DNA of 64,000 nucleotides from Enteroscipio rubneri. GTDB taxonomy: Bacteria; Actinomycetota; Coriobacteriia; Coriobacteriales; Eggerthellaceae. This document shows positions 1-64,000 of the stretch, piece after piece. Each line of letters begins with the position of its first letter. The first letter of the stretch is position 1. The notes below the pieces were generated by a model that did no database searches, was not told the origin of the DNA, and worked only from the letters and a program-made list of their open reading frames with translations. Where the stretch lies: contig NZ_PPEK01000004.1 in the NCBI RefSeq assembly GCF_002899715.1, forward strand, positions 1 through 64,000, in the 5' to 3' direction. Both the position numbers and the translations under genes were made by a program.

Positions 1-243
1 ACGTGGAGGTCCCCCAGGAATCCGAGTAGCCCCTCGGGCCCCGTGGGCTCGCCCGGGAGGGCACGGGACGGGCCGCCCTGCCGCCCGTGCTCGGGGCCGC
101 GGCGTCCTGGGCCGACTGGTTCTCGGGGCCGCGGCGACGCTCCCGGGCGCACAATTGCACGTTGTATCTGGTTGACCTGTGGGAGGCGCGGCGCCGGCGG
201 TTTGCTATACTTGACGAATCGAAACGCCGTTGAAGGGGGAGCC
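1..243. other. Left-edge non-coding segment with hairpin and direct repeat
   Basis: No recognisable gene is seen here. Very GC-rich. A hairpin can form between 61-67 and 84-90 (GCACGGG/CCCGTGC) and may be the terminator of a gene left of the window. A 15-bp direct repeat, CTCGGGGCCGCGGCG, lies at 90-104 and 122-136. A TATACT -10-like hexamer at 206-211 lies just upstream of the cupin gene; no good -35 is placed for it. Confidence 0.4.
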
Positions 244-579
244 ATGAGTGTCACGTATACCCGCGAGATCATCGATGTCACCGAAGGGCCGCGCAACTAT
301 GTTAAGGACGTGCTGGTCGACCCGAGTTGCATGGGGGAAACGTGCCGATTGTTCGCCCAGCTCACCGTCGCGCCGCACAGCGAGCTGCCAACGCATCAGC
401 ACGTTGGCGAGACGGAGGCGTACTACATCCTGAGCGGAACGGGCACCTACAATGACAACGGCGTCGAACGCCAGGTCTCGGCAGGTGCGGTCACCTTCTG
501 CGACGACGGTGAATCGCACGGCCTGGTCAACGATTCCGACGAGCCGGTGGTCCTCATCGCGCTGATCATCGGCAAATAA
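244..579 (+). CDS. Small single-domain cupin protein
   Basis: A 111-residue protein made of one cupin_2 beta-barrel. Metal-binding motif 1 is visible as H51, H53 and E57/E59 followed by a glycine-rich turn (SGTG), and motif 2 carries H92. Single-domain cupins of this size bind a divalent metal and may be small enzymes, sugar isomerases or ligand sensors; the sequence does not say which. The start at 244 is preceded by a GGGGGA Shine-Dalgarno; the frame stays open upstream but that part is GC-rich junk. The PfkB-type kinase follows after 70 bp on the same strand, so co-transcription and a link to sugar metabolism are plausible inferences. Confidence 0.85.
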   Translation: MSVTYTREIIDVTEGPRNYVKDVLVDPSCMGETCRLFAQLTVAPHSELPTHQHVGETEAYYILSGTGTYNDNGVERQVSAGAVTFCDDGESHGLVNDSDEPVVLIALIIGK

Positions 580-649
580 CGTCGCCGTCTCACCCTCCTG
601 CGGGTGTACCTGCACCGACTCTCGCTCGAAGGCGAAGAAAGGGCGCGAC

Positions 650-1579
650 ATGCCTGCTGCATCACCAGCCATCCTCGCGGTCGGGGCCATCATGGTCGAC
701 CTCGTCTGCCATATGCCGCGGCTTCCGCAATCGGGCGAAGGCGCGGTCGCGGAAAGCGTGCGAGCGCGCGTGGGCGGCTGCGCCTTCAACTCGGCGAACA
801 TGCTGCGCCAGCTGGGAGTGCCGCATACGCTGTTCGCGCCGGTGGGCGAGGGGATATTCGCTGGCTTCGTCGAGCGCGAATTGCATGCGCGCGGCCTTGA
901 AGCTCTGCGCGTACCCGCGCGCGGCGATGGCGCCGTGCTCGACAGCGGCGGGTGCGTATGTTTGGTCGAACCGGACGGCGAGCGGACGATGCTCACCTTG
1001 CCCGGAATCGACAGGCACTTCGAGCGCTCTTGGTTCGACGAACTCGACCCAAGTTGCTTCGGCTACGGTCTTGCAAGCGGATACGAGATCGAGGGGGCGG
1101 GCGGGGACGCGATCATCTCCTTCTTCGAAGATCATGCTGACATCCGGCTATACTATGCGCCCGGGCCGCGCATCCTGGGAGTGGAGCCCGCAAAGACAGC
1201 TCGCATCAACGCGCTCCACCCTGTGTGGCACCTCAACGATCAAGAGGCGCGCGCCTATACGGGATGCTCCTCGCTCGAAGCGGCGGGCCTCGCCATCGCG
1301 CAAGAATGCGGGAACGCGGCGGTAATCACGGCCGGAGCTGCCGGAGCCTCCGTGTTCGCCGACGGCTCCTGCACGACGGTGGTGGCCGAGCCTGTGGACG
1401 TGGTCGACTCGATCGGTGCGGGGGATGCGCACCTGGGGGCGCTGGTCGCAGCTCGCGCCGCTGGTCGGACATGGAAAGACGCGCTTGCCATCGCGAACTG
1501 CGCCGCGGCGGCCGTCTGTCAGGTCGAGGGCGGCGTGCTGGATGACAAGACGTTCGTGAGCCTGGGCATACGCGTGTGA
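650..1579 (+). CDS. PfkB-family carbohydrate/nucleoside kinase
   Basis: A 309-residue ribokinase-like (PfkB) kinase that should phosphorylate a sugar or nucleoside with ATP. The N-terminal substrate-binding glycine pair lies in GGCAFNSANMLRQLG, and the C-terminal signature DSIGAGDAHLG holds the anion hole and the catalytic base (Asp of GAGD). Length is normal for the family. The substrate cannot be read from the sequence. It sits 70 bp after the cupin gene and 7 bp before an XRE-type regulator, which suggests a small sugar-utilisation or sugar-sensing operon (inference). Confidence 0.88.
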   Translation: MPAASPAILAVGAIMVDLVCHMPRLPQSGEGAVAESVRARVGGCAFNSANMLRQLGVPHTLFAPVGEGIFAGFVERELHARGLEALRVPARGDGAVLDSGGCVCLVEPDGERTMLTLPGIDRHFERSWFDELDPSCFGYGLASGYEIEGAGGDAIISFFEDHADIRLYYAPGPRILGVEPAKTARINALHPVWHLNDQEARAYTGCSSLEAAGLAIAQECGNAAVITAGAAGASVFADGSCTTVVAEPVDVVDSIGAGDAHLGALVAARAAGRTWKDALAIANCAAAAVCQVEGGVLDDKTFVSLGIRV

Positions 1580-1586
1580 TCTGCGG

Positions 1587-1814
1587 ATGGAGCATGACGT
1601 GTCGAAAGCTTCGTATATTCTGGGATTGAACATTGCCGCTGAGCGCACGGCGCAGGGTATGACGCAAGAGGAGCTGGCCGTCAAGGCGGGTCTGGTCTGC
1701 GAAGAGCTGGCCCGCATCGAAGCGGGTGCAAGCGACCCTCGGGTATTCTCAATCGTGGAGAGCATCGCGGATGCTCTCCACGTAGAGCTTCCGCTTCTGC
1801 TGAAGGGCATGTAG
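1587..1814 (+). CDS. Small XRE-family helix-turn-helix regulator
   Basis: A 75-residue protein that is almost entirely one Cro/C1-type helix-turn-helix domain: the segment TQEELAVKAGLVCEELARIE is the canonical two-helix core and a short C-terminal helix follows. There is no sensor or dimerisation domain, so it probably acts as a minimal dimeric DNA-binding protein. Its start lies 7 bp after the kinase stop with only a weak Shine-Dalgarno, so translation is probably coupled to the upstream gene. It is transcribed toward htpG but is separated from it by a strong promoter, so the two are probably independent units. Confidence 0.82.
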   Translation: MEHDVSKASYILGLNIAAERTAQGMTQEELAVKAGLVCEELARIEAGASDPRVFSIVESIADALHVELPLLLKGM

Positions 1815-1867
1815 CACTGCAGCGCCTGCACCGGGCGAAGATCGTATGGAATGGTCGACCCGACTGC

Positions 1868-1895
1868 TTGACATGCCCAAAGCTCCGACTACAAT
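1868..1895 (+). promoter_or_regulatory. Strong vegetative promoter of htpG
   Basis: TTGACA at 1868-1873 and TACAAT at 1890-1895 with a 16-bp spacer, close to the sigma-A/70 consensus. The predicted start site, about 7 bp downstream, falls at the left edge of the CIRCE element. Confidence 0.8.
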
Positions 1896-1901
1896 CTCCT
1901 A

Positions 1902-1928
1902 TTAGCACTCGAAGGTCTAGACTGCTAA
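1902..1928 (+). promoter_or_regulatory. CIRCE operator (HrcA site) of htpG
   Basis: TTAGCACTC at 1902-1910, a 9-bp spacer, and GACTGCTAA at 1920-1928. The consensus is TTAGCACTC-N9-GAGTGCTAA, so the left arm is perfect and the right arm has one change. The site overlaps the expected transcription start of htpG, the usual position for HrcA repression. hrcA itself is not in the window. Confidence 0.85.
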
Positions 1929-1953
1929 TGCATGAAAGGATGCGACGCGAACC

Positions 1954-3909
1954 ATGCGCAAGTTCAAGACAGAGAGCAAAAAACTGCTCGATCTTATGAT
2001 CAATTCCATTTACACGAACCGTGAGATTTTTCTGCGAGAGCTCATTTCCAACGCCTCCGACGCGGTGGACAAGCTCTACTTCAGAAGCCTCACCGACAAG
2101 GACATCCAGCTTGGCAAGGACGAGCTGGCCATTCGCGTGAGTTACGACAAAGATGCCCGAACGGTCACGGTCAGCGACAGCGGCATCGGCATGACCAAGG
2201 ACGAGCTGGACCGCAACCTCGGCACCATCGCGCACTCCGATTCGCTTGCTTTCAAGCTGGACAACGCCGAGGCTCAGGGCGACGACGTGGATATCATCGG
2301 CCAGTTCGGCGTGGGCTTCTACAGCGCATTCATGGTGGCCAAGAGCGTGCGTGTCGTGTCGCGCGCCTACGGCAGCGACGAGGCCTGGGCTTGGGAAAGC
2401 GACGGCGTCGAAGGCTACAGCATTCAGGAGGCCGAGCGCGCGGGCCACGGCACCGACATCATCCTCACGCTCAAAGACGACTCTGAGAACGACACGTACG
2501 ATACCTTCCTTTCGGAGTACGGTCTGAAGAGCCTCATTAAACGCTACAGCAACTACGTGCGCTATCCCGTGCAGATGGAAGTGTCTAAGTCGCGCGAGAA
2601 GCCGAAGCCCGAGGACGCCGGCGACGACTACACGCCTGAGTACGAAACGTATTTCGAGTTGGACACCATCAATTCGATGGTTCCCATTTGGAAGAGGAAC
2701 AAGTCCGAGGTCGCCGAAGAGGAGTACAACGAGTTCTATAAGACCGACTTCCACGACTTCGCCGACCCGGCGCGCACGTTCAGCGTCCATGCCGAAGGCG
2801 CGCTTTCCTACGACGCGCTGCTGTTCATTCCCGGACGCGCTCCTTTCGACCTGTACAGCAAGGATTTCAAGAAGGGCCTTGCGCTGTACAGCTCCAACGT
2901 GCTCATCATGGAGAAGTGCGAGGAGCTGCTGCCCGATCACTACAATTTCGTGCGCGGCGTCGTTGACAGCCAAGACCTCACGCTCAACATTAGCCGCGAG
3001 ACGCTGCAGCACAACAGCCAGCTGCGCGCCATCGGACGGAAGATCGAGAAGAAGATCACGTCCGAGCTGCAGAAGATGCGCGACAACGATCGCGAGGAGT
3101 ACGAGAAGTTCTTCGAGAACTTCGGCCGTGGTCTGAAGTTCGGCATTTACACGAGCTACGGCATGCTGAAAGACCAGCTGGCCGATCTGCTGCTGTTCTA
3201 CTCCGCAAAGCAGGAGCGTTTGGTCACGCTCCCCGAGTATGTCGAGGCCATGCCCGAAGGCCAGAAGGCCATCTACTACGCTGCGGGTGAGAGCATCGAT
3301 CGTTTGGGCAAGCTGCCCGTCGTGAAGACGGTGCTCGGGAAGGGCTATGACGTTCTGCTGTGCACGCAGGATGTCGACGAGTTCTGCTTCCAGTCGATGA
3401 TGACGTACGGCCCTGAGCCAGAGCTTGACGCAGAGGACAAGCCGATCGAGGGCACGGGTCCGAAGGAACTGAAGAACGTGGCGTCGGGCGATCTCGATTT
3501 GGCCTCCGAGGAGGAGAAGAAGGAGGCCGAGGAGGCTGCGAAGGAGAACGAGGCGCTGTTCGCGGCCATGAAGGACGCACTCGGTGATGCGGTGACCAGC
3601 GTGGCGGTGTCGTCGCGGCTCACCGATGCGCCCGCCTGCATCTCGGCGGCCGGCCCGATCTCGCTTGAGATGGAGCGCATCATGGCGCAGATGCCCGACG
3701 GCGGCGAAGCTCCGAAGTCGGAGCGCGTACTCGAGCTCAACGTGAAGCATCGCGTGTTCGACGTGCTGAAGGCTGCGCAGGAGGCCGGCGATGCCGATAA
3801 GGTGAAGCTCTACGCCGAGGTCCTCTACAATCAGGCGCTCATCGTGGAAGGAATGCCCATCGACGATCCGGTAGCCTATGCAAACGCCGTCACGAAGCTG
3901 ATGGCCTAG
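1954..3909 (+). CDS. htpG: Molecular chaperone HtpG (Hsp90)
   Basis: A 651-residue Hsp90-family ATP-dependent chaperone. The N-terminal GHKL ATPase shows NASDA, DSGIGM and GQFGVGFYSAFMV; the middle domain holds the conserved stretch after DFHDFADP with NISRETLQ, and the C-terminal dimerisation domain ends at LYNQALI. A lysine/glutamate-rich acidic stretch (about residues 505-535) precedes the C-terminal domain, a common variable linker. Length is normal. Its own promoter and a CIRCE element sit immediately upstream, so it is probably repressed by HrcA and induced by heat or protein misfolding. Confidence 0.97.
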   Translation: MRKFKTESKKLLDLMINSIYTNREIFLRELISNASDAVDKLYFRSLTDKDIQLGKDELAIRVSYDKDARTVTVSDSGIGMTKDELDRNLGTIAHSDSLAFKLDNAEAQGDDVDIIGQFGVGFYSAFMVAKSVRVVSRAYGSDEAWAWESDGVEGYSIQEAERAGHGTDIILTLKDDSENDTYDTFLSEYGLKSLIKRYSNYVRYPVQMEVSKSREKPKPEDAGDDYTPEYETYFELDTINSMVPIWKRNKSEVAEEEYNEFYKTDFHDFADPARTFSVHAEGALSYDALLFIPGRAPFDLYSKDFKKGLALYSSNVLIMEKCEELLPDHYNFVRGVVDSQDLTLNISRETLQHNSQLRAIGRKIEKKITSELQKMRDNDREEYEKFFENFGRGLKFGIYTSYGMLKDQLADLLLFYSAKQERLVTLPEYVEAMPEGQKAIYYAAGESIDRLGKLPVVKTVLGKGYDVLLCTQDVDEFCFQSMMTYGPEPELDAEDKPIEGTGPKELKNVASGDLDLASEEEKKEAEEAAKENEALFAAMKDALGDAVTSVAVSSRLTDAPACISAAGPISLEMERIMAQMPDGGEAPKSERVLELNVKHRVFDVLKAAQEAGDADKVKLYAEVLYNQALIVEGMPIDDPVAYANAVTKLMA

Positions 3910-4206
3910 GACCCGGCGAATCCTGAGCACGGACACATCTCGCCGGCGCACGACGATAATCCGGGCGTTCAGCATACGCCCTGCAAGCACATGGGCGCGA
4001 CTCCTGCGGAGCGCGCCCTGTTTGCAGTGCGCGGCATATCGGGTCGTGGAAAGGCGGCCGCTTCTGTAGAAACTTCCCCCGACGGGCCGCTGACGGTCGG
4101 ATGACATCGACCGGTCGAGAGGTGGGGCCGATAGGGCTTTGGGTACCCTGCGCACTAGCGCGTCTGCAAGGCGCGCTCCCGTAAGGTATGTGGCAGGAGG
4201 CCCGGC

Positions 4207-4992
4207 ATGTACGAAGATCTGCACGATAAAACAGCGGTAGTCACCGGAAGCTCGAAAGGACTCGGCGCATCCATCGCGCAGCGTTTAGGCGCCGAGGGCA
4301 TGAATATCGTGGTGAACTATCACACCGATGAAGAGGGCGCCCGCGCAACGATTCGGGCTATCGAGGATGCCGGAGGCGCCGGAACCGCGATTCAGGCGGA
4401 CGTCTCTTCCGAAGCGGGTATCCAGGCGCTCCGCGACCATGCGCTGTCCTCGTTCGGAGGCATCGACGTATGGGTGAACAACGCGGGAGTCGAGAGCGAG
4501 ATGCCGTCGGATGAGCGCACGGTCGAAGAATGGCAGCGCGTCATCGACGTGAATCTGACCGGCGTGTTCATCGGCAGCCGTTGTGCGGTTCGCCACTTTC
4601 TGGAGTTCGGCATGTCGGGCGTCGTCATCAACTTGTCGTCAGTGCACGAGGCCATTCCGTGGCCGCACTTCGCGGACTACGCTGCCAGCAAAGCGGGGGT
4701 GGGCATGCTCACCAAAACGCTTGCGCTCGAGTACGCCGATCGCGGCATCCGCGTGAACGCCATCGCGCCCGGCGCCATGAACACGCCCATCAACGCGGCG
4801 AAGTTCGCCGACCCGAAAGCACTCGCATCCACCGAGAAGCTCGTGCCGATGCATCGCATCGGCGAGCCCGAGGATGTCGCTGCGGCAGCCGCATGGCTCG
4901 CCTCCGAACAGGCAAAGTACGTGACCGGCATCACGCTTTACGTCGACGGCGGCATGACGCTTTACCCCGGTTTCCAATACGGCGAGGGCTAG
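4207..4992 (+). CDS. SDR oxidoreductase, glucose 1-dehydrogenase-like
   Basis: A 261-residue classical short-chain dehydrogenase. It shows the NAD(P) Rossmann motif TGSSKGLG (residues 13-20), NNAG at 91-94 and the catalytic triad S145, Y158 and K162. From memory the whole sequence closely tracks Bacillus-type glucose 1-dehydrogenases, including the SSVHE(A/M)IPWP stretch and the C-terminal DGGMT. The likely reaction is NAD(P)-dependent oxidation of glucose to gluconolactone, although SDR substrates are easily misassigned. An AGGAGG Shine-Dalgarno precedes the start. The 297 bp before it (3910-4206) hold no recognisable gene or clear promoter. Confidence 0.88.
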   Translation: MYEDLHDKTAVVTGSSKGLGASIAQRLGAEGMNIVVNYHTDEEGARATIRAIEDAGGAGTAIQADVSSEAGIQALRDHALSSFGGIDVWVNNAGVESEMPSDERTVEEWQRVIDVNLTGVFIGSRCAVRHFLEFGMSGVVINLSSVHEAIPWPHFADYAASKAGVGMLTKTLALEYADRGIRVNAIAPGAMNTPINAAKFADPKALASTEKLVPMHRIGEPEDVAAAAAWLASEQAKYVTGITLYVDGGMTLYPGFQYGEG

Positions 4993-5066
4993 AGCTTTCC
5001 GCTGGGCGCCCGGCAGCGCCCGCGGATGGAAGAAGGCTGCCCGAAGGCGCCGTCGCATGCCCTTCG

Positions 5067-6104
5067 TCAGGGAAGGAGGCTGCTCGAAGGCGCCTTCGCG
5101 TACGTCTCCGTTTTGACGGCGCCTTGTTCGCAGCGGTTGCCCCAGGAGTCGATGATCACTCCGTTGCGGAACACGCAGATGATCTCGCAGCGGTTCGCGC
5201 ACTTCTGGCATTCCACTTCGCGCGTTGCGAACTCGAACGAGCGCAGCGCGTCAAAGTCGAACGCCTCGGCTTGCGCACCGGCGTTGCCGCTCGCGTCACC
5301 TGCGCTCGTGATGCGCGGGGCGGCCTCGGCCGCCAGCAGCGCCACGCCGAACGCGCCCATGAGGTGGCCGTCGGCGTCCACGATCACGTCCATGCCTAGC
5401 TCGTCCTCGAAGGCGCGCACCACGCCGGCGTTCTTGCTTACGCCGCCCTGGAATACCACCGGCGCGACGATCTGTTTGCCCTTGCCCACGTTGTTGAGGT
5501 AGTTCGTGGCCACGGCGCGACAGAGCCCGGCGATGATATCCTCGCGCGCATAACCCACCTGGATCTTGTGCACGAGGTCGCTTTCGGCGAACACGGTGCA
5601 GCGCGCTGCGATGTTCGCAGGCTTCTTCGACGTGAGCGCGATGCTTCCGAACTCCTCCACCTCCACGCCCAGGCGGTGTGCCTGGCTCGACAGAAACGCG
5701 CCGGTGCCGGCGGCGCATAGCGTGTTCATGGCGTAGTCCACGGCGATGCCGTTCTCCACGCAGATGATCTTGGAGTCCTGGCCGCCTATTTCGAGGATGG
5801 TGCGCACGTCGGGATGGAGGAACGTCGTGCCCACAGCATGCGCCGTGATCTCGTTCTTCACCACGGTCGCGCCGCACATGGCGCCCACCAGCCGTCGCGC
5901 GCTGCCCGTGGTTCCCACGGCACCCACGCGCACCGCGTTGCGGTCCACCTGCGATCCTAAGTCGGCTACCACGCGGCGCGCGGCGTCGGCCGGGTTGCCT
6001 TCGGTCCACAGGTACGTGCGCGCGACGATGCGCCGCCGATCATCGATGATGACGCCCTTCGTGGAGATAGAGCCGATATCGATGCCCAGGTAGCAGTCCA
6101 TCAT
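5067..6104 (-). CDS. BadF/BadG/HgdC-type ATPase, 2-hydroxyacyl-CoA dehydratase activase
   Basis: A 345-residue actin-fold (ASKHA) ATPase. The phosphate-1 motif GIDIGSISTKG is at the N-terminus. Two cysteines, in NTLCAAGTGAF (about residue 129) and NIAARCTVFAESD (about 168), match the pair that holds the [4Fe-4S] cluster at the dimer interface of HgdC/FldI activators. Such activases transfer one electron with ATP hydrolysis to a dehydratase. After the ATPase core comes an extra cysteine-rich tail (ECQKCANRCEIIC and NRCEQG) that could bind another metal. Its ATG overlaps the stop of the upstream COG3581 gene by 4 bp. The extreme C-terminal codons resemble a duplicated repeat in the adjacent intergenic DNA (5033-5056 against 5077-5100). 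Confidence 0.92.
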   Translation of the reverse strand: MMDCYLGIDIGSISTKGVIIDDRRRIVARTYLWTEGNPADAARRVVADLGSQVDRNAVRVGAVGTTGSARRLVGAMCGATVVKNEITAHAVGTTFLHPDVRTILEIGGQDSKIICVENGIAVDYAMNTLCAAGTGAFLSSQAHRLGVEVEEFGSIALTSKKPANIAARCTVFAESDLVHKIQVGYAREDIIAGLCRAVATNYLNNVGKGKQIVAPVVFQGGVSKNAGVVRAFEDELGMDVIVDADGHLMGAFGVALLAAEAAPRITSAGDASGNAGAQAEAFDFDALRSFEFATREVECQKCANRCEIICVFRNGVIIDSWGNRCEQGAVKTETYAKAPSSSLLP

Positions 6105-7369
6105 CGTGTCCGCTCCTTCTTCATAGCCAGCATGTCGTAGAACGCTTCAAGCCGCGTATCCAGGCCGGTATCGCTCGTTTGCGAATCGTAGCTCAAGTAC
6201 AGTACGGGCATGCCGGTGTTGCGGCTGATGCGCTGGAGAACCGGCATGCAATCGACTTCCGGCGTGCAGCCTGCCGATTTCAGATGCACGACGCCGTCGA
6301 AGCCCTCCTGCGCGTACTTGAGGGCAGCTGCGATGGTCATGCTCGAGGTAGGGCCCATGTCGTACGTCACGTAGTCAGAGATGCTCGCGCGCAGGTTCTT
6401 TTCGTTGTAGCGCAGGTTGCGGTTCGTCATGTTCAGCATCCGGTGCAGCTCCACACCCATGCCGAGCAGCTTTCGCTCCAGATCGAGGTTGCTGGACGGA
6501 TCGGCTGCGGTGAAGTACTCGCCCACGATGCCCACGCGCAGCACCCGACCGGGGCGGTTCGTCGGCAGGGCGCGATAGGCCTCCATGCCCGCGCGATGCG
6601 CTTCTGCGATATCGCGCTCGCAGGCAGCCAAGCGCATGGCGTCGAAGTACGCGGCGCGGGCGCGGTCGAACGAGCCAGGTACAACCTCGAACCCTGCGTT
6701 TGCCAGGTAGTAGTCGTTCGCTTCGTCCAGGTTCTCGATCATCTTGAACACGGCCAGCATATTGCGCGCCCCGTGAGGCACCGATACGTCCGGGTTCACC
6801 TTTTTCTTGCACGTCGAGATGTACTCGGTCAAGGGCTTGCCCGTGAGCATCGCGAAATTGAGCATGTCGAACTCGTAGCCCAGATCCCGCAGGATGGACT
6901 GCTGCAACTCGCCGTAGTAGCCCAGGCGACACGGCCCCGCGAACTGCACGAGCACATCGGCGCCCAACTCGAGTGCCTCTATGTAATCTCCCAGGATGTG
7001 CTTGAACGGCGCGCACACGAAGTCGCTTGAGTGGCGCGAACCCAGCTCGATCGTGCGCTTGGTGGCGGGCGGAAGGGCGACGAAATCGGCATCGAGCACC
7101 TGCTCTACGAAAAATTTGAATGCGATGTCGTAATAGCTGTAGCGGAAGAACGCCACGCGGGTGCGCGCGTGGCGGTCGCGCTTGGTCCGCTTCTTCTGGG
7201 GGAGCAGCTTGAAGGGGCCGCGCTCGCCGCCGACGACCACGCGCACGCCGCGCGCTTCCTGGCCTCGGTCGGTGTGCAGCGGGCCGATGTCGCGGCGCGC
7301 GGCGAAGCGCGACGGTTCCGAACGATTGCCGGCGCTGCGGCGCGCATCCTCTGCATCGTCACGAGCCAT
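6101..7369 (-). CDS. COG3581-type acyl-CoA dehydratase/activase-associated protein
   Basis: About 422 residues. The region after the basic N-terminus (RVAFFRYSYYDIAF ... SSDFVCAPFKHILGDYIEALELGADVLVQFAGPCRLGYYGE) matches my recollection of COG3581, a family related to the 2-hydroxyacyl-CoA dehydratase D component and often found fused to or beside BadF-type activases. Two cysteines, in VCAPFK and GPCRLGYY, resemble cluster or substrate ligands. The ATG at 7369 has a GAAAGGGGG Shine-Dalgarno and overlaps the upstream gene by 11 bp. The first ~65 residues are basic, low in hydrophobicity and probably variable. It is the middle gene of the operon and should work with both neighbours; the substrate is unknown. 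Confidence 0.8.
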   Translation of the reverse strand: MARDDAEDARRSAGNRSEPSRFAARRDIGPLHTDRGQEARGVRVVVGGERGPFKLLPQKKRTKRDRHARTRVAFFRYSYYDIAFKFFVEQVLDADFVALPPATKRTIELGSRHSSDFVCAPFKHILGDYIEALELGADVLVQFAGPCRLGYYGELQQSILRDLGYEFDMLNFAMLTGKPLTEYISTCKKKVNPDVSVPHGARNMLAVFKMIENLDEANDYYLANAGFEVVPGSFDRARAAYFDAMRLAACERDIAEAHRAGMEAYRALPTNRPGRVLRVGIVGEYFTAADPSSNLDLERKLLGMGVELHRMLNMTNRNLRYNEKNLRASISDYVTYDMGPTSSMTIAAALKYAQEGFDGVVHLKSAGCTPEVDCMPVLQRISRNTGMPVLYLSYDSQTSDTGLDTRLEAFYDMLAMKKERTR

Positions 7370-8372
7370 GCACGTAGCCCCCTTTCTTCTGGTAGCGCAG
7401 TATGTCGATGAAGCTTTCCACGCGGGTTTCGAGGCCGGCGGTGCCGCTTTGCGCATCGATGGTGAGGTTCAGGATGGGCTTGCCTTGCATGCAGCGAACA
7501 ATGGCGTCGTCGGTCATGGAGTCCGGGCCGCAAGGGAAGGCGCTCATCAGCACAATGCCGTCCACCTGCTCGTAGCACGCGGTGATGGCGCCAATGATTT
7601 CTCGGTTCACGATCCAGGGCAACGTTTGCGAGAACTCGAAGCTCTCCCGCGTAGCCTGCTCGCGGTCGACCGCGTCGGCATGGAATACCGTCGCGCCCAG
7701 TCGATCGAGCATGTCCGCAAGCTCTCCGCCCAGGAACGGGTCGTGTGCGATATAGGGATGGGCGGCCAGCAGGATGGAGACCGATGCCCTCTCTTCTCCG
7801 GTCGGTTTGCGCCGTGCATGATCCAACAGAAGGAGCTGGCGGTTCTGTGCCGCCGTCTTTGCGCGCTCGGCGTGTTCCTGGGCACGAGAAGCCGTCTTCC
7901 ATGCGCGCCTCGCCTCATGCGACGTGGCGCCGAATTCGGCCGCAAGCCCGACGAGCGCTTCCCGCATGCCAACGCCTTCAAGTTCGTTCACAAGGCACGA
8001 AACCAGCCTGAGCCCGCGCTCGGCGAACGTGTTGGCAACCAGGTCGGGCAGGGCCTGGAACTTCGTGCAGAACATCTTGAACCGTCCCAGGTTGCCGATG
8101 CTCGGAATGAATACGGCGTCGCACGCGCCAATAAGGGACTCCACATGCCCAAGAAAAATCTTCGAGGCCAAACAGCATTCGTCATGCGACAGGGCGTCGC
8201 CCTGCGCAACGATGTCCTTGGTGGTGGGGGCGCTCAGCACCACCTCGCGCCCGAGCGACTCGAAGAACGTCGTCCAGAGCGTTCCGTAGCGATAGTGCAG
8301 CAGAGCGCGCGGCATACCGATGCGCTCGACGTCGGCGAAAGTCGGTCGGTTGAGTAGTTCGAGCGGGTTCAC
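7359..8372 (-). CDS. COG3580/DUF2229-type dehydratase-like protein
   Basis: About 337 residues from a GTG start at 8372, which has an AGGAGG Shine-Dalgarno 10 bp upstream. The opening RIGMPRALLHYRYG...WTTFFESLG, the DECCLASKIFLGH segment and FIPSIGNLGRFKMFCTKFQ are the hallmarks I associate with DUF2229/COG3580, a relative of 2-hydroxyacyl-CoA dehydratase subunits; the two adjacent cysteines and CTKF could ligate an Fe-S cluster. In many anaerobes this domain is fused to BadF activase domains in proteins of about 1,400 residues. Here the modules are separate genes in one operon. It is first in the operon and is divergent from a LysR regulator. Confidence 0.8.
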   Translation of the reverse strand: MNPLELLNRPTFADVERIGMPRALLHYRYGTLWTTFFESLGREVVLSAPTTKDIVAQGDALSHDECCLASKIFLGHVESLIGACDAVFIPSIGNLGRFKMFCTKFQALPDLVANTFAERGLRLVSCLVNELEGVGMREALVGLAAEFGATSHEARRAWKTASRAQEHAERAKTAAQNRQLLLLDHARRKPTGEERASVSILLAAHPYIAHDPFLGGELADMLDRLGATVFHADAVDREQATRESFEFSQTLPWIVNREIIGAITACYEQVDGIVLMSAFPCGPDSMTDDAIVRCMQGKPILNLTIDAQSGTAGLETRVESFIDILRYQKKGGYVHGS

Positions 8373-8767
8373 GCGCGTTCGTCCTCCTGTCGTACGCCCC
8401 TGTCTCGGCTCGCCGCGATGCGAGCAGGTTGCGATGACAGCATAGCAGACCGCCCGCCGTGCGCTGGCATCCGGCACAGAACGAGCGCGAGCGCTCATCC
8501 GCCCGCATGGGCGCGCAGGTGCGAAAAGACGCGTGCGGAAGCAGGCTCAGCGCGGCCGAGGTCCGGCCCGCATGGGCGCACGGGCGCGCAATGGGGTGCG
8601 GCGTGCGGTCCGGCGCCGGATTTTATTTGTGTGACCAGGAGGTTTAAAAAAGAAGTTGAATAAGAACGGCCCCCCGTCGATCAATGAGCATGAGCGATAG
8701 AATCTGACAGCGAGAGTCGCTCGAGGGGCGGCGGTCATCGAGCATTCTTCTTCGAAGGGGACCTGTT
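8373..8767. other. 395-bp divergent control region, activase operon / LysR
   Basis: No gene is seen. The left two thirds are GC-rich and hold a 14-bp direct repeat (GCCCGCATGGGCGC) at 8501-8514 and 8566-8579, each with a small internal dyad (GCCC-GCAT-GGGC). The right third is more AT-rich, includes TTTAAAAAAG near 8643, and should hold the LysR promoter. The arrangement is typical of a LysR regulator controlling the divergent operon, and the repeats are candidate operators. Confidence 0.45.
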
Positions 8768-9703
8768 TTGAACATAAAACAAGTGAAGTACTTCGTCGGG
8801 GCGGTCGACAAGGGAAGCCTGTCGGCTGCGGCCAAAGACCTGTACGTGACGGTGCAGGCTATCTCGAAGGCCATCGCCAATCTTGAGACCGAGCTTGGGG
8901 GCGATCTGCTGGAGCGTGGCTGCCGCGGCGTGAAGCCCACGGAGTACGGCATGGCGTTCTACCAGAGGGCTCTCGATGCGATCACGTGTTTCGACGAACT
9001 CGAGGTGTTCTCGCAGACGTATCGGAGCCGCGAGGCGGGCGAAAGCCTGTGCCTCGGTTTGAACACGCCTCCGTTTAACGGCAACGAGCAGTTGCGCGAG
9101 AGCGTTGCGCAGCTCGTCGAAAGCCAGATGGGATGCAGAACATCGATGGAGCTCGCCATGGGCGAGCGCGGCTTCGCGAATCTGCGCGGCGGAGCCCTCG
9201 ACGCCCTCATTACCCTGGGTTCCTACCGGCATCCGGATGTGCGATGCGAGACCGTTGGGATGTTGGCGCCTGCGGCGATGATGAGGAAAAGCCATCCGCT
9301 CGCCAAGCAGCATACCGTCTCTCTCGCCGACCTCGAACCCTATATCGTGGCGGACCCCACATGGTTCAGCGATTCCAATCGCACGATCGCTTCCCTGTAT
9401 CGCGAGCGCTCGCCCAGATTGGCATTCGCCTCCGTGGATCTTGAGAACATAACCGACCATATGTTCAACCGCGATGGCATCATCCTCACGACGGGCATCG
9501 AGGTCATGGCCAAAATGCATCTCGACACAGCGATCATTCCCCTTGCGCCTGACGATACGATGCTGGTACCGGTATGTCTCGTCAGCATGGAGAAGCGAAT
9601 CTCTCCCATGCTGACGAGACTCTACCAGGTTCTTCTCGGAGCCTTCCTGGTCATCAGCCGCGGTAAAGGGCCGATGCAGGCAGGTGGCGGGTGCGATGCC
9701 TGA
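8768..9703 (+). CDS. LysR-family transcriptional regulator
   Basis: A 311-residue LysR-type regulator. The N-terminal winged helix-turn-helix (MNIKQVKYFVGAVDKGSLSA through LERGCRGVKPTEYG) is clear and is followed by a periplasmic-binding-fold effector domain. The start is TTG at 8768, fixed by an AAGGGG Shine-Dalgarno and by the conserved first helix; no ATG fits. It is transcribed away from the COG3580/COG3581/activase operon, so by the usual LysR logic it probably responds to a substrate or product of that operon. The ligand is unknown. Confidence 0.9.
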   Translation: MNIKQVKYFVGAVDKGSLSAAAKDLYVTVQAISKAIANLETELGGDLLERGCRGVKPTEYGMAFYQRALDAITCFDELEVFSQTYRSREAGESLCLGLNTPPFNGNEQLRESVAQLVESQMGCRTSMELAMGERGFANLRGGALDALITLGSYRHPDVRCETVGMLAPAAMMRKSHPLAKQHTVSLADLEPYIVADPTWFSDSNRTIASLYRERSPRLAFASVDLENITDHMFNRDGIILTTGIEVMAKMHLDTAIIPLAPDDTMLVPVCLVSMEKRISPMLTRLYQVLLGAFLVISRGKGPMQAGGGCDA

Positions 9704-9724
9704 GCCGGGTTGGGCGTAGAGGCC

Positions 9725-10447
9725 CTACGCGGCGGACACGGCCTTGCTCTTCTTCTTGAACGCCGCCCAGATGCCCGCGGCGCAGGTGGCGCCCACAAGC
9801 GGGCACACGATGAACACCCATACCTGCGAAAGCGCAGTCATGTCGCCGTTCAATGCCATCAAGAGCGCAGGTCCGAAGCTGCGCGCCGGGTTCACAGACG
9901 TCCCCGTCAGCGGGATGCCCATGATGTGCACGAACGTGAGGGTGAGGCCGATGATGATGCCCGCGAAGGGCGCCGTGCGCTCGTCGGCCGTCGAGCCCAG
10001 CACGGATAGCACGAATATGCAGGTGAGAATAATCTCAACGATCACCGCGCCCACCACGGTGATGCCCACGGCCGATGCGGCTTCGTAGCCGTCGCAGCCA
10101 AGGCCGGTGACCAGCACGCCGCCTAGATCGCACATGCTTATGATGAGCGCCAGCACCGCAGCTGCAACGATGCCGCCGATGAACTGGGCTATCCAATAGC
10201 CGATGAGGTCTCGAGCGCTCAGGCGCTTGTCGAGGAACAGCCCCAGCGACACGGCCGGATTGATGTGGCAGCCCGAAACGTTGCCGATGACGAATGCCAT
10301 GGCGATAATGGACAAACCGAACGCCATCGCGATGCCCAGCGTGCCCAGCACGGCTCCGGCGATGGCTGCGCTGCCGCAACCGAACAGCGTCAGCACGAAC
10401 GTGCCAAGGCACTCGGCCGCATACTTCTTCATAGATGGTGCTTCCAT
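9725..10447 (-). CDS. aqpZ: Aquaporin, AqpZ-type
   Basis: A 240-residue major intrinsic protein with six membrane helices and both half-helices: HINPAVSLG (NPA at 63-65) and TSVNPARSFG. Residues matching the water-selective filter of AqpZ are present (F43 in AFGL, His in TFVHIMG, Thr and Arg next to the second NPA), so it looks like a water channel rather than a glycerol facilitator. The ATG at 10447 has an AGGAGG Shine-Dalgarno; an upstream in-frame start is less well supported. It lies 106 bp downstream of the small zinc-ribbon gene on the same strand, and the two are probably co-transcribed. Confidence 0.92.
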   Translation of the reverse strand: MEAPSMKKYAAECLGTFVLTLFGCGSAAIAGAVLGTLGIAMAFGLSIIAMAFVIGNVSGCHINPAVSLGLFLDKRLSARDLIGYWIAQFIGGIVAAAVLALIISMCDLGGVLVTGLGCDGYEAASAVGITVVGAVIVEIILTCIFVLSVLGSTADERTAPFAGIIIGLTLTFVHIMGIPLTGTSVNPARSFGPALLMALNGDMTALSQVWVFIVCPLVGATCAAGIWAAFKKKSKAVSAA

Positions 10448-10553
10448 GGTCGTTCCTCCTCGTCGAACGAGCCGCACCGCCCTTCCCCAGGCGCGCGGCT
10501 CGTTGCTCTCGTGTGTTCTTCGAAAGCGCTCCGTCGGCGAAGCGCCGGGCGCG

Positions 10554-10703
10554 CTACTTCGCGGCGCCGATGCGGCAGATCGTGCTGCCGCACACCGGGC
10601 AGGTGCCTTTCGTGATAGGTTTGCCGTTCTTCGTAGTGCCCTGCACGGGGTTCTGCATGTGCTGCTTTTCCTTGCACTTCATGCAGTAAGCTTCGATTGT
10701 CAT
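10554..10703 (-). CDS. DUF5679-like small zinc-ribbon protein
   Basis: A 49-residue protein with two CxxC pairs (C7/C10 and C35/C38) separated by a basic linker, and the TKGTCPVCG motif. It matches my recollection of DUF5679, a tiny actinobacterial zinc ribbon that resembles the C-terminal zinc ribbons of some topoisomerases; its role is unknown. The ATG at 10703 has an AAGGAAG Shine-Dalgarno; a longer upstream start would add an unrelated segment. A good promoter lies about 100 bp upstream and the aquaporin gene follows. Confidence 0.85.
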   Translation of the reverse strand: MTIEAYCMKCKEKQHMQNPVQGTTKNGKPITKGTCPVCGSTICRIGAAK

Positions 10704-10802
10704 CGCGAGTCTTCCTTTCTTGTCTGGGCGCGCAGGAACCCGGCTGCGCGCGACAGCGCCTGTGCAGTTGCGTTCGGGTGTCTGGGCGGTTGGGACACAC
10801 CC

Positions 10803-10831
10803 ATACTCTGCTTGGAAAAACCCCATGTCAA
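10803..10831 (-). promoter_or_regulatory. Promoter of zinc-ribbon/aquaporin unit
   Basis: On the minus strand, TTGACA (10831-10826) and GAGTAT (10808-10803) are separated by 17 bp. The -35 is perfect and the -10 is moderate. It predicts a 5' leader of roughly 95 nt before the start at 10703. Confidence 0.6.
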
Positions 10832-10851
10832 TAATGTAAAATAAAGTTGAA

Positions 10852-10872
10852 GGGGGTCGACATGCGACCCCC
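10852..10872 (-). terminator. Terminator after first RclA-like gene
   Basis: Perfect 8-bp stem GGGGGTCG/CGACCCCC with a 5-nt loop, just past the stop of the RclA-like gene on the minus strand. It is followed on that strand by the T-rich run TTCAACTTTATTTTA. Confidence 0.75.
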
Positions 10873-10895
10873 GCTGTGCGCTTGCGTGCACGTGG

Positions 10896-12272
10896 TCAGT
10901 TTTGCACGGGACTGCCGGAGAACAGGTTGTTGAACGCTTCGGTCATGGAAGGATGCGAGAAGATGGCCGTGCGCAGCACGGAGGCGGGAATGCGCGCGTC
11001 CATGACGATCTTGACGAGGTTGACCAGCTCTTGGGCGTCCTCGCAGAACAGGTCCATGCCCAGCACGAGATCTGAGTTCGCGTCCACCACGGCTTTCATG
11101 AGGCCTGTCTCGTCCTGGAGGATGGATGCTTGCGATATGCTCGTGGCTGGCAAGGTGAACACGCGCGTCGTGAAACCTGCAGCGCGCGCCTCCTCGGCAG
11201 TGACGCCGATGCGCGCGAACGGGGGATGCACGAACGTGCAGTGCGGTATGGATCCGCGGTTTTCGGTTGTGCGCTCGCCATCGCCGAGCACGTCGGATGC
11301 CACAATGCGAAAGTCGTCGTACGCGAGGTAGGTGAACTGCGCGCCGCCTGTCACGTCGCCCATGGCCCATACGTTCGCAGCGCTCGTGCGCAGGTGCTCG
11401 TCAACTGCAACGCCGCCATGCTCGTCCAGGCGAATACCCGCCGCCTTAAGATCGAGGCCGTCCGTGTTGGGCACGCGCCCGATGGCTGCCAGCACGGCAT
11501 GGGCGGGAAGCCGCTTCTCTTCGCCCTGCACCTTCGCGATGACCAGCACCTGATCGTGCTCGTCGTCGATGCGCTGGACGTCGGCGTTGCAGAGTATCTT
11601 GATGCCGCGCGCCTCAAGGCTGCGCTGGACGGCCTGCGCCGTTTCGGCATCTTCTCCCTCGAGAATGGCCTCCCCGCGCTGGAGAACCGTGACCTGCGCT
11701 CCGAAGTCGGTGTACATCGAAGCGAATTCCAAGCCCACATAGCCGCCGCCGATGACGATGAGCTGACGAGGGAGCACGCGCACGTCGATGAGCTCGTCGC
11801 TTGTGTACACGCGCGGGCTGTTGATGCCAGGGATATCGGGCTTTCGAGGCAACGAGCCCGAGTCGATGAACATGCGGTCCGCTTCGAGCTCGAACGCGTC
11901 TTCCTGCGCGGCCACCCGCAGGCGGTTCTGGTCGACGAACGAGGCCGTTCCGTTGACGACCCGCACGTTTTCCCGGTCGGCGAGGGAGTGGTAGTTGCGC
12001 TCGCGGGCCGCGGTGCGGATACGGTTCATATCGTCGATGGCGGCTGCGTAGCGCTCCTCCTGGTGGCTGACGAGCTCGCTGGTCTCTGCCGATACGCGCG
12101 CTGCATGCACGAGCGCTTTTGTGGGGATGCAGGCGACGTTCACGCATGCTCCTCCGTACATCGTGTCCGATTGCTCCACGACGGCAACCGTGTGCCCCGC
12201 GTCTGAAAGCGCGGCGCCCAGTGCGCGGCCCGCCGTGCCGAATCCGATGATGGCTGCATCGAAGTGTTCCAT
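10896..12272 (-). CDS. RclA-like FAD/NAD(P) disulfide oxidoreductase, paralogue 1
   Basis: A 458-residue class I pyridine-nucleotide-disulfide oxidoreductase. The N-terminal FAD dinucleotide fold (IIGFGTAGRA) is followed by the redox-active pair in GGACVNVACIPTK (C43, C48), the NAD(P) fold in IGGGYVGLEFASM, the FAD motif VWAMGDVTGG and a C-terminal dimer domain with IFSHPSMTEAFN. The family includes mercuric reductase, lipoamide dehydrogenase and RclA, the reactive-chlorine-resistance flavoprotein. The FGxAG start and overall layout favour RclA, which reduces Cu(II) and protects against oxidants. The paralogue at 13290-14693 shares the architecture, and both have the leader GACGGAAAGGATC. Confidence 0.87.
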   Translation of the reverse strand: MEHFDAAIIGFGTAGRALGAALSDAGHTVAVVEQSDTMYGGACVNVACIPTKALVHAARVSAETSELVSHQEERYAAAIDDMNRIRTAARERNYHSLADRENVRVVNGTASFVDQNRLRVAAQEDAFELEADRMFIDSGSLPRKPDIPGINSPRVYTSDELIDVRVLPRQLIVIGGGYVGLEFASMYTDFGAQVTVLQRGEAILEGEDAETAQAVQRSLEARGIKILCNADVQRIDDEHDQVLVIAKVQGEEKRLPAHAVLAAIGRVPNTDGLDLKAAGIRLDEHGGVAVDEHLRTSAANVWAMGDVTGGAQFTYLAYDDFRIVASDVLGDGERTTENRGSIPHCTFVHPPFARIGVTAEEARAAGFTTRVFTLPATSISQASILQDETGLMKAVVDANSDLVLGMDLFCEDAQELVNLVKIVMDARIPASVLRTAIFSHPSMTEAFNNLFSGSPVQN

Positions 12273-12785
12273 GGAAGATCCTTTCCGTCAGAGCGCCGCT
12301 TTGCGGCTTCGCGCATGCTCTGTGCTGCACGTACGCCAAGCGCGCCCTCCGCGCCGGCTCAGGTTCTGTATGGTAGGCCAGCTGCACGCCCTCGTCGGCA
12401 GTGGTTCGAGTCCGCGCAGAAGCGGTTGCGCAGTCGTCAGCGAAGCGTTTCGCGCACCCCGCCTCGCCGACGCGTGGCATGCGGCGCCGGGTTCGACTCT
12501 CGCGGGTTCCATGCGCACGCATGGGCCTTCGCGCTCGCGGATCCCCGCGCCGCAGTAGGGGGAGGCGGGCCTCCGCGGGCGCAGAGGGAGGCGGGCGCCG
12601 GCTGCAGGGGAGGCAGGTGCCTGCGGGCGCAGAGGGCGCCGGCCGCCGGCCGCGGCCGTCTCATGTTGTTCGCTTAATCGCGCCGAAGCTGTTGGCGTGT
12701 TGTGTATAGCTGATCTGGAAAGAAAGCTTTATACTGGAGGTGCACGCATGGCGGCACGCGCCGTCTGACCGAAGGGAGACCGCAC
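12273..12785. other. 513-bp intergenic region upstream of both rclA-like gene 1 and usp
   Basis: Divergent spacer between the first RclA-like gene and the stress-protein gene. Reading frames here look like GC-rich noise and no product is recognised. The centre carries a pair of GC-rich repeats (separate entry). On the plus strand, TATACT at 12730-12735 is a likely -10 element for the stress-protein gene. Confidence 0.5.
12559..12636. repeat. Two 30-bp imperfect GC-rich repeats with different internal palindromes
   Basis: Copies at 12559-12588 and 12607-12636 match at 25 of 30 positions, with an identical 14-bp right end (GCGGGCGCAGAGGG). Each contains a perfect dyad, but the dyads differ: GGAGGC/GCCTCC in copy 1 and AGGCA/TGCCT in copy 2. 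A cluster of GCC/GGC palindromes follows. Confidence 0.6.
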
Positions 12786-13217
12786 ATGGCCATGGACAAA
12801 CTGCTCGTCGCCTACGACGAATCCGAGGGCGGCGATCGAGCGCTTGCGATCGCGGCCGACCTGGCTCGCGTCAATCCTCATGCGCATGTCGACATCGTCT
12901 ACGTCATCCCCATTCCGCTGCTTGATGAGGCGCAGATGGCGAACTTCAAGGAAATTCTCGACATGATGATCGAGGATGGCGAGGATATGGTTGCCCAGGC
13001 GCAGGAGAAGATGGGGGAGGACCTGCACGGAAGGGTGGATTCGCTGCTGCTCACGGGAGCGAACCCGGCAACGGAGATCGTGAAACTGGTCGATCAGCGT
13101 TCCTACGACCTTCTTATCGTTGGCAACAGGGGCTTGAGCGGCCTCAAAGAGTATATGGGAAGCGTCAGTCATAAAGTGCTGCACGCCTCGAAGATACCGG
13201 TGCTCATTGCGAAGTAG
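12786..13217 (+). CDS. Universal stress protein (UspA family)
   Basis: A 143-residue single-domain universal stress protein with a Rossmann-like fold. The N-terminus MDKLLVAYDESEGGDRAL is typical, and the C-terminal nucleotide-binding loop GNRGLSGLKEYMGSVSHKVL is close to the ATP-binding motif G-x2-G-x9-G-S/T, one residue shorter than consensus. Such proteins bind ATP and accumulate under stress or growth arrest. It is divergent from one RclA-like gene and convergent with the other, which suggests a shared oxidative or envelope stress theme (inference). Confidence 0.92.
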   Translation: MAMDKLLVAYDESEGGDRALAIAADLARVNPHAHVDIVYVIPIPLLDEAQMANFKEILDMMIEDGEDMVAQAQEKMGEDLHGRVDSLLLTGANPATEIVKLVDQRSYDLLIVGNRGLSGLKEYMGSVSHKVLHASKIPVLIAK

Positions 13218-13238
13218 GAGCTCGAACGAAGATAGAAC

Positions 13239-13274
13239 GCAGCGCGGCCCCGGCATATGCCAGGGCCGCGCTGC
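13239..13274. terminator. Bidirectional terminator between usp and rclA-like gene 2
   Basis: A 12-bp perfect stem (GCAGCGCGGCCC at 13239-13250, its complement at 13263-13274) with a second small dyad GGCATATGCC inside the loop. It lies between two convergent genes. There is no T-run on either side, so it may depend on stem strength or Rho. Confidence 0.7.
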
Positions 13275-13289
13275 ATGCCGGGATGCTGC

Positions 13290-14693
13290 CTAGCCGACTG
13301 CCGCGAACAAGTCGTTGAATGCCTCGCTCATTGTCGGATGGGTGTAGATGGCGTCGCGCAGGCGCTGGTAGGGGAGGTCGGCATCGATGGCGAGCTTCGC
13401 CAGGTTGATCATCTCGTGCGATTCTTCGCAGAACAGATGCACGCCCAGCACCAGATTGGTCTCGGCATCGATGACGGCTTTCAGCAGGCCAACCGGCTTG
13501 CCCAGAACCTGGGCCTTCGGAATGGCCGCCGCTGGGAGTAGGGCCGTCTGCACCGCATAGCCTGCGCTGCGGGCTTCCTGCTCCGTCATTCCTACGCGGG
13601 AGAACGGTGGATCGAGGAACACGCTGTACGGTACGGCACCGCGGTTCTCGGTGGTGCGCTCGCCCGACCCCAGTATATCGTCCAGCACGATGCGGCTGTC
13701 GTCGAGCGAGATGTAGGTGAATTGCAGTCCGCCCGCCACATCGCCCATCGCGGAGACCCCTTCGACGTTCGTGCGCAGCCGCTCATCGGTGCGCACGGCC
13801 CCGCGGTCAGTGAGCTCGATGCCGGCCGCTTCAACATCGAGGCCTTCGACGTTGGGGCGGCGCCCGGTGGCGACGAGAACCGCGTCGGCGGCCAACTGCT
13901 CGCGTTCGCCTTTGGTCGCGATAACGACGGTTGCCTCGCCAGCGCCCTCGTCGATCCGCTCGATGGCGGCTGCGCGCACGACGCGCACGCCTCGGTCCTC
14001 CAAGCTGGCAAGCACCGCTGCGGCAATGTCGCCATCCTCGCGCGGGAGGAACGTTTCCTCGTTCTGCACCACGCTCACCGTCGATCCGAAGTTGGCGAAC
14101 ATCGAGGCGAACTCAAGACCGATGTAGCCGCCGCCAATGATGACGAGGCGCTTCGGCAGCTCGCGCACGTTCAGCAGCGTGTCGCTGGTATGTACGCGCG
14201 GCCCATCGACGCCAGGGATGGGGGGAACGAATGCGCGCGCTCCCGTATTGACGAACACGCGGTTCGCCTCTATGAGGAGCGGTTCATTCGAGCCGTTCGC
14301 GCAATCATCGTCGGCGGAGGACGCGGTGGGGTGCACGGCCAGAAGCGTTGCGCTCACGAAAGCCGCCCGGCCGTCGATGAGGTCCACCTGTGGATCGTCG
14401 GCCAGCTTACGTCGGTTCTTTTCGCGCAGCATGCCTGTCACGCGGTTCTTCTCGTCGATGGCCGCCGCGTAGCGCTCTGCCCGCTCGTCGAACGAGCCGC
14501 CGCGCGCCTGCGAGAGGGCGGCGGCGTGCACGAGCGTTTTCGTGGGGATGCAGGCGACGTTGATGCAGGTGCCGCCGTAGCGTTCTGGCGACTGTTCGAC
14601 GAGGGCAACACGCTGCCCGCTCTTCGCAAGCGCTGCCGCCAGGGTTTTCCCGCCTTTTCCAAAGCCGATGATGGCCGCGTCGTATCGATCCAT
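13290..14693 (-). CDS. rclA: RclA-like FAD/NAD(P) disulfide oxidoreductase, paralogue 2
   Basis: A 467-residue flavoprotein that tracks my memory of E. coli RclA along its length: IIGFGKGGKTLA, GGTCINVACIPTKTLVHAA (C43, C48), IIGGGYIGLEFASMFANFGS, FLPREDGDIA, LQFTYISLDDSRIV and YTHPTMSEAFNDLF. RclA reduces Cu(II) and helps cells survive hypochlorous acid. The start at 14693 is chosen for its GGAAAGGATC Shine-Dalgarno and the conserved first residues; the frame is open upstream but that stretch is not RclA-like. A rhodanese lipoprotein gene lies 158 bp upstream on the same strand, so the two may share a transcript. Confidence 0.9.
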   Translation of the reverse strand: MDRYDAAIIGFGKGGKTLAAALAKSGQRVALVEQSPERYGGTCINVACIPTKTLVHAAALSQARGGSFDERAERYAAAIDEKNRVTGMLREKNRRKLADDPQVDLIDGRAAFVSATLLAVHPTASSADDDCANGSNEPLLIEANRVFVNTGARAFVPPIPGVDGPRVHTSDTLLNVRELPKRLVIIGGGYIGLEFASMFANFGSTVSVVQNEETFLPREDGDIAAAVLASLEDRGVRVVRAAAIERIDEGAGEATVVIATKGEREQLAADAVLVATGRRPNVEGLDVEAAGIELTDRGAVRTDERLRTNVEGVSAMGDVAGGLQFTYISLDDSRIVLDDILGSGERTTENRGAVPYSVFLDPPFSRVGMTEQEARSAGYAVQTALLPAAAIPKAQVLGKPVGLLKAVIDAETNLVLGVHLFCEESHEMINLAKLAIDADLPYQRLRDAIYTHPTMSEAFNDLFAAVG

Positions 14694-14851
14694 GATGATC
14701 CTTTCCGTCTGTGCTGCTGATGGCGCGAAGCCGGATGCTCGCTCGCTCGATGTCCTGCGCTCGTATTCGAGGCGATGCCGGGCTCGTTCTGCTGGTCGCC
14801 GGCAACAACGTCGCCGGACTCGTCCAGGCGTTCGCCGGTAACGTCGCAAGG

Positions 14852-15373
14852 CTAGTTCGGTTGGTCTCCGGTAACGACGTCGCCGGTCCAGTCGACGATG
14901 CCGCCCATATCGTTGACGTGCTCATAGCCGAGATCGACCAGCTTGTCCGATGCTTGCTTGCTGCGCACGCCGGTGCGGCAGTACACGATAAGCTCCGCGC
15001 CGGGGTCGGCGAGTTCAGCTGGCTGCTCGGTCCCGATGCGATCAAGCGGTATATTGATGGCTCCTGGGATATGACCCTCGGTGTATTCCTGCGGTGTGCG
15101 GACATCCACGATGGTAACGTCGCCGCCGGCCATCATATCCTGTGCCTCGCCTGCCGTGATTGCTCGGTAAGCTCCTGCCGTGCCGTTGGACGTCGCAGCC
15201 TGCGAGGCGGCGCTTCCGGCTCCCGTTTCTTCCATCGTCGTCTCCTTGGAATCTGCCGGCGCGTTCGAGCAGGCAGATAGCGCGAGTGCTCCCGTCAGCG
15301 CGAGCGCCGCTATCGCTGCGCACGTAAAAACCGTCATACCTGTTCGGGTCTCGCTTTTCATGCGCCTGTCCAT
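14852..15373 (-). CDS. Rhodanese-domain lipoprotein
   Basis: A 173-residue exported protein. A basic N-terminus and hydrophobic stretch end in the lipobox LSAC (C35), so it should be lipid-anchored outside the membrane. A single rhodanese domain follows, with the active-site loop YCRTGVRS supplying the persulfide-forming cysteine. Rhodaneses move sulfane sulfur or act in redox defence; here the RclA-like gene downstream suggests the latter (inference). The start has GGAGG only 4 bp away, and a second in-frame ATG lies 12 bp downstream. Oddly, after the TAG stop the same frame stays open for more than 50 codons and repeats the C-terminal motif. Confidence 0.88.
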   Translation of the reverse strand: MDRRMKSETRTGMTVFTCAAIAALALTGALALSACSNAPADSKETTMEETGAGSAASQAATSNGTAGAYRAITAGEAQDMMAGGDVTIVDVRTPQEYTEGHIPGAINIPLDRIGTEQPAELADPGAELIVYCRTGVRSKQASDKLVDLGYEHVNDMGGIVDWTGDVVTGDQPN

Positions 15374-15436
15374 TGCGCCTCCTTATCGTTGCCCGTGCCG
15401 ATCGCTCAATGTACTAGCTTTGTGTACATTTCATAA

Positions 15437-15457
15437 CTGTAACTATATAGAGTACAG
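15437..15457. promoter_or_regulatory. Candidate operator in the rhodanese/MFS divergent region
   Basis: Inverted repeat CTGTA-N11-TACAG in the AT-rich part of the divergent spacer (15374-15622). Two more GTAC words occur just left of it, and it overlaps TATATAG, a possible -10. A local regulator is likely but cannot be named. Confidence 0.4.
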
Positions 15458-15622
15458 ATTGAAAAGTCAAGCGAAAGCATGCGGGTTCTTGTGTTCGAGT
15501 TTCGCACGTGTCCTTCCGTCCTCAAAACCGCCACGGTGCGTTTTCCGGCGGGCTGCGCTCCATCATCTTCTTCGCCGCTTCATCGATACTTGCTACAGGT
15601 ATGCGACGGCGAAGGAGCAGGT

Positions 15623-17452
15623 ATGGAAGGCGTGGACCGAACGGGTACAACAGCGGCAGACGAAGCGCGGGTGCGCGAGGCGGCAGAACCGGAGACAGCG
15701 GCAAGCGGGTTGGCTGCCAATCCGCGCGCAAAGGGTGCTGCCCCCGATCCATCCGCTGAGCAAGCCTCCGTGCGGCAGTCCGCCGACCCGCTTGCCGATC
15801 AACCTGCAGGTCGGTCCGGCGCTCAGTCCGCCAAGCGAGCCGACGATCCATCCGCCGCCGAGCAGGCCGCCGCCGAACGCGCCAGCGAGCTGGCCGCCGC
15901 CTCAGCACGCCAAGGCGACGTGCCCGCCGCCGAACCCAAGCCCGCGCGCAAGCGCGGCGTGGCGGCCGTGTTCGCGGGCCTGCTGCTGGCCATGTTCGTG
16001 TCCACGCTGTCGGAGACCGTGACGGCCACGGCGTTGCCCACCATCGTGGGCGACCTGGGCGGCGTCGATCACATGCAGTGGGTGACCACGGCCTACATCC
16101 TGGCGTCCACCATCATGATGCCCATCTACGGCAAGCTGGGCGACCTGTTCGGCCGCAAGTACCTGTTCATCGTGGCGCTTTCGGTGTTCATCGTGGGCTC
16201 GGCCACCTGCGGGCTCGCGCCCAGCATGGACGGCCTCATCGCGGGTCGCGCCGTGGAAGGGCTCGGGGGCGGCGGCCTCATCATCTTGGCGCAGGCCACC
16301 ATCGCCGACATCATTCCGCCCCGGCAGCGCGGCAAGTACATGGGCGTCATGGGATCGGTGTTCGCCGTGTCCACCGTGGTGGGGCCGCTTCTGGGCGGCT
16401 GGTTCGTGCAGGTGACGGGCTGGCGCTGGCTGTTCGCGTTCAACATCCCGCTCGCGCTTCTGGCCATCGGCGCCGTGGCGTTCTTCCTCACGAACCCCGA
16501 GCGCCGCGACGATCGCCCGCCGGTGGACGTGGGCGGCATGATGGCCATGGCCGTTTCGGTATCGTCGCTCGTGCTGGCCACCGCATGGGGCGGCACGCTG
16601 TATCCCTGGTTGTCGTGGCAGATCATCGGCTTGTTCGCGCTGTTCGTGGTTGCAGCCGTGGCGTTCGTGCTGGTGGAGCGGCGGGCGAAGGAGCCCATCA
16701 TCCCCATGCTGCTGTTCAAGAACCGCAACTTCGTGGTGTGCACCATCACGGGCATGTTCATCATGCTGGGCATGATGGGCACGGTGTCGTACCTGCCCAC
16801 GTACTTCCAGATCGTGGACGGCCTCGCGCCCGAACAGGCCGGGCTCATGACGTTCCCCATGATGGCGGGCGTGCTGCTCACGGCTGTGAGCACGGGCTTT
16901 TTGGCCACGAAGACCGGGCGCTACAAGTGGATGCCCATCGCGTCGTGCGCCGTGGCGGCGGTGGGCTTCGTGCTGCTGTCGCGCCTGACGCCCGACACGT
17001 CGCTGCTGATGACGGGCGTGTTCCTGTTCATCCTGGGCTTCGGCATAGGGCTGGGGCAGCAGATCCTCGTGCTCATCGTGCAAAACGAGTTCCCGCATGC
17101 CATCGTGGGCACGGCCACTGCGGCCAACAACTTCTTCCGGCAGATCGGCTCCACGCTGGGCGCGTCGCTCGTGGGCGCGCTGTTCACGTCGCGCCTCGCC
17201 GCCGATCTGGCTGCGCAGCTGCCGCGTGTGGACAACATCAGCATGAACCGCATCACGCCCCAGTTCATCGATCACCTCAGCGGCCCCGTGCGCGACATCA
17301 TCACCACGGCCTACTCCGACGCGCTCGTGCCCATCTTCCTGTACGTGGTGCCCCTGCTGGTGGTGGGCTTTCTCCTCATGCTCACCCTCAAGGAGAACCC
17401 GCTGGCCAAGAGCGTGAACCACACGGGCCACGTCTCCGACGACTCGCTGTAG
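15623..17452 (+). CDS. MFS drug exporter, DHA2 (14-TM) type, with long N-terminal tail
   Basis: A 609-residue major facilitator. Residues 1 to about 100 form an Ala/Glu/Pro-rich, low-complexity cytoplasmic tail that is unusual for the family. A 14-helix DHA2 core follows, with motif A as GKLGDLFGRKYLF, a motif C-like glycine-rich stretch (GSVFAVSTVVGPLLGGWFV), and SETVTATALPTIVGDLGG in helix 1. Such proteins export drugs, dyes or bile-type compounds using the proton gradient. The start at 15623 is chosen because GGAG lies 8-11 bp upstream; the frame extends further but without support. It is divergent from the rhodanese gene. Confidence 0.9.
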   Translation: MEGVDRTGTTAADEARVREAAEPETAASGLAANPRAKGAAPDPSAEQASVRQSADPLADQPAGRSGAQSAKRADDPSAAEQAAAERASELAAASARQGDVPAAEPKPARKRGVAAVFAGLLLAMFVSTLSETVTATALPTIVGDLGGVDHMQWVTTAYILASTIMMPIYGKLGDLFGRKYLFIVALSVFIVGSATCGLAPSMDGLIAGRAVEGLGGGGLIILAQATIADIIPPRQRGKYMGVMGSVFAVSTVVGPLLGGWFVQVTGWRWLFAFNIPLALLAIGAVAFFLTNPERRDDRPPVDVGGMMAMAVSVSSLVLATAWGGTLYPWLSWQIIGLFALFVVAAVAFVLVERRAKEPIIPMLLFKNRNFVVCTITGMFIMLGMMGTVSYLPTYFQIVDGLAPEQAGLMTFPMMAGVLLTAVSTGFLATKTGRYKWMPIASCAVAAVGFVLLSRLTPDTSLLMTGVFLFILGFGIGLGQQILVLIVQNEFPHAIVGTATAANNFFRQIGSTLGASLVGALFTSRLAADLAAQLPRVDNISMNRITPQFIDHLSGPVRDIITTAYSDALVPIFLYVVPLLVVGFLLMLTLKENPLAKSVNHTGHVSDDSL

Positions 17453-17527
17453 CGTTTCGAAGTGTGCGGTTTTCAAAGGGGGGCGAAGGAATCTCTGTCA
17501 TGCCCTGCCCATCGCAGCCTGCCTCGA

Positions 17528-17577
17528 GATGCCGTCCGACATCCGGTTTCAGGATGCCGTTTAACATCCGGCTCCAG
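17528..17577. repeat. Exact tandem pair of diverged 25-bp units
   Basis: Units at 17528-17552 and 17553-17577 abut and match at 20 of 25 positions; all five differences are transitions. Each contains a GATG...CATC dyad that could fold. They lie between the convergent MFS and SpoU genes, in a 237-bp gap with no other feature, so they may act as a transcription end signal. Confidence 0.6.
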
Positions 17578-17689
17578 GGGATGGAAGGCGTTCGCGAGCT
17601 TTTGCTGGACGCCGCCTGATGTCGTCGAACCGCCTGCTATCCCGAGGAGGAGGGCGGAAGGTGTTATGCAAAATCGACGCCTCCCGTTC

Positions 17690-18538
17690 CTATCGCAGCT
17701 GCCAGAAAGCGACAGCGCTGGCGGCGGCAACGTTCAGGCTGTCCACGCCTGCCGCCATGGGGATGCGCACCGTGTAGTCGCAGCGCGCAATGGTGTCGTG
17801 CGCAAGGCCGTCGCCTTCGGTGCCGAACACGAGCGCGAGGCGTTCTTCGGCGTTGAGCGCCGCGTCGTCAAGCGGCACGGAGTCGTCCGTCAGCGCAAAG
17901 GCCGCGGTCTTGAAGCCCAGTTCGTGCAGCAACGGCACGCCCGCCCCGGCCCAGCCGCCCGTACCGGTGGCGCCCGCGCCGGTTTCCTCGCCGATGCGCG
18001 TCCACGGCACTTGGAACACGGTTCCCATCGAAACGCGCACGGCGCGGCGATACAACGGGTCGTAGCAAGACGGCGTCACCAGCACGGCCTCCACGCCGAG
18101 TGCGGCCGCCGAGCGGAAGATGGCTCCGACGTTCGTGTGGTTAGTAATGTCTTCAAGCACGGCGATGCGCCGCGCCTCGCGCACGATGTCGGCCACGCTC
18201 GGCAGCGCAGGACGACGAAACGCGCCGAGCGCCCCGCGTGTTAGCTCGAACCCGGTAAGCTTTGCCAGCTCGTCGTGCGGGGCTACGAACACAGGCACGC
18301 CGTCGCCCCATCGCGCGCCTATCTTGTTGACCATCGGTTGCATCGCGGGCAGCCACTTTGCCTCCATGAGCAGCGACAATGGTTCCATCCCGGCTTCCAG
18401 CGCACGCTCGATCACCTTGCCCGACTCAGCGATGAACACCCCGCGCTCCGGTTCCAGCCGGCTGCGCAGCTGCGTCTCGGTCAGCCGCGCATATGCGTCG
18501 AGCTGCGGGTCGTCAAGCGTCTGCACGTCCACGATCAT
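17690..18538 (-). CDS. SpoU/TrmH-family RNA 2'-O-ribose methyltransferase
   Basis: About 282 residues. An N-terminal substrate-binding domain (RSRLEPERGVFIAESGKVIERA) is followed by the trefoil-knot SPOUT methylase with its three motifs: NHTNVGAIFRSAAALG (motif 1), LVFGTEGDGL (motif 2) and IPMAAGVDSLNVAAASAVA (motif 3). It should methylate a ribose 2'-OH in rRNA or tRNA using SAM; the site cannot be told. The ATG at 18538 overlaps the stop of the isochorismatase-like gene by 4 bp, so translation is coupled. A roughly 25-residue Gly/Ala-rich insert sits before motif 2. Confidence 0.9.
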   Translation of the reverse strand: MIVDVQTLDDPQLDAYARLTETQLRSRLEPERGVFIAESGKVIERALEAGMEPLSLLMEAKWLPAMQPMVNKIGARWGDGVPVFVAPHDELAKLTGFELTRGALGAFRRPALPSVADIVREARRIAVLEDITNHTNVGAIFRSAAALGVEAVLVTPSCYDPLYRRAVRVSMGTVFQVPWTRIGEETGAGATGTGGWAGAGVPLLHELGFKTAAFALTDDSVPLDDAALNAEERLALVFGTEGDGLAHDTIARCDYTVRIPMAAGVDSLNVAAASAVAFWQLR

Positions 18539-19179
18539 GGGCGCGCCTCCCGCACGGCCGCGGCCACCTCGGCTACCACGTCGCGCACGCTTTCCAAGCC
18601 GCGCCTGCAGAACGCGTCGCACGTGAGCATCTGCGCGCCGATGTGCGCCATGTCCTCGGTGTTTGCCGCCTGCACGGCCGGCGTGCGCGACGAGGTGCAG
18701 TCCTCGATGACCGCCACATTGTAATCGAGCGACAATGCGTCGTAGCAGGTGGTGCGGATGCAGTTGGGCGTGGTCGTGCCGATGAGCACCACCGTGCTCA
18801 CACCCAGGCGGCGAAGCATCACATCGAGCCCCGTGCCGAAGAACGCCGAGAACCGCGGCTTCACCACCACGCGGTCGCCGGGCTGCGGCTTGAGCGCCTC
18901 GGGTTCGGCAAGCGAGCGGCCTTCGTCGCAGGCTCGAGATACGGGTCGTCCGCCTGTGAGCCATAGTTCGTGTCGACATGCTTCCACGTCCGAGCCGTCG
19001 GCGGCGTACGCTCGCACGGCATGGATCACGGGCATTCCTAGTTCGCGCGCATGGCTGAGCGCGCGGGCGCAGGTCGGCACCGTGGCAGCTGCACCCGCCA
19101 CGCAGAGCGCGGAGTCGGCGTCGAGAAAGCCGTGCTGCATATCGATGATGATCAGAGCTGCCTTGCGGGGGTCGATCAT
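18535..19179 (-). CDS. Isochorismatase-like cysteine hydrolase
   Basis: A 214-residue member of the isochorismatase/nicotinamidase superfamily. The catalytic triad is visible: D13 (IIIDMQHGF), K107 (VVVKPRFSAFF) and C140 (TTTPNCIRTTCYDA). The family hydrolyses amides or enol ethers such as nicotinamide, N-carbamoyl compounds or isochorismate; the sequence does not fix the substrate. It is the first gene of a two-gene unit with the SpoU methyltransferase (4-bp overlap), a pairing with no obvious metabolic logic. Confidence 0.9.
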   Translation of the reverse strand: MIDPRKAALIIIDMQHGFLDADSALCVAGAAATVPTCARALSHARELGMPVIHAVRAYAADGSDVEACRHELWLTGGRPVSRACDEGRSLAEPEALKPQPGDRVVVKPRFSAFFGTGLDVMLRRLGVSTVVLIGTTTPNCIRTTCYDALSLDYNVAVIEDCTSSRTPAVQAANTEDMAHIGAQMLTCDAFCRRGLESVRDVVAEVAAAVREARP

Positions 19180-19225
19180 GGAATGCTCCTTCAGACAATT
19201 GCGTCATCACTTATGCCGTCGCATG

Positions 19226-19252
19226 GCAGAGGCGCGTCGGGTGCGCCTCTGC
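19226..19252 (-). terminator. Hairpin after ferritin-like/VIT1 gene
   Basis: Perfect 10-bp stem GCAGAGGCGC/GCGCCTCTGC with a 7-nt loop, 42 bp past the stop of the minus-strand VIT1-family gene. No T-run follows. Confidence 0.55.
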
Positions 19253-19293
19253 TGCGGCACGCGGCTCCCGAGCTACGTGCCGTCGTTTCGCTC

Positions 19294-20190
19294 CTAGATA
19301 TCCACGCCCAGGAACTGCTTCACCAGGATGCCGATGACGAACGACAGCGCGGCCACGCCCAAGCTGATGCCGGCCATCTGGCCGAAGCGCTTCTTGAACG
19401 GCAGGTCCTGCGCCACGGAGATGTAGTAGTTGAACACCACCAGGATCAGTAGCACGATAACGATCATGGTGCCCATGGCCCACAGGTAGTGCGCCTCGTC
19501 GAACAACAGATACGGCAGGATGAGCAGCGCCACCGTCACCAGGTAGGCGATGCCCGTGTACGTGGCCGACTTGAGCGCGTCCGGACGGCCCTCGCTCTTA
19601 GACGAAAGGTACTCGCTCGACGCCATCGACAACGTGGCGGCTATGCCGGTGATCAGGCCTGACAGCGCGATGAGGCGCGTGTTCTGCATGGCCAGCGTCA
19701 GGCCCGCCAGCGTGCCCGTCATCTCCACCATGGCGTCGTTCATGCCCAGCACCATGCTGCCCACGTACGACAGGCGCTCCTCGTCGAGCATCGCCAGGAG
19801 CGCCTGCTCGTGCGCCTCCTCGTCGGCGCGGATGTCCAGCGCCTCGGGGGCCTCGCGCGCCAGCTCCTCGTAGGAGATCTGCGCCTTGGCCTCGCCCTTC
19901 TCCATGAGCTTGACGGCGAACGTGAAGCCGAACACGAGCGCGATCAGCGCGTAGCGGCGCACCTTGCCAGCTTGCGGGCGCATCTCCTCGCCGGTGTAGC
20001 GCTGCCAGATGGCGGCGTGCTTGGCCTCCTCGTCGGCGATGCGCAGAAGGGTGTCGCGGTTGCCCGCGTCCTTCGTGCGCTGGGCGATGCGACGGTACAC
20101 CTCGGCCTCCGTGGCCTCGTTCTGCTGGAACGCGCGGATCTGCGCGAGCGCCGATGCGGATAGCTGTTGCGGTTGTTCGGCCGTTACCAT
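19294..20190 (-). CDS. Ferritin-like/VIT1 fusion, probable metal exporter (MbfA-like)
   Basis: About 298 residues. The N-terminal ~140 residues are a ferritin-like/rubrerythrin four-helix domain with metal-ligand motifs (NEATEAEVYRRIAQR, DEEAKHAAIW, DEEAHEQALL). The C-terminal half is a VIT1/CCC1 membrane domain with GMNDAMVEMTGTLAGLTLAM and SMASSEYLSSKSEG. This fusion is known as MbfA in alpha-proteobacteria, where it exports Fe/Mn and protects against peroxide; the soluble domain probably captures the ion. The ATG at 20190 has GAGGAG 6 bp upstream and is preferred to the GTG at 20226. It stands alone between terminator-like and promoter regions. Confidence 0.88.
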   Translation of the reverse strand: MVTAEQPQQLSASALAQIRAFQQNEATEAEVYRRIAQRTKDAGNRDTLLRIADEEAKHAAIWQRYTGEEMRPQAGKVRRYALIALVFGFTFAVKLMEKGEAKAQISYEELAREAPEALDIRADEEAHEQALLAMLDEERLSYVGSMVLGMNDAMVEMTGTLAGLTLAMQNTRLIALSGLITGIAATLSMASSEYLSSKSEGRPDALKSATYTGIAYLVTVALLILPYLLFDEAHYLWAMGTMIVIVLLILVVFNYYISVAQDLPFKKRFGQMAGISLGVAALSFVIGILVKQFLGVDI

Positions 20191-20292
20191 GCGATGCTCC
20201 TCGATCTCTTGTGCGAACAACTTCACAGTATACGGGAAACGGAAACCATCTGCATAAGGGTGGCGGGAGCCGTCTAAGGAGCGGCGTGCACG

Positions 20293-20766
20293 TCACGCCG
20301 CGGCGTGACGTGCACGCCGGTCGGCAACCAGAAGCCACGCGAACGCAACCCCCATCAACGCGAGACCGGCGGCATCGAAGACGACGAAGCGATCGATGCT
20401 GGCTGCGAGTGCCTCGTGCCCGGCGGGCAGGGATAGGCGTATCCACGACTCGCCGGCGAGGCCAATTGCCTGCTGCGCCAGCACGACGACGCCGAGCGCG
20501 CGGAACCGTGCGGGGCTTGCGATGACGGCGGGGTAGGTGGCATTCCACATGAGGAACGCGATGCCGAGGCCGCGCACGGCGGTAGCGCCCGGTACGCCCG
20601 CCAGCTCAAAGCCGCTGGTGTACGCCTCGGGCCACAGCACGAACTGCACCGCGCACTGCACGTTCACAACGAACACTGCCGCAAAAGCGAGGCGTGCGAA
20701 CCACGCGGAGCGCTGCACGCCGGATCTGCACGCGGCTGGGGCGTTCGTATCGGGGGTAGAGAGCAT
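20293..20766 (-). CDS. Small four-helix membrane protein of unknown function
   Basis: A 157-residue protein with four predicted membrane helices (about residues 23-45, 64-84, 88-108 and 125-147). I do not recognise the family; the layout resembles small DoxX-like or DUF-type integral membrane proteins. It begins with a short Pro/Ala-rich cytoplasmic leader and ends with a basic tail (ADRRARHAAA). A GGACAT-type weak ribosome site precedes the ATG. It is divergent from mazG with a spacer of about 90 bp. Confidence 0.75.
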   Translation of the reverse strand: MLSTPDTNAPAACRSGVQRSAWFARLAFAAVFVVNVQCAVQFVLWPEAYTSGFELAGVPGATAVRGLGIAFLMWNATYPAVIASPARFRALGVVVLAQQAIGLAGESWIRLSLPAGHEALAASIDRFVVFDAAGLALMGVAFAWLLVADRRARHAAA

Positions 20767-20856
20767 GCCAATGTCCTTTCACCTTGTCGTGCAGCATACC
20801 ACGCTGCCCGCACGGGGGTATACTGCTGTCAATCACCTGAAGAAAGGAAGCCCGCC

Positions 20857-21843
20857 ATGCCCTCCATCGATCCCGTCGACCATCCTTCGTTCGACCGGTT
20901 CGTCGCCATCATCGCAGCCCTGCGCGCGCCCGACGGCTGTCCATGGGACCGCGAACAGACGCACGCAAGCATCGCGCACAACATGATCGAGGAGGCCTAC
21001 GAGGCTGTCGACGCCATCGAGCGCGGCGATACGGCGCATGTGCGCGAGGAATTGGGCGACGTGCTTCTACAGGTGGTGCTGCAAAGCCAGATAGCTGCAG
21101 ATTCGGACGAGTTCGACATCGACGACGTATGCGCTGAGGTGAGCGAAAAAATGGTGCGCCGCCATCCGCACGTCTTCGGCGAGGCGCAAGCCGCGAACGC
21201 TTCCGAGGTACTCGATTTGTGGGACCGGGTAAAGCTGGCCGAGCGCTCTGCAGCCTCCACGGGCTCTGCCGGCGAGTATGGCGAATCGGGCGCGGACGGG
21301 GCATCGGCTCAAGAGGGGGCTTCCGCCCTACCGGCTTCCGAAGGCTCCGTCATGTCCGTATCCTTTCAGTCATCGTTGGAAGGCCTGCTCGACGGCGTGC
21401 CGACGAGCTTTCCCGCGCTTATGCAGGCGCAAAAGATATCGCGCAAGGCCGCTTCGGCGGGGTTCGAGTGGGACTCGCTCGACGACGTCTGGGACAAGGT
21501 GCGCGAGGAGATTGGCGAACTGCGCGAGGCCTACGCGGCTGCGCCGAAGGCGGGTAACGGCAAGGTCGACGCAAACGCCGCATACGAAACCGCCCGAGCC
21601 GACATCCAAGAGGCCGCTGTGGCCGCTGTGGAAGAAGAGCTGGGAGACGTGCTGTTCTCGCTCGTGAACGTGGGCAGGCGCATGGGCGTCGACGCGGAGA
21701 GCGCGCTGCGCGCGACCTGCGGCAAGTTCCGTCGACGCTGGGCCTACATGGAGAGCGCTGCGCAGGTCGACGGTCGCTCGGTGGAGGAGCTTGCAGCTGA
21801 AGAGCGCGAAGCGTTGTGGGAGGAAGCCAAAAAGAACTGTTGA
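20857..21843 (+). CDS. mazG: Nucleoside triphosphate pyrophosphohydrolase MazG
   Basis: A 328-residue tandem-domain MazG, which hydrolyses (d)NTPs to NMP and pyrophosphate and so clears non-canonical nucleotides. The first domain shows CPWDREQTH, EEAYEAVDAIE and EELGDVLLQV (the EExxE...ExxD metal site); the second shows KVREEIGELREAY and EEELGDVLFSLVN. It is longer than the usual ~260 residues because of a Gly/Ser/Ala-rich linker between the domains (about residues 128-165) and a short insert in domain 2. GAAAGGAAG precedes the start. Confidence 0.95.
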   Translation: MPSIDPVDHPSFDRFVAIIAALRAPDGCPWDREQTHASIAHNMIEEAYEAVDAIERGDTAHVREELGDVLLQVVLQSQIAADSDEFDIDDVCAEVSEKMVRRHPHVFGEAQAANASEVLDLWDRVKLAERSAASTGSAGEYGESGADGASAQEGASALPASEGSVMSVSFQSSLEGLLDGVPTSFPALMQAQKISRKAASAGFEWDSLDDVWDKVREEIGELREAYAAAPKAGNGKVDANAAYETARADIQEAAVAAVEEELGDVLFSLVNVGRRMGVDAESALRATCGKFRRRWAYMESAAQVDGRSVEELAAEEREALWEEAKKNC

Positions 21844-22029
21844 GCCTAGGGCAATCCTGTTCCGAATTGCCTGCGCGTCGTATAAAATGACAAGATGAGT
21901 AGGCGATCAACGCGATAGAAGAAACTCGGTCGCGAAGCTGGAAGAGGGTGGACGGCACGGTTGCAGCGCAACAACGCGGCGGATCAGTCAGACGGTGCAG
22001 CCGAGGTTCGTTTGCGCGCAGAATGAGCC

Positions 22030-22038
22030 GGGGGGGGG
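22030..22038 (+). repeat. Homopolymer G9 tract at the start of the cyclic-di-GMP gene
   Basis: Nine consecutive G residues, 9 nt before the TTG start of the GGDEF-EAL gene. With nine Gs the frame that holds ATG at 22023 (and GTG at 21948) is out of phase with the gene; with eight Gs the two frames would join. The tract could also serve as a G-rich ribosome-binding site for the TTG. Confidence 0.75.
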
Positions 22039-22047
22039 CGCACCTAC

Positions 22048-25000
22048 TTGAGTGCGTTCGAACGCGATCCGTTGACAGGGCTCGCCACCAGGCAGGGCTT
22101 CAACCAGGCTGCACGAGAGCTTATCGACGCGTATCCTTCCGAGCGGTTTGTGGTTCTGTACGGAGATATCGATCGCTTCAAGGTGTTCAACGATCGCTAC
22201 GGAACCGAGGAAGGCGATCGGTTGCTCCGCTCCATCGGCTCCTCGATCAGGCAGGCGCTGCCGGCGAAGAGCGTCGCCTCTCATCTGCGCGGAGACCATT
22301 TCGTCTGCTGCCTGCCGGAACATGCCGGCAACCCCGAGCACGTGCTTGGGATGCTGGATTCCTGGCTGAGCGCGTATCCGCTGGATTTTGCGTTCTTCGT
22401 GCGGATCGGCATGTACCGGGTGGACGACCCGTCATTGGATGTGAGCCTCATGACTGACCGCGCGCTGCTGGCGTTGCGCTCCGCAAAGTCGGGATCCGAG
22501 CGGTACGCCATGTACGATGATTCTCTGCGCGAGTCGGTGGTACAGGAGCAGGAACTGGCTGGCCAGATGGCAGACGCGCTCAAGGCCGGCCAATTCGAGC
22601 TGTATTTTCAGCCGCAGTATCAGCACGGCACGAACCGGCTTGTGGGCGCCGAGGTTCTCGCGCGCTGGAATCATCCAGAAAAGGGCATCATCGGCCCCAG
22701 CGACTTCATTCCCGTGTTCGAACGTACCGGCCTCGTTTCAGATCTGGACTACTATATCTTCGCCGAGGCGTGTCGCTGCCTGCGCACCTGGCTCGATGCT
22801 GCCGGAGCGGATGGTGCTTGCTCCGTGCCGCGGCTGTCGGTGAATGTCTCGCGCAAGGACATCTATCGGTCGGACCTATGCGAATACCTGGTGAGCCTGG
22901 TCGAAGAACACGATATACCCTTCGATCTGCTCCATCTGGAGATCACCGAGAGCTCGTACATGGAGGATCCGAAACAGCTGGCCGAAGCCGTGGCGCTGCT
23001 CCAGCAGGCGGGTTTCGTCATCGAGATGGATGACTTCGGAAGCGGCTATTCATCGCTCAACGCCCTGAAAGACGTGCCGGTGGATGTGCTCAAGCTCGAC
23101 CTGCGGTTCCTCGATGCGCGCAACGACACGCGCGGCGGGGTCATTCTCGCGTCGGTTGTGCGCATGGCTCGATGGCTCGATCTGCCGGTCATCGCCGAAG
23201 GCGTGGAATCGGAATCTCAAGCGCAATTCTTGGCGAGCGTCGGGTGCGATATGATGCAGGGCTTTCTGTTCTCCAAGCCGATCGACCGCGCTTCGTTTGA
23301 AGAGCTCATGGCAAACGCCGAACACGGCCGTTTCGATTCGCGCGCCGCACGTCGATTCAACACGGAAGCGTCTGCACTGTGGGATGCGGAATCGCTTGCG
23401 GGATTTGTGTTCGCTCATTACGCAGGTCCTGCTGCGCTCGTGGAGTATGACGGCGAACGGTTCGAGGTAATCAGGTCGAACGACGAGTTTCACGAAGCTT
23501 TGGATCTCTCGGTCGATGTGTTCGCGCGCACGCCCGACGATCTGTTCGGCCCGCTCGACGCAATCGATCGCGAAAGCTTCGATGAAGCGCTGGAGCGCGC
23601 CGTAGGCGAAGCGGGAGCAGGGGTGAGCGAGCTGCTTGTGCATCGCTCGGGCGGGGAGATGTGGATACGAACGAGCCTGCGCCGGATGTCGAGCGACGGC
23701 GTGACGTCGACGCTGTTCGTCACGCTGAGCGAAATCACCGAGGAGCGTGCGCTGCGCGATCGGCTGCGCGCGGCGATGGACGGCGTGCCGGGCGGTTTGG
23801 CGTTTTTCCGCATCGAAGAGCACAAGGCTGCACTGCTCGATTGCAACGACACCGCCCTTGAACTGCTTGGGACGACGCGCGAAAGGTTCGAGCGGCTCTG
23901 CGGTATCGACCCACTTCAGATCGCGGAACCCTCCGATCGTCCGGTCGTAGCCGACGTGATCGGAAAGCTCCGCGCGGGGGCACGACGGGCAGAGTGCACG
24001 GTGCGCGTGCGGCATGCCAACGGAGAGCTGCGCTATCTCCTGCTTTCAGCGGCGTTCGCGCATTGCGGCCCCACGTCGACGTATGTGGTGATCGCGCTTA
24101 TGGATGTAACCGAAGAAAAGGAGCGCGATCTGCGCTTCAAGCGACAAGCCGAGCGCGAGCGGCAGCTCTACGAGGCTATCCCGTGCGGCATCCTGCGGTT
24201 TACGGTCGAGCGGGATCCCGTTATCGTGTCGGCGAATCGCGCCGCCTGGCGCGTATTCGGCTGTGCATCCTACGACGAGTTTCGCGAACTTGCGCGCGAA
24301 GGGTCGCGCAGTCCGTTTGGCAGGGGCGGCACGCAGGCCTTGAGAAGCGCCGTCGAGCGTTTGACGTCGGGATCGGATCCTATCCCGTTCACCAACTCCG
24401 TGCGTCGTGGCGACGGAACAGAGCGGTGGGTCGAGGGCGTTCTCGCCCTGGCTGATGAGACGGAGGGCCCGGGCGTCGTTCAGTGCGCCTTCAATGATGT
24501 TACGGACGCCGTGCGTGAGCGCCGCGAGCGCGCTTGGCAAAACGAGCGGTTCCGCATTCTGAGCGAGCTCGCGCACGCTATCAGTTTCGACTACGATTCG
24601 GAGTCCGACACGGTGCAGCTCTATATTGACCGTACGGGAAACGGCATGGAGCTGCAGGTCATTCCTTCGTATCTGAAAGTGCTCGGCACGGCGGGCCGCA
24701 CCGAGGTGCATCCAGATGACGTCGCGGCGGTCAAGTCGATGTTCGAGCAGGTGCGCGCGGGATCCAGCAACCAGATCATCGAGTACCGCGCCGACTACTA
24801 CGGTACAGGGTACCGATGGTACCGAGCGAACCTGTTCGTTGTCGGGGACGCACGCAGTTCGTGGCACCTCGTCGGCCTTATCGACAATATCCAGGCCGAA
24901 CGCGATCTGCGCTTGAAGGCCGAGTGCGATGCTGTCACCGGTCTGTCCAACCACGCTTCAACGCGCGACCTTGTCAACGACGCACTCTCCGATTCCCATC

Positions 25001-25404
25001 TGGCGGCCAGCAGCGTGTTCGCCGTAGTCGATCTCGACGACTTCAAGGCCGTGAACGACACGTGCGGCCATTTGAAGGGCGACGAGCTTTTGCGAGAGGT
25101 CGCGAGCATCCTGCGTGCGAACTGCCGTGAGACCGACATCGTCGGCCGCGTCGGGGGAGACGAGTTCGTCGTGCTGCTGAAGCATATCAACATGAAGGCG
25201 GCGCTGCGGGTGTTCTCGGTCATGCGCCATGCGGTCGAAGGCATATGCCTGAGTTCGCCGGATGCTCCGGTTTCCGTCAGCATGAGCGTGGGGGCCACGC
25301 AGACGGTTGCCGACGATCGGGAGTATCGCAGCGTCTTCTCCCGCGCCGACAAGGCGCTGTACGAGGCGAAGCGCGCCGGTAAGAACCAGGTGAGAGTCGG
25401 CTGA
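22048..25404 (+). CDS. GGDEF-EAL-PAS-GGDEF cyclic-di-GMP signalling protein
   Basis: An 1118-residue multidomain protein without clear membrane helices. Order: a degenerate GGDEF (residues 6-150; RGDHF at 81-85 replaces GGDEF), an EAL-type phosphodiesterase (about 185-425) with EVLAR in place of EALxR and intact NVSRKD, LEITES, DDFGSGYSS and AEGVES, then several PAS-like sensory regions, then a GGDEF with intact GGDEF (1036-1040) and an RETD inhibitory site five residues before it. It is predicted to make cyclic-di-GMP at the C-terminus and bind or cleave it at the EAL. The start is TTG at 22048; a stop at 22024 closes this frame upstream. Confidence 0.92.
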   Translation: MSAFERDPLTGLATRQGFNQAARELIDAYPSERFVVLYGDIDRFKVFNDRYGTEEGDRLLRSIGSSIRQALPAKSVASHLRGDHFVCCLPEHAGNPEHVLGMLDSWLSAYPLDFAFFVRIGMYRVDDPSLDVSLMTDRALLALRSAKSGSERYAMYDDSLRESVVQEQELAGQMADALKAGQFELYFQPQYQHGTNRLVGAEVLARWNHPEKGIIGPSDFIPVFERTGLVSDLDYYIFAEACRCLRTWLDAAGADGACSVPRLSVNVSRKDIYRSDLCEYLVSLVEEHDIPFDLLHLEITESSYMEDPKQLAEAVALLQQAGFVIEMDDFGSGYSSLNALKDVPVDVLKLDLRFLDARNDTRGGVILASVVRMARWLDLPVIAEGVESESQAQFLASVGCDMMQGFLFSKPIDRASFEELMANAEHGRFDSRAARRFNTEASALWDAESLAGFVFAHYAGPAALVEYDGERFEVIRSNDEFHEALDLSVDVFARTPDDLFGPLDAIDRESFDEALERAVGEAGAGVSELLVHRSGGEMWIRTSLRRMSSDGVTSTLFVTLSEITEERALRDRLRAAMDGVPGGLAFFRIEEHKAALLDCNDTALELLGTTRERFERLCGIDPLQIAEPSDRPVVADVIGKLRAGARRAECTVRVRHANGELRYLLLSAAFAHCGPTSTYVVIALMDVTEEKERDLRFKRQAERERQLYEAIPCGILRFTVERDPVIVSANRAAWRVFGCASYDEFRELAREGSRSPFGRGGTQALRSAVERLTSGSDPIPFTNSVRRGDGTERWVEGVLALADETEGPGVVQCAFNDVTDAVRERRERAWQNERFRILSELAHAISFDYDSESDTVQLYIDRTGNGMELQVIPSYLKVLGTAGRTEVHPDDVAAVKSMFEQVRAGSSNQIIEYRADYYGTGYRWYRANLFVVGDARSSWHLVGLIDNIQAERDLRLKAECDAVTGLSNHASTRDLVNDALSDSHLAASSVFAVVDLDDFKAVNDTCGHLKGDELLREVASILRANCRETDIVGRVGGDEFVVLLKHINMKAALRVFSVMRHAVEGICLSSPDAPVSVSMSVGATQTVADDREYRSVFSRADKALYEAKRAGKNQVRVG

Positions 25405-25540
25405 GCCCCGTCTCCCCTCCCTTCGAGCCTGCGCTGCGGAAAGCAGTTCTGGCGATTTGGGCAAAATCGCGTGCGCGGTTCGTTTCTTTGGTGCCGTGGG
25501 GCTATCATGATACGAAAGCGTACGTATGAGGAGCGGGAGC

Positions 25541-26284
25541 ATGCCAGGAAGAAAGCAGCGCCGAGCGAGCCGAAGCCTATCGGTCAAAGACGCGCCTTCG
25601 CGCGATGTCGTGCGCGGGGTATTCACCGAGAAAGAGGACCTGCGCGAATCCATGAGCCAGCTTGCGCGCTTGCATGGCGCCGAGGCAAGGACGCGCGAGA
25701 TCATCCAGAAGTATCAAGCCGCGATGCGCGAGATGAAGGTGCGCTTCGAGATTATCGATCAGGATCTCAGCCTGAAGAAGCACCGCAATCCCATCCATCA
25801 TATCGAGTCGCGTATCAAAAAACCCGCGAGCATTTTCGAGAAGCTCGAGCGCTATGGCAAGGAGCCGACGCTCGAAAACATGGAGAAGTACATCATGGAC
25901 ATTGCGGGCGTGCGTGTGATCTGCTCGTATATCCACGATGTGTACAACCTGCTCGAGCTTTTGCGTAAACAAGACGACCTTGCCATCGTCACCGTGAAGG
26001 ATTACATCAAGAACCCCAAGCCGAACGGCTACCGCAGTTTGCACGTTATCGTGCGCATCCCGGTGTACTTCCTCGACAAGAAGGAGTACATACCGGTGGA
26101 GGTGCAGCTGCGCACCATCGCCATGGACTTCTGGGCCAGCTTGGAGCATGACTTGAAGTACAAGGCCGTGAGCGAGGTGGAGGGTATCGACTCCTACGAT
26201 GAGCTCAAGGATTGCAGCCGCATCATCGAGGATGTCGAAGCGCGTATGCAGATACTGGCCCGCGCGCTGGAAATGGAGGAATGA
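25541..26284 (+). CDS. Small alarmone synthetase (RelQ/RelP-type, RelA/SpoT domain)
   Basis: About 247 residues. It holds only the RelA/SpoT (p)ppGpp synthetase domain, with SRIKKPASIFEKLERYG, DIAGVRVICSYIHDVYNLLELL, NPKPNGYRSLHVIV and VEVQLRTIAMDFWASLEHDLKYK; no HD hydrolase, TGS or ACT domain is present. Such proteins make ppGpp/pppGpp (or pGpp) from GTP/GDP under envelope or other stress. The ATG at 25541 has GAGGAG 7 bp upstream; another ATG lies 15 bp earlier. Residues 1-50 are a basic, variable extension. The 3' end overlaps the convergent transporter gene by 62 bp. Confidence 0.92.
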   Translation: MPGRKQRRASRSLSVKDAPSRDVVRGVFTEKEDLRESMSQLARLHGAEARTREIIQKYQAAMREMKVRFEIIDQDLSLKKHRNPIHHIESRIKKPASIFEKLERYGKEPTLENMEKYIMDIAGVRVICSYIHDVYNLLELLRKQDDLAIVTVKDYIKNPKPNGYRSLHVIVRIPVYFLDKKEYIPVEVQLRTIAMDFWASLEHDLKYKAVSEVEGIDSYDELKDCSRIIEDVEARMQILARALEMEE

Positions 26285-27314
26285 CCTCGCCTGCAACGGC
26301 TTCCGACAGAGGCTCTGCATCGGCGTGTTCGCGCTCGAAGCGGGCTGCGAGGCGCGTGAGCAGCCGACTGTCTCCCACGGTTCCGCGTTCGGGCAGCTCG
26401 GCATGGCCGAGCAGGAAGACTGCGTAGCGCACGAACACGTAGGCCACCAGCACGGCAGCGATTCCCGTCTCGGCGGCGATCAGCGCGTCGACGAAGGTCG
26501 GCAGCGGTGTTCCGGACGATGCAAAAAATGCGGACGCCTGCCCCAGCGCAGTGGCCGTGATGACGAAGGGGAACGTCATGGCGGCGAAGCTGGGGTAGAA
26601 CTTCAAGCGCAAAAGCCGCGGCAGGCGCGTGAGCACGATCAGGTAGAACGCCTGCGCGAGCACAAGCAGGATGCCGACGAACAGCGGGCTGGGGTCTGCT
26701 GCTGTGGCCAGATAGCCTGCGATAGACAGGCTCATCGGGGCCGTGTAAATGCAGAACAGAGGCCGAGCGGGTTCGGGTATCTCGTGTTTCACGTACCGGT
26801 ACGTGACCATGACCAGCAGTACGAGATAGAAGGCGAATCCCATCCAGAACAGCGCGTGTCCGAGGGCTTCCATTCCGAAGGCTGGGGAAGTGGCCGACGC
26901 CACGATGATTCCCACATAGCAGATGAAGTACGTGGGGAACACTTCGGATAGCTTAAAGCGTGTCATGAAGCGCACCGAGAACCCGACCATAAGCGCGAGA
27001 TGCGACGCGATGGCGGCTCCCCAAAGCGCAAATGCGGGGACGTAGGCCAGAGGCGCCATGTAGGTGGACAGCTGCATGAGCGTCATGAAGAAGGTGGCGC
27101 TTACGCTGGCGAGAATGGAGTTGCGCAGGTCGTCGCGGATCGAAGCAGGGAACAGTGCTATCTTCGCGATCAGGAGCGCAATGAGCGCTGTCGAGAGCGC
27201 GCCGCATGCGATGTGCGCCGCCTCTGCCGAAGGCGCAAGCACATTGCCGAGGGCTGCAAATCCAAGAGCCACACCGGCGATGGGAATGGGAACGTGTTCA
27301 ATAAGGGTGCGCAC
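26223..27314 (-). CDS. TDT-family (TehA/SLAC1-like) membrane transporter
   Basis: About 363 residues with roughly ten membrane helices and the layout of the tellurite-resistance/dicarboxylate transporter (TDT) family: an early PIPIAGVALGFAALGN stretch, repeated aromatic-rich helices and a soluble C-terminal tail. TDT members are anion channels or C4-dicarboxylate/sulfite exporters, and the substrate is unknown. The GTG at 27314 is preferred because AAAGGATCC precedes it; upstream residues look non-conserved. The C-terminal ~20 residues are encoded antisense to the end of the alarmone synthetase gene. A LysR regulator is divergent from it and probably controls it. Confidence 0.8.
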   Translation of the reverse strand: MRTLIEHVPIPIAGVALGFAALGNVLAPSAEAAHIACGALSTALIALLIAKIALFPASIRDDLRNSILASVSATFFMTLMQLSTYMAPLAYVPAFALWGAAIASHLALMVGFSVRFMTRFKLSEVFPTYFICYVGIIVASATSPAFGMEALGHALFWMGFAFYLVLLVMVTYRYVKHEIPEPARPLFCIYTAPMSLSIAGYLATAADPSPLFVGILLVLAQAFYLIVLTRLPRLLRLKFYPSFAAMTFPFVITATALGQASAFFASSGTPLPTFVDALIAAETGIAAVLVAYVFVRYAVFLLGHAELPERGTVGDSRLLTRLAARFEREHADAEPLSEAVAGEVIPPFPARGPVSAYALRHPR

Positions 27315-27407
27315 GGCGGATCCTTTCTCGTCGTCGAACAGCGCTCGGCGGGTTCGACTCAATCGCGTAGGCGCTATTCTTTCACGAGCCGTGGAGAAAG
27401 AAAACTA

Positions 27408-27430
27408 ATAAATATTTATGTATCGATAAA
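27408..27430. promoter_or_regulatory. AT-rich double palindrome in the TDT/LysR divergent promoter
   Basis: ATAAATATTTAT (27408-27419) is a perfect 12-bp palindrome. Overlapping it, TTTAT (27415-27419) and ATAAA (27426-27430) form a second dyad with a 6-bp centre. The block is strikingly AT-rich in a GC-rich genome and lies midway between the divergent starts, a good candidate LysR site and promoter. Confidence 0.55.
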
Positions 27431-27546
27431 TTTGTATTATGATTAAGACAGCGAATACGGAGGCAGAGGGTGCACGCGCATCGAGCTGCGCCAGAACGGG
27501 CGCGGTTGAGCACGCGGCGGTTGGACGAAATCAGAGGAAGGCAGCC

Positions 27547-28425
27547 ATGCAGGATTTTCGCGTCGAGACGTTCTTGACGGTGTGTCGAACGATGAACTAC
27601 ACGCGGGCCGCCAAAGCGCTCAACATCACGCAGCCCGCCGTCTCGCAGCATATCGCCCACTTGGAGAAGGCGTACGGTGCGCGGCTGTTCGACTACCGCG
27701 GCAAGCGGCTCACGTTGACCGAGGCCGGCGAGCTTGTGCGTTCGACGTTGTCCACCATGGACCATGACGAGCGCCTGCTGCGCGAGAGGGTTGCTGCCGC
27801 GGTTTCGGGCGCTCGCATCGACATGAGCGTGGGGATGACCCTCACGGCCGGCGAGTATCTGGTGGCTGCGCCCCTTGCTGACTACCTGGCGAAACGCCCC
27901 GACATCCGCGCGACCGTGCGCTCGGGCGGCACACGCGAGTTACTGGCACTGCTCGAGGCAGGGGAGATCGATTGTGCGTTCGTCGAGGGAATGTTCGATC
28001 GGAGCGCCTACGAATGCGACGTCTATCGGCGGGAACGGCTTGTATGCGTGTGTGCGGCGGAGCATGTGCTGACGTGCGGAGCGTACTGCATCGAGGATCT
28101 GCTGTCGGAGCATCTGCTGGTGCGCGAACCGGGATCGGGCACGCGCGCGGTGCTTGAGCATGCGCTGGCTGCACGGAATTTGTCCCTTGAGGGCTTTCGG
28201 CAGACAAGCATGGTCGAAAGCCTCGACGTCATCAAGATCTTCGCTGCGCGCGGCTTGGGAATCGCGTTTCTCTACGAGGCGGCGGTTGCGCGCGAACTCG
28301 AAGCCGGCAGCTTGCGAGTCGTTCCGCTCGAGGGCTTTCGCGTGGAGCACGACATCTCGTTCATCCGCCTGAAGAACAGCGCGTTCGAGGCCGAATTCCG
28401 CCGTCTCTTCGACGAGGTTCGCTGA
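27547..28425 (+). CDS. LysR-family regulator divergent from TDT transporter
   Basis: A 292-residue LysR-type activator. The N-terminal winged helix-turn-helix is textbook (FLTVCRTMNYTRAAKALNIT then QPAVSQHIAHLEKAYGARLF), followed by a two-lobed effector-binding domain resembling CysB/CysL-like regulators. AGGAAG precedes the ATG. It is transcribed away from the TDT transporter across an AT-rich palindromic spacer, so it probably controls that transporter and itself. The effector cannot be read; if the transporter exports sulfite or dicarboxylates, those are candidates (inference). Confidence 0.92.
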   Translation: MQDFRVETFLTVCRTMNYTRAAKALNITQPAVSQHIAHLEKAYGARLFDYRGKRLTLTEAGELVRSTLSTMDHDERLLRERVAAAVSGARIDMSVGMTLTAGEYLVAAPLADYLAKRPDIRATVRSGGTRELLALLEAGEIDCAFVEGMFDRSAYECDVYRRERLVCVCAAEHVLTCGAYCIEDLLSEHLLVREPGSGTRAVLEHALAARNLSLEGFRQTSMVESLDVIKIFAARGLGIAFLYEAAVARELEAGSLRVVPLEGFRVEHDISFIRLKNSAFEAEFRRLFDEVR

Positions 28426-28490
28426 AGCGCTGCCGCTCTCGGGGAAGCGATGCGATGCTCCACATGGAACAGGCGTGCTGAAACACCCGA

Positions 28491-28508
28491 TTGTTTCACG
28501 TGAAACAA
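28491..28508. promoter_or_regulatory. parS site 1 (ParB-binding centromere)
   Basis: The perfect 16-bp consensus TGTTTCACGTGAAACA lies at 28492-28507 and the palindrome extends to 18 bp. ParB/Spo0J nucleates here to load condensin and segregate the chromosome. A degenerate relative (TGCTCCACATGGAACA, 12 of 16) sits 20 bp to the left at 28456-28471. It lies in the gap between the LysR gene and the reductase; parA and parB are not in the window. Confidence 0.92.
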
Positions 28509-28537
28509 CGCTTCGCCCATAAAGTTCCGCTTTTCGC

Positions 28538-28568
28538 TTGACTTGGAGTGCGCTCCAGGAATTATGAT
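28538..28568 (+). promoter_or_regulatory. MerR-type promoter of aldo/keto reductase
   Basis: TTGACT (28538-28543) and TATGAT (28563-28568) are 19 bp apart, too long for normal polymerase binding, and the spacer carries a dyad CTTGGAG-TGCG-CTCCAGG (28542-28559). A stretched spacer with a central dyad is the hallmark of MerR-family activators, which twist DNA to realign the hexamers. No MerR gene is in the window, so the activator would act in trans. Confidence 0.65.
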
Positions 28569-28598
28569 TGCTCCCGTCACACGACGAGAGGAGCACAG

Positions 28599-29725
28599 GT
28601 GCGATCAGATTTTCAGAACATAGCGAAGCTGGGTTTCGGGTGCATGCGGTTGCCGCTGCTCGACGCGAACGACCAGCAGAGCATCGACCTCGAGCAGTTT
28701 ACGCAGATGGTGGATGCGTTCATCGAGGGTGGCGGAACGTACTTCGATACCGCTTTCGTCTACCACGAAGGCGCGTCCGAGAAGGCGCTCGGCGAGGCGT
28801 TGGTCAAGCGCTATCCGCGTGATGCGTATACGGTGGCGACGAAGTGCCTGGCATGGGCGAGTCCCCATGCGGAGGAGGCGAAGAGCAACCTCGGCACATC
28901 GCTTGAGCGCATGGGACTCGACTACGTCGACTTCTATCTGCTGCACAACGTAGGCGGCGAGCGCACCGCCAAGTTCGACGAGTACGGCATGTGGGATTTT
29001 GCGCGACAGAAGAAGGAGGAGGGCCTCATCAGGAACGTCGGTTTCTCGATGCACGACGGAGCCGACACGCTCGACGAGCTGCTCGCCGTTCATCCGGATA
29101 TGGATTTCGTACAGTTGCAGGTGAACTATCTGGACTGGGACGATCCGGTGATCGAAGCGCGTCGCTGCATGGAAGTAGCGCAAAGGCACAACGTTCCGGT
29201 AGTGATTATGGAACCTGCTCGCGGAGGACGGCTCGTCGAGCTGCCCGATCGCGTGGCTGAGGTGCTGCGCGCGGCGAACCCGGAAGCGAGCTTGGCCTCG
29301 TGGGCGTACCGCTTCTGCTACAACATGCCGAACGTGCTCACGGTGCTTGCCGGCATGTCTACGCTCGAGCAGGTGCGACAAAACGTGGCCGACTACCGTG
29401 CGAGCCGCCCCTTCTCCCCCGATGAGCAGCGGGCGTTCGATCAGGCGGCCGAGATTCTGCGCGGTATGGCGCCATCCCGTGTACGAATTGCCGCTACTGT
29501 GTGAAGGACTGCCCGCAGAGCGTGGCTATCCCCGCTATTCTAGGCCTGCTCAACCTCGAGCTCATGACCGAAAACCGCTCGTTCGCGAAGAGCCTGTACT
29601 CTTGGCAGGCGGTACCCGGTCGCGCTTCCGATTGCAGCGCCTGCGGCGCGTGCGAGGCCATGTGCCCGCAGGGCATCGATATCATCCGCCAGCTGGAGGT
29701 TGCCGCCGAGCACTTCGAAGGATAG
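28599..29725 (+). pseudogene. Aldo/keto reductase with C-terminal ferredoxin domain, frameshifted
   Basis: Two overlapping frames together encode one COG1453-type protein. Frame 1 (GTG 28599, GAGGAG upstream, to TGA 29502-29504) holds the TIM-barrel aldo/keto reductase (LGFGCMRLPL, DTAFVYHEG, DFYLLHN, RNVGFSMHD). Frame 2, open through 29725, continues with IPCTNCRYCVKDCPQ and CSACGACEAMCPQG, the two [4Fe-4S] motifs that normally finish this family. The switch falls between about 29463 and 29480 (near ATGGCGCC) and is explained by loss of one base. As written, the product lacks its ferredoxin domain and ends in the aberrant tail RVRIAATV. It may be a true pseudogene or a sequencing error. No slippery heptamer for programmed frameshifting is seen. 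Confidence 0.88.
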
Positions 29726-29774
29726 CGCCACGACGCGATCGCTCCGTCCGGGCAGCAGCAAGATACGCGCGCTC

Positions 29775-29921
29775 GGGGTTCGGCTCCCGCTGCCGCAACC
29801 GCTGGGCATGCGTTCGGATGTGACTTGGCCTCCGCCGCAACGGGACATGCGCGCTCTGGTGGGGGTTCGGTTTTTGCCGCAACCGCCGGGCGGGGTTCGT
29901 TTCTTGCTGCAACCGCTGGGC
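29775..29921. repeat. Imperfect 30-33-bp repeats in the gap before the anion transporter
   Basis: Three related units sharing GGGGTTCG...TGC(C/T)GCAACCGC(T/C)GGGC lie at 29775-29807, 29862-29891 and 29892-29921; the last two are exactly adjacent. The 310-bp gap (29726-30035) also repeats CTCGTGCGCGGCC at 29927 and 29971. No gene is recognised here; short frames across the repeats look like by-products. Confidence 0.6.
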
Positions 29922-30035
29922 GCGCGCTCGTGCGCGGCCCGCCTCTCGCAGCAGTCCCTGAGTGTGCCCGCTCGTGCGCGGCCACCTCCCATAGCACGGT
30001 ACACGAGCATGCTACACTGATCCCATGATGCATGC

Positions 30036-31619
30036 ATGGTGGCACAGCAAGACGGAACGCTCCCGATGACGAACGACGCTCGGGGGCGTTTTCGCGTGCG
30101 CGCGCCCATGGACTCGCTCATCCGATTTGTCCGTACTCGCATGGTGCTCATCGTGTCGGCGGCGGCTGCGCTCATCACCATGGTGTTCGTGCCGTTCGAC
30201 GAGGCCTATCTTGGCTACTTCGACGTCAAAACGCTTGCGTGTCTGTTTGGCATCCTGGCTGTGGTGGGTGCGCTGCGCGGCATCGGGCTCTTCGAGCATG
30301 CCGCGCGCCTCGTGGTGGCGCGTTTCGCGACGTGCCGCGCGGCGGTGACCGCGCTCGTGGGAGCCACGCTTGCGCTGTCGATGTTCGCCACCAACGACAT
30401 GGCCCTCATCATGATGCTGCCGCTGGCGGCAGCAACGCTCATCAAGGCTGGCTGGGAGCGTGCGCTGCCGTTCGCGTTCATCATGCAGAACCTCGCGGCC
30501 AATCTGGGCGGTATGATCCTGCCCTTCGGCAACCCTCAAAACCTGTACCTCTACGAGCGCTTCTCTATCCCGCTGGGTGACTTCCTGGCTGTGATGGCGC
30601 TGCCCTTCGGTGTATCGGTTGCGCTCATCGCGCTCTGTTGCGCGCTATTCCTGAAGCCCGATCCGCCGCAAGCTCCAGAGAAGAAAGCGATCGGAGAACA
30701 AGCGAAAGCGAGCCCTTCGGAAGCGAACCGATCGGAAGCGAACCCCGCGGAAGCGAGGCGAGAAGCGAAAGCGAGCAACGCGGAGGCGCACCCCTCGGAA
30801 GCAAAGCGCCGACCGGAAGGGAATCCCTCAGAAGGGAACCCCTCGGAAGCGAATCGCGCAGAAGCGAAGATCCGCGCTGTGCCATCGTATCGAACGAATG
30901 TTTCACGTGAAACATTCGTTTCCAAACAGGGGAGGGCGAGCGCGCACCCCGTCACCCGGCCGCACCCCGTCGCCCAACCGCACCCAGCCACCCATCCGCA
31001 GCCTGTCGGCGGCCGTCTTGCGTCCGCCGACCGCTCCGATCCTGACGCGCGTCTGCGCATCACCGCCCGTGAGCGCCGGCGGGTCGTCGTCTACTTCTCG
31101 CTGCTTGCGCTCGTCATTGCTTCGGTGTTTCGACTCGTGCCCTATCCGGTGGCGCTTGCGGCCGTTGTGCTTGTGCTTGCGGTGTTCGACCGTCGCGCGC
31201 TACGGACTGTGGACTACGGGCTGCTGCTCACCTTCGCATGCTTTTTTGTGTTTGCCGGCAACATGGCGCGCATACCCGTGATAGAAGGCCTGCTTTCAGG
31301 ACTCATGGGACAAAGCGCGCTTCTGGCGAGCGTGGGTACGAGCCAGATTATCAGCAACGTGCCCGCCGCTGTGCTGCTCTCGCACTTCGCCGGCAGCTAC
31401 GAGGCGTTGCTCGTGGGCGTGAACATTGGCGGCGCGGGCACGCTCGTTGCCTCGCTTGCCAGTCTCATCACGTTCAACCAGTACCGCACCGTGCTCGCGT
31501 CGTTTCCGCACCGTCCCGAACTTGCCCGCAATACTTCGGGCGCCTTTCTTGCGCGATTCACGGCATACAACGTCGCGTTCCTTGCAGTGCTGCTGCTCGT
31601 CTGTTGGCCGCTTGTCTAA
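30036..31619 (+). CDS. SLC13/ArsB-like anion transporter with repeat-rich linker containing parS
   Basis: About 527 residues of ion-transporter (IT) superfamily type. The N-half (TRMVLIVSAAAALITMVFV through NMGGMILPFGNPQN-like AANLGGMILPFGNPQN) and the C-half (SQIISNVPAAVLLSHFAG, GVNIGGAGTLVASLASL) are the two pseudo-symmetric membrane halves with their asparagine/proline hairpins. Substrate could be arsenite, dicarboxylates or Na+/H+. Between the halves is an unusual ~125-residue cytoplasmic linker: first SEANP-like repeats, then NVSRETFV, which is parS read in frame, then HPV-type repeats. The start is uncertain: no Shine-Dalgarno fits 30036 well, and ATGs at 30066 and 30108 are alternatives. 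Confidence 0.8.
   Translation: MVAQQDGTLPMTNDARGRFRVRAPMDSLIRFVRTRMVLIVSAAAALITMVFVPFDEAYLGYFDVKTLACLFGILAVVGALRGIGLFEHAARLVVARFATCRAAVTALVGATLALSMFATNDMALIMMLPLAAATLIKAGWERALPFAFIMQNLAANLGGMILPFGNPQNLYLYERFSIPLGDFLAVMALPFGVSVALIALCCALFLKPDPPQAPEKKAIGEQAKASPSEANRSEANPAEARREAKASNAEAHPSEAKRRPEGNPSEGNPSEANRAEAKIRAVPSYRTNVSRETFVSKQGRASAHPVTRPHPVAQPHPATHPQPVGGRLASADRSDPDARLRITARERRRVVVYFSLLALVIASVFRLVPYPVALAAVVLVLAVFDRRALRTVDYGLLLTFACFFVFAGNMARIPVIEGLLSGLMGQSALLASVGTSQIISNVPAAVLLSHFAGSYEALLVGVNIGGAGTLVASLASLITFNQYRTVLASFPHRPELARNTSGAFLARFTAYNVAFLAVLLLVCWPLV
30700..30870 (+). repeat. Degenerate 15-bp tandem repeats in transporter linker (SEANP-type)
   Basis: About ten imperfect copies of a unit close to TCGGAAGCGAACCCG, read in frame as SEANP/SEANR/AEAK/PEGNP. 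Codons vary while the Ser-Glu-Ala pattern holds, so selection or slippage has kept the frame. Confidence 0.7.
30893..30920. promoter_or_regulatory. parS site 2, inside the transporter coding sequence
   Basis: The perfect 16-bp parS TGTTTCACGTGAAACA lies at 30899-30914, within a 28-bp perfect palindrome (30893-30920). Read in the transporter frame it encodes VSRET. It is 2.4 kb from parS site 1 and lies between two blocks of tandem repeats. Confidence 0.92.
30945..31007 (+). repeat. 12-18-bp tandem repeats in transporter linker (HPV-type)
   Basis: CACCCCGTC-like units read in frame as HPVTRP, HPVAQP, HPATHP and QPV. Together with the upstream SEANP block they frame parS site 2. Confidence 0.65.
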
Positions 31620-31678
31620 CCGGCGCACATCGACTATGCCGGCGTCATCGGTTGGTCGCTCGCTTGTCCGATGCGCTC

Positions 31679-31696
31679 TAGCGCTTTAGTGCGCTA
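31679..31696. terminator. Hairpin after the anion transporter
   Basis: Perfect 6-bp stem TAGCGC/GCGCTA with a TTTAGT loop, 60 bp past the transporter stop. There is no T-run. It could be a weak terminator or an operator dyad. Confidence 0.35.
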
Positions 31697-31856
31697 AACC
31701 GTACGCACGCAAGAATCGACCGTTCGCGGGTACGGGAGGCGCTTCGAGCACCCGTTCGGGGAAGTTACCTCTTCTATACTGAAGGGGTGCGTTTTATAGT
31801 AAAGTAGCTGCGTCATTCTTGTTCCGATTTGTGGACGCGGTGGAAAGGGGAGGATC

Positions 31857-32663
31857 ATGGCTATCAAGAAATGGGGTGCGCTTGTCGCTGCCGGCATGCT
31901 TGCCGCAACGCTCGCCCTCTTCGGATGTTCGTCGGGCGGTTCGAACGAGCAGGATTCGTCGAGCGCTTCATCCGATACCGGCTACGCGCTCATCGAGGAT
32001 GGCAAGCTGACCGTTGCCGCTTCGCTCGATTTCCCGCCGTTTGAGAATCTTAACGGCGACCAGCCCGAAGGCTTTGAGGTCGACCTCATGAAGGCCCTCG
32101 CCGAGGAGATGGACCTGGAGTGCAACTACCTGCCCTCCACCAAGTTCGACACCATCGTTCCGCTCATTCAGACCGGCGGCAAGGCCGACGTGGGCGTCTC
32201 GGGCATCACCATCACCGACGACCGCCTCGAGGATGTCGACTTCACCGATCCGGTGTGCGACGTGAACCAGAGCCTTACGGTGCTGACCGGCTCGGGCTAC
32301 ACGAGCGCCGCAGACCTTGCCGGCAAGAAGGTGGGCGCCCAGACCGGTACGACCGGCTACGAGTGGGCTGCCGAGAACATCAAGGACGTCGAGGTTGTAG
32401 GCTTCGACGAGATGACGGCCGTGTTCGCCGCGCTGCAGTCCGGCCGTATCGATGCTGTTGCCGTCGATCTGCCGGTTGCAAACTACTATGTGAAAAACGC
32501 CTACACCGATTGCGAAGTAATCCAAGAGATCCCCACGGGCGAACAGTACGCCATCGCAGTCAGCAAGGACAATCCTGAGCTCACGAAGGCGCTCAACAAA
32601 GCGCTGCAGGCGGTGCGCGATAACGGGAAGTATGACGAAATCGCCAATCAGTGGATCCGATAA
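31857..32663 (+). CDS. Amino-acid ABC transporter substrate-binding lipoprotein
   Basis: A 268-residue family-3 (SBP_bac_3) binding protein. A short basic N-terminus and hydrophobic stretch end in the lipobox LFGC (C24), so it is anchored to the outer face of the membrane. The mature part shows the two-lobe signature segments LTVAASLDFPPFENLNG, GFEVDLMKALAEEM, FDTIVPLIQTGGKADVGVSG and LAGKKVGAQTGTTGYEWA. It should capture a polar or charged amino acid. Permease and ATPase genes follow in order. TATACT near 31776 and TATAGT near 31794 are candidate -10 elements. Confidence 0.95.
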   Translation: MAIKKWGALVAAGMLAATLALFGCSSGGSNEQDSSSASSDTGYALIEDGKLTVAASLDFPPFENLNGDQPEGFEVDLMKALAEEMDLECNYLPSTKFDTIVPLIQTGGKADVGVSGITITDDRLEDVDFTDPVCDVNQSLTVLTGSGYTSAADLAGKKVGAQTGTTGYEWAAENIKDVEVVGFDEMTAVFAALQSGRIDAVAVDLPVANYYVKNAYTDCEVIQEIPTGEQYAIAVSKDNPELTKALNKALQAVRDNGKYDEIANQWIR

Positions 32664-32678
32664 GCCGGTCTGCACGCG

Positions 32679-34106
32679 ATGCTCGCCACTTGTAACCACA
32701 TGAAGAGCGCGACGAAGCGCTCGCTCGGCGCCGCGGCGATCATCCTCGCCGCGGCGCTCGTCCTGTCGTTCGCCCTTTCCGCGCAAGCGCAGGCGCTTAC
32801 GATTGAGCGCTGGACGGCCAAATCGAACCAGGATGGAGAAAACGCCGTCCTAGGGGCCACGCCCACCCGTGTTACCTGGCAGGGTCAGTCCGATGAGGGC
32901 GAGTCGCTGTCGCAAGTGACCATCGAGCTGCCAGGCGGCTCGACGGTCGAGGCGTCAAACGTGAAGACGACCGTGCTCAACGGGCTCGATCGGCTCGACG
33001 TCGGTTCCGAAGTTTCAGTGGAAGACGGGACGCGGGTCGTTGTGTCGTTCCCCGAGCCGACGCCGGCCGGTGCGCTTATCATGGTGGAGTGCAACCGAAC
33101 GCTCCTGCCCGCCGATGGAGGCTCGTACGGGCCTGCGGGCAGCTATGTCACAGCCGAGGGACAGACCCTCGCCATGCCGTCATCCGACCAGGTCATCGAC
33201 ATTGTCAGCTCCACTCCTGCCGAGCAGTTGTCGAGTATGCTGAGCGAGCAGGATTGGGTGAAGGCGTGGAACTCGAACAAGTTCCTCCACTTGTTCTTCG
33301 ATCCCACCATTATCGTCACATCGGTGCCCGCGGTATTTAGCGGCTGGCTCCTGGCCCTTGGCCTCGTTGTGGTCAGCTTCCCGCTGGCCATTCCGCTCGG
33401 GTTGCTCTGGTCGTTTCTGCGGATGGCGAAAAGCCGTATCCCGCGTGCTATTGGGGCCACCTACATCAATGTGGTTCGCGGCACGCCGTTGTTCCTCCAG
33501 ATATACATCGCGTTCTTCGGGCTGCCGCTCATGGGCATCAGCATGGATCTGTTCATGCTGGGCGTCATCGTGCTCGTGCTCAATTCGAGCGCGTACTTGG
33601 CCGAGATCTTCCGCGCCGGCATTCAGTCCATCAATACAGGACAGTTCGAAGCTGCGCGCTCGTTGGGCATGAATGGTGCGCAGACCATGTTCTATGTCAT
33701 CATCCCGCAGACCGTGCGGCGCGTCATTCCCACGATGACGAGCGAATTCATCCTCATGTACAAGGACACTTCGCTTCTGGCCGCCGTCGGCGTCATGGAG
33801 ATCATGATGTATGCGAAGACCATCACGGCCGCAACAGGCAATGTGACGCCTTACATCGTGGCTGCTGGCTTCTATCTGATCGTGACCATTCCCATGACGA
33901 AGCTCATCAACTCGATGGAGGCGCGCCTCGCTCGCGGTAAGCGCAAGCGCAAGAAGAGCGGCCCCGGCGATCGCAGCATCACATCCGAGGCGTCGGTCGT
34001 GCCCGATTCCGATGTGGCCGTGGCGCGCAGCATGCGCATGTCCGAGACGTTCGCCGGGCCCATCGACGACGATCTGGTTCCCGGCAGCGGCCGGATCAGC
34101 CACTAG
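32679..34106 (+). CDS. Amino-acid ABC permease with large N-terminal exported domain
   Basis: A 475-residue HisM/GlnP-type permease. The C-terminal core has a typical membrane domain with the EAA loop (FEAARSLGMNGAQTMFYVIIPQ). Unusually, it begins with a signal-like helix (residues 15-40) and then about 175 residues predicted to lie outside the membrane, rich in Ser, Thr and Val (WTAKSNQDGENAVLG ... LPADGGSYGPAGSY), before the first permease helix near residue 215. The added domain is not one I recognise. The cytoplasmic tail is basic (GKRKRKKSG) then acidic. It lies 15 bp after the binding-protein gene, and the ribosome site is weak. Confidence 0.88.
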   Translation: MLATCNHMKSATKRSLGAAAIILAAALVLSFALSAQAQALTIERWTAKSNQDGENAVLGATPTRVTWQGQSDEGESLSQVTIELPGGSTVEASNVKTTVLNGLDRLDVGSEVSVEDGTRVVVSFPEPTPAGALIMVECNRTLLPADGGSYGPAGSYVTAEGQTLAMPSSDQVIDIVSSTPAEQLSSMLSEQDWVKAWNSNKFLHLFFDPTIIVTSVPAVFSGWLLALGLVVVSFPLAIPLGLLWSFLRMAKSRIPRAIGATYINVVRGTPLFLQIYIAFFGLPLMGISMDLFMLGVIVLVLNSSAYLAEIFRAGIQSINTGQFEAARSLGMNGAQTMFYVIIPQTVRRVIPTMTSEFILMYKDTSLLAAVGVMEIMMYAKTITAATGNVTPYIVAAGFYLIVTIPMTKLINSMEARLARGKRKRKKSGPGDRSITSEASVVPDSDVAVARSMRMSETFAGPIDDDLVPGSGRISH

Positions 34107-34118
34107 GGAGGTGCGGTC

Positions 34119-34964
34119 ATGAGCGAACCGAACAACGAGAACGCCCTCGCGTCCGAAGCAAGCGGAGGAGCCCGGGCCGCCGAAGGCTCGTCCGCAGCTC
34201 CTACGACACAGGTCAACGGGGGAGCAGCCAACGACAAACCGGTTGTGCGCATCGAGGGCCTCCGCAAATCGTTCGGCGACAACGTGGTGCTACGGGGCAT
34301 CGACCTCGATATCCGCCGCGGCGAAGTGGTCGTTATCCTCGGGCCATCGGGGTCGGGCAAGTCCACGCTCCTGCGCTGCGTGAACCTGCTCGAGACACCC
34401 ACCGACGGTAAGATATTCTTCGAGGATACCGAGATCACCGCCAAGAAGACCGATATCAACAACGTGCGTGCCAAAGTGGGCATGGTGTTTCAGAGTTTCA
34501 ATCTGTTTCCCCACCTCACCGCCAAGGCCAACGTCATGCTGGCCCAACAGAAGGTGCTCAAGCGGAGCAAGGCCGAAGCCGAGCGCGTCGCCATTGAGCA
34601 GCTTGAGCACGTGGGCCTGGGGGATCGCATCGATTACAAGCCTGCCGAACTGTCAGGCGGCCAGCAGCAGCGCGTCGCCATCGCCCGTGCGCTTGCCATG
34701 GACCCGCACGTTATGCTGTTCGATGAAGCTACAAGTGCCCTCGACCCCGAGCTTGTGCGCGACGTGCTTGGTGTCATGAAGAACCTGGCCAAGGGCGGCA
34801 TGACCATGATCGTCGTCACGCACGAGATGGGCTTCGCGCGGGACGTCGCAGATCGCGTCATATTCATGGATGGCGGCTTCATCGTGGAACAGGGTTCTCC
34901 TGAAGAGGTGTTCGATCATCCGAAATCCGACCGAACGAAGGACTTCCTCGGCCATATCTCGTAA
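34119..34964 (+). CDS. Amino-acid ABC transporter ATP-binding protein (GlnQ/HisP type)
   Basis: A 281-residue nucleotide-binding subunit. Walker A is GPSGSGKST, the signature [15 protein letters not shown], Walker [14 protein letters not shown] and the switch histidine lies in [15 protein letters not shown]. About 40 extra residues (Ala/Ser/Glu-rich) precede the domain. It powers import of the amino acid caught by the upstream lipoprotein. GGGAGG precedes the start, 12 bp after the permease stop, completing a three-gene operon. Confidence 0.96.
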
Positions 34965-35081
34965 GGACGGGGGTTTCGGCTCGCCTGGTACGAGAGACGC
35001 GGCGGACACGGGTTTTTCGCGGCCGGTACCGGCGCAGTCTAAATTGATATAAAATCAGTAACATAAATCCACGAATGGTGG

Positions 35082-35087
35082 TACAAT
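35082..35087 (+). promoter_or_regulatory. Probable -10 element of cydAB
   Basis: TACAAT, 46 bp before the cydA start, inside an AT-rich block (35040-35090) unlike its surroundings. The -35 region (TAACAT, 17 bp upstream) is poor, so an activator is likely. Confidence 0.45.
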
Positions 35088-35132
35088 ACCCCTCAAAAGG
35101 TTCTTTCGACTGAGAAAGTAAGGGGGTGTGCA

Positions 35133-36590
35133 ATGGATTTCCTCTCCGATCCTGTGTTGCTCGCGCGCGTGCAGTTCGCGTGCACGGCGGCGTACCACTT
35201 CTTCTTCGTGCCGCTGACCATAGGTTTAGGACTGATCCTGGCCATCAACGAAACTCGGTACTATCGGTCGCGTAACGAGCATGATGCTGCGGCCACCACG
35301 TTCTGGGTGAAGATCTTCACCGCGACGTTCGTGATCGGCGTTGCCACGGGCATCACGATGGAGTTCTCCTTCGGAACGAACTGGGCAGACTACTCCCGCT
35401 TCGTCGGCGATATCTTCGGTGCGCCGCTGGCCGCTGAAGCGTTGCTCGCCTTCTTCCTCGAATCGGTATTCCTGGGCATCCTCCTGTTCGGCCGCAAGCG
35501 TGTTTCGGCGAAGTTCTATCTTGTCTCGGCCTGGCTCGTTTGGCTCGGCTCCTGCCTGAGCGCGCTGTGGATTCTCATTGCAAACTCCTGGATGCAGACG
35601 CCGGCCGGCGCCGAACTCGCTGCCGACGGATCGAAGGCCGTCATCACCGACTTCTTCGCCGCGGCGTTCAACCCGTCGCTTCTTGCCCGCTATTCGCACG
35701 TCGTGGTGGCGCTGCTCATCATGGGCGCGTTCGTGGCCATGGCGGTGGCCGCATGGTACCTGCTGAAGGGCCGCCATCAGGACTTCGCCATGAAAACGCT
35801 CAAGATCGGCGCCGTGGTGGGCATCGTCACGACCGTCGTCATGCTGGGCACCGCCCATTCGTCGGCCGTCGTCGTGTCGGAAGAGCAGCCCACCAAGCTC
35901 GCCATGATGGAGGGCATGTACGAAGGCGAAGCGCCCGATTTGTACCTCTTCGGCTGGGTCGATGAAGAGAACCAGCAGGTTGTCACTCCGTTCTCGATCC
36001 CCGGAGGCACGAGCTTCTTGGCTACGGGCACGTGGGACACCGAATTCCAGGGTCTCAACGACCTTGCGAAAAGCGAGCAGTACGGAGCTCTCGATGTTGA
36101 GGGTGCTCCGGTGAATTTCGTGTTCCAGACCTACCATCTGATGGTGGCCATGTTTGGGCTCATCGCGATCACGGTGTTCTTGGCGCTTCTGTTCCAACGT
36201 AAAGGTAAGATTAAATCCATGAAGTGGCTGCAGCGGCTCATCGTCGTATCGCCGGTGTTTCCGCTGCTCGCCATTCAGTGCGGTTGGTTCACCGCCGAGC
36301 TCGGCCGCCAGCCGTGGGTGGTCTATCCATCTGCGACCGGCCCCGAAGGCGTGAGCCTGCTGACCAACGAGGGCGTATCGCAATCGGTATCCAACGTTGA
36401 GCTGCTTATCACCATGACCTTGTTCCTACTCGTGTACCTGCTCCTCATTGTCGCCTGGGCGCGGGTCATGGGACGCTTCATCAAGGAGGGCCCCGTAGCG
36501 AGCACGGCGCCTGCGGAAGTTCCTGCAGGCAGCGACGAGACGGCGTCTGCGATCGGCGTTTCCGACGATCTGGCGAAGGAAGGTGAGTAG
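35133..36590 (+). CDS. cydA: Cytochrome bd oxidase subunit I
   Basis: A 485-residue CydA, the haem-bearing subunit of the bd-type quinol oxidase, which reduces O2 to water and scavenges oxygen in anaerobes. Conserved features include H22 (AAYHFFFVPLTIG), the helix with MEFSFGTNWADYSRFVGDIFG, RYSHVVVALL (haem ligand His) and GRQPWVVYP. The Q-loop is of the short type. AAGGGGG precedes the ATG. It is followed after 2 bp by cydB. The C-terminal ~35 residues are a non-conserved hydrophilic tail. Confidence 0.97.
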   Translation: MDFLSDPVLLARVQFACTAAYHFFFVPLTIGLGLILAINETRYYRSRNEHDAAATTFWVKIFTATFVIGVATGITMEFSFGTNWADYSRFVGDIFGAPLAAEALLAFFLESVFLGILLFGRKRVSAKFYLVSAWLVWLGSCLSALWILIANSWMQTPAGAELAADGSKAVITDFFAAAFNPSLLARYSHVVVALLIMGAFVAMAVAAWYLLKGRHQDFAMKTLKIGAVVGIVTTVVMLGTAHSSAVVVSEEQPTKLAMMEGMYEGEAPDLYLFGWVDEENQQVVTPFSIPGGTSFLATGTWDTEFQGLNDLAKSEQYGALDVEGAPVNFVFQTYHLMVAMFGLIAITVFLALLFQRKGKIKSMKWLQRLIVVSPVFPLLAIQCGWFTAELGRQPWVVYPSATGPEGVSLLTNEGVSQSVSNVELLITMTLFLLVYLLLIVAWARVMGRFIKEGPVASTAPAEVPAGSDETASAIGVSDDLAKEGE

Positions 36591-36592
36591 CA

Positions 36593-37630
36593 ATGGAACT
36601 TACATTCTTCCAGGGCTTGTGGTTCATGCTCATATTCGTTCTCATCGCGGGCTACTTTGTTCTTGACGGCTTCGACTTGGGATCGGGCGTGCTATATCCT
36701 TTTGTCGCCAAGGGCGATACCGAAAAGGCCGTCGTGCGCCGCAGCATCGGGCCGGTGTGGGACGGCAACGAGGTATGGCTGCTCACGGCCGGCGGTGCGC
36801 TGTTCGCGGCGTTTCCGGCCGCCTACGCCACGACGTTCTCCGGATTCTACCTTGCTATCATGCTCGTTCTGTTCGGGCTGATCGTGCGTGCGGTGTCGCT
36901 CGAATACCGCGGACACGATCCCAAGTGGGGCAGGTTGTGGGACGGGTGCTTTTTTGTCGGATCCCTGGTGCCGGCGCTGTTGTTCGGCGTGGCTGTTGGC
37001 AACGTTTTCGCCGGCATTCCGATGGATGCCAACGGCGATTATTCGGGCTTTCCGCTGCTTGGGCTGATCTCACCGTTCACGCTGCTGTGCGGCCTGCTGG
37101 GCTTGGCGATGTTCATGGCGCAAGGCGCAGCATGGCTTTCGCTCAAGGCTCCGAAGCCTTCCGATTTGCAGGCGCGTGCAGCCAAGCTGCGGCTTCCTTT
37201 GCAGATTGCGGCTGTTGTGTTGTTCGCGCTGGTGTCGGTGTACGCGCTGGCCGTCATCCAGCCTGCCATGGACCCGGCGCTCGGCGCGCTGCGTTGGGTG
37301 TTCGCGGTGCTCGTGCTTGCCGGCATCGGCGTCTCGCTTTTCTTCTCACTGAAGAAGCAGTGCGATCTCGGTGCGTTCATCGCACAGTCGGCTTCTGCGT
37401 TTATGCTGGTCGGGCTGTTGGCTACGTCGATGTTTCCGAATTTCGTGGTGGCCTCGGCCGAGAGCGTCGGAGCGTCTCTCACGGCGATGAACGCGTCGTC
37501 GTCCGAACTCACACTCATGTGGATGACCATCATCACGTGCGTCGGCCTGCCGCTCGTGCTCCTGTACCACGTGATTATCTACCGCACGTTCCGTGGTCGG
37601 GTCAGCGATGAGGATCTTGCGCACTACTGA
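36593..37630 (+). CDS. cydB: Cytochrome bd oxidase subunit II
   Basis: A 345-residue CydB with the expected eight to nine membrane helices and the landmarks FVLDGFDLGSGVLYPFV, RRSIGPVWDGNEVWLLTAGG and AFPAAYATTFSGFYLA. It partners CydA and stabilises the haem site. It starts 2 bp after cydA with a GAAGGTGAG ribosome site. No cydCD exporter or small cydX subunit is visible before the strong terminator downstream. Confidence 0.97.
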   Translation: MELTFFQGLWFMLIFVLIAGYFVLDGFDLGSGVLYPFVAKGDTEKAVVRRSIGPVWDGNEVWLLTAGGALFAAFPAAYATTFSGFYLAIMLVLFGLIVRAVSLEYRGHDPKWGRLWDGCFFVGSLVPALLFGVAVGNVFAGIPMDANGDYSGFPLLGLISPFTLLCGLLGLAMFMAQGAAWLSLKAPKPSDLQARAAKLRLPLQIAAVVLFALVSVYALAVIQPAMDPALGALRWVFAVLVLAGIGVSLFFSLKKQCDLGAFIAQSASAFMLVGLLATSMFPNFVVASAESVGASLTAMNASSSELTLMWMTIITCVGLPLVLLYHVIIYRTFRGRVSDEDLAHY

Positions 37631-37668
37631 TGTGCGAATGAAACCTCACGATCGGCTTTGAGCCGAAG

Positions 37669-37706
37669 CCATGCAGAAGGCCGCCGTGGTGCGGCCTTCT
37701 GCATGG
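37669..37706 (+). terminator. Terminator of cydAB
   Basis: A perfect 16-bp stem (37669-37684 with 37691-37706; ends CCATGCAG/CTGCATGG) and a 6-nt loop, 38 bp after cydB. No T-run follows. Confidence 0.75.
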
Positions 37707-37826
37707 ACGCTGCGCATCGGCCGGCGCATCGACTTCCATCTTTTATGGGCGCGGTTAAGGTATACTGGCCCTATCTAATCATCGTAGGCGCGCAGCGCCG
37801 TCGACGACAACAGGTGAGGACGAACC

Positions 37827-39188
37827 ATGGACGATCAGAACAAGCCCAACCAGCCTGCGCCGGAGCAGCCGGCGCCCGAGCCGCCTGCCGAGCCTGCTGC
37901 TCCCGCCGAACCGGCCGAGCCCGCCGCGGCAGCCGAGCCCGCCTCGGACGAGTCGCTGCCTGCGGTCGAAGCCGCTGCAGACGAGTCGCTGCCTGCAGAG
38001 TCGACCGCGCAGGCTGCCGGCGCCGACGCGCCGTCCGCACAGACCGCCCAGTCCTTCCAGCCGGGCGATGCCGCTCCTCAGTCGCCTACCGCGCCGGTAC
38101 CGCCGCCGGTACCGCAGCCCTTCACGGCCGGCGCGCCGCAGCAGCCGACCGGATTCGCAGGTCAGCCCACGCAATCGTACGGAACGCCGCCCGCTTCGGA
38201 TCAGTCCGCGCAAGCGTACGGCCAGCCCGCGCAACCCTATAGCCAGCCCACCCAGGCATACGGCCAGCCTCCTGCATCCGGCTATCCTCAGCAGCCGGGT
38301 CAGCCGCCCGCACCCGGCTATGGCCAGCCTCAACCCTACTACCAGCCAGCTCAGTCCGGCAGCGGCAAGGCGACAGGTGCGCTTGTCTGCGGTATTCTGG
38401 CGATCATCTTCTGCGGTCTGCCCATCGTGGGCATCGTGCTCGGCATCGTTGCCATCGTGCTTGCGTCAAAGGCTGTGAAGTTGAGCGGCAAAGATGGCAA
38501 GACTACCGCGAGCAAGGTATGCGGCATCATCGGCATCGTGTTCTCGATCATCTGGTTCATCGTCGGTATGGTGGCCGGTTGCACCGCTTTCTATGAGGCG
38601 ATCGATTCGTCCGTATCGTCCTCTTCCTCCGGTCTGATCGCCGATTCGTCGAGCGGATCGGCCGGCGGTTCCTCGGATGCCGCCGAGGAAGAAGCGGCTC
38701 TTGAATCCGCCGCGAGCGCACGGCTCGATACGTACAAGAACGTCGACGCCGCTGTTGTGGAGCGACTTGCCGCCGATATCGATCAGTCCTTTCTGGACGA
38801 TAACGGCTTCAGCTTGTCGGACCTGGGCGTCGAAGCCTCCATGCTGGCCGAATGGATGGTCTCTGATTTTGATTACGAGCTGGACGGCGCGTACCCCTTC
38901 GACGATGCCGGCACCGTCTACGCCGATGTGACGCAGCGCGACGGCAATGAACTGGCCTCGCAGTTCTCGGACAACGTCCAGGCCGCCGTCGACGCTGGCG
39001 AGATAGACACGACGGACGAAGCGGCTGCGATGGCAAGCATCGGCGAGATACTCAAAAGCACCATGGAATCAACGACCGACTTGACCACATACTATGTGAG
39101 CATCGAGTTTGTCAAGCAGAACGGCGAATGGGTCATCGATGAAGACGCATGGGCGGAGCAAGAGGAATACCTGTTCAATCTGTACTGA
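37827..39188 (+). CDS. DUF4190 membrane protein with long Pro/Ala/Gln N-terminus
   Basis: A 453-residue protein. Residues 1-185 are low-complexity and cytoplasmic, first Ala/Glu/Pro-rich, then repeats of YGQP/YSQP/AYGQPP type. Two membrane helices (about 195-260) match DUF4190 (ALVCGILAIIFCGLPIVGIV ... KVCGIIGIVFSIIWF). A Ser-rich linker leads to a C-terminal domain (about 295-453) predicted to be outside the cell, of unknown fold. Similar proteins are common in Actinobacteria and seem linked to the envelope, but no function is established. It has its own leader, with GGTATACT near 37757 as a probable -10. Confidence 0.85.
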   Translation: MDDQNKPNQPAPEQPAPEPPAEPAAPAEPAEPAAAAEPASDESLPAVEAAADESLPAESTAQAAGADAPSAQTAQSFQPGDAAPQSPTAPVPPPVPQPFTAGAPQQPTGFAGQPTQSYGTPPASDQSAQAYGQPAQPYSQPTQAYGQPPASGYPQQPGQPPAPGYGQPQPYYQPAQSGSGKATGALVCGILAIIFCGLPIVGIVLGIVAIVLASKAVKLSGKDGKTTASKVCGIIGIVFSIIWFIVGMVAGCTAFYEAIDSSVSSSSSGLIADSSSGSAGGSSDAAEEEAALESAASARLDTYKNVDAAVVERLAADIDQSFLDDNGFSLSDLGVEASMLAEWMVSDFDYELDGAYPFDDAGTVYADVTQRDGNELASQFSDNVQAAVDAGEIDTTDEAAAMASIGEILKSTMESTTDLTTYYVSIEFVKQNGEWVIDEDAWAEQEEYLFNLY

Positions 39189-39208
39189 TCTTCCGCGTTC
39201 GCCTAGAT

Positions 39209-39245
39209 GCGGAGCGGAGGCGGTCAGGACCCGCCTCCGCTCCGC
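39209..39245. terminator. Bidirectional terminator between DUF4190 gene and yqeY
   Basis: A 15-bp perfect stem (39209-39223 with 39231-39245; ends GCGGAGCGG/CCGCTCCGC) and loop TCAGGAC between convergent genes. Confidence 0.75.
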
Positions 39246-39270
39246 GTGGTGTGACTGCGAGGCGCTGTGC

Positions 39271-39714
39271 CTAACCCAGGCGCTGCCCCAGCTCCTTGGC
39301 GGCCTCCGCTTTGTCGAAATTGCCGGCAGTGCGCTTTCCAAGCGCGCCCATGACGCGGCCCATGTCCTTCTTCGTGGTCGCTCCGGTCTCCTTCAGAACG
39401 TCGTCGATGAGGGCTGACAGCGCAGCTCCCGATACTTGCTCGGGCAGATAACTTTCCAAGATGGCCACCTGCCTGGCCAGCGTGTCGGTTCGTTCCTGGT
39501 CGTTTCCGGCCTTGATGGAGCCTTCGAGCGTCTCCCCGGTTTGCTTGATGAGGCGCTTGAGCATGGCGTCTACGTCTGCATCCTGGATGTCTCGTCGTTC
39601 GTTCACTTCGATGTTCTTTATCTCGCCATGCACCTGTCGCAGGATCGACAAGCGCACCTTGTCCTTCGCCTTCATGGCGGCCTTGATCTCGTCCTTCAAT
39701 TCCTCGTAGCGCAT
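39271..39714 (-). CDS. GatB/YqeY domain protein
   Basis: A 147-residue stand-alone YqeY protein, homologous to the tail domain of the amidotransferase subunit GatB. The helical domain (MRYEELKDEIKAAMKAKDKV, RLSILRQVHGEIKNIEV, LESYLPEQ, GRVMGALGKR) is complete. GatB tails bind tRNA, but the role of free YqeY is not settled. The ATG at 39714 has GAGGATC upstream and fits the conserved N-terminus; a longer frame is not supported. TATACT on the minus strand near 39769 is a likely -10. Confidence 0.92.
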   Translation of the reverse strand: MRYEELKDEIKAAMKAKDKVRLSILRQVHGEIKNIEVNERRDIQDADVDAMLKRLIKQTGETLEGSIKAGNDQERTDTLARQVAILESYLPEQVSGAALSALIDDVLKETGATTKKDMGRVMGALGKRTAGNFDKAEAAKELGQRLG

Positions 39715-40012
39715 AGATCCTCGCTTTCCTGTCCGATTGCGCGCGTATGCGTTTCGGCTTCGAGTATACCTTACGCCGGACGGGCATGTGCGCCGTCTGC
39801 TGTCGCATGCGCAGCGGGTACCGCCGTATGCCTCCGATCGTCGTTGCGGATGCGTCCGGTGGCTGACCGCCGCGTGCGCAGGGGTATGAACGGTGCAAGC
39901 CAAAAGGGCGGCTCGTAAAATCCTTGCGACAATGCGCGAGCGGATTCAATCATGTCCGGTGGCTCTGGTAGTATGTCTAGATTATCTGAAAACAGGCGAT
40001 CGAAGGACGATT

Positions 40013-40501
40013 ATGAGAGACCTGCCCACCAACCAGCTCGATCCGAAGATCAAAAATGTGTGGCGCATCAACGACGCAATCTGGCTCACCGTCGTGTTCC
40101 TGGGTTGCTTCATCCCGTTTGCCATCGCGGCGGTTGCGGAGCCTGCGGGCTGGATATTCATCGTATTGGCTGCGGTTGCGATCGCCTACGTCGTCGCCCT
40201 GGTCGTATGGCTCGTTGTGTTGCCGCCCATCCGATATGTGCGGTGGCGCTACGAGATGTCTCCCGAATATTTGGACATCGCGCGCGGCATCATATGGCGC
40301 AAGCGCTTTATCATCCCCTTCATTCGCGTTCAGAACACCGATACGCGGCAAGGACCTGTCTTGCGGGCGTTCGGCCTGTCGAGCGTCACTGTGGCTACAG
40401 CCGCAGGCGAACATGAGATACCCGGTCTTGGCATGGAAGAAGCTGAACAGCTGCGCGATCGTGCAGCCGAGCTTGCGCGTTTGGCCCAGGAGGACGTGTG
40501 A
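40013..40501 (+). CDS. Membrane bPH2 (YdbS-type) protein
   Basis: A 162-residue protein with two membrane helices (about residues 25-70), followed by a bacterial pleckstrin-homology (bPH2, DUF304) domain with the landmarks RYEMSPEYLDIARGIIWRKR and IPFIRVQNTDTRQGPVLRAF. In Bacillus the ydbS-ydbT pair protects against lantibiotic attack; biochemical function is unknown. The ATG at 40013 has GAAGGACG upstream; the frame is open further but unsupported. Its stop overlaps the next start by one base (TGATG), so it is the first gene of an envelope cluster running to 45906. A 298-bp gap precedes it with no gene; TAGTAT near 39970 is a possible -10. Confidence 0.9.
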   Translation: MRDLPTNQLDPKIKNVWRINDAIWLTVVFLGCFIPFAIAAVAEPAGWIFIVLAAVAIAYVVALVVWLVVLPPIRYVRWRYEMSPEYLDIARGIIWRKRFIIPFIRVQNTDTRQGPVLRAFGLSSVTVATAAGEHEIPGLGMEEAEQLRDRAAELARLAQEDV

Positions 40502-42558
40502 TGACGGATTCGCATCAGCAGCACCAGCCCGGCGAGTTCGGTCAACCCGGCATGCCGCCCCAACCCCAACCCGTCACGCCTCAGCCCCAGCCTGGCATGC
40601 CGCTTCAACCGGTGCCCGGCGCGCAATCCCAACCCGGCATGCCGGTCGGCGCGCAACCGTGCTATCAGCCCGGCGTCCAGCCCTTGCCCGGCATGCCGTT
40701 GCCGCCTCAACCTGGCGCGCAATCTCAACCTGGATTTCCTCCGATCGGCGTTGCGGCTGCGTCTGCCGGCCAGCAAGGAGCGCCTTTCGGCCAGCCGGAG
40801 CGTCAGCATGTGCACCATAGTTACATCTGGCTCGGCAGCCTGAGCACGGCGTTCATGGTGCTTGTCATCATGTTCTTCTCCGGCTTCTCGGCTATCGTGG
40901 GCGCGCTGGCCGATGGGGAATCGATAACGCGCGGTGACCTCCCTATGCTCATATTCATCATCGGCGGCGTCGTGCTCGTGTTCGTTCTGGTGGTTGGGTT
41001 GACGGCGGCCTACCAGGTGGTCGCGTACAAGCATCTATATTACGAGCTGGGCCCCGAGGAGTTCAACCTCTTCCGCGGCATCTTCAACAAGAAGCGCGTC
41101 CACGTTCCCTATCAGCGCATCCAGTCGGTGGACCAGCGCGTGACGCTGCTGCAGCGCATCTTCGGCGTGTGCACGGTCAGCATCGACACGGCAGGCGGTG
41201 CGTCGAACAAAGCTGTCACCGTCCCGTACGTGCAGAAGACGAAGGCTGAGGAGCTGCGGCGCGAGCTGTTCGCCCGCAAGCAGTATCAGGCGGCCGTACA
41301 GAGCGGCATCGCGGTTCAAGGCGGCTCTGTGCCAACCGCAACCGCTGCGGCGCACGCAGGCGCCGGCGCGGCCGACGGAAACGTCTTGGACGCTCCCGCC
41401 GAGATCTGGCAGGATGTGCGCGGCGTGTTCGGAGGGGCCGCCGTCGATACCGGTCGCGTCACCTTCGAATACGGCATGTCCAACAAGGAGCTCGTCTTTA
41501 CGGGGCTCTCGAACAATACGGCGTTCATCGTCGTGGTCCTCGGCATTTTCGGTGCGGTTGCGCAGTTCGCCGGCGAGATCGCACCGTTGCTGTTCGGAGC
41601 ATTCGAACCGATGGTGGGAAATGTGACCACGTTTGGCGCGCGTCTATTCGGCGGCAACATCGTGGCGGCCGGCATCGCCGCGTTCGTGGTGGCGGCTGTG
41701 GTGCTCTGGTTGCTTTCAGCTGTGGGCACCTGTATTTCCTACGGTGGGTTTCGCGCCTGTCGACGTTCGAACCGCATCGAAGTAGAGCACGGTCTTCTGC
41801 AGCATCGTTTCCAAGGCGTCGATGTCGACCGCGTGCAGTCCGTTGTGGTGAAACAGGGCTTCGTTCGCCGTCTGCTCGGATACTGCGAACTTTCGCTCGG
41901 CAAGATAGACGCTGCCGAGGAAGGGCAGGAGCAGCAAAACGGCCTCAATCAGCAGGGACTGGTCATCCATCCGTTCGTGAAGCTCAGCCGCGTGCCCGAG
42001 ATACTCGCGGGCATCATTCCCGAGTTCTCCGACGTACCGGCCGAGAACACGCCAGTCGCGCGGGTGGCGTTGCGCCGCGCCCTCATCCGCCGCTGTATTT
42101 TGCAGGGATCGGGCTTTTGGCTTGCCGTCGTCGTCATCGTCGCTCAAATTTCGATCAATGCGCTCATGGGATCGTCCTCCTCCTCCGAGGACGTGTTCGT
42201 CGTGTGGCTTGCGAACATGGGGGCCATCATCGGCTACGCACTGTGCCTTGTGCTGTTCGCGCTGGACGCGGTGGGAGCCGTACTGTGGTATCGCGGTTCG
42301 GGTTTTGCGTACAATCGCCGTTTCATGCAGGTGAGCAACGGCGGCTTCTCGCGCGAGACCATCAGCTTCCCGCGCAAGAAGATACAGTTCGGCTACACGA
42401 AGACGAATCCGTTCCAGCGCCGTGCCGGTACGGCTACAATCAACGTGAGGACGGCGGCGGGCATCGGAGGCACGACCATCAGACTCATCGATGCTCGAGA
42501 AGAGGATGCGGCCGCCTGGCTCGAATGGATCAAGCCGCGGGGAACTATGATAGAGTGA
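40501..42558 (+). CDS. Large bPH2 (YdbT-type) membrane protein with PQ-rich N-terminus
   Basis: About 685 residues. The first ~100 are Pro/Gln/Gly-rich repeats (PGMP, PQPGAQSQPG). Then come three bPH2 domains interleaved with membrane helices: the first near YYELGPEEFNLFRGIFNKKR and VPYQRIQSVDQRVTLLQRIF, the second near RIEVEHGLLQHRFQGVDVDR, the third near FAYNRRFMQVSNGGFSRET. This is the YdbT architecture. AGGAGG lies 7 bp before the ATG at 40501, which overlaps the ydbS-like stop by one base, so the two proteins are probably made in balance and act as a complex in the membrane. Confidence 0.9.
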   Translation: MTDSHQQHQPGEFGQPGMPPQPQPVTPQPQPGMPLQPVPGAQSQPGMPVGAQPCYQPGVQPLPGMPLPPQPGAQSQPGFPPIGVAAASAGQQGAPFGQPERQHVHHSYIWLGSLSTAFMVLVIMFFSGFSAIVGALADGESITRGDLPMLIFIIGGVVLVFVLVVGLTAAYQVVAYKHLYYELGPEEFNLFRGIFNKKRVHVPYQRIQSVDQRVTLLQRIFGVCTVSIDTAGGASNKAVTVPYVQKTKAEELRRELFARKQYQAAVQSGIAVQGGSVPTATAAAHAGAGAADGNVLDAPAEIWQDVRGVFGGAAVDTGRVTFEYGMSNKELVFTGLSNNTAFIVVVLGIFGAVAQFAGEIAPLLFGAFEPMVGNVTTFGARLFGGNIVAAGIAAFVVAAVVLWLLSAVGTCISYGGFRACRRSNRIEVEHGLLQHRFQGVDVDRVQSVVVKQGFVRRLLGYCELSLGKIDAAEEGQEQQNGLNQQGLVIHPFVKLSRVPEILAGIIPEFSDVPAENTPVARVALRRALIRRCILQGSGFWLAVVVIVAQISINALMGSSSSSEDVFVVWLANMGAIIGYALCLVLFALDAVGAVLWYRGSGFAYNRRFMQVSNGGFSRETISFPRKKIQFGYTKTNPFQRRAGTATINVRTAAGIGGTTIRLIDAREEDAAAWLEWIKPRGTMIE

Positions 42559-42563
42559 CGAGT

Positions 42564-43397
42564 ATGAACGAATCTGCGACAACCGAAAAGCGGGGCGCTT
42601 CGAGCGCCGACCGGGGCAGTCTTGCTCCCGAACGATCGGCTGAGTCTAGCGGATTGGCGCACCCGCCTTCGGTTTGGGTACCGTCGCAGCTCAAGCCCGA
42701 AGATGATGCACATGAGAACGGACATCGAACTCCCGGCGTTTCAGCGCGTGCCGCAACGAAGCACAGCGTGCGCGAGTACACGGCGGGCGAGGAGGTGGCC
42801 AACTCCGTCTCGCATGGTCTCGGAGTGCTGCTTGCCATCGCGGCCATTCCCGTGCTCGTCGCGCGGGCTCTGGACGACGGTGGCGGAGTGTACCTGTTCG
42901 CTGCGCTCGTATACACCTTCACGATGCTGCTCGAGTACACGATGTCGACGCTGTATCATGCTCTCACCGCCGAGCGAGCGAAGAAGATATTCAAGATTCT
43001 CGACCATAGCTGCATCTACCTATTCATCGCAGGCTCCTACACGCCCTTCTGCCTCATCTCGCTTGCCGATGCCGGGGGGACGGCTTTGTGTGCGTTCGTG
43101 TGGATTGTGGCTCTCGTCGGGGTTGCGTGCGAAGCGTTCTGGGTGTTTCGCCCGCGCTGGGTGTCGGCCGTGCTGTACCTGCTCATGGGCTGGTGCGTCA
43201 TCTGGTTTTTGCCGGCTCTCGTTCAAGCCATTCCCGCTCCCGGCCTATGGCTGCTCGTGGGCGGAGGGGTCTGCTATTCAATCGGGTGCATCTTCTACGT
43301 TCTGAAGAAGGTGCCCTACATGCATTCGATATTCCATCTCTGGGTCCTTGCCGGAAGCATTCTGCAATTCCTGGCAATCATGTTGTACGTCATGTAG
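42564..43397 (+). CDS. Hemolysin III / AdipoR-like seven-helix membrane protein
   Basis: About 277 residues. An ~85-residue soluble N-terminus (Ser/Ala/Pro-rich) precedes seven membrane helices of the hemolysin III/PAQR family. The likely zinc site and signature are present: MSTLYHALTAE, ILDHSCIYLFIAGSYTPF and YMHSIFHLWVLAGS, with the conserved Ser, Asp and three His. Relatives are ceramidase-like hydrolases in eukaryotes and TrhA, a membrane-fluidity regulator, in bacteria. It starts 5 bp after the bPH gene, so it belongs to the same operon, which supports a role in membrane lipid homeostasis (inference). Confidence 0.9.
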   Translation: MNESATTEKRGASSADRGSLAPERSAESSGLAHPPSVWVPSQLKPEDDAHENGHRTPGVSARAATKHSVREYTAGEEVANSVSHGLGVLLAIAAIPVLVARALDDGGGVYLFAALVYTFTMLLEYTMSTLYHALTAERAKKIFKILDHSCIYLFIAGSYTPFCLISLADAGGTALCAFVWIVALVGVACEAFWVFRPRWVSAVLYLLMGWCVIWFLPALVQAIPAPGLWLLVGGGVCYSIGCIFYVLKKVPYMHSIFHLWVLAGSILQFLAIMLYVM

Positions 43398-43453
43398 GCG
43401 GCCGCGTGCAAGAGCGCGCGGGCATGACAGCCCCATGATTCCCCGGAGGCCCG

Positions 43454-44866
43454 ATGTCGCCGGGCGCAGGCGTCGATAAGGGAGGTAGACGGCGCCGTCC
43501 ACCGCTTATGAAGGAGTTGAACGCAGTACCTATGGAAGTTTGGGTCAGTATTGTCGTCACGTTCGTGCTGGTTCTCATCAATGGGTATTTCTCGATGTCG
43601 GAAATGGCCCTCGTCAACGTCAGGCATGTGCTGCTGCAAAAGGATGCGGACGAGGGAGATCAGAGCGCTCGGCGCGCGCTCGATCTGGCGAGCGATTCAG
43701 GACAGCTTCTCGCCACTATCCAGGTGGCCATCACGCTCGTGGGATTCTTTGCGTCGGCTGCTGCGGCAACGAATCTTTCGGAACCGTTCGCCTCATGGCT
43801 GTCGGGCTTCGGCATTGGATGGCTGTCCTTCGCCGCGCCTGCGCTCGCGCCTGTTCTTATCACCCTGGCCGTGTCGTATCTGAGCATCGTGGTGGGCGAG
43901 CTCGTGCCCAAGCGCATTGCGCTGGCTGATGCAGAGCGCGTGAGCAAGGCTGTCGCCGGGCCGCTCGCCATATTCCAGAAAGTCGCGTCGCCGCTCGTAG
44001 CGCTCACATCGGCTTCTGCGAATGGATTGTCGCGCCTGCTGGGCATTAAGAGCGCCGACGAGCGCCAGAGCGTATCGGAAGACGAGCTTCGGTTCATGGT
44101 CGCCGACAACGACGAACTGCTCGAGGACGAGAAGCGCATGATCCACGAGATTATCGACCTCGGCGACATGACGGTGCGCGAGATCATGCAGCCGCGTGTG
44201 GATATGATCCTCGTCGAAGACGACGACACGGTGCGCCAGGCTGTTGATCGCATGCGCGGGACGGGCTACTCGCGCCTACCCGTATACCACGAGGATATCG
44301 ATCGGATCGTTGGCATCGTCCATTACAAGGATCTCGTGGGACCCCTCATGGACGGCAAGGAGAACGACCCGATCGTCGGATACGCGTATCAGGCAATGTT
44401 CGTGCCCGAGACCAAGGACATCTTCCCGTTGCTTGCCGAGATGCAAACGAAACGTCAACAGATGGCTATCGTTGTTGACGAGTACGGCGGCACCGATGGT
44501 TTAATAACGATCGAGGACATCGTGGAGGAGATCGTCGGCGAGATCGAGGACGAAACGGATCGCGAGAATCCATTCATCAAGCAGGTGGACGATGGCGTTT
44601 GGATCGTGGACGGTCGGTTCCCTGTTGAAGAGGCGGAAGAGCTCGGGTGGCCTGTTCGGGATTCCGACGATTACGAAACCATTGCGGGCTGGCTTATGAG
44701 CATGCTCGACTCGGTTCCCCAGACTGGCGACGAGTTCGAATTCGACGCGTACCGTTTCAAGATCCAGGAGATGCGTCGCCGCCGCATTATGACCATCCGG
44801 GTCGAGCGCATGTCCGGTTCGGACGAGGAAAACGTTCTCGAAAGGCACGATCAGGAGGAAGCGTGA
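43454..44866 (+). CDS. CNNM/CorC-HlyC family protein (DUF21-CBS-CorC)
   Basis: A 470-residue protein with a DUF21/CNNM membrane domain (about 30-200), a CBS pair (MQPRVDMILVEDDDTVRQAV and FVPETKDIFPLLAEM) and a C-terminal CorC_HlyC domain (DDGVWIVDGRFPVEEAEELG). This family transports or senses Mg2+/Co2+ (CNNM/MpfA) and was once called hemolysin. GGAGG lies only 4 bp before the ATG at 43454; later ATGs at 43508 and 43532 are alternatives. It follows hemolysin III by 56 bp and its stop overlaps the next gene by 4 bp (GTGA). Confidence 0.92.
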   Translation: MSPGAGVDKGGRRRRPPLMKELNAVPMEVWVSIVVTFVLVLINGYFSMSEMALVNVRHVLLQKDADEGDQSARRALDLASDSGQLLATIQVAITLVGFFASAAAATNLSEPFASWLSGFGIGWLSFAAPALAPVLITLAVSYLSIVVGELVPKRIALADAERVSKAVAGPLAIFQKVASPLVALTSASANGLSRLLGIKSADERQSVSEDELRFMVADNDELLEDEKRMIHEIIDLGDMTVREIMQPRVDMILVEDDDTVRQAVDRMRGTGYSRLPVYHEDIDRIVGIVHYKDLVGPLMDGKENDPIVGYAYQAMFVPETKDIFPLLAEMQTKRQQMAIVVDEYGGTDGLITIEDIVEEIVGEIEDETDRENPFIKQVDDGVWIVDGRFPVEEAEELGWPVRDSDDYETIAGWLMSMLDSVPQTGDEFEFDAYRFKIQEMRRRRIMTIRVERMSGSDEENVLERHDQEEA

Positions 44867-45906
44867 CAGACGAGAAGCGGCTGTATCGATCGCGCGAGAG
44901 GCTCGTTGCGGGCGTGTGCGCCGGTATCGCCGAGTATTTCAACGTCGACCCGCTGGTTGTGCGCATCCTGGCGATCGTGCTGACGCTTGCCTCGGGCGGC
45001 GTGCTGGCGCTTGCTTACGTCGGTTTATGGATCGCCGTGCCCATGGCCCCCGAGGTATTCGCGCCTTTGGACGTCGAGCCGCACGCGGTGCGCTCGGACA
45101 CGTACGGCTCTGTCGATTGCGGGGAATCACATCCATCCGCGGTTCCCCGTCCGTCCGTTCCCGCCTCGATGACGGGGTGCTCCCTGTCGGGCTACCCCGG
45201 TGCAGGGCATGTGCCTCCCGAGCCGCCGCCGGCGATGGCTCGGTCGCGGCCGATGCCGGGTGGAGCGCCGGCCCCTCCGAGATCGTACGTCCCCTCCTAT
45301 CCCGATGCCGCTGCGCCGGGATTCGTCCCGCAGCAGGTTGCGCCTGCGCGGCATACGGCGCCCGCCCAAGAGGAGCGGGTTCCCGCGCCCCAGCGCGACG
45401 AGTCCGACCGCAGGGAGGCTGCGGACGTTCACGTGAGGACTGCGCTCCTGATCGGATCGTTGCTGCTGACCCTTGGCGTGAGCGTGCTTGCATCCGAGTT
45501 TGTCCTCGGCGCATCCTGGTGGCAGTTCTGGCCGCTTGTGCTCGTTGTCCTGGGTATTCTGCGCATGGTGCTCCCCGATTCCGAGGGTTGGCGTCTGGAC
45601 GGGTTCGCCGGCGGATTCGTGGTGTTCTGCGTCGGAGCGACCTTGATGCCGATGAGCCTGGGCATCGTCGCATGGCGCACGATCGGCGTTATGATCGCCC
45701 ATGTATGGCCGTTGCTCTGTATCGCGCTCGGGTGCTTCGTTCTGGGCTGCGTTCTTAAATCGTCCGTCCTCAAGCTTGCGGCATCACTGGTGTTCGCGGT
45801 GTTCTGCGCGGCGGGATTACTGTTGTTCGGAGTGCCGGGACCCGTGGGAGAGCTCGTGCTCATGGCTCCGTACGGTCGCGAATACCGGTTTCCCTTCTTC
45901 GGTTGA
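44863..45906 (+). CDS. PspC-domain membrane stress protein
   Basis: About 347 residues. The first 65 are a PspC domain (RLYRSRERLVAGVCAGIAEY then FNVDPLVVRILAIVLTLAS) with a membrane helix. A Pro/Ala/Arg-rich linker of ~120 residues follows, then several helices (about 190-340) resembling the DUF5668/LiaF-like membrane block seen after PspC in Actinobacteria. PspC proteins sense or relay membrane stress. The GTG at 44863 has AGGAGGAAG upstream and overlaps the CorC-type gene by 4 bp, so it ends the envelope cluster. A 332-bp gap follows, holding only the next promoter and leader. Confidence 0.88.
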   Translation: MTDEKRLYRSRERLVAGVCAGIAEYFNVDPLVVRILAIVLTLASGGVLALAYVGLWIAVPMAPEVFAPLDVEPHAVRSDTYGSVDCGESHPSAVPRPSVPASMTGCSLSGYPGAGHVPPEPPPAMARSRPMPGGAPAPPRSYVPSYPDAAAPGFVPQQVAPARHTAPAQEERVPAPQRDESDRREAADVHVRTALLIGSLLLTLGVSVLASEFVLGASWWQFWPLVLVVLGILRMVLPDSEGWRLDGFAGGFVVFCVGATLMPMSLGIVAWRTIGVMIAHVWPLLCIALGCFVLGCVLKSSVLKLAASLVFAVFCAAGLLLFGVPGPVGELVLMAPYGREYRFPFFG

Positions 45907-46089
45907 GCCTTTTCATCCGGGCGTCGTTCGGATTGCCGTTCGCTTCTCGATTCAGTCAGGATGCCGCCTGCCGACGATGCATAGTTCGTTCGCTTGTTTG
46001 CCATGTTTTCCGTGTGCAGAGCCATCTGCAGTTTTGGGAAAATGCGATTTGTCAAGCGAACAAACCGTGAACCACCTCTTCACACTTTT

Positions 46090-46118
46090 TTGATATTCGG
46101 CCGCCGCTCGGCTAAAAT
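46090..46118 (+). promoter_or_regulatory. Promoter of the lysozyme-like protein gene
   Basis: TTGATA (46090-46095) and TAAAAT (46113-46118) with an ideal 17-bp spacer. A run of T lies just before the -35. It predicts a 5' leader of ~115 nt. Confidence 0.75.
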
Positions 46119-46173
46119 GGACGTCGTCACAACAGCATATCGCCCATTCCGGCAGCAACCTCCCTTACAACAA

Positions 46174-46219
46174 ACCACGCTGTCAACCGCTTCGGCGGTT
46201 TGGGGTGCTGCGCTGTGGT
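46174..46219 (+). ncRNA. Structured 5' leader with UUCG tetraloop hairpin
   Basis: Within the leader, AACCGC-TTCG-GCGGTT (46185-46200) is a perfect tetraloop hairpin. It is enclosed by a weaker outer stem ACCAC/GTGGT (46174-46178 with 46215-46219). It ends 19 nt before the TTG start. It does not match a riboswitch class that I recognise. Confidence 0.4.
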
Positions 46220-46238
46220 CTGAAAGGGAAACGACGTT

Positions 46239-47033
46239 TTGGCACAGAAGCGGTTCAAACAACGGAAATCGAGTTTCGCCGCGCGGGTGATCGCAGTCGG
46301 ATGCGCTTCGAGTATTCTGGCGGGATGCATCGGCATCGGCTTCGCTTCCGCGGGTAGTGGAGCCTCTCAGGATGCCGCATCGTTTGGCCTCGAATCGAAC
46401 GTCGCCGCTTCCAACGAGGATGCGATGGTGTCTTCCCCTATCTCCGACACGTCTGCGAGCGAGTCGCTTACCAAAACGGCATCGCGCGATATTTCCCAAG
46501 GCATCGCCGCTATTGAGGCCGAGGAAGAAGCCGCGCGCATCGCTGCCGAGGAAGCTGCCCGTGCCGAGGAAGAGGCGCGCATCGCCGCGGCCGAGCAGGC
46601 AAAGGCTGCCGCCCAGCAGACGTCGGCCGAATCGGCCATGGGCTCCCTTGGCGACGTCGACTGGTCGGTTGGCAAAGATGCTTTCCTTGCCGAGTGGACC
46701 TCTCGTATCGATTCCTACCTGGCTGGATCGCCTCTTGCGGGACAAGGGGCCGTGTTTGCGGAGGCCGCCTGGAACAATAGCGTGGATCCGCGCTGGTCGC
46801 CCGCTATTTCCAACACCGAAAGCTCGAAGGGCGAGAACTGCTTCAAGCCCTACAACGCATGGGGCTGGGGCCAATCTGGTTGGTCGAGTTGGGAAGAAGC
46901 TATTAACGCCCATGTGGCTGGCCTCGCGTCTATGTACGGCTACACCATTTCATACGGCAACGCTCAGAAGTACTGCCCCCCGAACTACGATAACTGGTTC
47001 AAAGACACCCTCTCCCAAATGAAGATGATCTAG
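46239..47033 (+). CDS. Exported lysozyme/glucosaminidase-like cell-wall protein
   Basis: A 264-residue protein starting at TTG (AAAGGG upstream). A basic N-terminus and hydrophobic stretch (VIAVGCASSILAGC then IGIGFASAG) form a signal peptide; LAGC could be a lipobox. Next comes an Ala/Glu-rich coiled-coil segment (about residues 88-132: EEEAARIAAEEAARAEEEAR), then a C-terminal lysozyme-like domain (about 145-264) with AWNNSVDPRWSPAISNTES and YNAWGWGQSGW. In the related glucosaminidase/transglycosylase fold the Glu of NTES would be catalytic. It probably cuts peptidoglycan and is anchored by its coiled coil. A strong promoter, structured leader and terminator make it a single-gene unit. Confidence 0.82.
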   Translation: MAQKRFKQRKSSFAARVIAVGCASSILAGCIGIGFASAGSGASQDAASFGLESNVAASNEDAMVSSPISDTSASESLTKTASRDISQGIAAIEAEEEAARIAAEEAARAEEEARIAAAEQAKAAAQQTSAESAMGSLGDVDWSVGKDAFLAEWTSRIDSYLAGSPLAGQGAVFAEAAWNNSVDPRWSPAISNTESSKGENCFKPYNAWGWGQSGWSSWEEAINAHVAGLASMYGYTISYGNAQKYCPPNYDNWFKDTLSQMKMI

Positions 47034-47060
47034 CGCTTTGTGCGCGAGGCCTTGCGTATG

Positions 47061-47085
47061 CGGCGGTCGTTCGGCTGCCGTTTTT
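47061..47085 (+). terminator. Rho-independent terminator of the lysozyme-like gene
   Basis: An 8-bp stem with two G-U pairs and a GTTC loop (47061-47080), followed at once by TTTTT (47081-47085). Confidence 0.8.
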
Positions 47086-47265
47086 CTTTGCGGACGCAGC
47101 GCATGATGGCGGTACTCTCTTGCGGACGCAGCATAGGCGGCTGCATTCTGCGTCTTTCGCGATCGTTGCCGTTCGATGCCGGCGCTGGCATCGTGTGCGG
47201 CATATGCAGTATGCTATGGCACACAGCATAGGCGGCGCCGCTTGGCGCCTTATGAAAGGACTTGC

Positions 47266-47925
47266 ATGAACAACGTGATCGTTGTCGGCTGCGGCCGCGT
47301 AGGATCTCAGTTGGCGAACATGCTTTCGGACAACGGCAGCAACGTGTGCGTCATCGACCGCAATGCCGACGCGTTCGCGAACCTCGGCCGCTCCTTCAAC
47401 GGCTCCACCGTGCAAGGTGTGGGCTTTGACGAGGAGACGCTGATCAAGGCCGGCGTCGAGGATTGCGACGTCATGGCCGCGGTTACCCAGTCCGACAACA
47501 CGAACCTGATGGTGGCCGAGGTGGGGAACCGCTTGTTCGACGTGCCGCATGTCATCGCGCGCCTGTACAACCCCGATCACGAACGCGCTTATATGCAGCT
47601 TGGCATCGACTATGTGTGCGGAACCTCGCTCGTGGCCGAGGATGTATTCAGCAAGATCGTATCAGGCCATGGATCGCACCTCGATACGTTTGGCGAGTTC
47701 GAGGTATTGCGCTTTTCCCTCGATCTCACGTGGATGGACCGACGTACTATACGCGTCTCCGAGCTGGAGCGCGACCACGATATCCGTATCATCGCGTTCG
47801 AGCGCGGTGATGGTTCGGCAAGTTCTATCCCTACGCGCGATTCCATCCTCTACAACGGCGACTCGGTGCTCGCCTGCGTGCGCCATGAGCTGATCGAGTC
47901 GTTCTCGAAGTACATTCAAGATTGA
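47266..47925 (+). CDS. trkA: TrkA/KtrA-type potassium channel regulator, paralogue 1
   Basis: A 219-residue RCK protein. The N-terminal Rossmann domain has IVVGCGRVGSQLANML and VCVIDRNADAF, typical NAD/ATP-binding features, and a smaller C-terminal RCK_C domain follows. Such proteins bind nucleotides (and often cyclic-di-AMP at RCK_C) and gate Trk/Ktr K+ uptake. GAAAGGA precedes the ATG at 47266; a longer frame upstream is not supported. A second RCK gene follows after 44 bp. No TrkH/KtrB membrane subunit is in the window. Confidence 0.92.
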   Translation: MNNVIVVGCGRVGSQLANMLSDNGSNVCVIDRNADAFANLGRSFNGSTVQGVGFDEETLIKAGVEDCDVMAAVTQSDNTNLMVAEVGNRLFDVPHVIARLYNPDHERAYMQLGIDYVCGTSLVAEDVFSKIVSGHGSHLDTFGEFEVLRFSLDLTWMDRRTIRVSELERDHDIRIIAFERGDGSASSIPTRDSILYNGDSVLACVRHELIESFSKYIQD

Positions 47926-47969
47926 CCTCCGGATGAGGGCGTCCTGCGCCCGTCACGAAAGGATGCGGT

Positions 47970-48641
47970 ATGTACATCGTCATTGCGGGCGGCGGAAAAG
48001 TCGGCGAGTATCTGGCCTCGGTGCTGTTGCAAAGCGGCAACGATGTGGCTGTCATCGACAAGGATCTCACCACTGCAAACAGGCTTTCGGTGGTGCTGGA
48101 GGGCCGTTACTTGGTTATTCACGGCGATGGATGCGATTCGAAGTTTCAAGAGGATGCGGGCATCCGTCGCGCCGACGTGTTCGTAGCAACCACCGGCCAA
48201 GACGACAACAATCTCGTATCGTGCGAGATCGCTCAGCGCGTGTTCAACGTGCCGCGCTGCATTGCGCGTGTGAACAGCCCGAAAAACCTTCGCATCTTCA
48301 AGGAGGTCGGCATCGAATGCGTATCGTCGACGACGCTCATCGCCAATCTCATCGAGGAGGAAACCTTGCTTGGCAGCGTGAGCGTGGCTTCGTCGCTCAC
48401 GCATGGTGACGTGCTGCTGTCGGAGGTCGTCGTACCTCGCATGCGCCACCACTCGAATGAAGCAGGCGTGTTGGCGTCGTCCATTCCAATGCCCGACAAC
48501 AGCCTGATCGCGGCGGTGAGCACCAAAGACGACGTGGAAGTGGTGAGTGAGGAAACGGTGCTGTTTCCCGGCGATAAGGCCGTCGTCGTGGCTGATGCTT
48601 CCGTGCTCGACGAGGTGCGGGCGCTCTTCAAGGGGCTGTAG
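47970..48641 (+). CDS. trkA: TrkA/KtrA-type potassium channel regulator, paralogue 2
   Basis: A 223-residue RCK protein beginning MYIVIAGGGKVGEYLASVLL, with VAVIDKDLTTANRLS, the DGCDSKFQEDAG loop and a C-terminal RCK_C domain (about 140-223). It differs from paralogue 1 enough to form a hetero-pair. Enzymes of this type come as tandem genes in Actinobacteria (CeoB/CeoC), where the two halves regulate one Trk pore. GAAAGGATG lies upstream of the ATG. It is followed by purB on the same strand with 138 bp between. Confidence 0.92.
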   Translation: MYIVIAGGGKVGEYLASVLLQSGNDVAVIDKDLTTANRLSVVLEGRYLVIHGDGCDSKFQEDAGIRRADVFVATTGQDDNNLVSCEIAQRVFNVPRCIARVNSPKNLRIFKEVGIECVSSTTLIANLIEEETLLGSVSVASSLTHGDVLLSEVVVPRMRHHSNEAGVLASSIPMPDNSLIAAVSTKDDVEVVSEETVLFPGDKAVVVADASVLDEVRALFKGL

Positions 48642-48779
48642 GGTTCCGCAAGTCTCCCTATGGTGGAATCTGCCGATACTGCGCCTGTTCGCAAGGCGCG
48701 AGGCGCTCGCATGCATCCGCTTTCCGCCACGGCGCGTGGTATCATAGCTGCGTCGAAAAACAGCGGGAGAGGAAGCAGC

Positions 48780-50123
48780 GTGATCAACCGTTACACGCGC
48801 CCGGCGATGGGCGCCATCTGGGAGCTTGAGAACAAGTTCAACATCTGGAAGGAAATCGAGGTGCTGGCGTGCGAGGCGCAGGCCGAGCTGGGGCAGTCCG
48901 GCATCACGAAGGAGGAGGCCGCGTGGATCCGCGCGCATGCCGACTTCACTGTTGAGCGCATAGACGAGATCGAGAAGGTGACGAACCACGACGTCATCGC
49001 GTTCACCACGAACATGGCCGAGTACATCGACGCCGATGTGCCCGAGGGGCAGGAGCCGCCCAGCCGCTGGGTGCACTACGGCATGACCTCGTCCGACCTG
49101 GGCGACACGGCGCTGTCCTACCAGATCACGCAAGCGATCGACATCATCCTCGAAGACATCAAGCAGCTGGGCGAGACGTGCAAACGCCGCGCGTTCGAAT
49201 TCCAGGAGACGCTGTGCGTGGGCCGCACGCACGGTATCCACGCCGAGCCCATGACGTTCGGCATGAAGTTCGGCAGCTGGGCCTGGGCCCTCAAGCGCGC
49301 CCAGACGCGCATGGAGGAGGCCCGCAAGGTGGCCGCCACGGGTGCCATCAGCGGTGCCGTGGGCACGTATTCCAGCATCGACCCGTTCGTCGAGCAGTAC
49401 GTGTGCGAGCGCCTGGGGCTTGAGGCCGACCCGCTGTCCACCCAGGTGTTGGCGCGCGACCGCCACGCCCAGGTCATGGCCGGCCTCGCGGTGACGGCAT
49501 CCACGCTGGAGTCCATCGCCATGCAGGTGCGCCTGCTGCAGCAGTCCGACGTCATCGAGGCCGAGGAACCGTTCGCGAAGGGCCAGAAGGGGAGCAGTGC
49601 CATGCCGCACAAGCGCAACCCCATCACGGCCGAGCGCGTCTGCGGCCTGGCCCGCACCGTGAAGTCCAACGCGCAGGTGGCCTTCGACAACGTGGCGCTG
49701 TGGTACGAGCGTGACATCAGCCACTCCGGCGCCGAGCGCGTCGCGCTGGCTGACAGCTTCATCGCGCTCGACTACATGTTCGGCAAGATGCAGTGGATGC
49801 TCGACGGCCTGCAGACCTACCCCGCCAAGATGGAACACAACCTATGGCGCACGCGCGGCCTCATCTTCAGCTCGAAGGTGCTGCTGGCGCTCGTGGACAC
49901 GGGCATCAGCCGCGAAGACGCCTACGTCATCGTGCAGCGCAACGCCATGAAGGTGTGGGAAGATATCCAGAACGCCGTGGACGGCCCCACCTACCGCGAG
50001 AACCTCGAGGCCGACCCCGAGGCGAACCTTTCGACCGAGGTGCTCGACGAGATATTCGACCCCTGGGACTTCCTCACCCGCAAGGACGTGGTGTTCGACC
50101 GACTCAAGGAGTTGGAGTTCTAA
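48780..50123 (+). CDS. purB: Adenylosuccinate lyase
   Basis: About 447 residues of the fumarase/aspartase superfamily. PurB splits SAICAR to AICAR and adenylosuccinate to AMP, each releasing fumarate. Hallmarks: RYTRPAMGAIWELENKFNIW, GMTSSDLGDTALSYQ, CVGRTHGIHAEPMTFG (catalytic His region) and the signature loop SSAMPHKRNP. The start is GTG at 48780, with GAGAGGAAG upstream and the conserved INRYTRP beginning; the frame is open further but unsupported. TATCAT near 48740 is a likely -10. It is separated from purC/purL by 6-8 kb. Confidence 0.96.
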   Translation: MINRYTRPAMGAIWELENKFNIWKEIEVLACEAQAELGQSGITKEEAAWIRAHADFTVERIDEIEKVTNHDVIAFTTNMAEYIDADVPEGQEPPSRWVHYGMTSSDLGDTALSYQITQAIDIILEDIKQLGETCKRRAFEFQETLCVGRTHGIHAEPMTFGMKFGSWAWALKRAQTRMEEARKVAATGAISGAVGTYSSIDPFVEQYVCERLGLEADPLSTQVLARDRHAQVMAGLAVTASTLESIAMQVRLLQQSDVIEAEEPFAKGQKGSSAMPHKRNPITAERVCGLARTVKSNAQVAFDNVALWYERDISHSGAERVALADSFIALDYMFGKMQWMLDGLQTYPAKMEHNLWRTRGLIFSSKVLLALVDTGISREDAYVIVQRNAMKVWEDIQNAVDGPTYRENLEADPEANLSTEVLDEIFDPWDFLTRKDVVFDRLKELEF

Positions 50124-50170
50124 GCTTCAAGGTTGCGCAGAGGATCCGAGTCTGGCGCGGCACCATTGCA

Positions 50171-50189
50171 GAAGCGCTTGTCGCGCTTC
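50171..50189 (+). terminator. Hairpin after purB
   Basis: A 7-bp perfect stem GAAGCGC/GCGCTTC with loop TTGTC, followed by GATTTG, 48 bp past the purB stop. A modest terminator candidate. Confidence 0.5.
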
Positions 50190-50224
50190 GATTTGGGCAG
50201 ATCCCCCCGATTGTCGCAGCAAAT

Positions 50225-50254
50225 TTGACTCTCGCGCTTGCCAAGGTGCACAAT
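50225..50254 (+). promoter_or_regulatory. Promoter of class III CoA-transferase
   Basis: TTGACT (50225-50230) and CACAAT (50249-50254) with an 18-bp spacer, about 93 bp before the start. Confidence 0.5.
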
Positions 50255-50346
50255 GAAAGCAAGCGCATCCTGAAGCTGGGATTCCGGTTTGCATCGGGGA
50301 TGATGCTCGTGCAAGATTCAATATTCGACGAATCAGGGAGGTAGCC

Positions 50347-51585
50347 ATGTTGCCACTGAAAGGCGTTAAGGTAGTCGATCTGACCACGTTCCTCGCCACG
50401 CCAACGACCGGTCGCGTGCTGGGAGAGTGGGGAGCCGACGTCATCAAGGTCGAGTCGGCCAAGGGCGATCCCGGGCGCGTGAATCAGGCGGTCGTGTTCG
50501 GCATGACGGCGAGCGACGATGAGAACCTCGGATTCGACATGGCGAACATGCACAAGCGTTTCGTCTCGCTTAACCTCAAGAACGAAAAGGGCCTCGAGGT
50601 CATGCACAAGCTGCTGGCCGACGCCGATATCTTCATCACGAACAACCGCACGAAGTCGCTCGCGAAGATGGGCCTTGATTGGGAGAGCCTCCATGCGAAA
50701 TATCCGCGCCTCATCATGGGGCATGGACTTGGCTACGGCAAGAAGGGGCCCGAAAAGGATGCGGCGGGCTTCGACGTCACGTGCTACATGGGGCGCGGCG
50801 GCGTGTTCGGCACCACGGTGAACAGGGGAGACGCCCCCATGATTCCGACGAACGGCTACGGCGACTTCCAGGCGTCGATGTTCTTGGCAGCGGGCTTGTT
50901 GGCCGCCTACATCGGTCGCGAGCAGACCGGCGAGGGCGACTACGTTACCTGCGCGTTGCAGCATGCAGGCATTTACGCGCTGTCGACGGGCATGGTGTCG
51001 GCTCAGTACGGCAACCCGTACCCGAAGAGCAGGACGGAGGTCAACAATCCGCTCAACAACGTCTTCCATTCGAAGGACGACAAGTGGGTGGTGCTCTGCC
51101 TGCCCGAATACGATCGCGATTGGCCGCGCGTCATGAAACTTATCGGTCGCGAAGAGCTGGCCGAGCACCCCGACTATTCAGTGTGCCAGACAGTCAACGA
51201 CAAGGGCCTCGCCCCCGAAGTCACCAAGATCCTCGACGACGGCTTCGCTCAGTTCACCCGCGAAGAGCTGTTGAAGATGTTCAAGGAGAACGACATGCCG
51301 TGCGAGCCCGCACAGACGCCGCTTGACGTCTACGAGGACCAAAACGCTCTCGTGAACGAGTACATCGCCCCGGTTCCCTATCCGAAGGGCGACCGCTGGT
51401 GCCCGACGGCGCCCGTGCAGTTCGAGCTGAACGATTCGCTGGCGCTCGAGCCCACTGGCATGCTTGGCTCGGCGACGGCCGACGTCATGAAGGAGCTCGG
51501 CTATTCCGACGACGAAATCAAGGCTGCCATCGAGGAAGGCGCCGTCACTGAAGCAACGCCGCTCAAGGTGTTGCAGGGTAAGTAG
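50347..51585 (+). CDS. Class III (CaiB/BaiF) CoA-transferase, FldA/HadA-like
   Basis: A 412-residue family III CoA-transferase. The fold's nucleophile is D173 in NGYGDFQASMFLAAG, and the N-terminal LTTFLATPTTGRVLGEWGAD and ESAKGDP motifs are conserved. From memory it most resembles FldA and HadA, which move CoA onto (R)-2-hydroxyacids such as phenyllactate before a radical dehydratase acts. AGGGAGG lies upstream of the ATG. It stands alone, without a dehydratase or ligase gene next to it. The BadF-type activase operon 42 kb away is a possible partner (inference). Confidence 0.88.
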   Translation: MLPLKGVKVVDLTTFLATPTTGRVLGEWGADVIKVESAKGDPGRVNQAVVFGMTASDDENLGFDMANMHKRFVSLNLKNEKGLEVMHKLLADADIFITNNRTKSLAKMGLDWESLHAKYPRLIMGHGLGYGKKGPEKDAAGFDVTCYMGRGGVFGTTVNRGDAPMIPTNGYGDFQASMFLAAGLLAAYIGREQTGEGDYVTCALQHAGIYALSTGMVSAQYGNPYPKSRTEVNNPLNNVFHSKDDKWVVLCLPEYDRDWPRVMKLIGREELAEHPDYSVCQTVNDKGLAPEVTKILDDGFAQFTREELLKMFKENDMPCEPAQTPLDVYEDQNALVNEYIAPVPYPKGDRWCPTAPVQFELNDSLALEPTGMLGSATADVMKELGYSDDEIKAAIEEGAVTEATPLKVLQGK

Positions 51586-51626
51586 CGGACAGCCATAGGC
51601 TCGCACAGCTAACAAGGCAAACGATT

Positions 51627-51660
51627 CGAACGAGACCGCGCCTCGGCGCGGTCTCGTTCG
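51627..51660. terminator. Bidirectional terminator between CoA-transferase and Tat-signal gene
   Basis: A 16-bp perfect stem (51627-51642 with 51645-51660; ends CGAACGAGACC/GGTCTCGTTCG), so tight that the loop is formed by CCTCGG. It lies between convergent genes. Confidence 0.8.
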
Positions 51661-51705
51661 ACGTGCACTCTAAGAAAGGCTGCAACCACTCCCAGGGGAT
51701 CGGCA

Positions 51706-53376
51706 CTACGCGAGCGGCTTCCAGACCTTCACGACGCAGCATTTTCGCGGCTCGCCGTTTACCGGGTTGTCATCGACGTTCGTGAACGTGACGATACTGT
51801 CGTGCACGCCGGTAGTGGCCAGGTACTCGCCGTAATCATCCGCGCCGTTTTCGATTTCGAAGCGGAAGCTCTCGTTCGCATTCAAGTCGATGCCGCACAC
51901 GTTGAGCGTGGACTTCACCATAAGGTATGATCCGCACCAGGCGGGAGCGGCGGTGGGCGTACGGTTGAACCGGAACCAAGGCACGTCGCTGTAGCTGCCC
52001 TCGGTTACGGTGACCGTAGGAGCGTATGTTCCCAGGTTCGCGATGCCTCCGCCGTAATTGTAGATAGCGTCGAACGAGAACAAAAAGCCCGTCTGCCCGT
52101 ACCCGGCTTCAAGAGGCCGCATCGATGTCGGTAGCGCCATGGTGTCCAACACGTCGTTCGTGCGTGCGTCGAGACGCGTGAGCTGGTAATGGATGGAAGA
52201 CGTGTCGGTGCGCGGCGAGATGACGACGGAGTCTGCCAAACCGTAGGGAGGCGTGGCCATACGGCCGTTCGACGTGAAGGCGATTTCGGCATCGGATGCG
52301 CCCATGGTCGCGCGTTTGAGTGTGGAGCCCTCGGTTTTTTTGCTGCCGTCAATTCGGGGCAGCACCTGCCAAAATGCCCGATCGCCCACAGCGGCGATCG
52401 TGGGCGTCTGCCATTCGCCGTCGCCTTCGTCAACCAATGCCGGCTCGCCGATGCTCGACCCGTCCGAGGTTGCGGTGTAGATGCGCCACGTGCCGTCGAG
52501 TATGTCCGCTTCCGTCCAGATCACGCCTTCCGATGTGGCTCGCACATCGTAGATTTCAAAACCCTCGGCGGTGCCGACAGCTTGTTCGAGCACCGTGATG
52601 CACGAACCGGAACCGAGGGCGAGCAAGCCCACCTGGGCGATAGGGCTCGACTGCTCCGTGGGCAACAGGCAGGCGGCGATATCATCGTCATTCGCCCAGA
52701 CGAGCGTCCCGTAAGGCAGCTCGAAACTGCCGGCGAGCGCCATGCGCTCCGATGCATCGACCTCCGAGCAAGCGTCAGAGGTGGTGACGGAGCTTTCAGG
52801 CACCGTAAGCACGGCCAGGTCGTCGGACGAGGCGCTCTGCATCTGGTCGACGATGACAGAGCCTCCGCCGGCAAGGGCCGCGACGGCCCCGACGCCCAAG
52901 GCGCCGAAAAGGAAGTGGCGCCTTGTGAGCAGCACATCGCCGCCGTTCGGTGTAGGGATGTGGAAGCCGCCGCCGGATCCTCCCAAGACGCCGCCGGGAC
53001 CGTTTGAGCCGCCTGCTGCCCTCGGGCTGCGTGCTCCCGCCGCCCGATGCGTTCCGCCCACGCTCGTCGATCCGCGCCCGTTGGGCCCGTCTGCGGTTCC
53101 GCCGGTTGGACGTCGATGCGCGCCGCTTGGACGCGGGCCGCTCGAGCCGCCTAAGCCGGCGACGTTACCAACGCTGGGCGCTTCGCCCCTCCGGCCGCCA
53201 CCCGATGCTGCGCCGCCCAGTCCGGCGACGTTTCCGACGTGACCGCCGTGGGATCCGCCCGTCCTGCCGCCGGCGTACAGCGAGCCGTTCGCAGAGGCCG
53301 ACCTCCGGCTGGCGCGTCGTGCTGCTGACGAGTGCGATTTGGCGTGATGAGAGTGTGTTGATCTGCGGGTTACCAT
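51706..53376 (-). CDS. Exported protein with internal twin-arginine signal and disordered N-terminus
   Basis: A 556-residue protein I cannot assign. Residues 1-148 are Gly/Ser/Arg/Pro-rich and probably disordered, with VGNVAGLGG repeated at 47-55 and 69-77. At 151-172 comes a twin-arginine-type signal (LTRRHFLFGALG, then a hydrophobic run), far from the N-terminus. The rest (about 180-556) is rich in beta-type repeats (WANDDD, GVIWTEADILDGTWRIYT), suggesting a beta-propeller-like exported domain. No enzyme motif is seen. The start is not backed by a good Shine-Dalgarno. An RR start close to the Tat motif would also be possible, but no in-frame ATG lies there. Confidence 0.75.
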   Translation of the reverse strand: MVTRRSTHSHHAKSHSSAARRASRRSASANGSLYAGGRTGGSHGGHVGNVAGLGGAASGGGRRGEAPSVGNVAGLGGSSGPRPSGAHRRPTGGTADGPNGRGSTSVGGTHRAAGARSPRAAGGSNGPGGVLGGSGGGFHIPTPNGGDVLLTRRHFLFGALGVGAVAALAGGGSVIVDQMQSASSDDLAVLTVPESSVTTSDACSEVDASERMALAGSFELPYGTLVWANDDDIAACLLPTEQSSPIAQVGLLALGSGSCITVLEQAVGTAEGFEIYDVRATSEGVIWTEADILDGTWRIYTATSDGSSIGEPALVDEGDGEWQTPTIAAVGDRAFWQVLPRIDGSKKTEGSTLKRATMGASDAEIAFTSNGRMATPPYGLADSVVISPRTDTSSIHYQLTRLDARTNDVLDTMALPTSMRPLEAGYGQTGFLFSFDAIYNYGGGIANLGTYAPTVTVTEGSYSDVPWFRFNRTPTAAPAWCGSYLMVKSTLNVCGIDLNANESFRFEIENGADDYGEYLATTGVHDSIVTFTNVDDNPVNGEPRKCCVVKVWKPLA

Positions 53377-53544
53377 GGTGTTTATTGTGTCATTTCACGC
53401 ACAGGTTCGAGCCCGTTCGAGTCTAATTGCTACAATAAACGCAAACACGACCTATGCGCTCGGAGCTGGCCTGTACAGGGAAGGAAGCGGGCCGAGCGGG
53501 CTCCGTGAGAACTCGGAAAGACGACGAGCTTGAGGAGTGACCCT

Positions 53545-54255
53545 ATGAGCAACGAAACACGACGCATCCTTTTGGTTGAAGACGAAAAAGCCATCCGCGA
53601 CGCCGTGACGGCCTATCTTGAGCGTGAGAATTACTGGGTGACGGCGGTCGGCGACGGCCAGGAGGCGCTCGAGGAGTTCTCGAAGCACCATTTCGACCTG
53701 GTCATCCTCGACCTCATGCTGCCCCGCGTGCCGGGCGAGCGCGTCTGCCGCGCCATCCGCGACAACTCCGACGTGCCCATCATCATGCTCACCGCGAAGG
53801 GCGAAGTGGAAGACCGCATCATCGGCCTGGAGCTGGGCGCCGACGACTACCTGGTGAAGCCGTTCAGCCCCCGCGAGCTGGTGGCCCGCGCTCGCGCCCT
53901 GCTGCGCCGCGTGCACGCCGATTCGGAGCCGCAGCGCGAAGTGCTGGAGTTCGGCGAGCTCACCATCGACGTGTCGGGCCACAAAGTGCTGGTCAACAAC
54001 GAGGAAATCGACCTCACCGCCAGCGAGTTCAAGCTGCTCACCACGCTCTCTCGCTACCCCGGACGTGTGTATTCGCGCATGGAGCTGGTGGAGAAGGTGC
54101 TGGGCTACGACTTCGAGGGCTATGAGCGCACCATCGACAGCCATGTGAAGAACCTGCGCGCGAAGATTGGCGACAACCCGCGCAGCCCGAAATGGCTGCA
54201 CACCGTGCACGGCGTGGGCTATCGCTTCGAGGACCCCACCAAGGTTTCCCAGTAA
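53545..54255 (+). CDS. OmpR-family response regulator
   Basis: A 236-residue regulator with a receiver domain (ILLVEDEKAIRDA; phospho-acceptor D56 in LVILDLMLP; Thr in MLTAKG; Lys in YLVKPF) and a C-terminal winged helix (LTASEFKLLTTLSRYPGRV, FEGYERTIDSHVKNLRAKIG). It is of PhoB/RegX3 type. The ATG at 53545 has GAGGAG 7 bp upstream. The sensor kinase follows after 6 bp. A TACAAT near 53431 is a possible -10. The neighbouring Tat-signal gene is divergent, so it may be a target (inference). Confidence 0.95.
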   Translation: MSNETRRILLVEDEKAIRDAVTAYLERENYWVTAVGDGQEALEEFSKHHFDLVILDLMLPRVPGERVCRAIRDNSDVPIIMLTAKGEVEDRIIGLELGADDYLVKPFSPRELVARARALLRRVHADSEPQREVLEFGELTIDVSGHKVLVNNEEIDLTASEFKLLTTLSRYPGRVYSRMELVEKVLGYDFEGYERTIDSHVKNLRAKIGDNPRSPKWLHTVHGVGYRFEDPTKVSQ

Positions 54256-54261
54256 TCCGAC

Positions 54262-55905
54262 GTGGAGGAAGCGAGGCGACAGGATCCTGCTGACGGGCGG
54301 GACTCGTGCGAATCGAGGCAGCGCTCGGGCGGCGTTGAGCGCGTGACGGTCGAGGCCGACGGCGGTGCAACCGGCCCCATTGTCCTTCCCGCCGGCGACG
54401 AGGCCGGGAAACGCAAGCGCACGCATCGGCGACTGCGGTGGGATAACTTCACCTATACGACGCGCGTCACCGCGGCATTCGCGTTCGTTGCCGCGATGAC
54501 CGCTCTTGTGGCCATCGGCGTGCTTTCATTCGTGTGGGAGCAGCACTTCCAAACGTACACGCAGGAGAACATGAAGTCTCTCGCGGAATCGACCGCGCGG
54601 AACATCGAGGAAATCTACGACGAGACGGGCACGCTCGACGACCCTCGCGTGATTGCCGCCGCTGAGTATGCGGCAACAATGAACAGCGGTATCGGCGTGT
54701 CCATCCGCCAAAACGGAGGCGGCTTCATTTGGGACTCCACCCAGGTGGGGGAGTCGGGCAGCGATTGGAGGTCAGACGCGGGAAGGTTATCGCTCGCCCC
54801 GCAGCCTTCTTCGAACAGCCAGTTCGCCTATGCGAACATCGAGCACGATGACAGAGCGGTCGGCTCCGTAAATGTGTGGGTGCTCGGATCTCAAACCCTG
54901 TTGCGCTCGGCAGACGAGGAGTTCCGCGACAATTCCTACCAGGCTATGGTATTCGCCACGGTGCTGGCCATCGTGCTTGCTTCGTGCATCGGGTTCCTGT
55001 TCGCCCGTGCTCTCGTCAGCCCTATCAACCGCATGACAAGAACCGCCAAAGCCATCAAGGAAGGCGATCTGTCTGCGCGCACGGAGCTGCACGGCGAAGA
55101 CGAAATCGCGCGACTTGGCGAGACGTTCGACGCCATGGCCGATTCCATTGAGCGCGATCGCGAGCTTGAGCGCCGGCTGACCACCGACGTGGCCCATGAG
55201 CTGCGCACGCCGCTCATGGCGATACAGTCCACCGTGGAGGCTATGGTGGACGGAGTGTTCGAGGCCGACGAGGAGCGGCTGGAAACGGTGAACTCTGAGG
55301 TGCAGCGTCTCAGCCGTCTGGTCGATGCCATTTTAAAGCTCTCGCGTCTCGAAAACCGTTCAACTCCCATGAAGACGGAGGTCGTGGACGTCGGCGAGCT
55401 TATCGAGGGCATCGTGGCCACGCATGAGGCGTTCGTGGCGGATTCGAACCTCACACTTACCTACGAAATGGAGCGCAACGTGCGGGTGCTCGGAGATGCC
55501 GATATGATCCGCCAGGCTACCGCCAACCTCATCTCGAATGCGGTTCGCTATACGCCAGAAGGCGGGCATATCACGGTGCGCGTACGTCGCGGCGACATCA
55601 TGGCGGCCATCCAGGTGGAGGATACGGGCATCGGCCTTACGCCCGACGAAGCCAAGATGGTGTTCTCGCGATTCTGGCGCGCCGACGCGGGGCGCACGCG
55701 CGAGAGCGGAGGGTTGGGCATCGGACTCTCGGTGGTGAAAGAGATCGTCGACCGGCATCATGGCTGGGTGCAGGTGGAGGGGTGCGCGGGCGTAGGAGCT
55801 TGCTTCACCATCCACATCCCGCTATACACGGGAGAGGATCAGAAAGCGGTACGTCCCCCGAAGGCGCAGAAATCGCGCGGAAAGTCGCGCAAAGATCAGA
55901 AATAG
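54262..55905 (+). CDS. Membrane sensor histidine kinase
   Basis: A 547-residue kinase paired with the regulator upstream. A basic N-terminal tail (~65 residues) leads to membrane helix 1 (about 70-92), an extracytoplasmic sensor loop of ~130 residues, helix 2 (about 228-250), a HAMP linker (ARALVSPINRMTRTAKAIKE), HisKA with DVAHELRTPLMA (phospho-His) and an HATPase with NLISNAVRYTP, DTGIGLTPDE and GLGIGLSVVKEIV. The sensor loop has no known domain that I can name. The start is probably GTG at 54262; its ribosome site is weak, so coupling to the upstream gene is likely. Confidence 0.93.
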   Translation: MEEARRQDPADGRDSCESRQRSGGVERVTVEADGGATGPIVLPAGDEAGKRKRTHRRLRWDNFTYTTRVTAAFAFVAAMTALVAIGVLSFVWEQHFQTYTQENMKSLAESTARNIEEIYDETGTLDDPRVIAAAEYAATMNSGIGVSIRQNGGGFIWDSTQVGESGSDWRSDAGRLSLAPQPSSNSQFAYANIEHDDRAVGSVNVWVLGSQTLLRSADEEFRDNSYQAMVFATVLAIVLASCIGFLFARALVSPINRMTRTAKAIKEGDLSARTELHGEDEIARLGETFDAMADSIERDRELERRLTTDVAHELRTPLMAIQSTVEAMVDGVFEADEERLETVNSEVQRLSRLVDAILKLSRLENRSTPMKTEVVDVGELIEGIVATHEAFVADSNLTLTYEMERNVRVLGDADMIRQATANLISNAVRYTPEGGHITVRVRRGDIMAAIQVEDTGIGLTPDEAKMVFSRFWRADAGRTRESGGLGIGLSVVKEIVDRHHGWVQVEGCAGVGACFTIHIPLYTGEDQKAVRPPKAQKSRGKSRKDQK

Positions 55906-55978
55906 ACGATAATGGGATATGGCGCGCGCAGGGGCGGGCGCCATGCGGAGTTGTTGAGAGAGCAACGAAAGGACCAGC

Positions 55979-56857
55979 ATGGCCGGAATTGACATCACAC
56001 CCGACGCGCAAGGCAAAGTGCGCGATCTGTACGACCTGGGAGACAGGCTCCTGCTGGTGGCGACGGACCGCATCTCAGCGTTCGATTACATCTTGGAAGA
56101 CGAGATCCCGCACAAGGGCGCGGTGCTTACGCAGCTGTCGTGCTTCTGGTTTGAGCTGCTGGACGGCGTGGTGGAGAATCACCTCATCAGCGCCGACGTG
56201 GCCGACCTGCCCGAGCAGTTCAAGCCGTACGCCGACTACCTGCGCGGGCGCTTCATGCTGGTGAAAAAGGCCGACATGTTCCCCGCCGAGTGCATCGTGC
56301 GCGGCTACCTGGCCGGCAGCGGACTGGCGGAGTACCAGAAACAGGGTACGGTGTGCGGCATTCAACTGCCTGAGGGCCTCGTGAACTCGTCGAAGCTGCC
56401 CGAGCCCATCTTCACGCCGTCCACGAAGGCCGAGATAGGCGACCACGACGAGAATATCAGCTACGAGCGCCTCGTGGAGATCATCGGCGAGGACGACGCC
56501 TCCAAGCTGCGCGACCTGTCCATCAAGGTGTACACCACGGCGCGCGACCATGCCGAGAAGCAGGGCATCGTCATCGCCGACACGAAGTTCGAGTTTGGCC
56601 GTCTGAACGGCCAGATCATCCTGGCCGACGAGGTGCTGACCCCCGACTCGTCTCGCTTCTGGCCGGGCGACGAGTACGCCGAGGGCAAGGACCAGCCCAG
56701 CTTCGACAAGCAGTTTGTGCGCGATTGGCTGAACGCGAACTGGGACCGTCAGGGCAACCCGCCCCGCCTGCCCCAGGACATCATCGATCGCACGAGCGAG
56801 AAGTACATCCAGGCCTACGAGAAGATCACGGGCCGGACTTTTGTTCCGTTTGTCTAG
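55979..56857 (+). CDS. purC: SAICAR synthetase
   Basis: A 292-residue phosphoribosylaminoimidazole-succinocarboxamide synthase, step 8 of purine synthesis (CAIR + Asp + ATP to SAICAR). It has the nucleotide-binding GKVRDLYDLGDRLLLVATDR, ISAFDYILEDEIPHKG, the VVENHL segment and the ECIVRGYLAGSGL motif. GAAAGGACC precedes the ATG. It lies 73 bp after the sensor kinase gene on the same strand. A structured intergenic stretch follows. Confidence 0.97.
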   Translation: MAGIDITPDAQGKVRDLYDLGDRLLLVATDRISAFDYILEDEIPHKGAVLTQLSCFWFELLDGVVENHLISADVADLPEQFKPYADYLRGRFMLVKKADMFPAECIVRGYLAGSGLAEYQKQGTVCGIQLPEGLVNSSKLPEPIFTPSTKAEIGDHDENISYERLVEIIGEDDASKLRDLSIKVYTTARDHAEKQGIVIADTKFEFGRLNGQIILADEVLTPDSSRFWPGDEYAEGKDQPSFDKQFVRDWLNANWDRQGNPPRLPQDIIDRTSEKYIQAYEKITGRTFVPFV

Positions 56858-56886
56858 CGACAAGCGGAACTCCTCGACGCTGCGGG

Positions 56887-56953
56887 GCGCCGAGGCACCC
56901 GATCTCGGCGCTCCAAGCTTTGCCCACGTGCGCAAGCACGCTTCGCAAAGCTT
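56887..56953. repeat. Nested hairpins in the purC downstream gap
   Basis: Hairpin 1 is GCGCCGAG (56887-56894) with CTCGGCGC (56904-56911). Hairpin 2 is AAGCTTTGC (56915-56923) with GCAAAGCTT (56945-56953), enclosing CGTGC-GCAA-GCACG (56927-56940), a GNRA-type tetraloop. No T-run follows. The two could form a termination or RNA-stability structure between purC and the next gene. Confidence 0.55.
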
Positions 56954-57040
56954 TCGCGCCAATCCCGGGCACCTCGGCGCCTCTCGCTGACTTTGCGAGA
57001 CCTGCGAAGTTCAAAAGCATTCAACAAGGAGCAACATACC

Positions 57041-57784
57041 ATGTCCCAACGCAACCCCATGAACGACCGTTATCAGACCGACGAGCATGTGGGCAAAACC
57101 CGCAAAAGCGCCGCGTCGGCAAAGCCGAAGACCAAGGCCGCTGCAACGGTGCGCGTGCAGTCGACGAAGAAGCCCAAGAAAAAGGGATTCTTCGGCGGCG
57201 GAGGCGGTGGCAACCAGCAGAGCAAGTCGGCCAAGAAGCTTGAGCGTGAGAAGCGCGCTGAGCTGAACAGGAAGTATTACCACCCGCCGACTCGCGAATA
57301 CCAGCGGATGCGCAAGCTGTGGTGGGGCCTCATCATCGGAGCTATCGTCTGCGGCGTCGTCACGTTCGCCGGCCAGCAGCTTCTACCTACGCCTCTGGTG
57401 TACGTGTTGCTGGCCGTCACCTACCTGTTGGCAGTGGCCGCACTGCTGCTGGATTCCATGAAGATTCGCAAGCTGCGTCGTATCTATCAGGACCAGATGG
57501 AGCACAAGAGCAAGGACATCCGCGCCATGGAAAAGGCGGAGCGTGCGGCCCAGAAAGCCCAGCAGCGCGCCGCCAAGGAAGCTTCCGAGGGCGAGCCTGC
57601 CAAGGAAGAAGAGCCCAAGAAGCGCGGCCTGTTCGGAAGCGGCTTTCGGTTGAGCAAGGCTGAGAAGGAAAAGGCGGCGAAGGGTTCGTCCGACGAACCA
57701 GCCGATCAGAGCGAGACCTCTGCACGCGAAGCCGCTTCAACTGAGCCTGCTAAAACCGGTAAGCAGGACAAAGCGTCGAAGTAG
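57041..57784 (+). CDS. Basic two-helix membrane protein of unknown function
   Basis: A 247-residue protein. The N-terminal ~90 residues are Lys/Ala-rich with a GGGGGG run (52-57), probably disordered and cytoplasmic. Two helices follow (about 94-113 and 117-137), then a Lys/Glu/Ala-rich coiled-coil tail (IRAMEKAERAAQKAQQRAAK and EEEPKKRGLFGSGFRLSK). Actinobacterial DUF3043 proteins look like this, but I would not press the match. AAGGAG lies upstream of the ATG at 57041. It sits between purC and purL, possibly in the same transcript, though nothing links it to purine synthesis. Confidence 0.75.
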   Translation: MSQRNPMNDRYQTDEHVGKTRKSAASAKPKTKAAATVRVQSTKKPKKKGFFGGGGGGNQQSKSAKKLEREKRAELNRKYYHPPTREYQRMRKLWWGLIIGAIVCGVVTFAGQQLLPTPLVYVLLAVTYLLAVAALLLDSMKIRKLRRIYQDQMEHKSKDIRAMEKAERAAQKAQQRAAKEASEGEPAKEEEPKKRGLFGSGFRLSKAEKEKAAKGSSDEPADQSETSAREAASTEPAKTGKQDKASK

Positions 57785-57852
57785 CCGTACGCCGGCAGGT
57801 CGAAATCGACGAGCAGTGGAATCGCAGGATTCGATGAAGTAAGGTGGGAACC

Positions 57853-60800
57853 ATGGTTTCTCGCGTGTATGTTGAGAAGAAGCCCGGCTTCGACGTGGAG
57901 GCGCAGCAGCTCGCGCACGAGCTGCGCGACATCTTAGGGATCGAGCGGCTCGAAGGCCTGCGCCTGGTGAACCGCTACGACGTGGAGGGCATCTCGGACG
58001 AGCTGTTCGAGCAGTGCGTGCCCACGGTGTTCAGCGAGCCGCAGTCCGACGTGGCCACTTTGGAGATGCCGGCGGCGGAAGGCGCAGCCGTGTTCGCGGT
58101 GGAGTACCTGCCCGGGCAGTTCGACCAGCGCGCCGACTCGGCCAGCGAGTGCATACAGCTGATCAGCCAGGGCGAGCGCCCCGAGGTGCGCAGCGCGAAG
58201 GTGTACCTGCTGGAGGGCCCGCTCGCCGACGAGGACGTGGCCGCCATCAAGCATTACGTGATCAACCCCATTGAGGCGCGCGAGGCCTCGCTCGAGCCGC
58301 GCGAGACGCTGCGCATGGAGCAGCCCGTGCCGCCCATGGTGGAGACGGTGGAGGGCTTCCTCGACCTGGACGAGGCGGGGCTCGCGGTGTTCATCGCCGA
58401 CCGCGGCCTGGCCACGGATCTGGCCGACCTCGCGTTCTGCCAGCGGTACTTCGCGGAGGAGGGGCGCAACCCCACCATCACCGAGATCAAGATGATCGAC
58501 ACCTACTGGTCCGACCACTGCCGCCACACCACGTTCGGCACGGTGCTCGACGACGTGCGGATCGACGACGAGGCCGTGCGGGCGGCCTTCGAGAAGTACC
58601 TGGCCATGCGCCACGAGCTGGGCCGCGACGAGAAGCCGGTGTGCCTCATGGACATGGGCACCATCGGCGCGCGCTGGCTGAAGGCGCAGGGCATCCTCAC
58701 CGGGCTCGACGAGTCCGAGGAGATCAACGCCTGCACCGTGAAGGTGAACGTGGACGTTGACGGCGAGGAGCAGGACTGGCTGTACCTGTTCAAGAACGAG
58801 ACGCACAACCACCCCACCGAGATCGAGCCGTTCGGCGGCGCGGCCACCTGCGTGGGCGGCGCCATCCGCGACCCGCTTTCCGGGCGCAGCTACGTGTACC
58901 AGGCCATGCGCCTCACCGGCGCGGCCGACCCGCTGGTGCCCGTGAGCGAGACGCTGCCCGGCAAGCTGCCGCAGCGCAAGCTGGTGACCACGGCCGCGGC
59001 GGGCTATTCGTCGTACGGCAACCAGATAGGTCTGGCAACCGGCCAGGTGAACGAGCTGTACCATCCCGGCTACGCGGCCAAGCGCATGGAGATCGGCGCG
59101 GTGGTGGGCGCGACGCCGGCCGACCACGTGCGGCGCGAGACGCCGGCTCCGGGCGATGTGATCGTGCTTTTGGGCGGGCGCACGGGCCGCGACGGCATCG
59201 GCGGCGCCACGGGATCGTCGAAGGCGCACAAGCTGGAGTCGCTCGAGACGTGCGGCGCGGAGGTGCAGAAGGGCAACGCGCCGGTCGAGCGCAAGATCCA
59301 GCGCCTGTTCCGCCGCGGCGACGCGTGCCGCATGATCAAGCGCTGCAACGACTTCGGCGCGGGCGGCGTGTCCGTGGCCGTGGGCGAGCTGGCTGACGGC
59401 CTGTTCATCGACCTGAACAAGGTGCCGAAGAAGTACGAGGGCCTGGACGGCACGGAGCTCGCCATCGCCGAGAGCCAGGAGCGCATGGCCGTGGCGCTGG
59501 CGTCCGAGGACGTGGACGCGTTCATCGCGCTCGCGCACGAGGAGAACCTCGAGGCCACGCCCATCGCCAAGGTCACCGAAGAGGCGCGCGTGCGCATGGT
59601 GTGGAACGATGCCGTCATCGTGGACGTGAGCCGCGACTTCCTCAACAGCAACGGCGCGGCCAAGCACCAGAACGTGCATGTGGCGCCCGGCGGGAGCTAC
59701 GAGCGCACGTGGGAGGGCGAGACGCTGGCCGAGCGCCTGGGCGCGCTCGTGCGCGACCTGAACGTGTGCTCGAACAAGGGCCTGTCGGAGCGCTTCGACT
59801 CCACCATCGGCGCGGCCACGGCGCTCATGCCGTTCGGTGGCGCGCGCCAGCTCACGCCGGCAATGGCCATGGTGGCGAAGCTGCCCGTGTTCGGCGAGAC
59901 CTCCACGGTGAGCGGCATGGCCTGGGGCTTCAACCCGTACCTCACGGCGGCGAACCCGTTCGTGGGCTCGTACATCGCCGTGGTGGAGAGCGTGGCGAAG
60001 CTGGTGGCCGCCGGTTTCGCGCGCGAGGACATGTACCTCACGTTCCAGGAGTACTTCGAGAAGCTGCGCGACGAGCCCGAGCGCTGGGGCAAGCCCGCCG
60101 CGGCCGTGCTGGGCGCGCTGATGGCGCAGGTGGACCTGGGCGTGGGGGCCATCGGCGGCAAGGACTCCATGTCCGGCAGCTTCGAGCAGCTTGACGTGCC
60201 GCCGACTTTGGTGTCGTTCGCGACGGCCGTGGGATCGATCGACCGCGTGACGTCTCCCGAGTTCAAGGGAGCCGGCCATCGGGTGGCGCGCATCGCTCCC
60301 GCGGCTTACGACGGCGTGGTGCCCGAGGCGGCGGGGCTGCTGGAGGCCATCGCGGTTGTGGAGCGCCTCATCGGCGAGGGCGCGGCGCTCGCCGTGTCGA
60401 CGCCCGGCTACGGCGGGACGGCCGAGGCCCTGTTCAAGATGTGCGTGGGCAACGGCATCGGGCTGGCGCTGGACGAAGACGTGACGGCCGACGAGCTGTT
60501 CGCTCCCGCCTACGGCAGCTTCCTCGTGGAGCTGGCCGACGACGCCGCAGTGCCCGCCGCCGGCGACGCCGTGCGCGTCGACGTGCTGGGCGAGACGACG
60601 GAGGCCTACCAGTTCGCCGCCTGCGGCGAGACGATCCCCCTCGCCGACCTGCAAGAGGCCTGGGAATCGCAGCTGGAGCCCGTGTTCCCGTACCGCGCCG
60701 AGGGCGAGCGCGTGGAACCGGTGTCCTTCGGCAGCGCCACGCCCCTCACCTACAACGGAACCATCGCGCGTCCGCGCGTGGTGATCCCCGTGTTCCCCGG

Positions 60801-61569
60801 CAACAACTGCGAGTACGACTCCGCGCGTGCCTTCGAGCAGGCGGGGGCCGTGGTGGACACGTTCGTCATCAACAACCTCACGCCCGACAAGGTGGCCGAG
60901 AGCACGGCCGAGCTGGTGCGGCTCATCAACAACAGCCAGATCATCATGCTGCCGGGCGGCTTCTCCGGCGGCGACGAGCCCGACGGCTCCGCCAAGTTCA
61001 TCACGGCGTTCTTCCGCGCCCCCGCGGTGACGGAAGCGGTGCGCGACCTGCTGCAGAACCGCGACGGCCTGATGCTCGGCATCTGCAACGGCTTCCAGGC
61101 GCTCGTGAAGCTGGGCCTCGTGCCGTTCGGCGACATCCGCCCGATGGACGAGAGCTGTCCCACGCTCACGTTCAACGACATCGGCCGCCACCAGAGCCGC
61201 CTCGTGCGCACGCGCGTGGCGTCCAGCCTGTCGCCGTGGGTCTCGCGCTGCGAGGTGGGCGACGTGCATACGGTGCCGGTGAGCCATGGCGAGGGCCGCT
61301 TCGTGGCGAGCGACGAGCTGCTCGCCCAGCTGCGCGACGCTGGCCAGATAGCCACGCAGTACGTGGGGGCGGATGGCCAGCCGTCCATGGACCTGGACGT
61401 GAACCCCAACGGCTCCGCCTGGGCCATCGAGGGTATCACGAGTCCCGACGGCCGCGTCCTCGGCAAGATGGGCCACAGCGAGCGCCGCGGCGCGGGCCTG
61501 TACCGGAACGTTCCCGGCGACCTGTTCCAGCCCTTGTTCGAAGGCGGCGTGGGCTACTTCACCGACTAA
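57853..61569 (+). CDS. purL: Phosphoribosylformylglycinamidine synthase, single-chain
   Basis: A 1238-residue, one-piece FGAM synthase (step 4 of purine synthesis: FGAR + Gln + ATP). Order: a PurS-like N-terminal domain, two tandem AIRS/FGAM synthetase halves (DTYWSDHCRHTTF, KNETHNHPTEIEPFGGAATC, CNDFGAGGVSVAVGELADG, IGGKDSMSGSF) and a C-terminal glutamine amidotransferase (IPVFPGNNCEYDSA, MLGICNGFQAL with the catalytic Cys, SHGEGRF). From its length and details it belongs to the clade found in clostridia and Coriobacteriia rather than the E. coli type. The ATG at 57853 has AAGGTGG upstream; a GTG 9 bp earlier is an alternative. Confidence 0.96.
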   Translation: MVSRVYVEKKPGFDVEAQQLAHELRDILGIERLEGLRLVNRYDVEGISDELFEQCVPTVFSEPQSDVATLEMPAAEGAAVFAVEYLPGQFDQRADSASECIQLISQGERPEVRSAKVYLLEGPLADEDVAAIKHYVINPIEAREASLEPRETLRMEQPVPPMVETVEGFLDLDEAGLAVFIADRGLATDLADLAFCQRYFAEEGRNPTITEIKMIDTYWSDHCRHTTFGTVLDDVRIDDEAVRAAFEKYLAMRHELGRDEKPVCLMDMGTIGARWLKAQGILTGLDESEEINACTVKVNVDVDGEEQDWLYLFKNETHNHPTEIEPFGGAATCVGGAIRDPLSGRSYVYQAMRLTGAADPLVPVSETLPGKLPQRKLVTTAAAGYSSYGNQIGLATGQVNELYHPGYAAKRMEIGAVVGATPADHVRRETPAPGDVIVLLGGRTGRDGIGGATGSSKAHKLESLETCGAEVQKGNAPVERKIQRLFRRGDACRMIKRCNDFGAGGVSVAVGELADGLFIDLNKVPKKYEGLDGTELAIAESQERMAVALASEDVDAFIALAHEENLEATPIAKVTEEARVRMVWNDAVIVDVSRDFLNSNGAAKHQNVHVAPGGSYERTWEGETLAERLGALVRDLNVCSNKGLSERFDSTIGAATALMPFGGARQLTPAMAMVAKLPVFGETSTVSGMAWGFNPYLTAANPFVGSYIAVVESVAKLVAAGFAREDMYLTFQEYFEKLRDEPERWGKPAAAVLGALMAQVDLGVGAIGGKDSMSGSFEQLDVPPTLVSFATAVGSIDRVTSPEFKGAGHRVARIAPAAYDGVVPEAAGLLEAIAVVERLIGEGAALAVSTPGYGGTAEALFKMCVGNGIGLALDEDVTADELFAPAYGSFLVELADDAAVPAAGDAVRVDVLGETTEAYQFAACGETIPLADLQEAWESQLEPVFPYRAEGERVEPVSFGSATPLTYNGTIARPRVVIPVFPGNNCEYDSARAFEQAGAVVDTFVINNLTPDKVAESTAELVRLINNSQIIMLPGGFSGGDEPDGSAKFITAFFRAPAVTEAVRDLLQNRDGLMLGICNGFQALVKLGLVPFGDIRPMDESCPTLTFNDIGRHQSRLVRTRVASSLSPWVSRCEVGDVHTVPVSHGEGRFVASDELLAQLRDAGQIATQYVGADGQPSMDLDVNPNGSAWAIEGITSPDGRVLGKMGHSERRGAGLYRNVPGDLFQPLFEGGVGYFTD

Positions 61570-61570
61570 G

Positions 61571-61621
61571 CGTCCCCATTGGGGACGTTCGAGCGGCGCG
61601 TCCTTCGGGGCGCGCCGCTTT
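61571..61621 (+). terminator. Double terminator after purL
   Basis: First hairpin: CGTCCCC-ATT-GGGGACG (61571-61587), starting two bases after the purL stop. Second: 11-bp stem beginning GCGGCGCG with a TTCG loop (61593-61618, one G-T pair), followed by TTTCT. The second is a classic intrinsic terminator. Confidence 0.85.
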
Positions 61622-61640
61622 CTCGATTGAAAAGGACGGG

Positions 61641-62396
61641 ATGCCCATGGAGTCCGAATTCGTCAACCTCACGCTGGAGAACCTCGCCGACGAGCACCTC
61701 TCCTGCCTCATCCGCGTCAAAAAGCCCCATCCGGGCGTCGAGGCGAAGCGCCGATGGCTGGCCGACCGGCTGCGCGAGGGCCACGTGTTCCGCAAGCTGC
61801 AGGTGAAGGACCCGGTGTTCATCGAGTACGCCCCGCTTGAGACGGCGTGGGTCCCCATCGTGGGCGACAACTACCTGTACGTGTACTGCCTCTGGGTGTT
61901 GGGCGCGTCCAAGGGGAAAGGGTACGGGCGTGCGCTCATGGAGCACTGCCTTGCCGATGCGCGCGAGCAGGGCAAGTCGGGCGTGTGCATGCTGGGCTCG
62001 AAGAAGCAGAAGTCGTGGCTGTCCGACCAATCGTTCGCGAAGAAGTTCGGCTTCGAGGCAGTGGACGCCACGGACGACGGGTACGAGCTGCTTGCCCTGT
62101 CGTTCGACGGCACCGTGCCGGCGTTCGCGCCGCGCGCCAAGGCGCAGAGGATCGAGCGCGACGAGCTGACGATCTACTACGATTTCCAGTGCCCTTACGT
62201 GCCCGGGCATATCGCCGCGGTGCAGCGGTACTGCGAGGAGAACGATGTCCCGCTGACGTTGATCCAGGTCGATTCGCTGCAAACGGCGAAGGACCTGCCC
62301 TGCGTGTTCAACAACTGGGCCGTGTTCTACAAGGGCACGTTCGAGACCGTGAACCTGCTGGACACCGCGTATTTGAAGCGGATACTCAAGAAGTAG
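61641..62396 (+). CDS. GNAT acetyltransferase with YoaP-like C-terminal domain
   Basis: A 251-residue protein. Residues 1-~150 form a GNAT acetyltransferase, with the acetyl-CoA loop in LGASKGKGYGRALMEHCLAD. The C-terminal ~85 residues (from IYYDFQCPYVPGHIAAVQRY) resemble the YoaP domain, a thioredoxin-like fold with one Cys (FQCPYV) in place of CxxC. This fusion recurs in gut anaerobes with unknown substrate. AAAGGACGGG is at the ATG; a second ATG lies 6 bp on. The purL terminator separates it from upstream transcription. Confidence 0.85.
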   Translation: MPMESEFVNLTLENLADEHLSCLIRVKKPHPGVEAKRRWLADRLREGHVFRKLQVKDPVFIEYAPLETAWVPIVGDNYLYVYCLWVLGASKGKGYGRALMEHCLADAREQGKSGVCMLGSKKQKSWLSDQSFAKKFGFEAVDATDDGYELLALSFDGTVPAFAPRAKAQRIERDELTIYYDFQCPYVPGHIAAVQRYCEENDVPLTLIQVDSLQTAKDLPCVFNNWAVFYKGTFETVNLLDTAYLKRILKK

Positions 62397-62423
62397 GCGA
62401 GACTCCGGCGAAGGAGGTGCGGA

Positions 62424-62645
62424 ATGGGTTTTCTCGAAAGCTTCAACCGCGGGCTGATCGGGGATGACGGCTACGAGTTCGCGGGCAGGCAGGTGGCGTG
62501 CTCGCACTGCGGCGGCACCGCGTTCGACGAGCGGTCGGCGCAGCTCAACACGATGGGCCTCACGTTCCTCGACCTCGATTGGGCGAACAGGAGCGCCACG
62601 GTCCTCGTCTGCAAAGACTGCGGCCATCTCGAATGGTTCTTGTGA
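62424..62645 (+). CDS. Small zinc-ribbon protein
   Basis: A 73-residue protein with two CxxC knuckles (VACSHCGGT and LVCKDCGHLEW) separated by ~37 residues with AQLNTMGLTFLDLDWANRSA. The pattern matches small nucleic-acid-binding or chaperone-type zinc ribbons, which are often unannotated. GAAGGAGG precedes the ATG, 27 bp after the GNAT gene, so the two are probably co-transcribed. No specific function is supported. Confidence 0.85.
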   Translation: MGFLESFNRGLIGDDGYEFAGRQVACSHCGGTAFDERSAQLNTMGLTFLDLDWANRSATVLVCKDCGHLEWFL

Positions 62646-62661
62646 CACAGGTGCGGAAAGG

Positions 62662-62749
62662 TATCAAATAGAAACCGATTTCCTGTCGCTATTTGATAGA
62701 AATCGCGATTTTGATCAAATAGAGAGTACAATGACGCTTGTATTTGATA
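62662..62749. promoter_or_regulatory. Four-copy operator array upstream of the Fic gene
   Basis: The word TATCAAATAG or its complement occurs four times: 62662-62671 (forward, 10/10), 62689-62698 (inverted, 10/10), 62714-62722 (forward, ATCAAATAG) and 62740-62749 (inverted, 9/10). Spacing is 25-27 bp, so the copies form two facing pairs. A TACAAT -10-like hexamer (62727-62732) lies between copies 3 and 4. The block is AT-rich against its surroundings. Confidence 0.8.
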
Positions 62750-62770
62750 ACAAACGGGCAGGATCAGTAT

Positions 62771-64000
62771 ATGAGCGACTACCCAACGCTGGAAAAACTT
62801 TTCTATTCCGACTCGTCGTCCGAGCGCGTCGAGCATGTGAAGGCCGAGGCTGAGAGGCGGCTCAACAACCCCGCCTCATTCCGCACGGGCATCGAGCTGT
62901 CCTCGGGGGAGCTCTTCCTGGCAACGCCGCGCGAGCTGTCTCTCCTCAACGAGAAGATGCTTCGGGCGGAGCGCAAAGTGTCCCAGCTCTGGCGCGATTT
63001 GCCGGGTATCGCGCGGTGGGCGTACTTGCGCAGCCTCATCATGGACGAGATCATGTTCACCAACGAGATGGAAGGTGTCCACAGCTCCCGGCGGCAGATC
63101 GAGGAGGCGCTCGAAAGCGCGGAGGCGAAGCGGCCGACGAAGGAGGCAAAGCGGTTCAGGGAATTCGCCAGCCTTTACCTGGAACTCACCGATTCGAACC
63201 ACGTGTACCCTCAAACACCTGCCGACATCAGGGCGATTTACGACAAGGTGGTGGCCGACGCCATCGATGACCGGGATCTGCCGGATGGGAAGCTGTTCCG
63301 GGCCGGGCTCGTGGACGTGAAGTCGGCGAGCCAGAAGACGCTTCACACGGGAGTGGGTCCGGAAAGCAAGATCGTCGAGATGATCGACCGTATGATCGAG
63401 CTGGTTGCCTCGCCCGACATCCCGCAAACATATTCGGCTATCCTCTCGCATTTCCTGTTCGAGTACATCCATCCGTTCTACGACGGCAACGGAAGGACGG
63501 GGCGGTATCTGTTGGCGCTCTATTTGAGCGAGCCGTTGTCGGAGACGACGGTGCTTTCCCTTTCGCGCGTGATCGCGGAGAACAAGAGCAAGTATTACAA
63601 AGCGTTCGATGTGACCGAACGTCCGATGAACCATGCTGAAGCCACCTTCTTCGTGATGCAGATCATAGAGCTGATCAGGTTGGCACAAGACTCGCTCATC
63701 GAGAGCATCGAACTGAAGCGGATGCAGCTCGACGCCGCTTGCGCGTGCATGGGGCGGCTAGCATCGGAATGCGAGCTTACCGACATGGCTGTGAACGTGC
63801 TGTTCGTCATGGCCCAGTTCCACCTGTTCGGCGCGTTTTCCGAGGCCTCGCTCAAGGATATCGCCGGGAACCTCGAGGTGAGCACGCAGACGGCGCGCCG
63901 GTACTTGCAAGAGCTGGAGGGGAAGGGCCTCATCGCAACCGTATCGAGGAAGCCGCTCAAGTTCGTGCTGAGCGACAAGACCGTGGAAGCGCTCGAGATG
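62771..64000 (+). CDS. Fic-domain protein with C-terminal winged helix, truncated by window
   Basis: At least 410 residues; the frame is open to the last base. It has an N-terminal helical region, then a Fic core with HPFYDGNGRTGR (catalytic His at residue 234), and a predicted winged helix near the end (FSEASLKDIAGNLEVSTQTA then RRYLQELEGKGLIATV). An inhibitory motif of the class II type, (S/T)xxxE(G/N), is visible as TNEMEG at residues 97-102. Fic enzymes AMPylate or otherwise modify target proteins. The ATG at 62771 lies 22 bp after the last operator copy; its ribosome site is weak. The winged helix may bind the upstream array, giving autoregulation (inference). Confidence 0.9.
   Translation, partial: MSDYPTLEKLFYSDSSSERVEHVKAEAERRLNNPASFRTGIELSSGELFLATPRELSLLNEKMLRAERKVSQLWRDLPGIARWAYLRSLIMDEIMFTNEMEGVHSSRRQIEEALESAEAKRPTKEAKRFREFASLYLELTDSNHVYPQTPADIRAIYDKVVADAIDDRDLPDGKLFRAGLVDVKSASQKTLHTGVGPESKIVEMIDRMIELVASPDIPQTYSAILSHFLFEYIHPFYDGNGRTGRYLLALYLSEPLSETTVLSLSRVIAENKSKYYKAFDVTERPMNHAEATFFVMQIIELIRLAQDSLIESIELKRMQLDAACACMGRLASECELTDMAVNVLFVMAQFHLFGAFSEASLKDIAGNLEVSTQTARRYLQELEGKGLIATVSRKPLKFVLSDKTVEALEM

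Follow-up and report, generated by a model that had tools for sequence, protein, structure and literature searches.

Described Systems and the Present Locus

The parS site is a short bacterial centromere site, normally present in few copies beside the replication origin. Origin-clustered sets are found, for example, in Bacillus subtilis, in Corynebacterium glutamicum (ten sites), and in Streptomyces coelicolor (about 20-23 sites). It is an open question why, in most bacteria, parS sites are few and gathered at the origin (PMC7333895); the highest number given in the papers found is ~20-23 (PMC7333895, PMC10197239). SMC traffic in Bacillus is disturbed when parS sites are added or relocated (PMC8357415), and Caulobacter tolerates an additional parS cluster best only when it is placed within ~500 kb around its own cluster (PMC5815017).

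The stretch analyzed here (the window) comprises 64,000 nucleotides of contig C4 of the Enteroscipio rubneri draft genome. It contains two perfect parS copies, both of which are best read as members of a massively multiplied chromosomal parS set. Compared with the origin-clustered ParABS systems, this set relies on the same 16-mer, has parAB at its densest, near-origin cluster, and is accompanied by a canonical ParB and by SMC, but it differs by its 48-148 copies, its chromosome-wide gradient, the location of some copies in genes, and a flank motif at dispersed sites. The Noc/NBS system of Bacillus also combines a protein of the ParB-family class with numerous 16-bp palindromes that are scattered and become scarcest far from the origin. 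Here, however, the site is parS and not NBS, the ParB residues are of the parS type, and no separate Noc-type protein was identified. The ParB of Pseudomonas aeruginosa likewise reaches hundreds of non-origin places, by binding short half sites (PMC10419367), whereas the dispersed sites described here, to which binding is predicted, are full perfect palindromes. Finally, REP and other short dispersed palindromes are also intergenic, sometimes paired, and present in many copies, but in this case the core is exactly a known protein site, degenerate copies are few, and the gradient is centred on the origin.

The sequences show a very large, strictly conserved, and origin-graded parS set, together with parAB and SMC. 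The preferred reading, with a probability of about 0.68, is a ParABS system whose parS sites have been massively multiplied and extend over the whole chromosome, which would offer many loading points for ParB and probably for SMC.

The Two parS Sites of the Window

The first site, at 28492-28507 (no strand assigned, as for the other site features below), is intergenic, between a LysR-family regulator gene and an aldo/keto reductase gene. A sequence-only reading of the window had presented it as a perfect parS consensus, and it is an exact match to TGTTTCACGTGAAACA. The assignment of this 16-mer to parS is well supported by its presence around the genome's canonical parAB genes and by the parS-type recognition residues of the ParB they encode. 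The same reading had described a degenerate neighbour. The sequence TGCTCCACATGGAACA at 28456-28471, with a start-to-start offset of 36 bp from the first site, does match parS at 12/16 positions (four mismatches), but its status as a degenerate copy is only possible, a 12/16 match within 120 bp being expected at ~1.3% of random positions. Spacings of 33-36 and 44-48 bp are common between intact parS pairs in these genomes, and the idea of a decayed partner of the first site is at most suggestive.

The second site, at 30899-30914, was overlooked by the earlier reader. It is also an exact match and lies inside a gene for a CitMHS-type transporter (30036-31619, + strand; Pfam PF03600, E 7e-36), in frame as VSRET; it translates as TNVSRETFV within a low-complexity loop of the protein. 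The site is the core of an extended dispersed-class element, CGAACGAA-parS-TTCG (30891-30918), whose flank motif is enriched only at dispersed sites, and a 28-bp perfect palindrome spans 30893-30920 around it. The 28-mer has 100% matches at many places in related genomes, across genera. In one of them (G068), the extended element lies at the same place in the orthologous transporter gene.

At up to three mismatches, the window holds these two sites, both perfect, against a mean of 0.08 in shuffled windows. A search of the window for known RNA families and tRNAs returned none.

Copy Number in the Genome and in Relatives

The draft genome (2,826,736 bases in 43 contigs) carries 48 perfect parS copies, far above the background frequency that the sequence-only reading had named as a refutation; base composition predicts ~0.0001 copies genome-wide. 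The reversed sequence, used as a control in the same genome, has 0 exact copies. When up to three mismatches are allowed, 61 sites are obtained (13 with one to three mismatches), against five for the reversed control. Intact parS, therefore, far outnumber near-copies, which is the opposite of what is expected for a freely decaying repeat. A chance origin of the copies was ruled out by the shuffled windows, the base-composition expectation, and the reversed control.

Among 138 Eggerthellaceae genomes, most genera have 0-8 perfect parS and a few have ~9-23. The counts are much higher in the genus of the window (48 in the own genome and 103 in a closed congener, G001), in genus g6 (108), in the Eggerthella genus (109-148), in genus g37, comprising Rubneribacter and relatives (63-122), in Gordonibacter (25-79), and in genera g9 and g24, with records named Adlercreutzia or Enterorhabdus (39-126). 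Genera g3, g35, and g36 have between 6 and 41. In the rest of the class, the sampled genomes outside the family reach a maximum of four. When the phylum was sampled evenly, counts outside the family were mostly 0-4, and the maximum of 21 was found in a genus of large genomes, which we take to be Streptomyces.

High-copy Eggerthellaceae have several-fold more parS than the highest published numbers found, with a gradient layout and many low-copy relatives. A literature search for parS in Eggerthella or Coriobacteriia, with many subscription papers outside its reach, found none. In a ParB tree, high-copy genera appear at several places among low-copy ones, with a weak backbone that makes one gain followed by losses and several gains indistinguishable. 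In genus g3 (G011:C1:98500-99500), four parS lie within a tandem repeat of ~76 bp, unlike in Eggerthella, and perhaps correspond to an independent increase.

Layout along the Chromosome

Two closed genomes were used to follow the sites along the chromosome, that of the congener G001 (3,123,671 bp, dnaA at ~0.6 kb; 102 of its 103 sites placed) and that of G054, from the Eggerthella genus (3,632,260 bp, dnaA at ~2 kb). The sites cluster at the single canonical parAB locus and, in both genomes, are found all round the chromosome, not confined to the origin region, thinning outwards from dnaA. In G001, there are 16 parS per 100 kb at distances of up to 50 kb from the origin and 1-2 per 100 kb at distances above 800 kb (Kolmogorov–Smirnov, KS, p ~2e-10, and ~2e-6 after dropping the inner 20 kb). 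The right arm of G054, on which its gradient is based, shows 24, 22, 13, 7, 4.3, and 0.9 parS per 100 kb going outwards; 39 further sites were counted on the left arm, with positions unlisted. The sites are also clustered locally, 74% of those in G001 having another parS at most 3 kb away, compared with 19% under a smoothed null.

The earlier reader had considered either an origin-proximal window or dispersed use of parS by the species. The second is borne out by the 48 genome-wide copies and by the sites all around the chromosomes of closed relatives. The first holds only in part: in closed relatives, the distance between the orthologous stretches and parB is ~0.2-0.35 Mb, which places them far beyond the origin cluster.

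ParB, ParA, and SMC

A single chromosomal ParB is encoded in the genome, with parA and parB at ~72.6-74.6 kb of contig C11, inside the densest parS cluster of the genome and adjoined by rsmG, jag, yidC, and rnpA (neighbours named by eye from their sequences). As the sequence-only reading had stated, parB is absent from the window: the genome has three ParB_N genes, on contigs C11, C12, and C21. Two further ParA-ParB pairs, at ~80.6 kb of C12 and ~6.4 kb of C21, resemble pairs carried by plasmids or by integrated or integrative elements.

The nearest solved relatives of the chromosomal ParB, by sequence, are the Caulobacter ParB and other chromosomal ParBs. Alignment and comparison with the Caulobacter protein show a GERR CTP motif and the RxxG recognition residues. 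R173 and G201 are absolutely conserved in parS-binding ParBs (PMC7383237), and both are kept here. An altered recognition helix in high-copy genera was considered and is not seen in the alignment. The ParBs of low-copy relatives have a nearly identical recognition region, and the protein, therefore, offers no explanation for the multiplied parS.

These features bear on a Noc-like use, in which ParB on sites thinning toward the terminus would mark the nucleoid and keep division off. Many dispersed sites, fewest far from the origin, match the description of Noc sites, which are least concentrated at mid-cell (PMC8429893). Nevertheless, the site is parS and the protein has R173/G201, not the Q/R of Noc. 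It also scores below the cut-off of the Noc model (243.7 vs 315 bits), and its N-terminus is of the usual GLGRGL type of ParB, with no membrane helix by eye. A Noc-like role is considered improbable.

A full-length SMC is found in the own genome and in high-copy relatives, and more generally in nearly all genomes, although contig ends interrupt it in some drafts; in G020, a low-copy draft, the SMC matches were only weak. Loss of SMC as a reason for tolerating many parS was, thus, rejected.

Gene Context and Retention between Species

About 80% of parS are intergenic. In three genomes, 45 of the 224 sites are inside genes called with a codon-model gene caller, several of these host genes being likely spurious, compared with ~80-84% of bases. 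The intergenic sites occupy gaps of every orientation, i.e., divergent, convergent, and tandem. The recognizable host genes, named by eye from sequence, are IorA (indolepyruvate oxidoreductase), HypF, HypD, and, in G054, ParB. In recognizable genes, parS reads VSRET in frame, in loops that are variable in length and sequence between species, and the transporter site of the window belongs with these. The G054 parB gene (3625563-3626613) itself holds an in-frame parS, which encodes NVSRET in the linker that follows the N-terminus.

A perfect parS is present within the bracketed orthologous interval of G001 for 30 of the 48 own sites; among the 35 that lie away from the origin cluster, the figure is 18. 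Where the DNA of the two genomes aligns at parS loci, it is ~65-85% identical, and many parS are kept at orthologous places though the surrounding gap sequence fails to align. In a control, parS-free gaps of the same loci scored 10 of 24, against 18 of 20 for real sites (Fisher p 0.0014), this control being biased upward, since the stretches taken from G001 were all parS-bearing.

Flanking Sequences and Palindromes

Two classes of site can be distinguished by their flanks. Those of origin-cluster parS are AT-rich and share no longer sequence. Dispersed parS have T[TC][CT]GT[TA][CT] on at least one side in 92 of 175 cases, giving the consensus TTCGTTCG, compared with 1 of 49 origin-cluster sites and 0 of 175 random positions. 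This extension is often one-sided. It is unpolarised relative to replication (17:16 and 16:18), and a directional element was, thus, rejected.

The TTCGTTCG flank is also a point against the preferred reading, as it may reflect a different reader or a mechanism of spread unrelated to ParB. In one alternative explanation, the sites would be a selfish or passively spreading palindromic repeat with parS as its core by coincidence or capture, its copies multiplying by duplication or transposition and many of them being tolerated but not used. The one-sided extension at dispersed sites only would fit such an element, as would the 28-bp sequence that is exact at many places across genera, the copies of genus g3 in a ~76-bp repeat, the many close parS pairs, and two copies in one G054 gap that have a long identical upstream stretch in common. 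However, intact sites far outnumber near-copies, they follow an origin-centred gradient, they are kept at orthologous places between species, and in recognizable genes they stay in frame. This explanation is considered unlikely, although it comes first among the alternatives that could still hold, followed by the Noc-like role and then by a role as hairpins.

Family-wide, parS lies within longer perfect palindromes far above chance, with arms that differ from site to site: arms of at least 4 bp were found at 58/175, 77/147, and 74/220 sites in three sets, whereas such arms occur at 0.5% of random positions. T-rich tails are found at 13-23% of the three sets (25 of the 175 dispersed sites), compared with 2.6%. 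Some of these palindromes, followed by T runs, resemble intrinsic terminators. In the hairpin explanation, the palindromes would function in RNA or in single strands, forming the stems of terminators or hairpins, with parS co-opted as a stem. Yet the sites are in divergent as well as convergent and tandem gaps, and in frame within genes; most have no T tail, and RNA pairing would not preserve one exact 16-mer. Because of the gap orientations and the lack of T tails, a terminator role for most sites was rejected, and the hairpin role in general has only a very slim chance of being correct.

A Proposed Multiplied ParABS System

With a multiplied ParABS system as the preferred reading, the following mechanism can be proposed. 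The ParB CTPase would nucleate at each parS and slide outwards as a clamp, and the origin-proximal part of the chromosome would have numerous stretches loaded with ParB where other bacteria have a single patch. Such stretches would act as a spread-out centromere, and also as many SMC-ScpAB loading points. The TTCGTTCG extension would mark a distinct, dispersed class of parS. Because extra distant parS disturb SMC traffic or segregation in Bacillus and Caulobacter (PMC8357415, PMC5815017), the benefit of multiplication is not obvious, and an arrangement that other bacteria avoid must be either tolerated or put to use in these lineages.

A more speculative extension of this mechanism, possible but doubtful, is that the point centromere has become chromosome-wide in some Eggerthellaceae. 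ParB at 50-150 selected sites would then be a general organiser, parS plus TTCGTTCG would be read by ParB and a second factor, and SMC would work from many loop-extrusion origins without the collisions that harm other bacteria.

High-copy bacteria constitute a natural test of a segregation machinery facing many loading points. With many graded sites and low-copy relatives, collision avoidance, centromere size, and parS spread are directly testable, and cultured species for such tests include Eggerthella lenta and Gordonibacter.

The Gap Holding the First Site

In three genomes of the Eggerthella genus, and likewise in Candidatus Rubneribacter avistercoris, the gap corresponding to that around 28492-28507 contains at least one parS. 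The Gordonibacter, Paraeggerthella, and G021 genomes that were checked have no parS in it. In G056, a decayed parS element, GAATGCTTCGCGTGAGGCATTCG, lies beside an intact copy.

In the window, the gap is bordered on the left by the LysR-family gene (27439-28425, + strand; Pfam PF03466 and PF00126) and on the right by the aldo/keto reductase gene (28599-29504, + strand; Pfam PF00248), whose open reading frame is listed from 28548 and for which 28599 is the likely start, picked by eye from the sequence. A MerR-type promoter, also read by eye, is found at 28538-28568, 30 bp downstream of the first parS; it consists of TTGACT, a palindrome GGAGTGCGCTCC within a 19-bp spacer, and TATGAT. Its TTGACTTGGAG...GCGCTC part recurs ahead of the orthologous gene in relatives. 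The aldo/keto reductase gene (region 28599-29823) is apparently frameshifted at ~29.48 kb, where an Fe-S-type C-terminus resumes in another frame. Relatives align straight across this point, with a length differing by one base, and the frameshift may be a sequencing error or the mark of a pseudogene.
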